Positions 1 to 64,000 of a stretch of 64,000 nucleotides of DNA are shown here, piece by piece. The notes under the pieces were generated by a model. The model was not told the DNA's origin. It ran no database searches and saw only the letters and a program-made list of their open reading frames with translations. Positions within the stretch are counted from its first letter, which is position 1. Every line of letters begins with the position of its first letter. The translations under genes were made by a program, and so were the position numbers. Where the stretch lies: positions 186,001 through 250,000 of the forward strand of contig JADNYJ010000017.1 in assembly GCA_015501075.1 (NCBI GenBank), read 5' to 3'. Source of the stretch: Gymnopilus junonius. Taxonomy: Eukaryota > Basidiomycota > Agaricomycetes > Agaricales > Galerinaceae.

Positions 1-325
1 GTAGCGGTTAGGTGTTGACTTTAAATATGCACTAGCTCTTTTACGTGAGAGTTCAAAACCTGCACTGAATATGGTTAGTAGACAATTTTTTGAAAATTTA
101 CAGTACTGTTGAGAACATTCAGCTCACTATTGCATATGACACTGCCAATAGCGCATGTGAGTAGCTCATCACAGATGAAGAAATTTGAATTGTGATATTG
201 GGGTGTCATTTTGTGGCCCACAAATGACAGAGAACGACCTATTCACTGTGCTAATGTCTCGGCCTGTCTTCAATGACCTCAAACATGATCAATCTCAATG
301 ACAACCATCCTTTTTGTGAATCTGA

Positions 326-641
326 ATGGATCAGCAAAGGCATCATATACCCCTCCCCAGCTCCTACATTCATCGAGCAAGAAAGGCTGTCCTGACCATT
401 CCATTATCATTGCAGCACTACTTCCCTGCAACTACTGTCTCAGTTTCCCAGTTTGTCACAACCTGTTTGCCAGAAATCTCTAAGGAGATAATATCAGTCA
501 AGGTGGAAGCATTGTTCAGCAAAGATGCACCTACTACAGACCCCAACTGTCTGTGCACATGTTCTATCCCCAGTCTTATATTCCTCCGCAAGCTTGAAGA
601 ATCCTTCAGTCAGTTATGGTTCAATGGATCAAAGTCTATCA
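326..641 (+). pseudogene. N-terminal fragment of a Ulp1-like protease / transposase-like gene
   Basis: An open frame of about 105 codons stops resembling a normal protein at 641, where the LTR remnant of Gypsy-1 begins. The reading (PATTVSVSQFVTTCLP, then SIPSLIFLRKLE and LWFNGSKSI) resembles the N-terminal region of Agaricomycete proteins that carry a Ulp1-type cysteine protease domain, and the matching protease part resumes at 7813 on the other side of Gypsy-1. I infer that 326-641 and 7813-9083 were one gene. The family recollection is from memory and not checked. The ATG at 326 may not be the true start, since the frame is simply open there. No catalytic residue lies in this piece; it is dead because the rest of the gene is more than 7 kb away. 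Confidence 0.45.
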
Positions 642-869
642 TTACTTACTTTTTTGATAATCATGATATAGTTTGCCAGTCCTTGTTCACTCCCCCTCAA
701 GAGCTCACCTCTTACTCGCTATGGCTGAGCATCCATGCCCTGCTCCCCTGTCAAGGGTCACATGGCCTCTTGCCTAGAGTAACAAGGTTCCTACTGGATG
801 TCATGACGTCACTCATCTGACTTCCTCTACTTTCAGCACTATGAAGTCCATCAACCATGCAGTGTCACA
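642..869 (+). repeat. Gypsy-1 5' LTR, truncated
   Basis: Near-identical direct repeat of 7585-7812, ending in TCACA like the 3' copy. The left 155 bp present in the 3' LTR (7430-7584) are absent, so a deletion removed the LTR start and probably some flanking host sequence. Confidence 0.8.
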
Positions 870-1360
870 ATGGTGGGGGCACTGCAGACTTCACTGCTGT
901 GCTGAAGTCTGCCTTATCTCATCTAGTCAACATGCTGCAACAGCTGCAAGACTTGACAAACCAAACTTGAGGACCAAGGATTCCTCTCTGGTCCCTCCAT
1001 TAGGGTTGCCGAAGTTCGGTTCAGTCCGGTTCTCCAATGATTTTGGAGAACCAAGAACTGAACTTATAAAATTTTGCGAGAACTGAACTGGAACTGGACT
1101 GAACCTCAAAGAACTGGTTCTCTCAGTTTGGTTCTGTCCAGTTCGCAGTTTGGACTGGCGAACTGCAAGACCTCAGAAAAAAAAAATATATTACAGGCTA
1201 AAAATATATACAACCTATCTAGGTGTATACTACATACCATAGAGGCTGCACTACACAGTGTGGGTGTTGTATAGTTTTCCGTGCTGATGTGGGGCACTGG
1301 AGATGACGTGGTGATGTGGTGGCTCTGCAATGATGTGGTGGGTTCCACGTTGATGTGGGG

Positions 1361-1594
1361 GCACTGGAAATGACCATGGATGTGGGGGCTCGGCACCTGC
1401 TACACTGACAAGGTGGGTTCCCATGTCGATGTGTGGGTGGTCTCATCACATGCCAGGTGCCTCCACATCAGCGAGGGGCACTGGAACAACCATGGATGTG
1501 GGGGCATGACACCTGCTACACCAACAGGGTGGGTTCCCACATCAATGTGTGGGTGGTCTCGTCATGTGCCATACCCTCCACACCTGCGCGGTGG
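1361..1594. repeat. Tandem repeat, two units of about 117 bp
   Basis: Unit one starts GCACTGGAAATGACCATGG (1361) and unit two GCACTGGAACAACCATGG (1478). They share blocks such as GATGTGGGGGC, GGTGGGTTCCCA and GATGTGTGGGTGGTCTC-like stretches. A degenerate further unit follows near 1613 and shorter copies precede it from about 1285. It lies inside hAT-type element 1. Confidence 0.7.
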
Positions 1595-1667
1595 GTTCCT
1601 CGCTGATGTGGAGGCACCTGGTGCTTGATATGGCAGTTTCACCTCTGGCTCACTCTGCTGGTGAGGG

Positions 1668-2097
1668 TGTTGACACGATAAGTGTCCATGTGACTACATC
1701 ACATAACTCACATGACACGTGTGATCAGACGCATCTATATGCGACTAGATCCAGTGATGACAGAGTATCACAGTCATCTTATATGACTAAGACATGTGAT
1801 CACTTAGTGAGCATATTACTCATCTTATGAGTAGATATTAGTAATTACATAGTAATTAGCTGAGTAATTGCCTTATGCATTACTCATACGTAGTTAGTCA
1901 CTGCATGTCCTGTAGGTATATAAGGACACTCTAAACAGTGTCCTAATCCAAGTCATTTGTACTTCTGTAGTAGCCTAAGTAGTCACCTTAGCACTAGCCT
2001 CTCACAACCTAGGTAAGCTAGTAGCTACATCGATACTATGCAGAGCGCATTGTGCATACAGTGTTGCTCACTGTATGTACCACATGCTGTTCAATAG
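1668..2097 (+). repeat. Solo LTR of the Ty1/copia family
   Basis: A 430-bp sequence starting TGTTGACACGATAAGTG and ending TTCAATAG matches, in the opposite orientation, the LTRs of the large copia element (20789-21218 and the split copy at 46504-48340). No internal copia sequence adjoins it, so it is a solo LTR left by LTR-LTR recombination. The flanks GAGGG (1663-1667) and GAGGA (2097-2101) could be an imperfect 5-bp duplication, depending on the exact LTR end. Confidence 0.85.
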
Positions 2098-2672
2098 AGG
2101 AGGCATAATTGGCTGGCCAGACAGCCATTAGAATCTAATAAAGGGAAAAGGATATGATTAGTATATGATCAAAAAAAAAGAAAAACAAGACAGAACATGC
2201 TCATGAATCTATTCGCAAGCACATTCTGTGACATACCTGGTCAGCCTCCCTCTTCAAGGGTCCCCACTTCTGATATCCCAGTGCCAATCCTTCAACTATG
2301 AGCCCACATCCTCATCTGAGGGAGGGGGCAACGCATTGTGGAAAGAGGGAAGATGGTGGTAGTGATGATGATGGAAGAAATTCAAGCTCCGACTTAATGC
2401 TGGGTGGTGGCATCAAGTCGCGAAATGCTCGATATTTCAACTTCTCATGGCTCATTTGAGCCCAAAAAAATTAGTAAATTTATGGCTAGAAGTTCAGTTT
2501 GAACTGGTTTGAACCCAGTTCTCAGAAATTTTAGAATCTGAGAACCGAGAACTGAACCTGCTCAGCCCACAGCCAGACTGAACTTGAACAGAACAGAACT
2601 GTCAGTCCAGTTTGGCCAGTTCAGGTTCTTTGCAATGGTTCGGAACTGAACTTCAGCATCCCTACCCTCCAT

Positions 2673-3321
2673 CCCCTTTACAACCTCATGTGACTTCAAA
2701 GTCCTGCCAGTTAACCATTTTCATGGAGTCCCTTTGGGTTTGAGGTATGCCAGGCACATTCATTGTGACTGGCTAGAGTGTGGTAGATGAATAGTCATCG
2801 AAACTCTCCCTCTCGACTTCATGAATCAATGGAAGTGCTATCAGGACTTGAGGCCGCAATGCTCCCCTGAAGATTAATCTTCATCTCCCTTCTGTTTGCA
2901 TTGCTGAATTGATTTGTAAATTGATGATCAGACTATGTACTATGTCCCTGAACTTGCAGACATGTTTTCTTTTAATATTTCAGTCTACTGCTCCCCTTTA
3001 CATCTATTGCCTCCCCTAGTCCTTGTGATATCCTACCCCCCTCTTCAGGTCTTAAAAGGAACTAGTTGAGCTCGAGGATCATGACCCAGCCCTTCTAAAA
3101 ACCCATTGTCTTCACTTCTTCTGCCTTCCTCCATGTGAAAAAGCTCTACTGGAACCCCTTCCTCCTCATCTGATACCTCCAAGACCAAGCAGCCGAGACA
3201 TGCCAGCAGCTTGAAGAATGCCAGTGCTGGACCTTCCAGCAGTGGTGCTGGCCCCTTGAATGCTAGCATTGGATCTATGAATGCCCCATCTGGCTCCCAC
3301 AAGAGACACAATTGAAACACC
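2673..3321. other. Gypsy-1 interior without recognisable coding sequence
   Basis: This stretch lies between hAT-type element 1 and the integrase remnant. Short open stretches exist on both strands, but no Ty3 domain motif (protease DSG, RT YxDD, RNase H, integrase HHCC) could be found, so most of pol appears to have been deleted here. Confidence 0.5.
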
Positions 3322-3880
3322 TTGGTGTTGGCACAAGAAAAGCAAGCCAAAGCTTTTAACAAAGGAAAGAGGCTACCTGATGAAATCAAGGAAGGCGATT
3401 TTGTGCTCGTAAATCCTCACACCCTGAAACTAGTTGACATAGCTGGGACAGGTAAGAAGCTAGTGCAGAAAATGATAGGACCTTTTGAAGTCATGGAAAG
3501 AATCAATCCCATGGTTTACAGGCTAAGGTTACTGGACTCCTTCCCTATGCATCTGGTCATTAATATCCATCATCTAAGAAAGTACAAGCCTTTGCCTCCT
3601 GAGATGGGAGAAAGATCTGTTCTTCTACCAACCCGAGATTTCCTAGCTACTCCAGAATACGAAGTTGAATCTATACTAGGCCACAAGTTAACTGGAAAAA
3701 AAGGGGCAATCAATGCTTGTTCCTTGTGTGATGGGCTGGGTATGGACCAGCCAATGACTCTTGGGTCTCTGAATATGACCTATGCAATGCCCCTGAACTT
3801 AAAAGAGAATATCTCACCTCTCTGTCAAAGAAGAACCCCACTGAGCTACTTATTTCAGCTGATTAAAGGTTCCTCCACCT
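3322..3880 (+). pseudogene. Gypsy-1 pol remnant: integrase C-terminus plus chromodomain
   Basis: The reading starts in the integrase C-terminal region. The GPF/Y module is clear (KMIGPFEVMERINPMVYRL, then FPMHLVINIHHLRKY), followed by the start of a chromodomain (PEYEVESILGHKL). Immediately after that the frame shifts by one base. The second half of the chromodomain continues in another frame (WAGYGPANDSWVSEYDL) with a TGA where an arginine would precede WAGY. The chromodomain is a targeting module typical of chromoviruses, a Ty3 clade common in fungi. Upstream integrase, RNase H, RT and protease are absent. Confidence 0.75.
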
Positions 3881-4989
3881 TTCACTGGAACCCACTATTC
3901 CTCCCCTCATCTCAAGGAATGCCTTTCGACTTGCATCCTTAATTAATTCAATTAGTTAAATTATTATTATCATGAGATTCCTAATTTAGTATGTTTATTG
4001 TTTGGTTTACCTCCTTATCTCAACTTTGAACATCAATGTTGAACTCCACCTGCCCTTGCTCCTCTCCTCCCTGAGGTACTAGCCATGCTGTAAAAGTTAC
4101 ATTAGACCTCTCCCAAACCTTCCTATCAGCCACCTAGCCCATTGACCCTTGGGTAACTCACTAGCAGTTGTTGGAAGTTAAGCTAGATGGATGATCTCAA
4201 TGTGTCTTGATGTGTCTGAGTAATTTGTCTGGCCTCAAGGAGGAATTGATCTTGGCTGAAGTCCATGACTCGAGACTCACTAGTGAGAGTGAACTGACAA
4301 CTTTTCTAGCAAGACTCCTCTGTTCTCCTTTTGTTCCCCTCTTCTGCGATGAATCCTCCTTCGACCCCTGGAAGTTGTACCTTCCTCTCCAACCATTTGC
4401 AAAGCTCAGCCAGATATGAATGTCTTCCAGTGGTCTCTGAAGCCATGTGCTTCCTTCTTCCCCCATTCCAGCTTTCCTCCCATCACATAATCCAGATAGG
4501 TGACTGACTATGGGAAATATGGTCCCCGAACTCTGAAAGAGCTGCCTTCTATCCTGGACTCAGGAAACAGAATTTAGACATGGAAAAAAACATGCTCCAA
4601 ACCTGCTGACATTGTGATGGTCATCTTGGATGTTTTGACCTGACTGTCTCACCTCAACACTATGAGCAGGAAAAGCCTTGGTTGGGATTTATTCATTTTT
4701 CCCTGGACCTGAGCTACCGGAACACTCTGCCTTACTTGCCATATGGCAAGTTGGGGACTATCTGAATTGGGGACACTTCAAGCTGGGTTATGTGATTCAA
4801 CTATGAGATCATACGGAATGGATGAGGAGACAAGTTAACAAATGGTGACACTTGAATCAGTCACACCCAGAATTGTGGTCGAGGCATCCTTCCTACCCTT
4901 CCATTAGTGATGTCAATGCATTATTGGAAGCCTTGACTTTTGATGAAGCTGTCAATCAGTTAGTGAAAGTTCAATGAGGCATCAAACAT

Positions 4990-7434
4990 ATGTCTGCATG
5001 GTGTCAAATGGCTCAAGCTATTGGCAACAAGCAGTCTTCTACCTCTCTTTCCAAAGTCCCCCCTGCCAGTGCTCATCTTATGGGAGTTTGGCTGAATGGT
5101 TGTGATGAGGAACAAGGGCTGTGGCTTCTGCACAGCAGAGTTCCATGTTTTGTGATTCACCTAGTCAACTCCAACTGGGATCTGGCTCGCATAAGCAGGC
5201 TACCCCAGGTCCATTCCTCCTTCGCATCCTTGATCTTTATAGTGACTCTAGCTCCCAACATGAATGCTATTGATCTACAAACCTCTAAGGATGGAGAAAG
5301 GCTCAGGGATGTTCAGGATGATTTCAGCATCAGACCTCTTGGCTCCATGTTGACCACTACTCTTGCAGACAGAATGAGGTCCTCGTCCAAGGGTCAAGGC
5401 TTCGAAGGTGACACTTACCAGGACCCTAGACTGCTTCACTTGGAGCCTATCTGTGACAATGAGATGAATGGGAAATTACTACCTCCTCTGATTGCTGCTG
5501 TCTCAATGGGAAGGAAGTGGTCGACCTGGGAAGATGAAACAGGAGAGGATGGAGAAACCTACATCATGAAGCATGGACAGAAGCAGGATGTGGAAGGATG
5601 AGTATACTACGACAGGAAACTTTGTAGGAAAATCTACCTAATGGATGCCCCATGGATCCCTGTCAATTATGAAGCTGATGTTTCTGTGTTTGGACTACCA
5701 GCCCTGAACCTACCCTTTTTCGAAAATGCCAATCATCATCTAGCACCTCAACCCAAATCTGAATGGCTCTACTTGCAGGAGAAGCCTGACCCAGGAACAA
5801 TGGGCAAAACAATGGTCAACAGGGTTGTTCAGGTTACCCAGAAAGCTGTGCTTGTGAATGACGACCTTGACTCTGATGATGGCTATGTTGATACCTGGAG
5901 CCATACCTCTGACTCCCCTCCTCTCCAAGATTACCCTATATTCTGAGGATGACCCTTGATGAGAAATGATCCACCTCCTCTGCCTCATAATGCTTTGATT
6001 CATCAGCCTGAGCAAATTGTTTCCCCGATCCCTGAATGCTGTTCCTCTCGAGCTGATCTACCCCTTCCTCTCTTGAGGAACAAAGGATCTGCTCCATTTG
6101 CTGGGTGCAGGTGATCCTGCTCTCTTAGCCCTTGCTGTGTTCCTCTCCACGATGGCGGGTTTTACTGCTCCTGGAGCCACTGGTCACCTCCTCACCTTCC
6201 TCCTCATAGCCCTACCCCACCTTGTCAACATCCCCCAAGGCTTCAGTCTCCTCCCAGGCGGTCACCCCCTTGTTTCTTTTATTCATCTTGCTGGTCTTCT
6301 CCAAGTTACTATTGTATGTGCTGCAGCCCTTCACCCATTTGATATGCCCCTAGTCTATCCTCCTGGTGGTGCCATGCATCTCCTCCTCATCAACTGGAAC
6401 ATCCATCAGCTGAACGCCCATCAGGAAAGCTGGGAATACAGTGACAGAAGGAAAATCTTGTCTCTATGAAGGGCAAGACCCCTCACAATGACTTACCTCA
6501 GTCCTTGCCCAGCATGTCCCCACTCATGCCTCCTTCAACTGTCTCTCCACCTTTTCTAACCTCTGCCAATGTTCCTCTCATCTCTGAACTGGCGAAACCA
6601 GTAATTCCTCTTTCGAATCACCTTCAGGCTCCTGCTGCCCTGGCTGGTTTGGCTTTGCCTCCTCCTCTTCTTCTGTGCCTAGGTCTTATGACCAAGTGTG
6701 AGGATGACTCAAGGAGTGCAAGCAATAGAGAAAATGTGCTAATCAGTTCATCAGAGGATAATGCTATGGGCATTCATGAAGACCTTGTTGGACAAATTGC
6801 TCAATCTTCCTTGACCATTCAATCCAATTTGAATAACCAATCCCAACCTCGACCTCCTGCCTCAGTACTTTTGAAGATCACTGTAGACTCACAGACTTGG
6901 TACCTGTGCATATGGACCCTACAATTCTTTACATGGAATGACATTGTCAACTGGATCCAAAACATTATGCTTTTATTACCCCATAACAGGATTCATTGAG
7001 TGGTCCATACTTATGACAATGAAACACAAATTTTTTGGCTGCAATTTCCATCCAAGTTCAGTGCAGCGGCCTTCCAAGGAATAATTGCTGCTAGAAATAC
7101 AGAGGATACAACTAATATTGGGTGTGATTTTGTCCCTCTCAATGCTTATAGTGCAGCTTCAAGTCAATCTCGAGAAGCATGGATGCCACAGATTGGATTA
7201 GAGACTGTTCAGTTAATGACAACCCCATTCTTGTTAACACAACTTTCCTCACTACCATTAGTGGCCCGACTCTCAGATGCTTCCCAGGTCAAAGTTAACA
7301 AGAAAAAGGAATGTAAACAGGCGAAGAAAGCTGTTATAGCAGCAACCTCTTCAGTAGACTCCTCAGCAACAGGATCTCTCTCTTTTATCAAAGGATCAAG
7401 TTCTAAGGATCATGCAGACAGGGGGGCACTGTGA
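4990..7434 (+). pseudogene. Gypsy-1 third ORF between pol and the 3' LTR (sense strand)
   Basis: One frame stays largely open from about 4990 to 7434 and ends within the first bases of the 3' LTR. It is broken by a few stops, for example TGA at 5599-5601 and TGA at 6997-6999; both occur where reading continues sensibly (IYLMDAPWIPVNYEADVSVF after the first, VVHTYDNETQIFWLQF after the second). The product would be about 800 residues: a mixed N-terminal part, an acidic stretch (DDLDSDDGYVDTW), a Pro/Ser/Leu-rich middle and a lysine-rich, Ser-rich tail. I see no conserved enzymatic motif and no convincing membrane anchor. Position downstream of pol is where env-like or accessory ORFs sit, but function is unknown. 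The start is unresolved and may lie upstream. Confidence 0.5.
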
Positions 7435-7812
7435 CAATGGAGGTATAGGTATCATCTGCATGCCCTTCTCATTCTTATTAATTGCAGTGTACATATTTTC
7501 TTGAAGTCTTGTGATGAACTATATGACCTATGTTTATCTCTGTTTATACTACTAGTCTACTTGTAGTCTACTTAGTAAACAGAGTTACTTACTTTTCTGA
7601 TAATCATGATATAGTTTGCCAGTCCTTGTTCACTCCCCCTCGAGAGCTCACCTCTACTCACTACGGCCGAGCATCCATGCCCTGCTCCCCTGTTGAGGGT
7701 CACACGGCCTCTCACCTAGAGTAACAAGGTTCCCTACTGGATGTCATGATGTCACTCATCTGACTTCCTCTACTTTCAGCACTATGAAGTCTATTGACCA
7801 CACAGCATCACA
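7430..7812 (+). repeat. Gypsy-1 3' LTR
   Basis: 383-bp repeat starting TGTGACAATGG directly after a polypurine tract and ending GCATCACA. TGTGA/TCACA form the terminal inverted repeat. The last 228 bp match 642-869. Confidence 0.8.
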
Positions 7813-9083
7813 GGCAAGGTGGGCATGTAGCATTGAGTGGCTAGAGAAGCAAAAGGGTCAGATGCATTATGATGGAATGAAGGATATCATCAGATGCACC
7901 TTTGATGTGTTATCAGCAATGGGATGGCAGGCACAGCTACCATACCAGAATGCAATGGTAACAACAGAAATGTTTACTCAGCTCTTGGGCAACACCTGGC
8001 TTGACAATGAACTTATCAACTCCATGATGGAACAGCTATCAATGGCCCTCAAAGGTTATCCATCAAAGGATAACATGATGATAGGGACACTGAAATTCAG
8101 AAAGAAGATCCTGCCTAATGGTCTCAGGGGCATATACAACAGAAAGAAGGGGGCTGGCACAATATGTCATTATGAGAAGGCAATCAAGGAGCAGGATCTT
8201 CAAATCTTGCTTTTTCCTGTGCATATAAACAACAATCACTAGATCATGGGACATGTCAATTTCCATTGAAGAACAATTGCTTATGGTAAGATCTGCTTTT
8301 CTTACTTAGTTTGTAGAAACTGAATGTGGATTCAAGGGGACTCACTTTATGAGAAGCATAGTGAATCAATGAAGCTAATGAAATGTCTTCAAAAGTGGCT
8401 TGAACTTCAGTTCAAGGTTCATTTTGAGATCAAAGGAAACACCATACCTCACAGAAAGCAGAAAGACACCATCAACTGTGGCCCCACTGCAGTAAACATG
8501 GTAGAGCATAGTATATTTGGAGTAAAGTTGTGGGCTATCACTCCTCTCATTGTTGCAGCTCTGCCGATCTCAAATGATATGGATGCAGTAGCCCTTGCTG
8601 GTCTTTTGCAGACTATTCTAGATGGTTTTATTAGTCATGGGGTCAGAGTCTCCTCATATGCTTGTGATGGAACAGAGGTGGAATGTGCAGTACAGTGCAT
8701 TCTTACTTTGACAGCCCCTTCTTGGATTGAACATTCAATCAAGAACCCCAATTCTGGAGAACCTGACCTCAAAATTGTTATTCCTATTATTAAAGGTCAA
8801 CTGGTTTGCATGGTACAAGATTCCAAACATGCATTGAAAACCTTATAGAACAATCTTTTTTCTGATGCATGTCTCCTGGTCCTCAGTGATTATATCACTG
8901 TGTACTTGCATATTTGAGAGATTGCCATAGAGGAAGACTCTCTGCTTTACACCCATGATGTTGAGAAATTGGACAGGCAAGACAATAATGCAGTGACATG
9001 TCTCTTTTCTTCAGAGACCTTATACCATATCTCAACCCATCACCCTGAATACATCAGAGAAATTGTATATCTCTTTCTTTTTG
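7813..9083 (+). pseudogene. Ulp1-like cysteine protease domain followed by transposase-like region (interrupted)
   Basis: After Gypsy-1 the gene fragment resumes. The Ulp1/C48 signature is visible: TWLDNELINSMMEQL (binding motif near 7995-8040), FPVHINNNH with a candidate catalytic His, and QKDTINCGPTAVN with the Gln-x-Asp/Cys-Gly catalytic motif near 8455-8500. Ulp1-type proteases cleave SUMO. The next part, reached without a frame break, reads AALPISNDMDAVALAG, then SSYACDGTEVE and VCMVQDSKHALKT, then DVEKLDRQDNNAV and ends IREIVYLFLF at the LTR of Gypsy-2b (9084). I believe this second part is transposase-like, because similar sequences recur in Agaricomycete repeats, but I cannot assign a superfamily. 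Stops include TGA after FPVHINNNH, TAG after ALKTL and TGA near 8913. The 3' end is cut off by Gypsy-2b. Confidence 0.55.
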
Positions 9084-9556
9084 TGTTAAGTTCTGGAAGA
9101 TCTAAATGAACAGAAGGGCAGAGCAAGCAAAGAAGATCCATGTTGGAGTACATCAGTGTCAGAGTTGGTCTTAGCATAACATATGTAGACATAGGGTTGA
9201 GACTTCAGCTTCAATGTATGTGTTGCACTCCATTGTCTGGATGTTGTCTCAAATTTTGGGGTCAGGTTGGAATGAGAGAGCAGAGTAGAGAGTGTGGGTT
9301 GATTAATGAACAATATATGAACTAAGGTACCTAATAATAGTTCTAAGGTTTTTATACTACAGAGGAAACTAAGTAGAGACCATTTGTGTACTAGTGAGCA
9401 GGCAGACATGTAAGTTATTCTGCACTACTCAGAGTTCTCTAGCTACATGTAATCTAAGTGTCTATGTGTTCCAGGACTTGTAGTATTTCAAGGAGATCAT
9501 GAGGTCAGAGTTCATATAGTCAGAGATCGGAGTTGGTCAGAGGTGCATATATAACA
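9084..9556 (-). repeat. Gypsy-2b LTR (3' LTR)
   Basis: 473 bp, on the minus strand TGTTATATATGCACC...CTTAACA. Same LTR as 11219-11692 and 17716-18189. A purine-rich tract (minus strand TAAGGGGGAAATAC) adjoins it at 9557-9570, marking it as a 3' LTR. Confidence 0.85.
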
Positions 9557-9686
9557 GTATTTCCCCCTTAGGCCAAACCTTGAGGCCTGTGTGTGGGAAT
9601 GGTCATGTGCTGGTTGTTTTTGGTTGTTTTGAAAATTTCATTCAGTCCTCTCTTCAGTACTATCATTCTACCTCCCCCCTGTCAAT

Positions 9687-10765
9687 ATGTCACACACCAA
9701 TTCTGACTCAGAGGATCTCGAAGACCTTGAAGCACAAGAGCAGAAACTCATGCTCCAGTGGGAAGAGCTTAGTCAGAAGTGAGAACAGATGGAGCAGAAG
9801 CAACAGGAGGCAGAGGAGCATGCAGAGGCAGAATGGGTAGCAGAAGAAGCACAGAGGGCAGCCAAGGTGGAAGAGGCAGCAGAGGCAGAGAAGGCAGTAG
9901 AGGTAGAGCAGAGGAAAGCCATGAAGGGGAAGAAGAAGGTGCAGCCAAAGGAGAAGGCAGCTGCAATGCAGCAGAAAGTGGTTGTGACATGGGAGTTGGC
10001 CAGAGTGTACAAGGCAGTGATTGGAGTCATCTGGGATCAGTGCGTGCAGGTGGGGGCAAAGTGCCTATGGCCAAGGTAAGTCCCTGTTTTATTTTTTTTT
10101 GTTATGATTTAATTATTGAATTGTGATTTGTTTTTAGGAAGGGAACCAGCAAGGCGGCATGGTGTGCGCACTGCAAAATACATTGCAAGGGTTGCAATAT
10201 CAGTAGAGGAGCTGTGGGGTTGGAGGTGCAGGCAGGGTTGGAGGTACGACCAGCCAAGGTGAAGGGGGCAGCAAAGCCCAAGTCCAAGATGACAGCAGAG
10301 GCACAGAAGGGGCCAGGTATTGAGCACATTGTTTGATACCTGAGGGAGATCTGGGACTTGTTGGAAGATGTGTCCTGGATTCAAGATACCCCATATGCAC
10401 CATCAGAGCCAAGTGCATCAGAGTACATACTGTCAGACCAGGAGGAGATCAACATGGAGGCAGAGTATTTGAACAGGAGGTATGAGAGGGTCTTGGCAGC
10501 CTTAGACATGGGGAAAAAAGTTGAGGTGGACAAGTCAGAGGAGTCAGAGGATTCAGAGAAGGAGGTAGTTGGAGTGGTGGTGGGTGGACAGGGGGAGGAA
10601 AGGTCAGATGCAGAAGTGAGGAGTAAGAGCAAGGGAGAGGTTAAGGTGTTGAAGAGGAAAAGGGATGAGTCATCAGATTCAGAGGAGGAGGAGGATGAGG
10701 AGGATGATAGAGGATTAGAAGAAATGAGGGTGTATGAGGTGCCAGCAAAGCATGCTTGTCAATAG
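9687..10765 (+). pseudogene. Antisense accessory ORF of Gypsy-2 (spliced, Cys-cluster protein)
   Basis: Encoded between the 3' LTR and pol, on the strand opposite to gag-pol. Exon 1 is 9687-10075, starting MSHTNSDSEDLEDLEAQEQK. A canonical GTAAGT...TTTTTAG intron (10076-10137) joins in frame to exon 2 (10138-10765). The product is about 338 residues: acidic N-terminus, a long Glu/Ala/Lys-rich coiled-coil-like stretch, a cysteine cluster just after the splice (WCAHCKIHCKGCN), and an acidic C-terminus with Ser/Asp/Glu runs. Two in-frame TGA codons (9781-9783 and 10334-10336) stand where arginine would fit. Remnants of the same ORF occur at 17340-17715 (minus) and 18318-18650 (plus), so it belongs to the element family. 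Function is unknown; the Cys cluster suggests metal or nucleic-acid binding. Confidence 0.65.
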
Positions 10766-10869
10766 ATAGTGATTTGTTAGAGTTTTAAAAAATTTTCTTT
10801 TCTTGTAGTTTTTCTTTTTCTATATACTTGTCTTTTTTTGTTAATAATGTTTTTTGGTAAATCGTAAGC

Positions 10870-11218
10870 TAAGTGAGAGATGAAAGGGGTCTGGGTTTGT
10901 TGGGGTAAGTGGAGTGAAAGTCAGAGATGAGGTCAGGTGCATGTTCGAGTTTGGTAGCTGGGAGCCAGGATTGTTCTTCATTGGTGCCTTCATAACCTAA
11001 CCAGTGAACCAAGTACAATAGCTTGCACTTGCATCATTGATCAAGCTTGGAGTTGAGGACTTCAGCAATTTCATATTCAATTTCACCTTTGACTTCAACA
11101 GGCAGAGGTGGAGATTGAGTCCAATTCAGAATATCATTTGGAGTAAATGGTTTCAGCATAGAAATGTGGTAAATAGGGTGAACACTGTGCATGGAGTCAG
11201 GAAGTCATAAAGTAAAAG
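10870..11218 (-). pseudogene. Gypsy-2b pol 3' end (chromodomain)
   Basis: The minus strand encodes the end of pol, matching the chromodomain region of Gypsy-2a (17010-17333), including the tryptophan-rich core and the terminal YPDKPGP-like stretch. It is truncated upstream at the junction with the neighbouring LTR and carries stops. Confidence 0.7.
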
Positions 11219-11692
11219 TGTTATATATGCACCTCTGACCAACTCTGATCTCTGACTATATGAACTCTGACCTCATGATCCCCTTGAAATACTACAAGTC
11301 CCAGAACATGTAGACACTTAGATTACATGTAGCTAAACAACTCTGAGTAGCACAGAATAACTTACATGTCTGCCTGCTCACTAGTACATATACAGTCTCT
11401 GCTTAGTTTCCTCTGTAGTATAAAAACCTTAGAACTATTATTAGGTACCTTAGTTCATATATTGTTCATTAATCAATCCATGCTCTCTACTCTGCTCTCT
11501 TGTTCCGATCTGACTCCGAAATTCAAGACAACATCCAGACAATGGAGTGCAACACACAGGTTGAAGCTGAAGTCTCAACCCTATGTCTACATATGTTATG
11601 CTAAGACCAACTCCAACACTGATGTACTCTGATGTAGCTCTGACATGGATCCCCTCTGCCTTCCCTTCATTTAGACCATTGAGAACTTAACA
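11219..11692 (+). repeat. Gypsy-2a 5' LTR
   Basis: 474 bp, TGTTATATATGC...GAACTTAACA, with TGTTA/TAACA ends. Followed by a short leader and the gag ATG at 11730. Confidence 0.9.
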
Positions 11693-11729
11693 GTATATAT
11701 GAACTCATACTGCTTCTGGACTCCCAACC

Positions 11730-13017
11730 ATGGCCACTACAACATCCTGTACTACTGCCAACTCCCATGCAGCTGGACAGAACGAATCCCGCACCATCAT
11801 GATTCAGAATGTCAGAGACTACCCTGACCATCCAAACACACAACCTCTATCCCACCTCAGCACCCTGACTCCCTTACCCTTGGGACCCTCATCAACAAGA
11901 CAAACCAGTCCCAACCCATTGCCACCTCCTGCTCCTGGTTCCCCTGGTGGTGAACCTGACCCCGACAATGATGGCAATGATTTTGACCCCCACCCCAATG
12001 ATCACTCCAATCACTCTGATCACAACTCTGACCACAACCCCACTCTGAATCTCGCTGAAGCTATGATGCTCATGACCAAAGAGCTCAGGTGTCGCAATAG
12101 CCCTAAAGTTACCAAGACCAAAGCCCATGAGCCCGACACCTTCGACAGCTCTGACACCTGGAAACTCAATGGTTTTATTTTACAGTGTAACCTCTACTTC
12201 TGAAACAACCACACCTACACCGCTGATGAAGACAAAGTTATGTTTGCCCTCTCCTATCTTCGCAGTCTTGCGATGGAATTCTTTGAGCCTGCAATACTGG
12301 ACTCAACAACTATTGAACCATGGATGGACAACTGGCAAGCCTTTATTGGCATGCTGAAGTCTGAATTTGGTCTGTTCAATCTGACCTCCAATGCCACTGT
12401 AGCCCTCAAAAATGCCTGAGAACCAAAGGATCATCAAGTACAACATTGAGTTCAAGCACTTGTCTATTTGCTCACACTGGGACAGCATCACTCTCCAACA
12501 CTGCCACTACTCCAGTCTGGTGGAATGCATCAAGGATGTTATGGCTAGCTGTGGCAAGCCACAAACTCTTGAAGACCTTTGAGAGCTCACCCAGGATATC
12601 GACACTCATTACTGGGAATGCATCCATAAGAAGCCCCAACAGGACAAGAATGCGCAAAGGTCCTCCAACAAACCATCCAATCGTACCTCCGACAAATCCT
12701 CCAACAAACATTCCAACCACAACCATGGCAATAACAACAACAACAATAAGTCCTCGCAATTCTCTTCCAACTGCAAGAACAACTTGGGCAACTCCTCTGG
12801 CTTGAAAACCTCCAACTCCATCTCTGACAAACTTGGCAAGGATGGCAAGCTGACTGCCAAAGAATGCAAATGCCACTTCAACAACAATCTCTGTCTCTTC
12901 TGTGGGTCACTTGGACACTGAGCTAGTGAGTGTCCAAAGTCCACTTCCTCCACCTCCAAGGCAAAAGCATGCACTGCCAAAGTTTTGAATCCCAGCACTG
13001 AGGATTCAAAAAAATAG
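11730..13017 (+). pseudogene. Gypsy-2a gag
   Basis: Starts MATTTSCTTANSHAAG. A Pro/Asn/Asp/His-rich N-terminal region is followed by the Ty3 gag core (KLNGFILQCNLYF, then DEDKVMFALSYLRSLAMEFF) and a polar Asn/Ser/Lys-rich linker. A CCHC zinc knuckle lies at about 12891-12932 (CLFCGSLGH, x, ASEC). Gag packages element RNA into virus-like particles. The gene is broken: TGA after CNLYF (12201-12203), TGA near 12418, a frameshift in the linker, and TGA inside the zinc knuckle. The TGA codons occur where arginine is plausible. Confidence 0.8.
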
Positions 13018-13084
13018 TCAGTGATCCTCATCCCTTCGCACACACTGGGGATTGCATTGACACTGGCTGTGTGCATATGAAGGA

Positions 13085-16000
13085 AGTAAGGCTCAATGTG
13101 TCTGCTCTTTCTGACCCTAACTCTCTCTGACTTTCATTAACATCTCCGCTCCAACCTGACCTTAAGTCACTAACATTAATTGACTCTGGCTCTAGCCATT
13201 GTTTTGTTGATACCCATTTCATCCATTCTAATAATTTACTCCCTTCTCTGATCGATCCAGTTAAGCTCAAACTGATTGATGGCTCCTATAGCAACATGAT
13301 TACTGAAACCCTCTCCATCCCAATTACATTCCCCTCTGGTGAAACTATTACTATTGACTTTTTTGTAACCTTGCTGGACTCCTCCTGTGTTCTGGTTCTA
13401 GGATATAACTGGCTCTTCCACTACAATCCATTGATTGACTGGAAATTGGGCCATATCGACTTCCATTCTGAACTACTTGATAACCCGGCTCTGACATCAT
13501 CACATAGGCCAGCTCTGCTGCCTACACCTCCATTATTGGAACCTCTGACCCCTCCGCTTCCTCTGCCAACTCCTATGGTTACACCTCTAACACCTCCAAC
13601 CTCCATAGCATCTTCTGATGCACCTGCATCTCGCTAATCAATGCAGCTGCTTTCGCAAGAGCATGCAAGTTACCTGGCACTCAAAGTTTCACGGTTCACC
13701 TCTCCGACTGCCTCATGCCACTTCCATCTCTGATGAAGCACCTGATCTGTCTAGTATTCCTCCTGAATACCATGACTTTGGATGTCTTCAGTAAATCTAA
13801 AGCTGACATGCTCACACCCCATTGACCTTACACCTCAAGATCAATCTCAACCTGGCACTTCCCCTCCTGTTGGAAATATGTACTCCCTTTCGCAATCTGA
13901 ACTTCAATCCTTCTGAGAATTTATCAACGAGCACCTCCAAATTGGTTTCATTAACCTTCAACCTCTCCACAGTGCTCCGATCCTTTTTGTTCACAAAAAG
14001 GATGGTTCACTATGACTGTGCATACTTTAGAGGATTAAACAAGATCATGAAGAAAGACCAATATCTGCTTCTGCTCATCTCTGACCTACTGTCCACTGCT
14101 GGTAAAGCACACATCTATATGGCTATCGACCTCCGACATGCCTATCACCTAGTCCACATAGCAGAAGGTGATGAATGGAAAACAGTGTTCCAAACATGCT
14201 ATGGATTGTTTGAATGGAATGTTATGCCATTTGGACTGTCCAATGCACCTGCATTTTTCAATGCTTCATGAACAACATACTAAGTGATTTACTAGATGTG
14301 TCTGTCATCGTTTACCTCGATACATCCTGATCTACTCCAATGATCCTACCCAGCATAAGGAACACATTCATGAAGTCCTCCAACATCTCCGACAACATGG
14401 TCTGTATGCCTGCTCCAACAAATGCAATTTCTCTATGAATATGGTAAATTACCTTGGATTCATTCTTTCCCCAGAAGGCCTCAAGATGGATGAAGCAAGA
14501 TCAAGACTATCCAAGATTGGCCTAAACCCAAGAAGATTAAGGATGTTCAATCCTTTTTAGGTTTTGCAAATTTCTACCAATGATTTATCTCTGACTACTC
14601 CAACATTGTTGTTCCACTGACCTGACTCACTAGGAAAGGAACCCCTTGGCAATTCAACAATGCTGCTTGAAAAGCCTTCAACAAGCTCAAGAAAGTGTTT
14701 ACAACTGCTCTGATCCTCACTAACTGGGTTCCCAACTGGCCAATTATTGTGGAAACTGATGCTTCTGACTATGTGCTTGGAGCGATCCTCTCCAGTGTTG
14801 TATTCTAAGGGGTTAATAACCCTTGAAATTGTTCTTAAGATTTAAGGCCTTAATATTGATTTTAATTAAGGGTAAATTAAGGTATTATTAAGGGCAAGCC
14901 CAAAAAAGGTAAGCATGAGGTCAGCCTTCGAAGTCGTCACCTGAACCCTCTAACTCACTGTCATCTAGCATTGGATCCTCATCTGCTTCCTCATCGGCAA
15001 GCAGCATCCAACTTGAGCATGGCTCCTGGAGGATGTATCTTTTAAAGGCATCCATGACAGTGAGCTTGGTCATGTGATCCATTCTGCTTCTCACCGGGGA
15101 TGAAATACTTCCATATAGGCTTCCTTGCTGCAGGCATAGAAGATGAGGACACACACAAGTGCTTGTTGGTAGGAAAGAGGGTCCAATAAATTTGCTTTTT
15201 GTTGCCCTCCCCAATTTCAAATTATCCATGTGCACATCATTCATGCAATGACCATCAGTAATATTACATTAGTCATTTTTAAGGCCTTAAGTTAAGGGTT
15301 AGGATCATTCATCACTGATTCTAAGATTTAACTTAAAATGTAATTAAGGCTTAAACATTATTAACCCCAAGGCCTTAGCTTCAACACTGATCCTCTCCAT
15401 CTGCACCTCTGATGATGAGATTCACCCTGTTGCATTTCACTCATGAACTTTCACAGGTCCTGAAATCAACTATGACACCCATGACAAGGAACTACTAGCT
15501 ATCTTTGATGCATTTAAAGTATGGTGACATTATCTGGAAGGCTCCACTGCTCCAATTGACATTGTCACTGACCACAAGAATCTAACATATTTTGCAACTA
15601 CCAAAGTTCTTACTTGCCAACAAGCCTGCTGGTCCAAATATCTCTGCCAATTCAACCTTGTTATCCACTTCCACCCTGGACATCTCAGTATGAAACCTGA
15701 CTCTTTAACTAGATGATGGGACATCTACCCCAAAGGTGGAAATAGTGACTATGCAAGCATTAACCCAAGCAACTTCCAACCTATTTTCACCCAAGAACAA
15801 CTCTCTGCATCCCTCCATGCCACCCAACTCTTCAAACCCACCCTCTGCACAGTATCTCTTATGGACTCCAACCTACTCTGACATGACATCCTCACTGCAC
15901 TACCCTCTGACCTGGTTTACCTTGCTCACATGAAGGAACCAAAACCACACTGGTCCCTTGATCCAGATGGTTACCTCCATCATGAATCATGCATCTACGT

Positions 16001-17333
16001 TCCTAATGCATTCAACCTCCAACTCTGCATCCTCCAACACAAGCATGATCATATCCTCACCAGACACCCTGGACAAAATAAGATGACTAGTCTTATCCTT
16101 CATGAATACACCTGGCCTGGACTACAAGACTTTGTAAAGAAGTATTGCAAATCATGTATGACATGTATGCATTCCAAACCCCAATGACACAAACCCTACA
16201 GATTGCTCAAACAGCTCCCAATCCTTGAACATCCCTGGAATTCAATATCAATGGACTTTATCGAAATCCTTCTGATGTCCGACAGACATGACATGATCCT
16301 AGTCATTGTTGACTGACTCACCAAGCAAGCTATATTCATTCCGACCACCTCTGCTTGCACCTCCAAAGACCTTGCCATGCTTTTCATCATTCATGTGTTC
16401 TCCAAGCATGGCATCCCCAAACACATCACCTCTGACCACGGACCTGAATTTGTCTCCCACTTCTTCCAATCCTTAGGGAAAGCACTTGACATGAAACTTC
16501 ATTTCACTTCTGGATACCATCCTGAAGGCAATGGCCTGACTGAATGCACTAATCAGACACTAGAGCAATACCTCTGAATTTATTGCAACTATCAGCAAGA
16601 TAATTGGTCAAGTCTATTACCTCTTGCAGAGTTTGCTTACAACAATGCTCCTAGTGCTACTACTGGCATTTCACCATTCTTTGCTAATAAAGGTTACCAC
16701 CCTAACATGGCTATCCACCCTGAATGTGACCTCACCTCCACTCATGCCCATGATTTTGTTGTTGATCTAGATGAATTACACAAAGAACTCAAGAATGCTA
16801 TCACTGAATCACAAAAGCATTATCAAGTCTCCGCTGACCTCCGATGCACTCTGCCCCCTGACTTCCAAGTCAGACAGCAAGCATTCATCAAAGCAAAGTG
16901 CTTCCGCACCACACGTCCCTCCAAGAAACTCTCTGAAAAATATTATGGTCCTTTTGATATCATTGCCAAAGCTGGCACACACTCTTTTACTTTATGACTT
17001 CCTGACTCCATGCACAGTGTTCACCCCATTTACCATGTTTCTATGCTGGAACCATTTACTCTGAATGATATTCTGAATTGGACTCAATCTCCGCCTCTGC
17101 CTGTTGGAGTTGAAGGTGAAATTGAATATGAAATTGCTGAAGTCCTCGACTCCAAGCTTGATCAACAATGCAAGTGCAAGCTATTGTACTTGGTTTGCTG
17201 GTCAGGTTATGAAGGCACCAATGAAGAACAATCCTGGCTCCCAACTACTGAACTCGAACATGTGCCTGACCTCATCTCTGACTTTCACTCTGCTTACCCT
17301 GACAAACCCGGACCCCTTTCATCTCTCACTTAG
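13085..17333 (+). pseudogene. Gypsy-2a pol: protease, RT, RNase H, integrase, chromodomain
   Basis: Domain order is Ty3-type. Protease: LIDSGSSHCFVD near 13180. [21 protein letters not shown] and [10 protein letters not shown]; the catalytic YLDD box is destroyed by a one-base loss near 14320. RNase [15 protein letters not shown] near 14750, then interrupted by the hAT-type element at 14793. Integrase: zinc-binding HHCC region ending CKSCMTCMHSKPQ (to 16184), then catalytic Asp in SMDFIEIL, Asp in TSDHGPEF and Glu in NGLTECTNQTLEQYL. Chromodomain: EYEIAEVLDSKL and YLVCWSGYEGTNEEQSWLP near 17120-17250. At least nine TGA stops stand at expected arginine positions (for example in FYQ-x-FI, VD-x-LTKQ, KPQ-x-HKP). 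Confidence 0.9.
14793..15389. mobile_element. hAT-type non-autonomous element 2 (CAGTGTTG family)
   Basis: 597-bp insertion in the RNase H region, absent from the sister arm (20640-20680). Ends are CAGTGTTG...CAACACTG with further similarity inward (CTAAGG and GGGGTTAATAA blocks). The flanking duplication is ATCCTCTC (14785-14792 and 15390-15397). Eight bases and CAGTG ends fit hAT. On the minus strand 15244-14921 encodes 107 residues (MNDVHMDNLKLGRATKSKF start, acidic C-terminus DEDPMLDDSELEGSGDDFEG), which I do not recognise; it may be a relic of an ORF of the autonomous parent. Confidence 0.85.
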
Positions 17334-17339
17334 CTTATG

Positions 17340-17715
17340 ATTCACCAAAAAACATCATTAACAAGAAAGACAAGTATATAGAAAAAAGACAAGAAAAGAA
17401 AATTTTTAACAAAACTCTACAAAGTTACTATCTACTCTTTGCTGGTGCCTCATATATCCTCATTCCTTCCAATCCTCCATCATCCTCATCCTTATCCTCA
17501 TCCTCCTCCAAATCGATGACTCATCCCTTTTCCTCTTCAACCCCTTAACCTCTCCCTTGCTCTCACTCCCCATTTCTGCATCCGACCTCTCCTCCTCCTG
17601 TTCACCCATCACTGCTCTGACTACCTCCTTCTCCGACTCCTCCACTCCTCTGACTTGTCCACCTCAACTTTCTTCCCTGCATCTAAGGCCACCACGACCC
17701 TCTCATACCTCTTGT
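17340..17715 (-). pseudogene. Remnant of the Gypsy-2 antisense ORF (C-terminal half)
   Basis: On the minus strand this reads NRRYERVVVALDAGKKVEV and then the acidic/basic tail, matching the C-terminal part of 9687-10765. It is cut at 17715 by the neighbouring LTR, so the N-terminal half and the Cys cluster are missing. Confidence 0.7.
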
Positions 17716-18189
17716 TGTTAAGTTCTCGATGGTCTAAACAAAGGAAAGGCAGAGGGGATCCACGTCAGAGCTACATCAGAGTATGTCAGTGTCGGAGTTG
17801 GTCTTAGCATAACATATATAGACATAGGGTTGAGACTTCAGCTTCAACATGTGTGTTGTGCTCTGTTGTCTGGACGTTGTCTCAAATTTCGGAGTTGGAT
17901 CAGAATGAGAGAGCCGAGTAGAGAGTGTGGATTGATTAATAAACAATATATGAACTAAGGTACCTAATAATAGTTCTAAAGTTTTTATACTACAGAGGAA
18001 ACTAAGTAGAGACCATATGTGTACTAGTGAGCAGGCAGATGTGTAAGTTATTCTGCACTACTCAGAGTTGTCTAGCTACATGTAATCTAAGTGTCTATGT
18101 GTTCCAGGACTTGTAGTATTTTGAGGGGATCATGAGGTCGGAGTTCATATAGTTGGAGATTGGAGTTGGTTGGAGGTGCGTATATAACA
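17716..18189 (-). repeat. Gypsy-2c 3' LTR
   Basis: 474 bp, reverse orientation, same LTR as 11219-11692, with TGTTA/TAACA ends. It sits in the spacer of the large inverted repeat. Confidence 0.9.
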
Positions 18190-18317
18190 GTATTTTCCCC
18201 TTAGGCTGAACCTTGAGGCCTGTGCATGGGAATGGTCATGTGCTGGTTGGTTTTGGTTGTTTGAAATTTTCATTTGGTCTTCTCTTCAATATTGTCATTC
18301 TACCTCCCCCCATCGAT

Positions 18318-18650
18318 ATGTCGCACATCAATTCTGACTCAGAGGATTTCGAAGACCTCAAAGATCTCGAAGCACAGGAGCAGAAACTCACACTCCAGTA
18401 GATGCAGGGAAGAAAGTTGAGGTGGACAAGTCAGAGGAGTGGAGGAGTCGGAGAAGGAGGTAGTCAGAGCAGTGATGGGTGAACAGGAGGAGGAGAGGTC
18501 GGATGCAGAAATGGGGAGTGAGAGCAAGGGAGAGGTTAAGGGGTTGAAGAGGAAAAGGGATGAGTCATCGATTTGGAGGAGGATGAGGATAAGGATGAGG
18601 ATGATGGAGGATTGGAAGGAATGAGGATATATGAGGCACCAGCAAAGAGT
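18318..18650 (+). pseudogene. Internally deleted Gypsy-2 antisense ORF
   Basis: Starts MSHINSDSEDFEDLKDLEAQ like 9687, then hits TAG at 18399-18401. There it is joined directly to the C-terminal part (AGKKVEVDKSEE region). The coiled coil, intron and Cys cluster present at 9789-10337 are deleted. Confidence 0.7.
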
Positions 18651-18743
18651 AGATAGTAACTTTGTAGAGTTTTGTTAAAAATTTTCTTTTCTTGTCTTTT
18701 TTCTATATACTTGTCTTTCTTGTTAATGATGTTTTTTGGTGAA

Positions 18744-20788
18744 TCATAAGCTAAGTGAGAGATGAAAGGGGTCCGGGTTTGTCAGGGTAAGCAGAGTGAA
18801 AGTCAGAGATGAGGTCAGGCACATGTTCGAGTTCAGTAGTTGGGAGCCAGGATTGTTCTTCATTGGTGCCTTCATAACCTGACCAGCGAACCAAGTACAA
18901 TAGCTTGCACTTGCATTGTTGATCAAGCTTGGAGTCGAGGACTTCAGCAATTTCATATTCAATTTCACCTTCAACTCCAACAGGCAGAGCGGAATTGAGT
19001 CCAATTCAGAATCATTCAGAGTAAATGGTTCCAGCATAGAAAACATGGTAAATGGGGTGAACACTGTGCATGGAGTCAGGAAGTCATAAAGTAAAAGAGT
19101 GTGTGCCGGCTTTGGATGATATCAAAAGGACCGTAATATTTTTCGGAGAGTTTCTTGGAGGGACGTGTGGTGCGGAAGAACTTTGCTTTGATGAATGCTT
19201 GCTGTCTGACTTGGAAGTCAGGGGGCAGAGTGCATCGGAGGTCAGCGGAGACTTGATAATGCTTTTGTGATTCAGTGATAGCATTCTTGAGTTCTTTGTG
19301 TAATTCATCTAGATCAACAACAAAATCGAGCATGAGTGGAGGAGGTCACATTCAGGGTGGATAGCCATGTTAGGGTGGTAACCTTTATTAGCGAAGAATG
19401 GTGAAATGCCAGTAGTAGCACTAGGAGCATTGTTGTAAGCAAACTCTGCAAGAGGTAATAGACTTGACCAATTATCTTGCTGATAGTTGCAATAAATTCA
19501 GAGGTATTGCTCTAGTGTCTGATTAGTGCATTCAGTCTGGCCATGCCTTCAGGATGGTATCCGGAAGTGAAATGGAGTTTCATGTCAAGTGCTTTTCCTA
19601 AGGATGAAGAAGGGAGATGAATTCAGGTCCATGGTCAGAGGTGATGTGTTGGGGATGCCATGCTTGGAGAACACATGAATGATGAAAAGCATGGCAAGGT
19701 CTTGGAGGTGCAAGCAGAGGTGGTCGGAATGAATATAGCTTGCTTGGTGAGTCAGTCAACAATGACTAGGATCATCATGTCTGTCGGACATCAGAAGGAT
19801 TTCGATAAAGTCCATTGATATTGAATTCCAGGGATTCAGGGATGGGAGCTGTTTGAGCAATCCGTAGGGTTTGTGTCATTGAGGTTTGGAATGCATACAT
19901 GTCATACATGATTTGCAATACTTCTTTACAAAGTCTTGTAGTCCAGGCCAGGTGTATTCATGAAGGATAAGACTAGTCATCTTATTTTGTCCAGGGTGTC
20001 TGGTGAGGATATGATCATGCTTGTGTTGGAGGATGCAGAGTTGGAGGTTGAATGCATTAGGAACGTAGATGCATGATTCATGATGGAGGTAACCATCTGG
20101 ATCAAGGGACCAGTGTGGTTTTGGTTCCTTCATGTGAGCAAGGTAAACCAGGTCAGAGGGTAGTGCAGTGAGGATGTCATGTCAGAGTAGGTTGGAGTCC
20201 ATAAGAGATACTGTGCAGAGGGTGGGTTTGAAGAGTTGGGTGGCATGGAGGGATGCAGAGAGTTGTTCTTGGGTGAAAATAGGTTGGAAGTTGCTTGGGT
20301 TAATGCTTGCATAGTCACTATTTCCACCTTTGGGGTAGATGTCCCATCATCTAGTTAAAGAGTCAGGTTTCATACTGAGATGTCCAGGGTGGAAGTGGAT
20401 AACAAGGTTGAATTGGCAGAGATATTTGGACCAGCAGGCTTGTTGGCAAGTAAGAACTTTGGTAGTTGCAAAATATGTTAGATTCTTGTGGTCAGTGACA
20501 ATGTCAATTGGAGCAGTGGAGCCTTCCAGATAATGTCACCATACTTTAAATGCATCAAAGATAGCTAGTAGTTCCTTGTCATGGGTGTCATAGTTGATTT
20601 CAGGACCTGTGAAAGTTCATGAGTGAAATGCAACAGGGTGAATCTCATCATCAGAGGTGCAGATGGAGAGGATCGCTCCAAGCACATAGTCAGAAGCATC
20701 AGTTTCTACAATAATTGGCCAGTTGGGAACCCAGTTAGTGAGGATCAGAGCAGTTGTAAACACTTTCTTGAGCTTGTTGAAGGCTTTT
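18744..20788 (-). pseudogene. Gypsy-2c pol fragment: RNase H, integrase, chromodomain
   Basis: Reverse-complement copy of 14670-17333 without the hAT-type insert. Recognisable parts are the RNase H box ([14 protein letters not shown], about 20710-20670), the integrase HHCC region (CKSCMTCMHSKPQ near 19880), the GPF/Y region and the chromodomain near 18900. Shared TGA stops with Gypsy-2a show that decay partly preceded the duplication. Extra indels near 19540-19640 are private to this copy. Confidence 0.85.
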
Positions 20789-21218
20789 CTATTGAGCAGT
20801 AAGTGGTACATACAGTGGCAAACCACTGTATGCACAATGCGCTCTGCATAGTATCATTGTAACTACTAGCTTACCTGGGTTGTTAGAGGCTAGTGCTAAG
20901 GTGACTACTTAGGCTACTACAGAAGTGCAAATGACTTGGATTAGGATGCTGTTTAGAGCACCCTTATATACCTACAGGACATGCAGTAACTAACTATGTA
21001 TGAGTAATGCATAAGGCAATTACTCAGCTAATTACTATGTAATTACTAATATCTACTCATAGGATGAGTAATTCACTCACTAAGTGATCACACATTTAGT
21101 CATATAAGATGACTGTGATACTCTGTCATCACTGGATCTAGTCGCATATAGATGTGTCTGATCACATGTGTCATGTGAGTCATGTGATGTAGTCACATGG
21201 ACACTTATCATGTTAACA
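20789..21218 (-). repeat. Copia 3' LTR
   Basis: 430 bp, minus strand TGTTAACATGATAAGTG...TGCTCAATAG, same family as 1668-2097. The adjoining 21219-21230 reads CTTGAGGGGGAG on the minus strand, a polypurine tract. Confidence 0.9.
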
Positions 21219-21230
21219 CTCCCCCTCAAG
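21219..21230 (-). other. Copia polypurine tract
   Basis: CTTGAGGGGGAG on the minus strand, immediately 5' of the 3' LTR. It primes plus-strand DNA synthesis in LTR elements. Confidence 0.7.
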
Positions 21231-21280
21231 TAGTGCCACATTAGTGCACATACTTGTTTCTGATATGATGTGTCAGTATT

Positions 21281-22262
21281 CTATTCTAAGGGATAGAACT
21301 CTATGCCTAGAGCCTGTCTGTGTTTAAGGAACAGGGTAGGGCCTAGATTTTTGGTGAACATATCAGCAACATTCTTGTCCATAGGGACATGTTCTATTTT
21401 AATGTTCCCAAGTTCTATTTGTTCCTGGATATAGTGGTAGCATATTTCAATGTGCTTTATCCCTTTTTGAGTGATGGGATTTTGTGAGTTAAAAATAGCT
21501 CCATGACTATCTCCATATAAGGGAATGTATGGGATTGACATCCTGAGTTCTTGAAATAGAATCTTGAACCATGCACAGTCACATGCACAGTCAGAGAGTG
21601 CCATGTATTCTGCCATAGTGGAAGACATTGATACTAGAGTCTGCATCTTGGAGTGCCATTTGATACTCCCGCTCACAAGGGAAAAGAAGAATCCCTGCAT
21701 AGATCTACATTTGCAATCTGGCTCTGTTCTGTCATCACCATATGAGGCATCACAGTAGGCATAAAGGCCTGTATCACTGTTTCCATTGAACACAAGTGCA
21801 TAATTGCACATACCATTTAGATAGCGCATAATGTATTTAGCACAGTTCAGATGTTCATCAGATGGGTTTGCAGTGAACTTAGCCATCTGTGTGACAGTGA
21901 AGGCTATATTGGGTCATGTTCCTAGCATTAAATATAGCAGGGAACTGATCACTGATTGATATTCCAACTGAAGTAAAGCTGAACTTGTACCTGTAAAGGG
22001 TTCTGGCTTGTACCCAGTAGGTAATGGAGTCTGTGCCGCTTTCGCATTCATCATTCCAAAGTGAGTGAGAATCTTATTAAGGTATGGCATTTGATCAATA
22101 TAGGTCTTGCCTTTTATGTACCTGATTCTCATGCAGAGAAACTCCTGACATATGCCTAAGTCACAACATTCCCATGCAGTCATGAAGAGCTGCTTTTTTT
22201 GTCAGACTAATTCAGCACTGGGACCTGGGATGATGATATCATCAACATATGCCAATATAATG
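21281..22262 (-). pseudogene. Copia pol 3' part: RT end and RNase H
   Basis: From the right, the RT catalytic box AYVDDIIIPGP (22249-22238) is followed by FLCMRIRYIKGKTYIDQM and the RT thumb region, then RNase H (MRYLNGMCNYALVFNG, YAYCDASYGDDRTEPDC, VSMSSTMAEYMALSD, KHIEICYHYIQEQI, DMFTKNLG) ending at 21281. The RecQ/DUF6589 transposon inserted only about 14 bp upstream of the YVDD codons. The rest of RT lies at 30092 and beyond. Confidence 0.85.
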
Positions 22263-22269
22263 ACAAGGG

Positions 22270-22474
22270 TTAGACTGGTGACCATCCGTCGAATGAGGTG
22301 TCGAGTGAACAGAGAACCTCGATTACAACGACTGGTACAGCTGAGTTTGAATTAGCAGGAAATCAATGATGATCGAGTTTTGACAGCTGGAACATTCTTA
22401 AGAAAGTCCAAATTGAGCGAATGCCTTATGGGGTACATTCCCAGTGTTCCGTAAATTTAAAAATAGATCCTGCC
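22270..22474. repeat. Left terminal inverted repeat of the RecQ/DUF6589 transposon
   Basis: Pairs with 29880-30084 in reverse complement. Shared blocks include TTAGACTGG, AGAGAACC, GGTACAGCTGAGTTTGAATT, AGCAGGAAATC, CTTAAGAA and GTAAATTTAAAAATAGA. Overall roughly 75-80% identical by eye, with the inner and outermost blocks best conserved. Confidence 0.8.
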
Positions 22475-23405
22475 ATTTCTTTCTCTCTCTCCCACATCAC
22501 GTCGTGTCCTCCCCCTTCCCTGTCGTGTCCTCCCTTGCAATGGACATGGTCCCTGGTCTGAAAACTCATCTCGAAGTGCTCAGAACATGTTCTGCTACAT
22601 GCTTGGACCAATTCATATGTGATTTCTCGCTGGAGGCTGATGATAGGATACCAAGGACTTTTCTGAATGGACTGAAGGACTCGGACGAGCTTGTCTGCTG
22701 GCGAGCGATTCTTATGTGCTACAAGGTCACTCAGGGCCAGCAAATACCTCGAGAAATGCAACTTCATGCTGTGCTGGCAGATTTTCATCATCTCGATTCT
22801 CTTATTTCTGCTGGGACTGGTTCTGGGAAGACACTGCCGACTGCTCTTAAGATTCTCTTGGACAATCCTGCTGATAATTTGGTGACAATAACACTATCTC
22901 CCTTGAAGCGCCTTCAAGTCACCCAAGAAAATGATTTTAATTCACGATATGGAATTCACACAGTAGTCATCAATGAGGATACCCCTCGCCATGAGGCATG
23001 GTGGGATGTAAGTTCATACAATACTTCTTTGGTATAGGCCGTAATTCTTCTCAGAAAAATATCTTCAACTGAAAACATGAATACCTGGGCTGGCTTGCCA
23101 TCTTATTGTTACCGTGGAACAGTTATTCAAGTCCCGAGAAGGGCATTTGCCTCGTCTTGGCATCCTGCTCCCAATAGTCACTTTCAACATCGAGTTATCC
23201 ACATTATTGTTGATGAAGCCCACAACATACACTTTGCTGGACTTTCTCAATATGGCCTTGATGCATTCTGACTGGCCTGGGGACGACTCGACGAGCTTAA
23301 GGCTATTCTCCTCCAAATGACTTGCTGGTGTGCGTGCTTGGCTACTTTTACACCCCTTGCTCTCCAGACTGTTCAAAACAAGGTCTTGCACTCAAATTAT
23401 GTCTA

Positions 23406-24998
23406 CAGTGAGGGACAAAACTGTTCCAATGTTTCAAGCATCTACAATAAAACAGGAATACCTTGGGAACTAAGAAAGGTGGAACCTTGAAATTTTAAAC
23501 CTAGGTAGCCCTGGATATCATCTATCCAAACATATACAAATCATTATGTAATCATGTTCTTTTCCCACACTACAAATCATTTAAAATAATAGGTACATTG
23601 GAATGGTTTTGTCCCTCTTGAAGATTATATACTATTTAGGGTATTTAGTACTCAGTATAGCCTCCCTTGGCCTTTGCAACAGCTGCAACCCTCCTTGGCA
23701 TACTTTCTATCAAATTCTGACATACAGAAGCTGGAATTTCATTCCACACTTTCTGTGTCCTCTCCCAAAGTTCTGCTATGCTAGAAGGCTGGGTTTCATA
23801 CTCTGCAAGCCTAGCCTTGAGGTAAACCCAAAGGTGTTCAATTGGGTTGAGGTCTGCTGATTGAGGTGGCCATATCATAACTTCCAAACACTGTCTTCTA
23901 GCCACTTCATTGCCTTTTTACTCTTGTGCTTGGGGTCATTGTCTTGCTGAAAAATGACATCTTCAGGTTTCTTGTTGAAATATTCCAGGCTTTGCTGGAG
24001 TTCCTCTTCCAAATAGACACATAAAGGTCAGCATCCATCCTCCCATCAATCTTGGTGCCATATCCAACTCCTTCCCAAAACATACAGCCCCAAAACATCA
24101 AGTTTCCTCCTGCAAACTTTACTGTGCCTTTCACCAGCCTATCAGAAAGTGCTTCTCCTGGCATTTTCCACACCCATTTCCTCCCATCTGATCCCAAATG
24201 ATTGACTTTGGTCTCATCTGTGTAAACCACCCTCTTCCAGTCCTCAACAGTCCAGTGAAGGTGAGCCATTGCAAAGTCCATACATTCCCTTCTATGTTGT
24301 TTGGAGAGAAAAGGCCTTTTTTTCTTGACAACAGCCTTTAATCCTGTGGCCTGAAGTGCCCTGCAGACTGTCTTTGATGAGAGAGGCTCATTGGTAATGT
24401 CTTTCAAGGTTTTGGCAACCTCAACAGCATTTTCAGTCTTGCGAAAAGTGATAAGGCATAGAGCATATTGGACATTGGATGGTGAAAGTTTCTTTGGACA
24501 GCCACCAGTGGACTTGGCAAGATCAGGACAGTATTTGGTGTGAATCCTGGATATAGAAGTCATAGAAACACCAGTGGTTGCTTCAATTTGGTGAGCAGAA
24601 TGTCCTTGATTAAGAAGATGAATAATGTGGGTGCGTTGGGCAACAGTAAGTCAGTGCATGGTGAAATAATGAGTGGGGGGAAGTTATGAGCAATGTACAA
24701 GAGTATATATACTCTTTGCAATTCACTCACATGATTTTATTTGCTGTTATTTGTCTGTAATCAACAAAGTCAGGTGATTTGACTGAGAGGGACAAAACCA
24801 TTCCAATGTACCTATTATTTTAAATGATTTGTAGTGTGGGAAAAGAACATGATTACATAATGATTTGTATATTTTTGGATAGATGATATCCAGGGCTACC
24901 TAGGTTTAAAATTTCAAGGTTCCACCTTTCTTAGTTCCCAAGTTATTCCTGTTTTATTGTAGATGCTTGAAACATTGGAACGGTTTTGTCCCTCACTG
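23406..24998 (-). mobile_element. Tc1/mariner element with long terminal inverted repeats
   Basis: 1593 bp, flanked by TA (23404-23405 and 24999-25000). Ends CAGTGAGGGACAAAACTGTT and its complement; the inverted repeats extend about 215 bp inward (to about 23625 and from about 24785). Inserted in the helicase gene of the RecQ/DUF6589 transposon. Confidence 0.95.
23645..24659 (-). pseudogene. Tc1 transposase (DD34E family), frameshifted
   Basis: Start ATG at 24659, followed by a TGA at codon 3 (arginine position). N-terminal paired-like helix-turn-helix (THIIHLLNQGHSAHQIEATT, then SISRIHTKY), second HTH near SSKTVCRALQATGLK. Catalytic domain: first Asp in VYTDETKVNHLGSDG, second Asp in FQQDNDPKHKSKKA, Glu in SADLNPIEHLW; spacing fits DD34E. 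The three parts lie in different frames: one shift near 24010 (before the second Asp) and another near 23890, so no active protein is made. About 340 residues is the usual Tc1 length. Confidence 0.9.
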
Positions 24999-26281
24999 TA
25001 TATTCATGTCACCTCAAACCATCCCAATATGACATATGCAATGCATGAAGTTGTCAATGGCATTGATGACTTATGCAATTATCAGTGCTTTCTCATGTCT
25101 CCATTTCACCCTGCTCTCCAGCCTCGTGTCCTCATCTTCATCGATAACAAGAAACTCGCTGCTCGAATTTCCTCTCATCTTGACTTATGCCTGGCTCCAA
25201 CTCTTCAAAACAAAGGTATCATTGTTCATTACCACAGCAAAATGTCCGAGAAATACCTTCAAATCGCTCATGACTCTTTCATCCGAGAGGATGGTGTATG
25301 CCGGATAATGGTTGCAACGTCTGCCCAATCAGTGGTGAGATTTTCATTCTGAAGTTAAGTACTCTATTTTGTTGAAAGGTTTGCAGGGCATTGACTTTCT
25401 GAACATGAAGATTGTTTGCACTGTTGGCCTTCCATCAACAACAACTGATACCCTCCAGCGTGGGGGGTGTGCATTCCAAAGCTCTAACGAAGATGCACTC
25501 TTTGTTATGTTCCACGAGCCCTGGGTACACGAAATCAGTCTTGACGACTTTCAGAACTTTGATGCAGCTGATCTTGACTGCCCTCGTGTGCCCCTCAAAG
25601 CAAATTCTCAGTGGTGAGAGCATGCCCCATTCTATAGTGTCAAGATCACCCAAGAATGCTTATGCATCCAAAAGGGATTTTCAACCTACCTCGGTGATGA
25701 ATCGATGGACAGTGCAGCATATATTATACTCATGATCTGACTCTGCAAATTGATTACTTACTCAGCACTGCTTCATTCAATGATATTCTGCTGTGATTCA
25801 CCAGACCATTCTGGTGGTGCCATTTTTCACTTGCAAGACTTTCTTCCCGGCACTATATTTGTTGAAGCGCCTCCTGACAACGCAACTGACAATGCACCCC
25901 ACAAGCAAAAAACAACCTGCTAAAGTGTATTGCCCAGTGAAAGATTGACACCCGCTCGACTTCCGTCTAATTCAATTCCTTGAGCATGAAGATGCTTCTG
26001 ATCCACTTCGTGCATTTTGACTGCCATATTTCATCTTGTCTGATACTCAATGCATGAAACTTGTTTGTGCTCACCCAAAGGAAATCAAGTCTGCAGAGGA
26101 TGTACAACACATTCTCAAAGAGAGCGATCAGTGGTGGCTGAAATGGGGGGAGAAAATATATACCATAGTTATGGAGTATGAGCAGGACTTGGCTACGCTG
26201 AAGACTCGGAGCCAGACAAAAAAATGTATGGTTACACTTCCTCAGGCGAAGAGGCCAAAGAATTAGCAACAAAATACATAA

Positions 26282-29200
26282 TTATTCTGTATCCTCATGC
26301 AACGCAGATTCCTCTCCAGCCTCAAACTCATCTTCTCCATCAGCAAAATTTGTAGTGAGCCTGATTGGTGCAATGTCGTCGACTTCATAGTCAGGAGGAA
26401 TGCCATCCTTTGATTCTTGGATCTTTTTGTTGAAGGCAGCAAGTGTGGATGATTCAAATTTCTTGTAACCCACATTATGCACGTCAATGACTGCCTTGAC
26501 CTTGTCACCATCTATTCGGCTTGGAGTCCAGGTCTGTAAGCCTGTGTCATGGACCTTTTTGGCAATTTCCATGCAAGTACACCATCATTAGCATATTTAT
26601 GTGAGTGGCTTTTATACCTGGCATCAGTTGATTTTGCGACCTGTCTCTTAATTGTTTGGAGATGTGGGATCGCAGCAGAAATGTTTCCGAAATGGTCCCA
26701 GTTGGAATAGACACCCTTTGCAACAAATAAGCGCTGTCAAGGAAGTTATTTAATCTTCAATTCATGTGCTGAAATCATATATATGACATACCTTTAGGTA
26801 CCCAATAAGATGCTCGATGTTCAAATCCATTGCCATAGCATGTCCAGGCAACCCGGAAATATTGACCAGCATGTTATCACACATAATGTTCCTGTTCCTC
26901 ATTGTCAGTGTTAGACGCTACACAGATAAGGCAGTGTGATGAACGTGAATTCAGGTGTCCAGACATTTTTGATATTATGTAGGAGATGAAGGATCTCTGT
27001 TGAGTAGTTATTGGAGCCAGCACCATGGAACATGCATGCTAAAGTTGGAAGCATATCCTCCACATGGCCAAAGTTGCCAGTCTGAATTGCATTCACAAGC
27101 TCAATAACATTGAGAAAGTCCCGAGTAAGTAAAACCACATTCTCATGAGCAGCATCAGATTTTGGGATAGTCTTATCAGGAGTTGGGCCTGACATGCTGG
27201 GCTCCGTATCAGGCTCGCCTTCGCTTTCAGAGCTACTGCTATTAGAGTTATTGCTGTTCATGTCCAAATTCTTGAGGGGGACTTTTGGATTGCTGGGAGG
27301 AAATATACACTTGGGAATGGCATATTTCTGTGTAATCTCTCATGCTTTGTGCAGAATAGACTCCAGACTAGGATCTGTTGCCACAAATTCATGTAACTGT
27401 CCACACTCCTGCTGCCATGCATTCAGGATAAGTCCTTCAAGAATCTGGGTTAACGCAGTAAGCAAGGTGTGATAGTCAGGGTGGTCAGAACCAAGTCGAG
27501 TCTTCTCCATAATAGAAAAGAAGTATGCAAGACTACCAGCTTGCTGGACGGTACCACAATGAATAGAAAGTATGCTCCATATCAGGTTCATAACAAGATG
27601 GAAAGTCCCAAAGGCCAACTGGAAAATTTCACGTCGTTCCCAGGCAGACACATTTTTGCGACGCTGATCCTGTGCTCCACGAATCCGGGCATTGGTCAAC
27701 TGATCATTGATGCATGGTATCACCCTTTTGTTTAGATTCTCTGGATCCATGTCAAGCTGAACAGTATAGATATCATTGTGTATTGCAAGATTTCCATCAA
27801 CGCTTGCTTCTTCAATGGTCATTGCTCGAAGTGGATAGAACTTGGTCTTATGACCAATTGGAATTGTGCGCCATGGGGGATGTTGAAACAGAGGGCTATC
27901 TTTCAGTTGCTCAAAACCATTGACATGTTTGAAGAGAATATTGCAGATATTAATTACCGTCTGATTCACATATGATTGGAGAGCATCATCAGTGGGACAC
28001 ACATCCTCAAGTGTCATGGGCAAAGACTTTTTAAAGTTTTCAAGCATCAGTTTGATGTCCATATCCTCTGGTCAAGCATTCAAAAGCTCATAAACAACTG
28101 CAAATGTTCCAGACTGAACTTTGTTCGGCATTCCAGGCTTCTGCTCAACAAAGATAGATGTCAAAATATTGATGTTATCATAAGCCAGTGCATGAGGTCC
28201 AGATGCAGCCTTTTGAGCCTTTTCAATGGCGCTATCAGCAAGTGAAGTGACAATAGAGTTTATGCTAGAGTACGACATGGAGAGGCAAGAGTGGTGGAGC
28301 ACCATCATGACCTCTTTCGAAGCGCCGGAAGCCCATGCAGCTAGTCCAAGACCTACTTGGACTTTGCTTGATTTGAGTGAGCAAAGAAAATGGATGCCTG
28401 CATGAAGGATATACATTCCCTGGGTTTAAGCAAGGTTTAAGTTAGCCTTTACTTTAATTTATGTGGTCAGTTACCTTTTTGCGATTCTTAGATTTGGCAG
28501 CCTTGACCTTTTGCTTCGAAATTTTTGATTCGGCTGCTGCTTCAAAGACCATGGAGAAGGTCGGCATATTTTGAACTATTGGTTCCATTATCTTTTCGAG
28601 ATCCCAGTTGTCAATGAAGTCAGCAGTGACATCTTTTGAAGTCATAGTAAGATGAGGCTTGACCGCCTCCATCTCTCGGTGAATTTCCTCACAAACTAAA
28701 TCAATTGATCATGGCAGAAGAAATTGGGCTTTATATCAGTGCAATTTTCATCATCAAAAATCCCTGCCAAGACCTCTTGAAGAAGAATTGATTTTTTGAT
28801 GAGAAGACCACCTTTCGTTGTGATGCAAAGCCACCTTCTCCAGAGAGTGTGAATTTGAGGAGGTCAAGGACATTCAATCTCACTTCTTGTAGAAGTTTAA
28901 GCACCTGCAATGTGGTGCCAATCTTGGTAACTTTTGGTTTTATCAGCCTTGGAATATAGTTAGGGCAGTCACTCGACTCAGTCTTGATTTGGTCAAGGGA
29001 TGAGGTAGAAGTAAAAGGACTGTTGTATAAAAGGTTGCTGACAGGATCAATGGTGAGAGACTTGGAGGAGAGTTGTATGAATCAGCACTAGGAAGAGGAG
29101 ATATCGAGATCGCTCTGAAGCTTGAACCGACTGCCAAGAAAGGGACATGGATTCAGGAGAAGCGACAGCTCAAAAGGACACAAGGCAGGTGAAGCATCAT

Positions 29201-29420
29201 TATCAAAGGAGGTGAGGGGAGAATCGTCATGGGCACTTATATCTTTGCATGCAAAAAAAGAATGCAGGTGCACTTTGGTCATTGGAGTTGAGCGATAAGA
29301 GGTACCTCCTAAATTAAGCACTTCAAAGAAATGTGAGGGCATGCTCGGCTCAGTAAAGTTGCCAGGCTGTCCCAGAGTTTGATTGTATGGGCTTGCAAAA
29401 GGGTAGTTGTTTGTTCTCAA
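26282..29420 (-). pseudogene. DUF6589-like gene of the RecQ/DUF6589 transposon
   Basis: Multi-exon gene on the minus strand. A region starting near 29420 may encode the N-terminus (low support). 28672-28480 encodes MEAVKPHLTMTSKDVTADF with a Lys-rich end (KVKAAKSKNRKK); a GTAACT...CCCAG intron leads to 28416-27340. The core reads INDQLTNARIRGAQDQRRKN, SAWERREIFQLAFGTFHLVM, EKTRLGSDHPDYHTLL and LILNAWQQECGQLHEF, which I recognise as DUF6589-like from memory. Later exons hold LACMFHGAGSNNYSTEIL (near 27000), DNMLVNISGLPGHAMAMDLN and IEHLIGYLK (26895-26790), and a C-terminus ending at 26282. In-frame TGA codons near 28069 and 27344 fit arginine positions. The conserved Asp in NDQLT, Glu in AWERREIF and acidic/His residues could be a nuclease site (inference). 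It ends 15 bp from the convergent helicase gene. Confidence 0.7.
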
Positions 29421-29879
29421 GGTACTTTTAGTGTAATAAGAAAGAACAGTGTAAGCAAATGAATTACGATCAAGAAAAACCTCAAGTACTCATTGGCATA
29501 AGTATTCCTACGGTGTCCCAAGTCCAGACTCTGCCTCCCTTCGATGTCCCAGACACAAATTCACCACTGCTCCTATGTCCCAACACATTGGATGTTGCTG
29601 GTTTGATGGAGAAACATGAAAGACAAGGGATCTGTTTGCGAAACTGTGAGGCTCCACGCAATTCCACGGTATGCTGGAGGCATGCTGATGTTGGTGTCGT
29701 GGCTCAGGAGCTGGAGTACCATCTGCTGTAAAAGCAGCAAAAAGTGGCGAGGATTGGTAGGATCTTGTGCATCAGGTACAGGACTGACAGAAAAATGCGA
29801 AATTGCCATAGGAAGGTGCAGGCATGGTGGCGAATAAGAGAACGTGAGGCAATGCGGAGAAAAAAATGACAGGCTCTAT

Positions 29880-30084
29880 TTTTAAATTTACAGATCAGCA
29901 GTCACCTTCCTTACAGAGCAGTCACTCAAGATGGAAATTCTTAAGAACGATCCAGCCATCAAGACATGCCAAAACTTGATCATCATCGATTTCCTGCTAA
30001 TTCAAACTCAGCTGTACCGGTTGTCATATTGAGGGTTCTCTGCTTGCCTCGTCAACCTCATACGATGGGTGGTTACCAGTCTAA
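29880..30084. repeat. Right terminal inverted repeat of the RecQ/DUF6589 transposon
   Basis: Reverse complement of 22270-22474. The outer end is CCAGTCTAA at 30076-30084, followed by the target duplication ACAAGGG. Confidence 0.8.
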
Positions 30085-30091
30085 ACAAGGG

Positions 30092-31224
30092 TCTCATTAC
30101 TATGTCTTGTGACAAAGATACCAGCATCGGCATATAGGCATGTGAAACCAAGCTCTTTAAGGGAGCAATCAAGTTCAGTCCACCATGCATGTGCAGCTTG
30201 CTTAAGCCCATAGATAGCTTTGAGCAGGTGGAGTACTTTCTTCTCCTGTCCCTTTATGGTAAAGCCATCAGGCTGTTCCACGTATATCTCCTCATCAAGC
30301 TTCCCATATAGGAAGGCTGATTTGACATCAAGGGACTCAATTTGCTATTTCTCAAGAGCTGCTAAGACTAAGATAGTGCAGACTGACTCAAACTGGACAA
30401 CCAGTGAGAAGATCTCATCGTATCTAGGCCTTCAATTTGGGAAAATCCCTTGGCAACTAGACAGGCTTTTTTACATCCATCAGACTTAATATTGAAAACC
30501 CAATGATTTTTGATGGCCTTTTGGCCTGGAGGTAGGTCAGAGAGCTCATAAATGAAAAGTTTATGAAGGGCCTCTAATTCTTTGAATTGAGCCTCATGCC
30601 ATTCCTGTTGTTGATCAGCAGATAGCCATCTAAGATCTTTACTAGTCCAATTTTGGATGTTCCATGGATCTGGAAGTGCACTATCAGAAATTGCCTTAGA
30701 AAGTAAATAGGCATGCCAATGTGCTCCCCCTTCTGCTCCCATATTAGGATTGTATGGGTACTCAACCATGTGGTCACTAGAGGCCATAGACAAATTTGGA
30801 GCAGATCCAGTTATGTCTAATCTGCATCAGTGATCTCTATCAGTGGCTGTACCAGGAGGGTATATGTTCCCTTCTTTTTGCATACTTTTACTCTCATGAG
30901 TGCTCCTTCTTGGAGCATCATCAGCAGCTCCCCCTGATGGACTGGCACAGGGTTTCCGCAGTGCAGGTGGTGGGAGATTAGATCCTTGCCTAGGAGTAGA
31001 AGGCATACTGGGACCAGTAACTGCTGGTGACTTGGGAGGTGGAGTCCTGGGTGGCTTGTCATCATGAGGTCCCTCAGGCTCACTTGATGGATTATTTGGG
31101 GGTGGCCTATAGGATGGTTCATCACCATCATGAGAATCACTATCCTCCACTTCCAAGACAGGTTCCTCCAGGGAGGTGCACTTACATATTTGGATAAGCA
31201 GTGGTACTTTAGCCTTTTGGCATT
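30092..31224 (-). pseudogene. Copia pol: region between integrase and RT, and RT N-terminal half
   Basis: From the right: SKCQKAKVPLLIQ, then a Pro/Ser-rich linker (SYRPPPNNPSSEPEGP, TPPPKSPAVTGPSMPSTP), then RT (WLSADQQQEWHEAQFKELEA, AIKNHWVFNIKSDGCKKA, LVAKGFSQ, KVLHLLKAIYGLKQAAHAWW, ELGFTCLYADAGIFV) up to HSNETLV where the RecQ/DUF6589 transposon enters. Several frameshifts and stops. The pogo-like element (from 31227) separates it from the integrase part. Confidence 0.8.
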
Positions 31225-32110
31225 TACTGTACATAATCAGGTACTCGGTCACATCAGGTAATCAGTCACTGCCACTGTCGAGCAACAGGGAGGTACAGAA
31301 GTCCCAATTTTTTTGTGTAATCCTGTAGGTACCATGGATGTCCACCTTTTTGTCAAAAAAATTCAAGAAATCTCATGATTCTGTTGTCAGAGGTGTTGCC
31401 GATTGTGTGATTTTGTGCTTCTCAAGTAAATTTCCTAATTTGGAAGGTGTTTCAAAATAGTACTACCCAGAGTTTGTCCGCAAAAGCTCACTCCCACACC
31501 GAAACACATGTCCCTTGCAAGATTGAAGCTCTTCAGAGAATAAATGAACTATACTTACACTCATGTTCACTGTATTTCACCATCTTTCACCCCATTTGAA
31601 TTGACCTGTTCAATTTTTGCCTACAATTATCCTGTCTGGTCTAATCTAGGAGTACTCAGTGAAAACATGGCCCTGGGCTCTGGTTTTTTTAGAATACAGT
31701 CTTTGCATGTTGAAGGACAATTCTCATAGGTTTTTACAATTTTTGGGATTTTTTTTCCATGTATATCTCTCAGCATACCCTCATATTCATTTTGAAGGCA
31801 TTCAGAATTTTGTTTGCAGGAACCACCATCCTGCTGCCTCAGAGTATTGAAAAGCAATTAAAAAATACAATCCTAAGTTCCCTTGAGCATCTCTGATATG
31901 AAAAGTTCCCGAGATAGCACCAGTTCTGGAGTTGTGCTGTGCTATAAAAACCTCTATTACCCCGGTTTTTGACATCACTCATATCATCGGAAAAACAGAG
32001 TCAGAGGATGAACCAGACATTAGAGCACCTTAAATTTTGTTTATAAGAAAAGCAAAGTGATGCTGAAGTTTTCTATCAGTTCATAACCTTCTAAACCACT
32101 GATCTACCCA

Positions 32111-33263
32111 ATGGCCGACTTTGACCTGAATATCCCTGATGACCTCTCTGCTCTTGACACTGAAACTCAGATAGAACTTGCCTTGGCTGGCTATCACAAA
32201 TCTCGAGCATGAACCAACATCCCTAACAAGGAGAAGCTCTCTTTATGAAAGGCTGCTAAATTATTTGATGTACCTAGCTCCACACTTACTGACTGTTTCA
32301 ATGGGAAGAAAACACAGATGCAGTCACATGAGCACCAGCAGAATCTTACCGCTGCTCAGGAGGATATTCTTGTTGAATGGGCAAGTTCTATGGGTCGTCA
32401 TGGAGTTCCTCTCACCCCCACATCTCTTGCTGATTATGCATCCCACATTTGCAGTTTCGACATTGGCTCAGTTTGGCCACATCAGTTTCTTCAACACCAC
32501 CCAGGGTTGAAAACACGATGGACGCAGAGCATGGAAGCCTGCCGGGCCAAAGCTGTAAATTATACAAATGTGCAAGGTTAGTCCAATGTTACATCTGACT
32601 ATATGAACTGATTGTAATCAGTTATACCAGGTTTCTTCAACATTTACGAGGAGGTTGTGGTGGAATACAACATTGTCCCGGAGAATATTTACAACTGCAA
32701 TGAGAAAGGCATCCAGCTTGGTGTTGGCAAGCAAGTCCATGCAATTATTGACAGAGATCAGAAAAACATATACAATGTTGAAGATGGGAATAGGGAAATG
32801 GTGACTGTTATTGAAACTGTTTGCGCAGATGGGTCAGCCCTGCCCCCTTCAATAAATTTTCCAGCTAAAAAGACCAATGCAGCATGGGCTCACAAGAACC
32901 CTTGTAACACCAGGTAACAAAATCTATATTTACGAGATACTACCAACTCACCATATTCTCATGACTAGTATTTTGAGCTCACCAAATGGCTGGACTGATC
33001 AAGAGCTAGGCACGATCTGGCTTGAACACAATTTTCACCCTACAACTGCTGCATGGAACAAGTCAGATGGATACTGATTGCTTATTCTCGATGGCCATAA
33101 CAGTCATTGCACTTACTGATTCTGCAAATTCACCAAGGTGAATCATATCATTGTAATTTGTCTTCCATCCCACACCACCCACGTTCTCCAGCCTTGTGAT
33201 GTTGCCATATTTGGACCTCTGGCATCATGCTGGAAATCCGAGGTGAACTGTGCTATGTGACAG
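32111..33263 (+). pseudogene. Pogo-like transposase, 5' part (HTH and DDE domains)
   Basis: Start ATG at 32111 (MADFDLNIPDDLSALD). An N-terminal psq-like HTH (AAKLFDVPSSTLTDCF) is followed by a CENP-B-type HTH (LTAAQEDILVEWASSMGRHG, WPHQFLQHHPGLKTRWTQ). Introns GTTAGT...ACCAG (about 32579-32630) and GTAACA...GACTAG (about 32913-32969) restore frame. DDE core: YNCNEKGIQLGVG, where the first catalytic Asp expected before EKG is Asn; LLILDGHNSHCTY has the second Asp; CDVAIFGPLAS carries the third. TGA stops in KSRA-x-TNIP, LSL-x-KAAK, SDGY-x-LLIL, CTY-x-FCK and CAM-x-QGI fit arginine in several cases. Gypsy-3 interrupts right after the last. Confidence 0.85.
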
Positions 33264-33268
33264 GGGAT

Positions 33269-33721
33269 TGTTACGACGTTGACGACAGAACCTAATCAGA
33301 TAAGATAAGGTCTGGCGTAGTAGTCGTAGAGTTCGTTCGATGAAGTTCACTAAGGTATTGTCTTCGACTGAAGAATGCCTTAGTGGTTCAAGTTCGTCTT
33401 GGTTGTTACAAGAGATGTATTATTCTCAAGAACAAGCTAATGTACATCGTAGACTAGCTACTGTTTATATACTATTTGTGTTTGATAATAATATGATGAA
33501 ACGATAACAAAACAGGGGAATCGGAAAGGGGTGATCATCATCAGGGCGATACAAGGGATGATGATCAGAAGGAAAGGCTGTCCGCATACATGTAAGAAGG
33601 TAAATGATCGTCTTTGCAGGCAAAGATGATCATGATGAAACTATAAATAATGAATCATCGATAATGATAAGAAAAGAAACGAGAGGCGCGAGATAAGATA
33701 ACGAGAAAGAGAATCGTAACA
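33269..33721 (-). repeat. Gypsy-3 3' LTR
   Basis: 453 bp. On the minus strand it is preceded by a polypurine tract, GTAGGGGGGTAA (33733-33722). Confidence 0.92.
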
Positions 33722-33774
33722 TTACCCCCCTACTAAGAATTGAAGCCCCTGGCTTCAATAATGGGGCTCACCGC

Positions 33775-35386
33775 TCATGTTGTTTTCCGCCTCTTCTCCC
33801 TGCCAGGAGTCGTGCGCTGCTCGTACCAGTCATTTGGCGTGTTGTCGATGTCATCGACGTTCGCCAGTTGTTCCTCTGTGAATTCGTAGGCATAGCCTAC
33901 GAACTCCCCATCGCTTCGTCGGATCGGTCGTCGACTACAGTCGATCGAGTTATGGCCAGGATGATACTGGCGGCAGTGGCGGCAGCGGTAGCTACGGCAG
34001 TCTGCCTGCCAGTGGTTCGCACTGCTGCAAACAAAGCAGCACGTCGTGGACTCGGTCGGGGTTCGTCGGGGTTCGGGCCAGTCGGAAAGGAGTCTGGGGT
34101 CAGGTGGTAAAGAAGGGGATTCGGTGTAGGAAGGAGGGTGGTTACGGGCGGCGTTCTGGGCAGAGGTCGTCTGCATGGTAGCGAGTGGGTGTCTTCGGGG
34201 GTGGTGATGGGTGGCGTGGTTGGGGGTGGTGCAGGGAGCGTGCCGGAAGGGTCCTGGGGAGCGGTCGTCGACGAGACGGTGTTGACGAATCGTTCGTTGC
34301 GAGGAGGAATGGGCGGATGGGTCTGTGGGGTGACGTTATAAGAGGAAGGAGGGAGGAAGGGTTCCTCTTCGGACCTAATGCAGATGTCGTGGTGGGAGGG
34401 CGTTCTCCTCGTCGTCTGCTACTGACGAGGAGGGGGTTGATGACTCTTTCGAGTCGGAAGCGCATGAGAGTCTCGAACAGTTGTAGTGACTTAGTTCGAG
34501 ATGCCTTCACTACTTCGCGGTGGCGTGCGGTGCGGTCTGTTTCATGTTTGAATTGGCGGAGGGTATCCCTGAGGAAGGGATCTTTTGAAGGACCTCGAGG
34601 GCGTGGAGTAGCGGCGGGGGTGGTTCAGGAACTGTTCGAGTTCCTTATGGGTTAGCTGTTGGAAATCGACAAAGTCGAGTAAGTTGAGGAAGTCCTCAAC
34701 AGAACGGAGGGGGCGTGTACCGTAGGGATCGGAGGGGGTACCTTGTAGAGGGAGCGTCGTTCGGGTCGGGCGAGTCAGAGGAGGAGTCCGTCTGAGAAAG
34801 ACGGACTTCAGTTCTAGCACGAGAGGATGAAGGGGCGGGGGTTGGTTCAGGCGAAGGTGCATTTGCTTGGGCCAAGCGAATGCGTATTGCGGAGGGAGAC
34901 GAGTTGGGAGCGAAGCGGCAGCGCGGGTTCGAGAAGAAAGATGAGGCATTGTGGTAGCGATGATAAAGGACTGGGAGTACTGGATGGGTGGTTACCTTTT
35001 ATAGTATTCCAAGTACTCTTCAAGGACCGTCCGCAGTTTCCTGATCAGGCGCCTTGAGGCTTTCTCCTTAGCAGGGGTGATTGTTTCAGCTCCCATCTGT
35101 CGTTTTCTCGATCGATCATTCTGGTGGTCACGATGGCATTCCATTCTTGTTCGCTTTTCCAGGTTATATTATTGGGTATCAGTGCGGGAGGTTCTTGTGC
35201 GAACTTCCATTCCCAATAGGTAATCTTCATCTGTTCGGGTGTGGGTGGCGGTTTCGGGAAGGTGAGGGTGTCGACTGTGAACGTATCATTCTGGTGAGAG
35301 AGGGGCGCTGTGTTCGGGTTTACAGTGAAAAGGTCGGCCATGAACGTGTTGTTGTAATAAGAAGGGGATGCGGCGTTCGAGTTCAT
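33775..35386 (-). pseudogene. Gypsy-3 third ORF with two zinc knuckles
   Basis: Downstream of pol on the same strand. A start is likely at 35386 (MNSNAASPSYYNNTF). The first block ends WELKQSPLLRRKPQGA at 35045. Three further blocks in different frames follow: RSVEDFLNLLDFVDFQQLTH (to 34542), a block starting near 34510 (KSLQLFETLMRFRLERVINP) rich in Pro/Arg/Ser, and a last block to 33775. The last block carries CFVCSSANHWQADC (a CX2CX4HX4C zinc knuckle) and then CRHCRQYHPGHNSIDC (CX2CX6HX4C), followed by an acidic tail (DDIDNTPNDWYEQ). Zinc knuckles bind nucleic acid in gag proteins; having them in a separate post-pol ORF is unusual. Either frameshifts or introns explain the frame changes; I could not settle which. 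Confidence 0.55.
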
Positions 35387-35409
35387 GGTTGGTATGGTGG
35401 AAGCGAGTG

Positions 35410-38400
35410 AAGACGTTGGTATTCTTCAAGTTTTTCCGGTGCATTGGCGAGATTTGATCCGGGTTCCCACGAAGCTTCGGTTATCGGATAACCGGCCCAC
35501 TTGACATAGTATTGATATCGTCCGTTTCTGTACTTTCGATGATTAAGAATCGTTTCAATTTCATATTCGGATTCTCCATCAATCGTTTCAGGGGGTGGTT
35601 GTGTGAAGTTCGACCATGAACCAGTGTTTCCGTGTAGGGCATCAGCAACGTTGCATGGAAGATGTCATGAATTTTCCATGTCTTTGGCAGTTGCAGCTGA
35701 TACGTGAGAGGTCCTAGGACACGTTTGATTTTAAACGGTCCTTCTCTTCTCGGTGCCAGCTTCTTATTGTACCGTGTCTTCAGGTTCCTGGAGTCCAGCC
35801 ATACCTTTTGTCCTTCTTTGAATGGTGTAAAGTTGGACTTTCGTCGTTCAGCCATTCTTGCTCTAGCCAGTTCGTGCGCGGCAAGGGCTTCCTTTCTGTC
35901 CGAGATGAGGTTTTTCAGTTTTCTTCGACTGAAGGAAACTTCGTGTTTTCAAAAGTGGTGGGAATTGCGACAGGATTAGTTCCAAACATGAGTTCGAATG
36001 GGGTCCTTTGCCTGTCAGCGTGTCTTCGATCGTTATGGATGAATTCCAGGGTGCCAACGTGTTGTTTCCAGGTGGTCGGGTTCGAGGAGCAATAGATAGC
36101 GAGATACGCTTCTATTTCCTGATTGAATCGTTCCGTGGTACCATCTGACTGAGGATGATATGCCGTTGACAGTTTCGACTTGATTCCAAGAAGTTTGAGC
36201 AGTTCTTGGAAGTTCTAGCAGCGAATTGGGGTCCTCTATCGGAAATGATACTGTCCGGTAGGCCAAATCGCTTGAATAGGTTGTCCTGTAGGAGTAATGC
36301 CGCTCCTTCTTGCGAAAGAGTTTTCGAGCAAGGCATGATAATTACCCCCTTTGTAAGTCCGTGATCGACCAGATCAATAAGGAGTCATATCCGTCAATGC
36401 TAGGGAGGTCCGTGATCATATCCATGGAGCATTGTGCGAATGGTCTCATGGATTTGGCTCCTTCGATCGGGTGTAAAGAGGGATTCGCCGGGTTCGGTTG
36501 ATCTTGAATTGCTGGCATTGTCGCATCCTTTGACGTAATTCTTGACGAACGTTCGCATTCCGGGCCACCAGTACAGTTGTCGTACAGCGTTGTACGTTTC
36601 CAGTTCTCCGGGGTGTCCTGCGGTGACCGAGTCATGGTACATCGCGACGATTTTCCTGCGTAGTTCCTGGTCATCGGGAATATAGTTCTTTTTCTTGTAA
36701 AAGATTAATTCGCCGATGCCTTCCATCTGCATTGTTTCCCAGTCATCTAAGTCTTTTGCAAGACTTCGAGGTCCTTCTTGAGTGAGAAGTTTTAATGCTC
36801 CACTACGTCTTTGTCCTGTTTCCTGGATTGGGCGATTTCCATTTGGAGATCAGCGTCAATCAAATTTATAAATAGACTCTCTGGAAGGAGAATCTTGTCT
36901 TCATTGTCATGATCCTCATCGGGGATCATGTCCGGTCTTCGCGAGAGGGCGTCCGATTGAACCATTTTACTTCCGGGGAGGTGGACCAGTTGTATATCGT
37001 ATTCCGAGAGGAATAGAGACCATCTTGCTTGGCGTCTATTCAGTTTTTGAGTACTTCTAAAGTACGTCAAATTCTTGTGGTCGGAATAGATGATCGTTGT
37101 GAATGTCGATCCTTGAATGTAGTGTCTCCATTCTTTGAGGGATCGGATCATCGCCAATAGTTCTCTGTCATAAATCTCGTAGTTTCTCTCAGTGGGAGAG
37201 AACGTCTTCGAGATGAATGCCACCGGGTGTCGGTCTCCGTTACTGTCGAGTTGTGTCAAAACTGCTCCAGATGCGTATTTTGATGCGTCGCATTCAATCT
37301 GGAATTGTTTTGCAGTGTCCGGCATGGTCAAGACGGGTTCCTCAGTGAATTTCCGTTTCAGCAGTTCGAATGATTCCTTGGCGTCTTCATTCCATTCGAA
37401 GCTGCGGTCCTTTTTTAACAGCTCGTTAAGCGCGCGAGCTATTTCCGAGTATTTTCGAATAAATCTTCTGTAAAAGTTTCCGAATCCTAGGAAGGATCGG
37501 ACCTGTTTTACGTTCTTCGGTTCCGGCCAGTCAGCTATACCGCTGAGTTTGGAAGGGTCCATCGATATTTTTCCTTCTTGGATGATCATTCCAAGATAGT
37601 CAATTTTCGTTTGGGCGAATGCACATTTTTCTGGTTTCAAATACAAGTCGTTGTCCTGGAGTATTTGAAGTACTTCCTTCGTTATCTGTTCCAGTTTCTT
37701 CTTATCTTTGTGAAGATAAGAATATCGTCCATGTAGATGATAACGAATCCTTGGTGGACGACGTCTTTAAACATCGAGTCCATCATTGACTGGAAGGTCG
37801 CGGGGAATTGCACATGCCGAAAAACATGACCGTAGGTTCAAATAGTCCCTTGTTCGTTTTGAATGCCGCTTTCCATTGGTCACCGTCCTTGATCCGAATG
37901 TTGTTATACCCCATCGGACGTCAAGTTTAGTGAAATACTTGGCTCCTTTGAGTTTATCCATGAGTTCGGGGATCAGAGGAAGGGATAGGTGTTCTTGACA
38001 GTCCATTCATTCAGGTACCGGTAGTCTTGACAGGGTCGAAGCTTCCCATCCTTTTTAGATACGAAAAAGAAGGGGGAAGCCATGGGCGATTTCGATGGTC
38101 GAATATATCCTTTCTTTAGGTTCTCCTCCAGGAATTTGTCCAATTCAGTATCCTCTGAGGGCGTCAGGGGATACGTCTTGAAAACCTTCTTTGAGTTCAA
38201 TCTTATGATCCCAAGATCGAGACTCAGGGAATCGGTTGGCGGTGTCCTTATCGAAGATGTCCAAGTATTCGTGGTATTCCGGTGGGATCATTTCCTTGAG
38301 CGGTTTCTCTTCCTTCTTCACGTCATGCTTCTGAGCGAAGATTTGCGAGGAAGTTAGTTTCGCGTTGATCCAGATTTCGTTGTCTCCTCAGGGATATTCC

Positions 38401-38990
38401 AGATCTCCTTCGTTTCCGGAAGGGGTTCGTTACCTAAAAAGGAAATGATTAAGTCCGAAGAGTCGTCCAATTGATTGACTTGTTGGATTTCCTCATCGGG
38501 CACTTCTTCTATTTGGGAAGTAGTACTAATCTCCCTGTTGAGTTTGACTTGTCCGTTTTTCCAGTTGATGTCCGGGTTGTTTTCTTCGAACCAGGGAAAA
38601 CCAAGAATTATCTTCTGTTTTCCTAGGCCGGTGACCAGTAATCGTTCCGTTCGGGGTTGTCCGTCAATGTCGAGCTTTAGATCGACGTAGCGCTTGATGG
38701 TTCCCTTTTTGTTCGGGGTTCCGTCTACGTTGAAGACTCGAATTTCCTTTTCCAGTGCCTTTGTTACCAGGCGTGTTTCTTCGTGAAGTTCTGGTCGATG
38801 AACTTCCCTTTTGCTCCAGTGTCTCCTAGAGCGGATCCAACAATTTTCGTTCTGTTCTCGGTCTCGAATGAAAAGGGCAATTGGAGTGATTATTTTCAAT
38901 TCGAGCCGAGACTACAGAATAAATATCTAGAGAAGGAGTTGCATACGTTGGTCTCATGCATCTCCTTATTGAAAACCCTCTTGGTCTCCC
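35410..38990 (-). pseudogene. Gypsy-3 pol: protease, RT, RNase H, integrase, chromodomain
   Basis: From the right: protease region (KALEKEIRVFNVDGTPNKK, KIILGFPWFEENNPDINW), RT ([51 protein letters not shown], catalytic IIYMDDILIF near 37735), RNase H ([56 protein letters not shown]), integrase zinc region (GHPGELETYNAVRQLYWWPG, KGCDNASN in a shifted frame), then the catalytic core around 36350-36030, GPF/Y module (PRREGPFKIKRVLGPLTYQL) and a chromodomain (YEIETILNHRKYRNGRYQYY, VKWAGYPITEASWEPGSN, about 35590-35430). One-base shifts occur around the protease, after YMDD and in the integrase. Confidence 0.88.
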
Positions 38991-40250
38991 ATCTCGTACA
39001 CTTCTTCGCATTCTTCTTCAGTAAGGTCCTGCATGAGGGACCTGATGTGCGCATGAAGCGCTCTTCCCTTGAGGGGGTTCTTCTTTGGTGGAGGGTTCCT
39101 CCTGTTCTTGCCTTTCTCGGGGCAGTCTCTTGAGACATGCCCAGGCTTCTTGCATCGGAAGCAGAGCCCTTTCTCATGAGCTCGCTTCGTTCTTCCTGGG
39201 TCATGGCATTGACGTCAATCTTGTCAATGTCCATGGCGTTCGGGTCTCGGTGGTTCGTTCGGGGCGCCGCATGGTAGTGCGGGGCGGAGTTTCCTCTGGC
39301 TATGTTAGCCCACCAAGTCTTTCGTTCTTCGGTGCTTGGGTGGTGGTGGTCTTGCCCAAAAGGCGCGCTAAATTCGTTTGATGGGTGTCATACTCGACTG
39401 CCTTTCGCTGCCAGGCAGCGAGTGTGGTTGGGAGGATGTCAAGTCCCATAATCTTTTCTTGAAGCCAGTTGTTCAAGGCGTTCATGTAGTAATCGATTAA
39501 GACGCTCTCATTCCCAGTAGTGGGAATCTTGGCGGTCTTCACAAGTTCATTGAACTTGGTGTTCAATTCTGCGGCTGAAGCTTTTCCCTGCTTCAGGTTT
39601 CGGAGTTCGAAGAATGCTTGGTCCTTTGTCTCTGTTGGTTTAAAGGCTTCATTGAAAGCCTTTTCAAATTCGAGGGCGGAGCCGTAGTTCTTGGTGATAG
39701 CTCCGGTTGGTACGCCTGCAGCGTCTTTGACATCTGTGGTGTGGTCTTCTCTGAAAGCCTTTTTCCAGGCTTCCGCTTCTCCTCCTTTGAGAAGTCCAAG
39801 GGTAAATACGATTTTCTTGGCGTCGGTATTGTAAATATCGCCATTTAATTCGAAGTAATCACCCAAGTCTTGGATGAAGGTTTTGACCTTGGAACGGTCT
39901 CCGGAGAAGGGGGTAGGAATGATTCCTATTCCTTTTCCGGTGGGGAGGTGGGGGCGGCAGGGGAGCGTCAGAGGATTCTCCGGGCATTTCGGGTTCGTTC
40001 GTTGGGTAAAAGACCGGTTGAGATCTAAGTAGGGTGTCTAACAAAGATTCAAAGTCAGGTCTTAGTATTCCGGGTTCTTGGAGGTAGATCCAAGGAAAGT
40101 TGATCTGGTTAGAGGAGGTTCGTCTCCTTCAGGTGGTGTTTCAAATTCGTTGGACGCGCCTGCATCAGAGGTTCGGTCGGTGTTCGGGTCAGAGAATTCT
40201 TCGTCACTAAAGCTAGCGGCGAATCGTCCTCTTCTTCGAGCCGTAATGTC
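38896..40250 (-). pseudogene. Gypsy-3 gag with CCHC zinc knuckle
   Basis: N-terminal acidic part (40250-39900, SDEEFSD and similar), then the capsid core (GDYFELNGDIYNTDAKKIVF, LLKGGEAEAWKKAF, LRNLKQGKASAAELNTKFNE, NWLQEKIMGLDILPTTLAAW) to about 39300, then MDIDKIDVNAMTQEERSELM. The zinc knuckle CFRCKKPGHVSRDC (about 39165-39124) lies one base out of frame with the preceding part, so a one-base deletion near 39172 separates them. Confidence 0.82.
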
Positions 40251-40304
40251 GGCGGATAACGCTTGCTAGGCAGAAGCGTTGATTGAGGTAGAAGCTTGTT
40301 CTTT

Positions 40305-40760
40305 TGTTACGACGTTGACGACAGAACCTAATCAGATAAGATAAGGTCTGGCATAGTAGTCGTAGAGTTCATTCGATGAAGTCACTAAGGTATTGTCTTT
40401 GACTGAAGAATGCCTTAGTGGTTCAAGTTCATCTTGGTTGTTACAAGAGATGTATTATTCTCAAGAACAAGCTAATGTACATCGTAGACTAGCTACTGTT
40501 TATATACTATTTGTGTTTGATAATAATATGATGAAACGATAACAAAACAGGGGAATCGGAAAGGGGTGATCATCATCAGGGCGATACAAGGGATGATGAT
40601 CAGAAGGAAAGGCTGTCCGCATACATGTAAGAAGGTAAATGATCGTCTTTGCAGGCAAAGATGATCATGATGAAACTATAAATAATGAATCATCCGATAA
40701 ATGATGAAAGAAAAGAAACGAGAGGCGCGAGATAAGATAACGAGAAAGAGAATCGTAACA
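40305..40760 (-). repeat. Gypsy-3 5' LTR
   Basis: 456 bp, near-identical to 33269-33721. Most single-base differences are CpG in the left copy and TpG or CpA here. Confidence 0.92.
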
Positions 40761-40765
40761 GGGAT

Positions 40766-42441
40766 AGTGATTGATAAAACGAACCTAATAGAACATTATT
40801 CAATTGCATGTGAACAAGCACTCAAACCTACAACAATTAAGGTGGCCTTTCTCAAGACCGGAATTTACCCATTTGACCGCACTGTTATCCCTTCATCCCT
40901 GTATGAACCATCCCTCAACACCATGACTCAATCAGCCCAGCCAGTTCCTGCTACTATTCCTTCTGACATTATTGCTGCTTTTGAATCTGCTGTAAATCTT
41001 TCAGCCATGACAATTCAGTCAACTGCAATGACACTCACTTTGCTCTCATCGGCTGAACCTACTCCATCACCTTCGTTTGCTGGGCCCATTGTTGCGGATC
41101 TACCCATCATCAATCCCGATCTGTCACTTGACAGTGATATTGATGCCAACGCAGGTGCTGAAAGTGGCGGCGAAGCCACCGAACATCATGGTATTGAGTC
41201 GAGACCTTGTATGTGCACTCGAACCCAAGATGGGTCCGTGGTCGAAGCACATGTTGAAGCTGGAGAAACTCAGGCCACATCCCATGCTCCTTCAAGTTTG
41301 TCATTCAGCTTTGCCATGCCAAAGGTTTTAGGATGTGGTGTGACATACCAGGATCTGCAGGAGCAGAATGCAATGCTTATTGGACTCCTACGGGTGACTT
41401 GTAACCAAATCCAGAGGGACTTTGCTCATAAATGCCTCATGGAACTTGAGAATGAAAAGCTATGGACAAAACTGTTCAACAAATTGCAAAAGAAGAAAGA
41501 TAAATGGGTTACCTCCAAGGCTCGTCATCTGACTTCAGAAGAGATTCTTGACTTGTTGGTGAGAAGCATCTGGGATGATTGGATGAAACTCATGTTCAAG
41601 GAGGCAAAACCAGTTCTTCAGCAGTGGGCCCAAGATATAATTGACCACTACAAGGCACTTGCCCTTATGGAGAAGGCTCAGGAGAGGGCGGAGGAGCAGG
41701 CAGAACAGGAAAGGAAAAAGGTGGCAGAAGCGGAGGAGAAAGAGAGGGAAAAGGCACAGAAAGCTGAGGAGAAGGCAGAGAAGCAGGTCGAAAAGGTGAG
41801 GCAGATGGCAGAGATGAAAGAGGCAAAGGCAGCTGAGAAAGCCACAGCAAAGGAGGAGCACGCAATTGCCAAAGCTGCCAAAGATGCCAAATTAAAAGAG
41901 CAGAGAGCTGCTGCTCAAAAGGCAAAGGAAGCTGCAGTTGTTTGGGGTAAAGGGAAGCAGACAGGGAAAAGCTATGATTCTGAAGAAGATGTGTCTGAGG
42001 ATGGGGTCAATTCTGAATCCGCAAGCAAAATGGATGTTGGGGTTGGGGTTGTGGGTGGTGGCGGAAAACGAGGTCAAGGTTGTGGACATGGAAATGGGCA
42101 CAGTCACGGATGTGGACATGGATCAGGACAAGGAGGCTCAGCAACATCTGAACCTCAGCTGCCCTCTGATTTGGAAGTTGCTCCAAGTGAGCCCATTGCA
42201 CCTCCTCCAACTCAACCGTGACCTAGGCCTTGGCCAATCGGCAGAGCAAGACTTCTACAAGGTGTGGTTGATGTTGAGGGGTCCATAGGTAATGTTGAGG
42301 GGCCCGTGAATGCTCCCCTGCCAGCAGAAGACAGTGGGCAGGCCTTGCAGTCAGCTGAAGATGTGTCAGTCATTGCAATTCTGCCCTCAGTCACAGATCC
42401 TACTGCACCTGGTGATCGCTATCCCCTTCGAAACCGTAAAT
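40766..42441 (+). pseudogene. Pogo-like transposase, 3' part with long charged tail
   Basis: Continues the frame of 32111-33263: IVIDKTNLIEHYSIACEQAL, then KVAFLKTGIYPFDRTVIPSS, the conserved post-catalytic region in which these transposases describe the 'going from tip of DDE to C-terminus'. The tail is long: Pro/Ser/Thr-rich stretch, a coiled coil of Lys/Glu/Ala repeats (about 41680-41930), a Gly-His repeat (GCGHGNGHSHGCGHGSGQGG, about 42080-42140) and a final APGDRYPLRNRK ending at 42441. One TGA at 42219-42221 (TQP-x-PRPWP) stands at a likely arginine; reading continues to the TAA at 42439-42441. The ATG at 40701 lies in the Gypsy-3 LTR and is not the gene start. Confidence 0.8.
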
Positions 42442-42796
42442 AAACTCTCGAGTGTAGATGTGAGGGTGGTAGTTGAAGTGCAATGGATGTCGACATTGAC
42501 AAAAATCTTGATTTCAGTAATAAGGAGCATTCGGAAGTGGGAAGATTATGGTCAGCTCTGAGCAGCACAGCCCAGTTCTCATGAGTGACTGAGTACATGG
42601 TAACAGGCCTAAATTGGGCCGTGTTGCCAAAATATTCATCAGTAGTCATGTAGGTATTGAAAAAATCTAAAATTGGAAGACACATACAGAACATCCTATA
42701 ACATCTATATGCAAGGTTTTGTGAGGTTTCATTAGGTATTACATGAATGGTGGCTAGAATACCAGTTGGTGACCGAGTACCTGATTACGTACAGTA

Positions 42797-44151
42797 GAAA
42801 ACAAATGTTCATCAAAAAGTGCCATGGCAGCTATGAATAGAACATTGTTGGGGCTTCGCATGAACATCATATTAGAAGAATGTCCACGATATCTGAGGAA
42901 TATCATTAACTCGGATTTGGGCAAAAGTTTATTTGCCCATGTATCCTTTGGAAGGAACACATATGCCCCACATCCTAATACCCGTAGGTGTGACAAATCA
43001 GGCTTTTCTCCATTGATTAATTCAAATGGAGATTTCCAGTCAAGTCGATGCATGGGAGTTCTATTGTATAAATAGACTGTGTGTATGATGCAAAACTCCC
43101 ACCAGCTGTCAGGAAGACAGGCTAATAGGTGCATGGACTTGGCTTTCTCATCTAGAGTCCGATTGAAGTGTTCAGCTCAACCATTCATTTGGGGCTGATG
43201 AGGTACACTTCTTTGGATCTTGATCCCAAGATCCTTAAGGATTTCAATGTATTCCTTATCAATGTATTCACTGCCATTGTCAGTCATCCATTCTTTGACT
43301 TTGGCATTATACTTGGTTTTTACCATGGCTAAAAATTGCCTGGTAGCATCCTTTGCATCACTCTTTCGTTTGAGGAGCGTGACCCAAGTATTTGACATGT
43401 GATCATCAATAAAGGAAATGAAATATTTGTACTGGTGATACAAAGTCACCAGATACTCCTTAAGGTCTGAATGGACCCACTGGAATGGTTTGGTTGCACA
43501 TTTGACATTGTCTGAGAAAGAGTGTGAGTGCATCTTTCCTTTTGTGCAACCCTCGCATATGCCAGCATCCTTCAGGACTTTAATAGATGGGAAGTTTTCG
43601 GAATTAGCCTTAAACTTCTTGAACACTTGAGTGGAAGGGTGTCTGAGTCATCTATGCCATAGATCATAATCTTTGGCATGTACCAATTCCATCACAATCA
43701 GGTTCTTTCCAGAGATGATCTGTGACTTAACCCAAAACATAGTGTCATGATGAGAATGCTTCAGCAATGCATTTAGAATGGTGCAGCTATTCTCTTTGGA
43801 TATGAAATTAAGTGATCATGAATCACCTAACACAATATTGTTTGTGCTGAGGATTTGACCCATCAACAGAAGTCGTACAGTCACATCAGGCATATAGAAT
43901 ACTGGATGAAGTCACAATGTTTCATGCATCACAGTATTATCTTTATCGGTAACTTCTGTTTTAATAAAAACAGTACCAAATCCATCAACAAAGGCTATGC
44001 CATTAGCAGTTTGGACCTTTGGTCTTTCTCTGCTTGGAAATTTGGTAAGTTCTGAGAAGTCGGAGATTTGTCCAGAAAAATGCATGGATGCTCTGGAATC
44101 TACTAGCCATTCCTCAAACATCTTCTGATGTTCCTTTCCCTTACAGTTCAC
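42797..44151 (-). pseudogene. Copia protease, gag-pre-integrase and integrase
   Basis: From the right: protease box WLVDSRASMHFSGQISDF (44110-44060; the copia consensus DSGAS has Arg in place of Gly), then the pre-integrase zinc region (CEGCTKGKMHSHSF near 43560), integrase core with Asp in WVHSDLKEYL, Asp in MTDNGSEYIDKEY and Glu in AEHFNRTL (near 43165, after a TGA at the expected NG-R-AE arginine), then YLYNRTPMHRLDWKSPFEL and VLGCGAYVFLPKDTWANKLL to FDEHLFS, where the pogo-like element enters at 42796. Confidence 0.85.
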
Positions 44152-44399
44152 ACAAGAGACAACATGATCAAGATATAATTGTAGATAGTAAATAAATTTA
44201 ATTTACTATCTACCCCGTACAGATTATTAATACCTGTGGGTTGATCAGTTAGTATCTTGTCAACATGTGAACAAGAAGGTACTTGCCAGTCCGGATGAGG
44301 GAGGAGCACTGAATCGCCACAATTCTGCTCGATCTCATCCTCATAGGAGATCGGGTCTGAATCCCACATCATCTTGTACATGTCATCTGGTCTGTTGAT

Positions 44400-46070
44400 C
44401 ATTTTGTTGACGATTCCATCACACCAATATAGTGTGATCCAGATGAGGGACTCACCAATCGAGTGGTGGGTGGAACATCTTCTTCCCCAAAGGAGATATA
44501 CTCCTCATCATCGTCCACATAGGCGAGATCGCCTTGTGACACTACCCCATTCATCTGATTCCAGTCTTCCGCCATAAGCGGTTCGAATCAACTGCCATAT
44601 GAGAAGGATCTGGGGTCAGTGCCCGATAGGGCTCAGGACCAAAGAGATCATTATAGATCTTGGTCGTCATCGACGACCCTGATGCAACATCCTCTGTGGT
44701 GGTGCTACTGTGGATATGCACAGTGCTACTCATTCCCACATTCTCGGCAATCCTACTTGTGCCCGTATTAAGGGCAACTTCCTGAATCTACTCGAGGTGG
44801 CAATAGTCGGGGTAACCCTGATCCGAGACATCAGGTCCGTGATTTCCTAAAAGAGGGGTATGGTGCCATTCCCCGAGTGGGGTTCTTCCAGGCACCTTCA
44901 CGACTTTGTGAGAGGTAATAGTACCTTCCCACTAATCTCAACAACATTTGAGTAGTGGGGACTGGGCGCGATTTCTCTAGTGGTGGGAAATGCCCAATGA
45001 TGTGAGCATAAATGGCTCTTCATCGGAGTCCTCAACAAAGCACGCTGACTTCAGTTTGAAGCCAGAGCAGTGGGTTTCCTCTTAGGATACTCTTTTTCTG
45101 TGAACTGCTGGGGTTACCAGCATTCTGCTGATCAGAGTGGCGTGGTTCGGGACCTTTCGCTTTGATCGCAGTGTTACGCTGTGCATTCGCATTGCTAGCC
45201 TGTTGGTTTTTGGGCTGGCTGTCCTTAGGTGGGTTGAGCTGCTTTGGCACATAGAATGTGCTGTGCTTGGGTTGCTCGTGCTGCTTAAGGTGCTCAAATC
45301 GGGCAGCCCATGTGGTGCGAATGCTGTCAAAGAGGTCTTTCAGTTCCATATTTGGAACTGAATTTTGCCTAGTGAAATCTTCCATCATCTGCTGATAAAC
45401 AGATGCTTCAGATGTGGCATTCGTAGCAAGTAGAAGATTCATGAGTAGGATGAGGCATGCCATGGATTGTGAAACCATGGGTGGATGTTGTTGTGGCAGT
45501 TGTATCATTGACAAATGGGAGACGCCCATAATGAAATTGGAACTTGGCGAGCTGGGGGTTGGGATCAGAGAGATCGATCTTGAGATTCATAAGGACCCTA
45601 AAGTCCTCAAGGGTCTCAACGAACATCTCCTTGGAGTACTTCGTCTTGATCCAGTCCCATGCTTCAGCTGCAGACAGGGTTTTAACCTGGTCCCATATAC
45701 CAGTTTCGAGGCACATGGCCAAAAGGCCAAGCACCTTGGCATTCTTGGAGTTGTAATTCTCCAGTTTATGGTGGTATACTTCTTCAGCAGCAGTCCAGCG
45801 AGAGAAGCGGGCGTTGTACAGGATGATATCACCCTGGGCAGGCCCGGTGGCAGGAGTAGTGTCGGTGGCATGAGTGCCAGTAGGAAAGGCAGGTTCCCTA
45901 ATTGCTTGCTCTGGAGGAGCGGTGAGGGTCCCTTCAAGGATGGCTTTAACGTCCATATGGAGGATGACAGCCTCCATCTTAGATGCCCATTGGCGGTAGT
46001 GATGACCATCAAATTTAGGAAGGTCGGAGGCGGTGAAGGAGATAGAAGTGGTGTTCTTGACTGAAGACAT
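44400..46070 (-). pseudogene. Copia gag
   Basis: Start at 46070 (MSSVKNTTSISFTASDLPKF). UBN2-type copia gag core: FDGHHYRQWASKMEAVILHM, GDIILYNARFSRWTAAEEVY, LGLLAMCLETGIWDQVKTL, AEAWDWIKTKYSKEMFVETL, LMNLKIDLSDPNPQLAKFQF. After 45408 the frame changes and a Gln/Asn/Lys-rich stretch follows (45361-45090, KQLNPPKDSQPKNQQASNAN), then a poorly conserved stretch to about 44400. I could not find an intact CCHC knuckle. Confidence 0.8.
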
Positions 46071-46565
46071 TGTTGGGATGTTTGGATAATTGGATTTCTG
46101 TTAAGAAAAGGGCTGGGTTGCATCAGTGACAGGTGTGTAAGAAGTGTGCTAAATAAGGAAAGCACTGCTAAAAATACCTGTGCCAGACATGGAATTAACC
46201 CCTTAAGGGCAATTTGTCCAGACAGTGCGAGATGTCTGGGCCCACATGACAAGGCCCTATACAATGTTGCGCATGGTAGCGAACAATTGTGGGAGAGCAT
46301 TCTGTCTAGCAACAAACAGCTGTGGTCGATGTTCTGCCTAACGGCGAACTATCTTCCCAGGTAGAAGTAAGCTACAGACCGATGCTAAGCAGGTTCTGCA
46401 CAATGGCGAACAATGCTGGACAGGTTCTGCCTTAAGGCGAACTCAATGTCAAGCAGGTTCTGCCAATGGTGAACAGCATGCTTTGCTATCAGGGCCCATA
46501 ACCTATTGAGCAGCAAGTGGTGCATACAGTGTCAAATACTGTTCTGCATGACGCACTCTGCATAT

Positions 46566-47137
46566 AGGGTTGCCGAAGTTCAGTTCAGTTCAGTTCTTTG
46601 GCCAATTTTCTGAACTGAGAACTGAACTTCCCAGTTCAGTTCAGTTCTCAGTTCGAACCAGTTCGAACTGTTCTGAACTGGCAATGGCCAAAACATAAAA
46701 ATTTCCTTTCATCTGAGGCTTTGAAATAGTAGACAGACTACAGATATGTCTATCTTCTATCATTAGACATTGCTATATGTACAAAACAGTATATTATTTA
46801 CTGATTTTCAAGCATTGGGTAGTGTCATGTAGCTCATGTCCTCACACAATAAATAAAATCATTTTAAGAAATTATTTTATGTCATTTAGTGCTTGGGATT
46901 AGTGCTAAGGAGTTCTCTATACATTATGGGAATCTAATGGTAATTTTTTGATGCCAAAATAATCACTTTTGAAGGTCAAAATTTGATAATTTTAACCACA
47001 CCCAACAAACAGTTCAGTTCAGTTCGAACTGACTGGCCATAGGCCGAACTGAGAACCAGAACTGCATCCGAACTGCAGTTCAGTTCAGCCAGTTCAGGTT
47101 CAAACTGTCAGTTCTGAACTGAACTTCGGCAACCCTA
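46566..47137. mobile_element. hAT-type MITE (TAGGGTTGCC family), intact copy
   Basis: 572 bp with inverted ends TAGGGTTGCCGAAGTTCAGT and complement, flanked by TCTGCATA (46558-46565 and 47138-47145). Subterminal regions are dense in CAGTTC/GAACTG direct and inverted repeats, giving a strong potential hairpin. The AT-rich middle has no ORF. Same family as 1001-2664. Confidence 0.95.
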
Positions 47138-47262
47138 TCTGCATAGTATCGATGTAGCTACTAACTTACCTGGGTTGTGAGAGGCTAGTGCTAAGGTGAC
47201 TACTTAGGCTACTACAGAAGTATGAATGACTTGGATTAGGACGCTGTTTAGAGCATCCTTAT

Positions 47263-48075
47263 GGAATTGGAATTGTGTTTTATTTATATCATAGGCTTGT
47301 TTTACATGACATTGTTTATCGCCTATGTAGTGTGACACGGTATGACTCAGTTAATACTCTAAGTGTCCGTGTTTATCTACTTTTGTTGTTACATCCCGTG
47401 GTTTTTATCTAATCATGGCTTGCGATCCGATATCGCTATCGCTAGGGTTAGGAATGGTCACCCTTGCTACTCCCGGAGTTAAGCTATATATAGCATCCTA
47501 CATCATTCTACGCAACACCCCGTCATGCAGGTAATCGTTGTCGGCAGCGTGATCCTCGGCAGCCAGTTGCCGTTGAATCCTGAGCAGTTTAGTCCTCGCA
47601 GACTTGTCCTTTCGGGTCAGCTTTAGCCGTCTTTGATGTCGGAATGTCAAACTTCCACCTTGTGGTCCAGTTGGTCTTGCAGACAGGGGACTGGTTTACC
47701 AGCCTCGGCAATTACCAGGTCATTTGACCCCGTCCCTATCCTTCTAGCTCCCCACGTGCTTCTCGGCAATACCAGCTTTTCACTGGCAAGGAGAGTAACA
47801 TCACCATAATTTCATCAACAAGGTCAGCAAGCGTGGGTACGTCATTATCGGCCGCTGTGGCTCTATTTGGTCCAACCGCACCTAAGTATACCGACAGCAT
47901 TCTTAAAGCCTTCCCAAACACAAGCTATTTTACCATGGTGTCACCCGGGGGCGTGTGAAATGTCACATGGTGTCTAAAGTGTTTTAACCATGTAACCGGC
48001 AGGGTTCGAACTTGTGTCCTACTGACTAACCTAGGGTTATTCCGCGATGGTGCCACCTGAGCCACCGCGGCCCAC
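47263..48075 (-). mobile_element. tRNA-derived SINE, 813 bp
   Basis: Inserted in the copia LTR with a perfect 13-bp duplication AGAGCATCCTTAT (47250-47262 and 48076-48088). Its minus-strand 5' end (48075) reads GTGGGCCGCGGTGGCTCAGG and contains an A box (TGGCTCAGGTGG) and, about 50 bp on, a B box (AGTTCGAACCC), the pol III internal promoter. The 3' end is a short repeat, ATTCCAATTCC. No ORF. The length is large for a SINE, so the body may be composite. Confidence 0.85.
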
Positions 48076-48340
48076 AGAGCATCCTTATATACCTACAGAA
48101 CATGCAGTGACTAACTATGTATGAGTAATGCATAAGGCAATTACTCAGCTAATTACTATGTAATTACTAATATCTACTCATAAGATGAGTAATACGCTCA
48201 CTAAGTGATCACATATTTTAGTCATATAAGATGACTGTGATACTCTGTCATCACTGGATCTAGTCACATATAGACGCGTCTGATCACACGTGTCATGTGA
48301 GTCATGTGATGTAGTCACGTGGACACTTATCGTGTCAACA

Positions 48341-48566
48341 TTTTTATTTTACTTTACTTTATGCAATGCTAGCATGAGTACCAATGTAGCTAATAATTTT
48401 TCCTGTTCCTCCTACCCGGAGGCAAGCACGATGCGGGGTGTGCGCACTGCGCAATAGTGCCGGCTTTTGTTGTGGCTGGAGTCTGGACCCGGTCTACCGG
48501 TCACGTTCTCGCTTACATTATATCTAATTTCAAACTCAGAATCCGGTATCAGTATTCCCCACAGCC
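48341..48566. other. Boundary region without recognised features
   Basis: T-rich first 40 bp, then unique-looking sequence. It does not continue Gypsy-2 sequence, so it is not the expected other flank of the copia insertion. CpG becomes common again from here. Confidence 0.5.
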
Positions 48567-49293
48567 ATGAGTAACCAGCCCAAAATGGCGCATAAATGGC
48601 ATGATCCAGTAGTCGTTAATGGCTCTAGGATGCCAGTGCTACGACCCAGCATCCTACCTTTGCTTTACGTCCTTCCCCACATGTCTGACTTCTCTGTTGT
48701 TGAGCTCCTTTCTCACGACGACTTCGGTCTTCTCCTTGACAGGCTGAAGCTGCTTCTGGACAACCTTCCTGCACAGCTTCCTGTCAAAAACGGCGGTGAC
48801 TCGGCCTTTGCGCTATTCCTGGATTATCACCCCCGACCTTCTGGAGAAAACGGGCTGCGAAGTATCAACCCTGAGCGAGCAGCTAAAGCGTATCTTTGGA
48901 TGGAATGCTAGGACGACTGGCGGTGGTATAATCATGATTGACGAACGGGGTCCGGCTGTGTCTGCCATGCATGGGGTGTTTGTGGACACGAAGAACCACT
49001 ATAGGTCACCTGGTCCCTGGAAGCTTTTGGTGAGTTCCTACAAAGCAATACCTCACCATCGTCTAATGTTCTCAACTCAGTCACCCGTGTACCCGAAATA
49101 CTAAGGCCATATCATCGGTCCCTGGCATTGCACGTTGTGTTGGTAGATGGTCTCCGCAAACATTCTGTCGGCTTCGAAAAATCCCGTGAAATTATTAATA
49201 AATGGGTTGAGCAGCCTTGGTTAGAGGGCGCAGGATGGGACGATGTTTGGGAAGACATATGTGAAGCAGAGGTCGAGCGCTGGGGTCGTTCAT
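48567..49293 (+). pseudogene. Hypothetical gene, frame-broken
   Basis: Three blocks of protein-like sequence in different frames. Block 1, from an ATG at 48567: MSNQPKMAHKWHDPVVVNGS, PMSDFSVVELLSHDDFGLLL-type leucine-rich stretch, to about 48795. Block 2, shifted by one: ITPDLLEKTGCEVSTLSEQL, GGGIIMIDERGPAVSAMHGV, TKNHYRSPGPWKLL to 49029. A GTGAGT...CTCAG intron (49030-49080) would follow. Block 3: RVPEILRPYHRSLALHVVLV, INKWVEQPWLEGAGWDDVWE, ending ERWGRS at 49293. The phases do not add up, so it is a decayed gene or contains small sequence errors. I do not recognise the family. Codon usage and CpG content resemble the host genes, not the elements. Confidence 0.45.
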
Positions 49294-49339
49294 GACGGTA
49301 TACAATTGCTACTACAAATTAGAATACAGTTTTATACCC

Positions 49340-52300
49340 CTACATGTCCTCCTCATCAGAGATCTGAATTTCATCAGCATTAGCCGCTGGTGCAACAGGA
49401 GCCCCGTTTTGGTCATCCGCAGCCTTCTTGGTGGATGAAACAAATGCAGGGCCATTGGTAGCCTTATGGGCCTGCTGCTCGGCAGCCGCCATAGCATCCT
49501 GGGCCTCCGTGGCAATTTCGTCCCCTTTCTTTGCGCCTTCTCTAGCGCTGATGGTCTGCGCTGCCAGATAGCTCGCCTCCGTGTTGAATTGAGCTTGAAC
49601 ACTCCGCTTGATGCGTAACATCTCTCTGAAGGTGTCTTCAGACCCAGTTTCGATCTCGAACGTGTTCCACTCCGTCCAGAATTGGGGGTTGACACGAGGA
49701 TCGCAGAACTGAGAGGCATGAGCATAGATAGCGCGTGCTCTGTCGATTTCACCAAGTTTGCGTTCCAAAGCTGCGAAACGAAGACACATTTCGGCGGTTT
49801 GGCGATCAGGCAAGACTGAAAATTGGGACGTTAGCAATTGAACTATATGATTTAAACAGCTTGTCGTTCACCTTCCAAGGCTCGTTCGTATATCGGCCGT
49901 GTCGCTGGAAGACCAAAGTTCGCAGTGGCCTTTGCAATGTAAATCGAAAACATCTGAAAATAGTCATAATCAAAATTCCCACTCGAGGATATGTAACCGA
50001 TGTAAGACTTACCTCGAACTTGTCCTCGTCAGCTACCACCTGAGTTGCGCGCTCATAGATCGCCATAGAACGTTTAGCAAGGCCATAATCTTCTTCCAGT
50101 TGAGCATACATGAGAAACAAGGGTTTGGAGGATTTCGAGGGGCATTTTTCCAGAGCTTGTTCGAATAGGTCGCGTGCCCGCTCCAATTTCGAACCGCCCT
50201 ATATCGCTACAATCAGGACTGAACAGGAACAGGGATCAAGGAACGACTTACATATCTCTTCACGAACTTGGAAAGGTAGATATTCCAAATTTCGAAAGAA
50301 ACGGGGAAGGTAAAGAGTTCAACACCCCTCTCGTACACCTTGAAACATTCCTCGAAATATTCGTGCTCTTCGAGGAAAGCAGCGTAATTGATAATGATTT
50401 GGGCATTTGCAATGCGAAGTTCCAGGATCTTGTCATACACAGCCTTGGCTGACTGAACAGTTCCAATAGACTCTTCCAAGTCAACGTAGAATGACCAAAG
50501 CTTCAGGGACTTGAATAGCCGAGCCTGGACAGGCAGTGACTACATATGACCCAATGTTAGTATCAGGACTCCTGGAAGACGAGGAAAGGACGGACATGAT
50601 CGTGGTAGTTGACCTTGGTATTCTTGGGAGTAGCAGTGGCCCTCTGCATAACACGTGCAGCTTCATCATAGTTACTAGCACCACTGTCAGCTCAAGATTC
50701 CCTAGAAGACGTGAAGAACTCATACTCGTGGCGCAATTCCATTTCCGCCCATTCACACCAGATTTCAGCGAGGTCATCGACGGCCTTGAAGTTGACTTTG
50801 GTGCCCTTTTCCAGAATCTTGCGTGAACTGATTAGATCAGGATCTGCTTGACCGCTGACACCCCCCTCTTCGTAAAACTTGGCAAAGTTGACATAGAGCC
50901 GATGGAAATTCGATGTTGCTTTACGGGGGTTGATAGTTTCAAGCGCCTTGGTGTATGTTTTGATAACCTGAAACAAAAAGTTAATGGCCTGCCTGAGCGA
51001 TTGCAAATAAAGCCATACCTGATCATCATCTTCGCCCCACAGCGCCACTCGTTTCTCCCACTCTTGGACATCATTAGGATTCCTCCGTAACATGACATCG
51101 TTAGACAAGAAAGGGCGTCGATCCGTCAAGTTCTCAAGCTCCTTCATACGTAGATCTAAAGAAGCCTCCGTTTCAGCAGTATCTTCTTCGTCTTCGTCTT
51201 CGTCCTCGAGAGCCTGCATCATGGCACTAATCAAGGACTCCAAGAACTCGACATAGGTATCAAAGATTTGCGTAAAGTCCCGTAGCGTCAAGACACTCTT
51301 CAAACCCTTTTCGAACACATCCTTTGCTCTATCAAACTCGCCCCTTTTGATCCAGTAGGTGGCCAACCCCGTCCACAATCGTCCAGCTTGGTCTTTGTAC
51401 ACTGCTAGACCGTCCTTTTGTACAATGTTCTCGATATTAAGTTTTTTCGAATTTGTAGGATCTTCATCTTCTGTATAGGGTTCGGATTTTTTTCCATCGG
51501 CAGTGACAGGGACTGCAGGTCCCGCAAGTCGAATGAGTTGACCATCAGGGCTAGATACAACTGCAGCATTATCAGGCTGTTTTTCTGCATCTTCTTTCGC
51601 AATAGCATTATTGGACGCGTCAGTCTCGTCAACGTCCAAGCCAACCTCTTCTGAAAATCTCTCCACGACTTCTATCCAGTCTTCCAATAGCTGGTAAGGA
51701 CTTTTGCCTTCAGGACTTATGTAATCTCCTCGCGCAGCTTTCCTTGCCAAAGACAACAGGAGTTTCGCAGCTTCCAGCGGCCGAGGGGGCGAATTGCTCG
51801 GGTTAAGCAGTAAATCTGTGAAGCGCTCTGTTAAGCTGGGGTCAACTTTAAGGTAGCGTCGATAAACAGCGACGGTTATTTCTCCGCCTTTTCTTTCGGC
51901 CCATAGAAGATACTGAGTCCAAATACGGGCATGCAATGAAGGAGGTAGCGTTCTTAATGCCCGATCAAACGTCCGTCTCGCGTGTGTGAATGAGATGATC
52001 GAAGGACATCGGGGGTGGAAGAAGACAGACATGTACATTAGCCATAACCGAGGAAGCTGGAAAACCAAGGATATAATATATTAGGTCACTCGACGAGGTA
52101 AAATCACAAATGAACACGAACCTTGGGTAACCACATAAGAGCGCGTTCAAAGGTTGCAATAAGAGATCTCCACTCCTCCCACCCAACGATTGGATCCAGA
52201 GGTGTTTCCCATTCTTCCATATCTTCCAGGGCCTCCTCCAAAGCTTCCTTCATCTCTGGAAACTTTTTCTTACCGCCAGCACGTTTCTTGACCACTTGTT

Positions 52301-52700
52301 TCCCAAGAACGAACGATACGCGCATGGTCAGATAAGACTTCCATAATTTGAATGAATTAGGAAATTGAGTGAGTGCTGCTTCATAGATATATGTCAGACG
52401 TTGTAGGGTCAAACGCGCGAGGGGCGATGCGAGGGGACCAAGAACAGCCTGGACATCTTCCGGAATGTTTGAGGTCCCAAGGTCCTTCTTGGAGAGAACA
52501 ATGTAGTTTTCCCGTGTTGTGTTTATGGCAGTCCACCATGCGCGGAAAGAGTGAGGATTGCGTAACAAGTCCTCTTCACGATGGAGGTCATTTGTCGAGA
52601 TGAGGTCGGGGTGGGTTGTCGGGGTGGCTATGGGGAATGTGAGGGGGAAATATGAGGAGAGCTCCTCCAGCGCGGGCCTCTTCGCTGCCACGGATGGCAT
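49340..52700 (-). CDS. SYF1: Pre-mRNA-splicing factor SYF1 (XAB2 orthologue)
   Basis: Eight exons: complement(49340-49815, 49872-49953, 50013-50198, 50252-50539, 50596-50674, 50726-50967, 51019-52056, 52122-52700), 989 residues in an intact frame. Introns are 51-65 bp GT-AG; the one with GTCCGT (50540-50595) is least certain. The protein is a chain of HAT (half-a-TPR) helical repeats with typical cores: [157 protein letters not shown]. It ends in an Ala-rich, acidic tail ([12 protein letters not shown]). SYF1 is a scaffold of the NineTeen complex in the nucleus, needed for spliceosome activation. The start at 52700 ([20 protein letters not shown]) lies only 90 bp from the head-to-head BET4-like gene. 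Confidence 0.95.
50968..51018 (-). other. SYF1 51-bp stop-free intron of length divisible by three
   Basis: GTATGG...TTTCAG between GATCAG and GTTATC. Retention would add 17 residues ([17 protein letters not shown]) without a stop. Its splice sites and branch-like sequence are normal, and the HAT repeat reads through better without it. Confidence 0.7.
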
Positions 52701-52790
52701 TTTTGGTGGATGTTGGAGAAATACAAGTGTGACCGCTCCCAGTCTCAACTTTCCCACCTCTTGGCGGACCGATCTTATCACCAAACCAAG
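52701..52790. promoter_or_regulatory. Shared SYF1 / BET4-like divergent promoter
   Basis: Ninety bases separate the two start codons on opposite strands. No TATA box was evident. Transcription in both directions must start within this interval or inside the neighbouring 5' ends. Confidence 0.5.
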
Positions 52791-54115
52791 ATGGTATGTG
52801 CAAGTCCCAACTCCCCAAGCCGCCTACTGAACCATGGCCTCTAGCATGGCATTAAGCGCGCACGTCTGACGGAAGAAGAACGCGAGGCCAGAAGGCGTCG
52901 TGAGCTATCAAAGACAGACGAGTTTACCAAACTATCGGATGCAACTCTGGCAAGAGTATGTACCGAAATCATCTTTGTGTTTTCCATCAGACATCTATAA
53001 GAAAAAAGAACGAGACTGGTCTCGCGACGCATTTGATCTTACCACACGACTGCTCCAAATCAATCCAGAGTTCTATACTACTGTTGCATTTCATTCAATT
53101 CACCACCCCTGTGACCTGTGACCTGCCCGGTGAAATGCCAGGTTCACCAGGTGGGCTTGGGACCTGTGACCTACCTAAAATTTCACCAGTCTTACAGAGT
53201 TGTCGTGGTGGACTGGTAGTATGTGTCAAAGTAGTTCAATGACTGCTCTAGGCAGTGGGTTTGATTCTCACCTGATGTGTTCTTTTTCGACTACTTACGT
53301 AGCAATCATCTGTCCGATTTTGGTAGCATGATATCAAACCCAGTTATGAAGACTCGGACATTGACCTCTAAGCCACAAAATACTTAGTTTAACTAATTAC
53401 AGTCTCACAACTTTTATTTCTAGTAATTTAAGAATGCCAGAGTGGCAGTTCACCAGTTCTGGGGTGATTTTTGCGATTTTAAGCGCAAAAATGACCAAAT
53501 TTATGGCCATCAAATGGTTTCGCCACTCAGCCTTGTGACCACGGACAACTGTGACATTTCGCCGATTTTGGAGGGCCTGTGACCCGTGACCGGTGAATTG
53601 AACGAAATGCAACAGTACTGTACTAATTCATTCAATTCGGCGGTCACGGGTCACAGGCCCTCCCAAATTGACGAAAAGTCACAGAGGTCACGCAAAAATC
53701 GGTCAAAAATGCCCCAAAAACACATTCGGAAGGCCAAAAAAGCTTACAAATCCATCAAAATCGCACCAAATATGGTAATTTGCCGAAATCAAAATTTCGT
53801 CAGGTGGGTCACAGGTCACACAGCCTGCCGAATTGAATGAATTAGTACAGTATTTGGAATTACCGTCGCCTGATTCTTCTCAATGGCCTCTTCGTGAATG
53901 CGTAAGTCTTTTCTTACTGCCACCCTCAAAGTTAACCAATCGAATCAGCCCTGCAGAGCTCGTTAAAGACATACTCTTGGATGAGTTGGGCATGACCATG
54001 TCTGCACTGAAAGCCCACCCGAAAGTATACTGGATATGGAATCACCGTAGATGGTGCCTTGAACAAATCCCATATGGTCCTGGACCAGTATCTGAAAGTC
54101 ATATGCTATGGGTCC
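52791..54115 (+). pseudogene. BET4: Rab geranylgeranyltransferase alpha subunit (BET4-like), interrupted and truncated
   Basis: The ATG alone forms exon 1 (52791-52793); the intron GTATGT...CTCTAG (52794-52844) leads to HGIKRARLTEEEREARRRRE, as is common for BET4. After a second intron (from about 52957 to 52990) come KERDWSRDAFDLTTRLLQIN and PEFYT. There a 772-bp insert begins (53080-53851). After it the conserved WNYRRLILLNGLFVN resumes, then an intron (GTAAGT...ATCAG, about 53900-53947) and the second repeat (ELVKDILLDELGMTMSALKA, KVYWIWNHRRWCLEQIPYGP). Prenyltransferase alpha repeats of the WNxRR type form the helical layer that pairs with the beta subunit to prenylate Rab GTPases. Only two repeats are present; after about 54115 the similarity ends, with no further repeats. 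Confidence 0.75.
53080..53851. mobile_element. Two tandem small inverted-repeat elements inside the BET4-like gene
   Basis: Unit 1 (53080-53616, 537 bp) has ends ACTGTTGCATTTC and its complement, each continuing CATTCAATTC or GTTCAATTC. Unit 2 (53617-53851, 235 bp) has ends ACTGTACTAATTCATTC and its complement. They abut without extra bases and share internal GTGACCTGTGACC-like motifs. Removing both brings PEFYT and WNYRR back into one frame (EFYTIWNYRR). No clear target duplication; TA is possible. No ORF of note. Confidence 0.8.
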
Positions 54116-54192
54116 AGGTCAACTTCACCGTCTCCATTCTAGTTGTGACTCGATCTAGTCCCCGTTCAATCCTCGTCCCCATTCGGAATTAG

Positions 54193-55830
54193 AAGCAGCT
54201 CCGGGCGGAGTAGGAATCGATCTGCAGAATTTGAAATAGACCAAAGCTCATAGATAGGGAAACGCAATGAGAGGAGGGGATTGCATATTTCTTTCCCAAG
54301 AATTGTGTCGACTACCTATCGGCAACTTCCTAAGGTTCAAAGAAAGGTGTTCGAAGTCCAGCTTACCAAAGTCTCCGAATGGCAGAAATAGAGGGCTTTG
54401 AGTTTGTTTAATATATCTCTGCTGGCCTTTAGAAGTCAGCATCTGCCAGCGGATGATATGCGGTACCTTTCGTTAACGTTGGATCAAGAAGTACAAGCAG
54501 GGGTTCAACGTTCAACGCTCATTAGTCACTGATGAAGACCTGTAATAGCATACATATGTAGGCCACGCCGATGCAAGTCGGACTCCGAGCGCAGTCGGAG
54601 ATTGATAAATAGCTCTCCTTGCGAAATGGAAATAGAGCCATTCAATTGCATATACCTGGGTACTAAAGAATACACTAGTCATAACCCAAGTACTCACACT
54701 AGCGCGGAAGGTCCAGGAGAAGCTGCTCCTCTTGAGAATATACGGCATCGGTATTCTAGTCCGAAATACTCGAAGCAGAGGAAAGTACTGGGTACTCTGA
54801 CCCAGAGTGCGATATTCGTAAACTGCCAACTGCGCACGCGCAGTATTGAGTACTCAACCTTGAAAAAGATATTGTTGAGGGACACAATAATGACGACCTA
54901 ATTTAAATGACCCTTTTTGTATTACATCCCTATACCTATTACTGCTAATATGTTGAACTTGTCAAGCTCATTTAGAGGCGCTTCAGGGAGTCGAGACCAA
55001 GCACAATAGGTGGTCGAGACTGGGATATTAGTGCCTTAATGTTGGCCTAGAGGGAGTTGGGGCGTACAGAGTCAGTAGAAGGGATACAGAGCGCTGATTT
55101 GTTGAAATATAATTTGAGTATAATTAACAAGTACTTTATCAAAAGGGTCTGAAATGTATATTATTCGTAAGTTAAATGATCTAACGTCTACGTATCGCTG
55201 TAATAGCGTGATTGAGCACGCCTAAATGTCTTGCAGAACCAGAGGAATATTTTTGATGAGTAGGGGAATGACGAGATGGGGATGCGCACTATCTAATAAC
55301 TGGGCCTGAGGACGACGGCGCAAGTACGGATGGCGAAGTTACCCTGTGAGAGATGGATAGTGAATCACAGCCTCCAATGGCTGTTATGAAATCCTGGTTG
55401 GTGTAGACTAGGCAGCAAGATAGGTCTTGTCCGAAATTTGGGTTAGGATCCGGAAATGATAAGACCGATGAAGGAGTTTAATCAAAGGCAAAATCCCAAG
55501 AGACGATGGTCTGGCCTTGCATACTCGTATAACTGCGACTCGGCAAAGGGGGTATTAAGGACGGGAAACCGTGATAGATGATGATGTGTCGTGTGTGTGC
55601 GGTATAGAAATACAAATACATATGCGACGAGGAATTAGGATGCAATTGTCCGAAGTTGAAGAATGGTATAATGACCGAAACGGCGGAAGGACGAGACGAT
55701 AGTCAGAAAAGAGCTGCGGAGGTGGTATGTGAAAGGTAGTGCAAAGACGCAAGAGAGAGCTCCAATCGGAAGTGAAGTGAATGTATGAACATGGGATCTC
55801 AAGACCGGAAGCAGTCTTGCCGTGTGCCCG
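54193..55830. other. Gene-poor region, nothing recognised
   Basis: Only short open stretches. Some AGTACTC/GAGTAC motifs recur around 54680-54850. CpG frequency is moderate. No known domain, no structural RNA and no element ends could be identified. Confidence 0.4.
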
Positions 55831-56232
55831 TCATCGTTGCATCGACCTGTGAGCCATAACATTAACTGGTGAAGTCCCATTGCGTTGGACGTGACCATGC
55901 TTCGGCGAATAGCTATGAACGCCACTCCACCGTGGGTTTGTGAGATTCCTCATTCTCTCCATTACGTTCCGGGCGAGAAATACAGTTTCATTCTCCTCTT
56001 CGTATCGTGTGAGGTGCTGGTCGATGGGCTCGAGTATGCAGATGTCAGAAGGATGCAGTGTACGGAACTCGGAGAAACGGAAGATGGAGATGAATTCGTG
56101 TCGAAAAACTTTAACATCAACAGCTGTCAGAGCAGAGATCGGGGTGGCATATGAAGCTGGAAGGTAAACATGAATGAAACTTAAAGCTTGAAGTACGATA
56201 TTGAACAAAAGCACGGACCTTGGACGAGACAT
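55831..56232 (-). CDS. Possible small hypothetical protein
   Basis: A 133-codon open frame starting MSRPRSVLLFNIVLQALSFI, with a hydrophobic N-terminus (to about residue 29, ASYATP) that could be a signal peptide. The rest is mixed (VDVKVFRHEFISIFRFSEF, EENETVFLARNVMERMRN). The opposite strand is also open here over 89 codons (55885-56154), so coding on this strand is not proven. No family recognised and no splice signals decide the matter. Confidence 0.25.
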   Translation of the reverse strand: MSRPRSVLLFNIVLQALSFIHVYLPASYATPISALTAVDVKVFRHEFISIFRFSEFRTLHPSDICILEPIDQHLTRYEEENETVFLARNVMERMRNLTNPRWSGVHSYSPKHGHVQRNGTSPVNVMAHRSMQR

Positions 56233-56299
56233 AGGTCGCCTTTGATTCTTGCAAATGCGAAATAACCATCGCTCGCGTGATGATCATCCAGACCACCAT

Positions 56300-58280
56300 A
56301 TTTTGAGTTCGGTTGTGAGAGCATAGTAGTAGTCATTTTAGAGGACGCTTATAGAGGTAGAAGGACGACAATTTGGGCTAGTGGAGGGATTAGTGTGCAA
56401 CCATTTTGTGCAGACTTTATATGTAGCTTCCATGCCTAGGGCCACGAGGGAGTGCAGGACCTGAGACGCCCAATTAGATTCGGAACAGAAAACGGCCTGG
56501 ACCCTAATCACCCCGTCATGGCTAATTTTAGATTTCGAAGGCCTTTGATCGCTTCATCCTTTGCCCTCTCAGAGTTCTGGTCCTCTCAATCCTTCCTTCT
56601 TTGCCTCCAGATTCCGCTCACGTGTGTCGCTCCCGTGAACTTCGACACTCCCTCTAGCTCTTTTGTACGGCTGCTGGCTCTGTATATACTACGCGTTGAA
56701 ATTCCAGAACATCCTCTATGTTTAGCACCATGGAATATTGTTCTGGAACCTCCTTGGCCGAGGTTCCAGCAATGATTACGATTTTCACTCTTTTTACAGT
56801 TGGGTCCCCCACCGGAACATGTAGACAGATCACTGGCGGTTTTCTCATACGGCAGCATTACCATCTATATCGGTCATCTCCCCAGCGTACTTCGTTTGTC
56901 ACCATGGAATTTACCATTCACTTCTGACTCGGATTCAATTGAATACGCCGTCTACAAGCTTCACTTTCACCACCGCATTTGCTCACCCACTTACTCCGTG
57001 GGTGCTCTGTAACTCCTCTCGCCAACTACATAAACTGTCCTCGAGAAGTCATCGAGAAGAAGCGGAGACCTGGAACGGGGTACTACGGCCATTCTCCCAA
57101 GGCTTTAGGACTTTCTAATCTATTCCTATCTTGAGCTATGTGCATAGCCATCCTAACGTTCCCAAGACGTCGAATTCTTTGATCGCTCAATTCCGACTCT
57201 CCCGCCGACAGTGATGACCGGAAAGTAGTCCGATTTCTTCAAAATTTGCAGTGCCAGAGGACTCTGCTGCATGCCCAAGTGAATGTTCTAATTTTTCCCA
57301 GTCATAACCAAAGCCACCCCACTTCAATGATGCTTTCAAGGTCAGGCGCAGGCGTTGCTTCAGATACAATTACAGTCTTTTCGGCCGACGTCACTAGTGA
57401 CGCCAGCGGGAGCTGCAGTATGTCGTGCTGTCCACTCCTCGTCAAATCATGTTCTCTATTGCAACCCGCGGGCGTCAGAGTAGTTAGTGAAGTTTACCGC
57501 GTTTACCTGGGCACTTTACTAGAACTACTCGCGTGCATGACTCGCAAATGCTGTTCTATCCCTGGTAATTTCGGCTCAGGTATTTTACTTGCTTTCTGAT
57601 GCTCCCAGGCTATCCTTGGTCTTTCAAGCTTGCTACTAGGCTACGTACTGACAATATACTTATTAACGAATCTTATCACTCTTCGGATAGGCTCAGAGAT
57701 GGACTGCTAGACTTGACCATGCCTTACGTCACTCGTAATGGAAGCCTCGTTCCGGGAGATATCAACCTCGGCGCGCTGCAAGTGGCAGATCTACGCATGT
57801 CCTCTTTGATGCCTCGAGGCTATCGTGCTCAGCTGTCAAACCTCCATTTAAAGCTGTCTTTGATAACCTCGAAAGGCTAAAAGTCATGCGGCAGACATAC
57901 CAAGAAACCAAGTAGCTGTTGTTTCAAGCATGGGATGCGCCTTGCTCTACTGTCATCGCTGTGGCGTGGCCGGTTGTTCTCAGCATCTTTACAGGCGTAT
58001 ATATATATCTTCTACGGCTCTTTCTCCCAACCTGACTATCCTTAAGGCAGTCAGGAACGTTCTTGCTAAATCGGTTTCATACTCGCATTGTGGCCGATGT
58101 CAGACTGGAAATGAACGAATATTGAATAGCCTTCCACCCTTCGGGAGCCTGCATTATAAACTATATTACCGGGCTATTTACTTTCAAACTCTTTTGGCCT
58201 TATCTTTCAAGTTCAGCGTCTTATCTGAGTGTTCTGACCTTCCAGCAGGCTTATCCTCCAGATTGCCAATATACAATGAA
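56300..58280. other. Region without a confident gene
   Basis: Several open stretches of 60-120 codons on both strands (for example minus 56848-56654, HVPVGDPTVKRVKIVIIAGT, and minus 57369-57187, WGGFGYDWEKLEHSLGHAAE) have protein-like composition. They could be relics of a decayed gene. I could not connect them by plausible introns or recognise a family. Confidence 0.35.
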
Positions 58281-59390
58281 TTATATGTCAACTTCATCCT
58301 TTAGCTTCTCTTTCAATTCTTCGCTTATATCCTTCCAAGGTCTCCTTGGCAGAGTGAAGCCTTCAGAAACCTTGGCGTACGTCAAACCTCCCATCCTTGC
58401 GATAGGCTTTAGCTTTCCTGGGTCGGCAACCCCCCGTTCATCTATAACGTCATTTCGGATATGGATGAATTTAACGAGACCGAGGACAAGAGTTGATGTG
58501 ATGATGTCAGTCTTGGGATCTCGGATTTCTACAGCTTGATAAAGCTAGACGGGTTCGTCAAGCTTACGAGTAGATTGACCAGTTAGTTACTTCTTGGTAC
58601 TCACTTCACATTCCATTGAAAATGCACTCTCTTTGACTCGAGGAGCTTTAACATGTACCTTGTGGAAAAACCATTAGGTTAATTTAATCCCTTGAAATTT
58701 AAAAAAGCGCTCACACTAGGGGCTTTTGTAAGGCCACTTATGGCCATTCAGAAACTTCAAAAGGAGCGTTCGTTGAGGCAATATTCGAATGCTCGACCCA
58801 CGGCTCGCTGATAATGTTGACTGTGAATCCTGTTCCTGCATGAACGTTACGAACAGTGTCTTTCGCGGCGCCAGAATTGTGCGAGCATGCAAAGGAAATG
58901 AGAGGTGGAGAATGGGTAACCTAAGAGTTAAACAGAATGAGAAAAAGGCATAGAAAAGGGGGAACGAAGCAGTCGATTACTTGATTGAACCAGCTGTTGG
59001 GTTGAAGAACTTCTTATGAACATTCAGTAGCAATACAAAAAAAAGTCATACCTGAACGGGGCCAGGTTTTCAATTCCATCCGCAGATATGGACGAAACAA
59101 AAGCAACAGGCGAGGAGCGATACCCGACAACATGACTGAATATATTCTCCTTTAAAGACATCAGTAAAATAAGTCCCTTTGTGCACCTTGGAGAAAAGTG
59201 CTGACCCTGGTTCCTCTTTCGCTGTTTCGATTACTGTCCAGCCAGCACTTTCTCCTTCTGCCCATGCTCGTCCCTCTGGCGTAGCTTCAATGCCTTGACC
59301 ATAAGTCCATCCAGGATTTGGAGAGGCGGTGTATTTAAACTCTTTGGTGGGTGCGAATGGCGGAAGATCTGAGAAGACATTAGAATCTGG
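58281..59390 (-). pseudogene. Flavin reductase-like (FMN-binding split barrel) protein, one frameshift
   Basis: Exons, minus strand: about 59386-59187, 59149-59052, 58993-58981 (13-bp micro-exon), 58920-58715, 58658-58605, 58544-58281. The sequence reads SDLPPFAPTKEFKYTASPNP, GWTYGQGIEATPEGRAWAEG, then SSPVAFVSSISADGIENLAP, FSWFNQVTHSPPLISFACSH, NVHAGTGFTVNIISEPWVEH, SMECELYQAVEIRDP, LVLGLVKFIHIRNDVIDERG and GGLTYAKVSEGFTLPRRPW. The PxxFVSS...NLAPFSxFN segment is the FMN-binding core; such proteins reduce or bind flavin. The exon 58920-58715 is 206 bp where 207 is needed: after NAPFEVSEWP a base is missing before SGLTKAPS (near 58740). The start codon is unresolved (ATG at 59378 is out of frame), and the 37-bp first intron is unusually short. 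Pseudogene, or small sequence errors. Confidence 0.7.
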
Positions 59391-60420
59391 AGAGACGATG
59401 ATTACGGCGAATATGTTCAGGTAAGATATTGGAGGTCTTGGACAACAAGAAACGAAAAATGAGATAACGAGGTATGGAAATAGTATTACTGTGAGAGATT
59501 ATTAATACTTGGGTGATCATCGATCAGTAATCGCCAAATGACGCGATACTTTGGACGCTATGGGTTGTAAGGCATATGGACACTTAATGCTTAGTTCTTA
59601 CTAACGTTCTTAATGCAAAACCGGAAATTGAGTGATCAAATCCTACTGCTACTAGGCTAGTCGCAAGTAGGCGCTGCGGCTAGAGCTGCTAGTACTAGCA
59701 GTGTCACGTCTGTAGGCAAATATTGAATAGCATTGAGTAACCGAGGGATAGAATAAAGTCGGCTATTTCATCGTGCTTACGTCGAAGTCAAATGCCATTT
59801 GCACCGCATATCCCCTTAGCAGTCCAATATTATTTTTCCTGTGTTTGAATTTTAACAGCTCTTCTCCGGATCTCAGAGTTCCATCCAGATATTACCTAAT
59901 GGTAGGGCACTGGCAAGTTTTGTCGGACCTTCACATGATATTATACAACAGCTCAGTATAGCGAAATCCAAAATATGCGTGCGGGGACTTGGCCAAGGTA
60001 TGGATGATCATTGTATCGAAAATGGGAGGTGTAAGATTCGAGATGACTGTCAGAAATTGATGTAATTTCTCTACCTTCTTTTAATTTGGTGGTTATTTAA
60101 ATAGTGTCTACGATGAGCAGAGTGAAAAACGTATACACTCTGCAGAAAAAGCTAGATCCACCTTTGTTCCTTTTTTATTGAGTAATCTTCCACTAAAAAA
60201 TCAATTAAAAAGTTTCTTTGCACCGTTAGATAAGTATATTCGGAAAAATAACGCTTGTATTCCTTACTGCAGCCTGAAATACTCGTACTGTAGAGTCAAA
60301 TAGGGGCTTCGAGTCGCGTCGAGGTAGGCTCACGTGACACTGACAATAAGGTGACTCTGAATCAGAAACATCATCGTCCTTAGTCTTAACCATCGACGTT
60401 AGACGAATACTTACAGTAAA
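59391..60420. other. Intergenic, no gene recognised
   Basis: AT-richer sequence between the flavin-reductase-like gene and the BTB gene; includes T-rich stretches near 60170. No element ends, tRNA or conserved ORF seen. The last 100-200 bp presumably hold the BTB gene promoter. Confidence 0.45.
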
Positions 60421-61559
60421 ATGTCTGTGCAAGACTCTAATCCCTCCTCTGCTTCTCAAATGACAAAAAGGAAACGCACCTCGTGCGATCCTGAACACCC
60501 CACCGAGTCTCGTCTGGTAGAACCTGTGAAAAATTCTGACTTTTGGTTTGAAGATGGGAATGTCGTATTGCAAGCTCAAACCACCCAATTTCGTGTCCAT
60601 AGGAGCATTTTGGCTCGCCACTCAAACGTTTTTAAAGACATGAATGGAATGCCGCAACCTGCAGAGCAGGAATTGTTGGATGGCTGTCCCGTGGTCCATC
60701 TCTATGATGACCCAAAGGACTGGTTGAACATTTTTGGTATTATTTATAACAACGATGCGTGAGTTTCCTGCAGATCAAACTTATATTTCCCCGCGTGCAT
60801 ATATAATTGACTTGGATTATTGATAGTGACTATAAAGATCTGAGTTGGCTTGCAATACCCTTGATCTCCTCCATGCTCCGCCTTGGAAAAAAATATGAAT
60901 TCAATGACCTGCATACTGCAGCAATGGACCGTATCAAACACGAACTTCCACATAATATGTACATCTTTACTAACCAGCTGAAGGCGCGTTTTTACACGGG
61001 CCACGAGATCGACACCCTGAATCTCCTCCTCGAGATGAACATTCAATCGTTGCTTCCTGTTGCGTGTTATCTTTGTGTTAGAAATCTCACACTAGTATGT
61101 CCTACCTCGATAAACATTGTTGATACTAACGATAAGTAACAGAAAGAGCTATTTCGAGGTACCAAGCGACGGGAAGATGGTATCGCTCAACTCCCGCCTG
61201 TATGGATCGAGAAATTGATCATAGCGAAAGAAAAGATGGTCAACGACATCAAGCAACGTGTGCTAAAGTGGGTTCTAGGCGAATTCACGTCTCACGAATA
61301 CATTCAATTTCCAGCGAGTTCTTGCACCAAACCTGCTCAATGTTCGGCATCTCAATTATCGACATGCCAATTGGTGATATCCTCACCCTTACAACTTGAT
61401 TGGATGTTTCTACCTTTTTCAGATTGCTGTCCGGACGAATACTGCAACGAATGTCTACAAGTAATAAACAAGGTATATCTAACTACTCAAGGATCGTTAT
61501 GGAACGAACTTCCGAGGTATTTTGGGCTTCCGGACTGGGAGCAATTGAAGGATGCTTAG
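60421..61559 (+). CDS. BTB/POZ domain protein
   Basis: Three exons: 60421-60758, 60827-61094, 61143-61559 (340 residues, all phases consistent; introns GTGAGT...GATAG and GTATGT...AACAG). The N-terminus is a polar leader with a basic patch (TKRKRTS). The BTB fold starts about residue 38: NSDFWFEDGNVVLQAQTTQF, RVHRSILARHSNVFKDM, VVHLYDDPKDWLNIFGIIYN, then SSMLRLGKKYEFNDLHTAAM. The C-terminal half (VWIEKLIIAKEKMVNDIKQR, CCPDEYCNECLQVINK) ends LPRYFGLPDWEQLKDA. This architecture matches the large, expanded BTB families of Agaricomycetes; the partner is unknown. The Cys cluster near residues 290-305 is typical of the family's C-terminal region (from memory). Intact. Confidence 0.88.
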
Positions 61560-62090
61560 GTATCGGACAATCTCAGCAGCTACTGTTGTATAGTGCTTCG
61601 TCGCCAATAAAGAGGATGCGAAGGTTGATTGACTTTGTTATGGGCAGAATTTACGGACCGCACCGGAGGAAAGTCTATGAAGGATAGTTAACTTGTGAGT
61701 ACTGTACTAATTATATATGGATTCAGACTCACCCACTATGAAATTGCATTGAGAAAGAGGTCAGGTAGCAGTCAGCAGACTTCTTTCTGCTTTCTCAGTA
61801 CACTAAATTTGTGCTTAGCTTCAGCTACTGGTCAGTCAACCATTTTCGGAGTCGTTAGAATTGGAACGTAGTGAACCTTACGCGTACGGTCCATCCTGCA
61901 GCTATTTTTAGACCATACATGTCAGTTTGCACTATCGCCAAAAGAACATGGCAAAGGCATCTGCTTCCTTTTCCCAGAAAAGTCAGGGTTTGTAAGGCTC
62001 ACATGGTCTCACTCTAGCGGACGATAATGGGTAAAGGCTATCCACCAACTTACTCCAAGACTTCATGGAGACAACAACGCATCATTTTAG
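61560..62090. other. Intergenic, no gene recognised
   Basis: A 127-bp open stretch continues the BTB gene region to 61687 in another frame but is not conserved-looking. No other feature seen. An ATG at 62065 is out of frame with the permease gene. Confidence 0.4.
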
Positions 62091-62102
62091 TCCTTCAGTT
62101 GT

Positions 62103-64000
62103 CGAAAACTGAAGTCTGAATCACCAGAGGACACTGTCAATGACGGAACACTAGACATCAAACATCCGGAGGAAGAAAGACAGCTTGGTATATTCCATAA
62201 AGTTACTCGTATTCTCTTGAAATGGGGGATAGAGACTCATGGGTCAGCCATTTTGATATCGTTGCTAATGATGTCGTATCTAAATGTGTCTGGGCCGTAG
62301 AATCGCGCCCACTACTCTAGATGAGCGAACAGACAAGCGAATCTACCAAATGTTCTGGTTATGGTTTTCTGTCAACTTCAATATTCTTGCTTTTGGCACG
62401 GGTAGTGCTGGCCCTGCATTTTTTGGACTCGGATTGAAGACTTCTCTTATTGTTCTTCTTCTCGTTGATCTCATGTGAGGAATAATCTCTGCTGGTAATC
62501 CTTATAAATTTCTCACAGCATTCGTTTTATTCTTTTCGTCAACAGAACATGTGCTGTGCCAGCCTATTTGTGAGTCGCTAACTCTTTTTTGTTCCTGGTT
62601 TTGGGTAAAATTTGATTATAAACTCAAGTGCAATATTCGGGCCCAAGCTTGGTACGCGTGGAATGGTACAATCCAGGTTCTCATGGGGGTGTGTAAAGCT
62701 CGTCTTTATCCTTGAAAGGACGCTTTCGGACATGTCCTCCTTTTAGATTATATGGAGCTATGATTCCTAGTCTCCTCGATGTCTTCTCTATGCAGGGTTT
62801 CTTGATCCTGAACTGCATCATCGGCGGACAAGCACTGGCAGCCGTATCTGATAGGCTGAATGATACTTTAGGTATTGTCATTATTGGGGTAATATCTCTG
62901 GCGGTATGTGACGCACACTTTTCCCTGTTATTCCTCTAATGTACTATGAGGCTTCAAGGTTACATTCTGCGGATACAAATTTTTGCATTGGTATGCTGAC
63001 AATTACGTGCTTTGTGGAATTTTTGTCACTAATCTGGCCGTAATCTATATAGGTTTGAGAGTTTCGCCTGGGTACCAAGTGTTATTTCGTTCCCTATTCT
63101 CATCGGTCTCGCCGGGAAGCACCTCAACCCATCGACCTTGCCATCGCCTGGTCCAATTTCTCCAACCGATGTCCTGTCATTTGCGTCATTTGTGGCATCA
63201 AGCGTTATCAGTTGGTGTACCCTCACTCCGGACTACGGTGTTTACCATGACAGTAATGCTTCTGCGTATGTGCGCTGTTTTCTTTGAATTCATTCGTTCC
63301 AACCAAAAAAAATTCATTTAATAGCCTGAAGATTTTCTCATATGTATACTTTGGCTTTCTAATCCCAAGCGTATGGCGGTTCCTTATCAATCCCATATTG
63401 CCCTTAACGCGCTGACGTTGACAGATTGCATGGCATATGCTTGGAGCTGCTTTTGCGGCTGCCGCTCCGGGGATCCCATCCTGGAATGATGCATTTGACC
63501 AAGGAAACAATGTTGGCGGCCTCCTCGAAGCTGTCCTTTCTCCCGCCGGAGGCTTTGGAAAGTTTTTGTTAGTGCTCATAGCATTGAGCACCTCCTGTGC
63601 CTGTGCGCCCACAATGTATACGTTCAGTCAGTTTCTTATTATCCTCCCTAAGAGAACCTTCATAATCAACACACCCAAACTCAGGTACAAGTCTCATGGC
63701 CGTAGGACCTTTTTTCTCTCGTGTTCCTCGATACGTTCTCGTCGTCATTTCTGAGGCAATGTAAGTGTTGATCTTGCAAATGCCTCGGAGCTTAACACCG
63801 GATCATCGTCTCTATAGACTTTTACCATTAGCTATCGTTGGCGCCAAGAAATTCTATTCAACGCTGGTCGACATTCTTAGTGCGTCAATGCAACCTTGCC
63901 CCTTACAGTCTAAATAATAAACAAGCCGCTGATTCACAGGTGTTATTGGCTACTGGTCGACTGCATTTGCCGCCATTGTTTTGACGGAACATTTCCTATT
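62103..64000 (+). CDS. NCS1 purine/cytosine permease (FCY2-like), 3' end outside the window
   Basis: Exons: to 62242, 62301-62474, 62546-62569, 62629-62676, 62747-62904, 62959-62990, 63053-63265, 63325-63370, 63425-63626, 63685-63760, 63818-63879, 63940 to the edge. All joins keep frame. It reads HPEEERQLGIFHKVTRILLK, GIAPTTLDERTDKRIYQMFW, LWFSVNFNILAFGTGSAGPA, CAVPAYFAIFGPKLGTRGMV, FSMQGFLILNCIIGGQALAA, LNDTLGIVIIGVISLAVTFC, CTLTPDYGVYHDSNASALKI, AAAPGIPSWNDAFDQGNNVG and PFFSRVPRYVLVVISEAILL. Multiple hydrophobic helices and the N-terminal cytosolic ERTD motif fit plasma-membrane proton symporters for adenine, guanine, hypoxanthine and cytosine. The 5' end is unresolved: no in-frame ATG precedes 62103, and the ATG at 62065 would need a one-base shift or an extra intron. 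Small exons (24, 32, 48 bp) are notable. Confidence 0.85.

Follow-up and report, generated by a model that had tools for sequence, protein, structure and literature searches.

A fungal transposon that pairs a helicase gene with a candidate DUF6589 transposase gene and resembles AcademH

The AcademH DNA transposons were reportedly described by Kojima in 2020. Target duplications differ between transposon groups: Kolobok elements duplicate TTAA, hAT elements duplicate 8 bp and MULEs usually combine long inverted repeats with a 9-bp duplication. The nuclease of AcademX is of the XPG type. As described in excerpts of the literature, Academ carries a RecQ helicase (PMC3627910), AcademH combines a helicase with a 9- or 10-bp target duplication, and AcademX has a nuclease instead of the helicase and a duplication of 3 or 4 bp, a difference in length suggested to be tied to helicase versus nuclease (PMC10045372). 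AcademH has been reported from Basidiomycota among others (excerpt of PMC10799480), and KolobokH is described as a fungal DNA transposon whose RecQ helicase lies downstream of the transposase domain (excerpt of PMC9587614), a combination of host and helicase that it shares with the element described here. DUF6589 was not found named as a transposase in the open-access literature searched, which is weak evidence of absence as the key AcademH paper lies outside it.

Movement of the window element as a single unit

We analyzed a 64,000-nucleotide stretch of Gymnopilus junonius DNA (the window), which lies within contig C79 of the searched genome (58 Mb, 898 contigs). The first-pass annotation had placed a transposon with precise ends here. 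Its boundaries were confirmed, although both lie one base further inside: because other copies in the genome begin TAGAC, the element runs from TAGAC at 22271 to GTCTA at 30083.

22271..30083, no strand: whole transposon, 7,813 bp, TAGACTGG at both ends
22262..22270, no strand: left target-site duplication, GACAAGGGT
30084..30092, no strand: right target-site duplication, AACAAGGGT, differing from the empty sites at one base
22271..22485, + strand: left terminal inverted repeat; 13 matches in the genome search, the window's own two ends among them
29857..30083, − strand: right terminal inverted repeat; 16 matches in the genome search, the window's own two ends among them

The imperfect inverted repeats begin with TAGACTGG and have the ~200-bp length previously proposed. 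On each side they comprise three stretches of arms, of which the outermost (22270–22299/30055–30084) are 87% complementary, the middle (22310–22385/29967–30042) 86% and the innermost (22377–22485/29857–29965) 73%. The target duplication, earlier given as 7–8 bp, proved on comparison with other copies to be 9 bp, GACAAGGGT versus AACAAGGGT, with eight of nine bases identical. Besides the window, 39 copia relatives were listed and seven were fetched; all seven contain the uninterrupted site with a single GACAAGGGT, so it is the right-hand AACAAGGGT that has changed. When the flanks were joined (240 + 240 bases), one copia reverse-transcriptase frame continued through the junction. The proposed restoration of this frame upon removal of the element is thus borne out across the junction, but one stop lies in the left flank, 23 codons away. 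The empty sites, the duplication and further copies sharing the ends show that the transposon moved as a single unit.

Related copies and their ends

With both inverted repeats as queries, 13 loci of the window's family (family 1) were collected, nine of them two-ended; the other four (C312, C99, C834 and C667:19249), in which a single end or an unresolved end was seen, were dropped before counting. Ends and duplication are not confined to the window, as six of the nine two-ended copies have a perfect 9-bp duplication without extension to 10 bp. The window copy matches at 8 of 9 bp, and the duplication is absent in the other two, which are 109-bp copies with a common right flank. The first-pass annotation had anticipated many copies with both genes between such repeats; further copies with 9-bp duplications were indeed recovered, but the eight other two-ended ones are short (105 bp to 1.56 kb) and gave no DUF6589 match. 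All five of the longer short copies retain the initial portion of the helicase gene (71–82% protein identity). These short copies look like internal-deletion derivatives and were presumably mobilized in trans.

A sister family (family 2) is represented by loci on C885, C211 and C330, in which helicase and DUF6589 genes are convergent as in the window. These loci are ~99% alike across 7–8 kb, flanks included, and may therefore be a single insertion that was duplicated or is seen as haplotypes. The right end of these loci was found at 13 further places (72–80% identity), of which nine were examined, leaving aside C47, C376 and two places on C223; eight two-ended copies were counted, the left end of the C157 copy lying outside the fetched stretch. 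Perfect 10-bp duplications flank all eight short copies, each with the terminal sequences TAGGCTC...GAGACTA. The left ends of all eight are identical over 100 bp, as are three right ends for which 225 bp were compared, which points to recent movement of this sister family in the Gymnopilus junonius genome. The 940-bp copy on C837, the sole one read throughout, carries a trace of the transposase start at its left (50% over 32 aa, 3e-6) and a reversed trace of the helicase start at its right (30% over 50 aa, 0.002), remnants as expected for internal deletion of a two-gene element. The short copies on C25, C68, C311, C334, C372, C445, C667 and C837 appear to form a recently active non-autonomous family; no close autonomous partner was seen for them, the gene-bearing loci having a right end of just ~73% similarity.

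The ends of family 1 are partly palindromic, and the corresponding regions of the window copy are as follows.

22274..22336, + strand: imperfect palindrome within the left end, weak in the window copy
30016..30080, − strand: corresponding palindrome region of the right end, which does not fold in the window copy

Within the first 80 bases, fold-back was detected at the four ends of two family-1 short copies (z −4.6 to −2.8) and at the two ends of locus L044 (z −3.0 and −2.8), and was weak or absent at the ends of the young family-2 copy on C837 (z −1.3 and −1.0) and of the window copy (z −0.8 and +0.7). L044 also contains a stretch of ~0.77 kb (347–1117), bounded by 44-bp inverted ends, that is missing from L047. 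Across 10 distinct ends of the 13 from family 1, 90.9% of cells pair in the palindrome. A covariation score of 0.191 and eight cells with two-sided change were each reached in 0 of 500 shuffles, 13 further pair types in 32 of 500, and four pairs changed on both sides were equalled in 88 of 500, counts that are inflated because the structure was drawn from the same ends and the ends are related. A role of the palindromes, be it as a double-stranded site for a dimer or as a structure meant for the helicase, is a lead only.

The DUF6589 and helicase genes

As the first-pass annotation had it, the window element contains two convergent genes, a helicase gene on the + strand and a DUF6589 gene on the − strand.

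26515..28425, − strand: transposase core of the DUF6589 gene (PF20231), split into pieces and carrying two in-frame TGA codons (28072–28074 and 27340–27342)
28177–28179 (D), 27703–27705 (D) and 26813–26815 (E), − strand: candidate catalytic residues of DUF6589
27598–27600, − strand: conserved H of DUF6589
28457..29489, − strand: open stretches that may be upstream exons or the 5′ portion of the DUF6589 gene
22528..25614, + strand: helicase gene, broken by an insert, RecQ-like through its relatives
from 22810 (AGTGSGKT), 23212 (DEAH) and 25456 (QRGG), + strand: helicase motifs, which we take to be the ATP-binding motif, the DEAH box and a motif VI-like element
23406..24998, − strand: Tc1/mariner-like insert in the helicase gene, 1,593 bp, TA duplication, HTH_Tnp_Tc3_2 domain

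The DUF6589 gene matches PF20231 with an E value of 2.4e-48. Since the Pfam model begins after the first catalytic Asp, annotation by Pfam alone loses part of the active site. In the comparison with RNase H-fold transposases proposed earlier, the structure model (pLDDT 84) has an RNase H fold of the DDE transposase type, and the nearest solved folds are those of Hermes, which is the closest, the P element and ISCth4. In an alignment of 58 chosen rows (A3), the D, D and E are near-invariant; in P0118 of Lyophyllum atratum, an intact homologue, they are D264, D432 and E673. The predicted fold and the conserved triad make it very likely that DUF6589 is the transposase of the element, as had been suggested. 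The model shares with Hermes, a hAT transposase, the RNase H core and a long helical insertion that precedes the final catalytic E, but the two are 8–9% identical, DUF6589 has no hAT Pfam domain and the duplication lengths differ.

The first-pass annotation had called the helicase RecQ. A DEAD/DEAH-type helicase is indeed encoded on the + strand, but the RecQ label reaches the window gene indirectly, through relatives. Its Pfam DEAD match lies just under the cut-off (1.2e-05), the best PDB match of one piece is the RNA helicase DDX52 (0.0022) and the C-terminal piece gave no PDB match. The best protein relatives of the pieces are P0193 (45% over 65 aa, 2e-8) and P0146 (38% over 89 aa, 6e-8), the latter assigned to the RecQ family by NCBIfam (8e-44). 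By sequence, the family-2 gene is RecQ-type: it has DEAD and Helicase_C domains, and its PDB matches are WRN, RecQ and BLM (6e-19 and weaker). A mussel protein (P0196, Mytilus trossulus; 29% identity), possibly from an animal element, is one of the distant helicase matches.

The inverted arms of the Tc1/mariner-like insert (~215 bp) are 99% complementary. With this insert in the helicase gene and two in-frame TGA codons in DUF6589, the window copy looks dead, and is very likely inactive and decayed.

Relation to AcademH and role of the helicase

We consider it highly probable that the element is a two-gene, cut-and-paste-type transposon of the AcademH kind, with DUF6589 as its DDE transposase and the helicase as a dedicated partner. 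By published description in the excerpts available, AcademH resembles the window element and family 2 in having a helicase, a DDE-type transposase and a 9- or 10-bp duplication. Here, a helicase is present in the window and at four other linked loci, the duplication is 9 bp in family 1 and 10 bp in family 2, and a DDD/E transposase is predicted from the RNase H fold and the near-invariant D, D and E. Whether the element belongs to AcademH had been left open in the first-pass annotation; the helicase and the 9- and 10-bp duplications in two families, which match the description in the excerpted sources (PMC10045372 and PMC3627910), lean towards AcademH. The element type is thus probably a known one, its membership in Academ being what we infer. 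AcademX, the same superfamily if the AcademH assignment holds, differs by its nuclease and by a 3–4-bp duplication, and was rejected on the 9 or 10 bp found here. No XPG-type nuclease was seen in the ten window pieces scanned; at E ≤ 0.1, these pieces matched DUF6589, DEAD, the Tc3 domain of the insert and, weakly, Cauli_VI (0.044) only.

A bolder reading, which we regard as doubtful, is that PF20231 constitutes a large unrecognized family of helicase-partnered DDE transposases, within Academ or as its own superfamily, in which palindromic ends are kept by compensatory change and the helicase acts on folded-out ends during synapsis or strand transfer, setting the 9- or 10-bp spacing. It is unlikely that DUF6589 elements are a separate DDE superfamily with helicase and duplications that are merely AcademH-like. 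AcademH was compared by description alone and the nearest solved folds are the three named above, which would suit such a superfamily, but two independent features, the helicase and the duplications of 9 or 10 bp, fit AcademH as described in the excerpts.

The partnership of the two genes was assessed by their linkage. DUF6589 matches lie on 10 contigs, and longer stretches were read for seven. At five of these seven loci (about three independent families) the helicase and DUF6589 genes form a convergent pair, and in each of the five, where both genes were placed, the helicase reads towards the transposase gene. The DUF6589 loci on C9 and C801 have no clear helicase, and no helicase match was obtained in the ~3.2 kb checked on each of C790, C590 and C544. 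The protein listings used comprised the best 120 of 211 and the best 120 of 300, the latter being the relatives of the family-2 helicase. Among these best 120 of 300, 19 of the 52 closest helicases (P0141–P0192), versus 0 of the 68 more distant RecQs, are on contigs equal in size to DUF6589-bearing contigs, a proxy for linkage in fungi; we placed the split between P0192 and P0193 at a score drop, and P0193 and P0194, fungal proteins and the best relatives of two window helicase pieces, landed in the control group. Twelve of the 19 contigs are under 20 kb. Gene numbers are consecutive in the pairs EUX98_g9506/9507 (4,696-bp contig) and MD484_g8897/8898 (12,307-bp contig), and not consecutive in an Ephemerocybe pair on a 503-kb contig. 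The partnership suggested earlier is supported by both counts, which also make it very unlikely that the helicase was captured from the host or is a passenger that plays no part in movement. Such a passenger would be consistent with the two loci lacking a clear helicase, with a helicase relative on C690 whose contig has no DUF6589 match, and with the movement of short copies that themselves lack a complete helicase gene, although the helicase could act in trans. The C690 relative (L043, 174804–174965) is 37–40% identical to the window helicase. On C9 (L049), 69-bp inverted arms (90%; 1156–1224/7212–7280) surround a heavily decayed DUF6589 gene with 15 TGA codons; no duplication is recognizable and the reversed helicase is a weak trace (E = 0.15).

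That the element is a MULE or a hAT transposon whose transposase is atypical is scarcely credible: long inverted repeats with a 9-bp duplication are usual in MULEs and the DUF6589 fold is nearest to that of Hermes, but no MULE or hAT domain was detected in the ten window pieces (E ≤ 0.1) or in five full-length DUF6589 homologues (E ≤ 0.5), and the duplications are 9 or 10 bp. KolobokH, fungal and RecQ-bearing as it is described, is the least credible candidate of all, as the duplications here measure 9 or 10 bp instead of being TTAA, and the helicase has its own gene on the opposite strand and does not lie downstream of the transposase domain.

For the preferred AcademH-like element, the catalytic activity of DUF6589 and the step of the helicase are proposed as follows. 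The transposase would bind the long inverted repeats with their terminal TAG, cut the element ends and join them to target positions separated by 9 bp (10 bp for family 2). The helicase would most likely unwind or reshape DNA at the ends or joints, perhaps opening the former or resolving the latter, and the partly palindromic ends may serve as its substrate.

PF20231, to which Pfam assigns no function and which is common among the mushroom proteins recovered, thereby gains a testable role, that of a transposase for which three residues are named, as well as a usual helicase partner. If DUF6589 is AcademH, many mushroom 'hypothetical proteins' and 'RecQ helicases' would be transposon genes, and the helicase-assisted DDE transposase would become directly testable. 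TGA stops are numerous in decayed DUF6589 copies, perhaps owing to CpG mutation in transposons; the CpG observed/expected ratio is 0.44 in the window element with the insert removed and 0.52 in the window.
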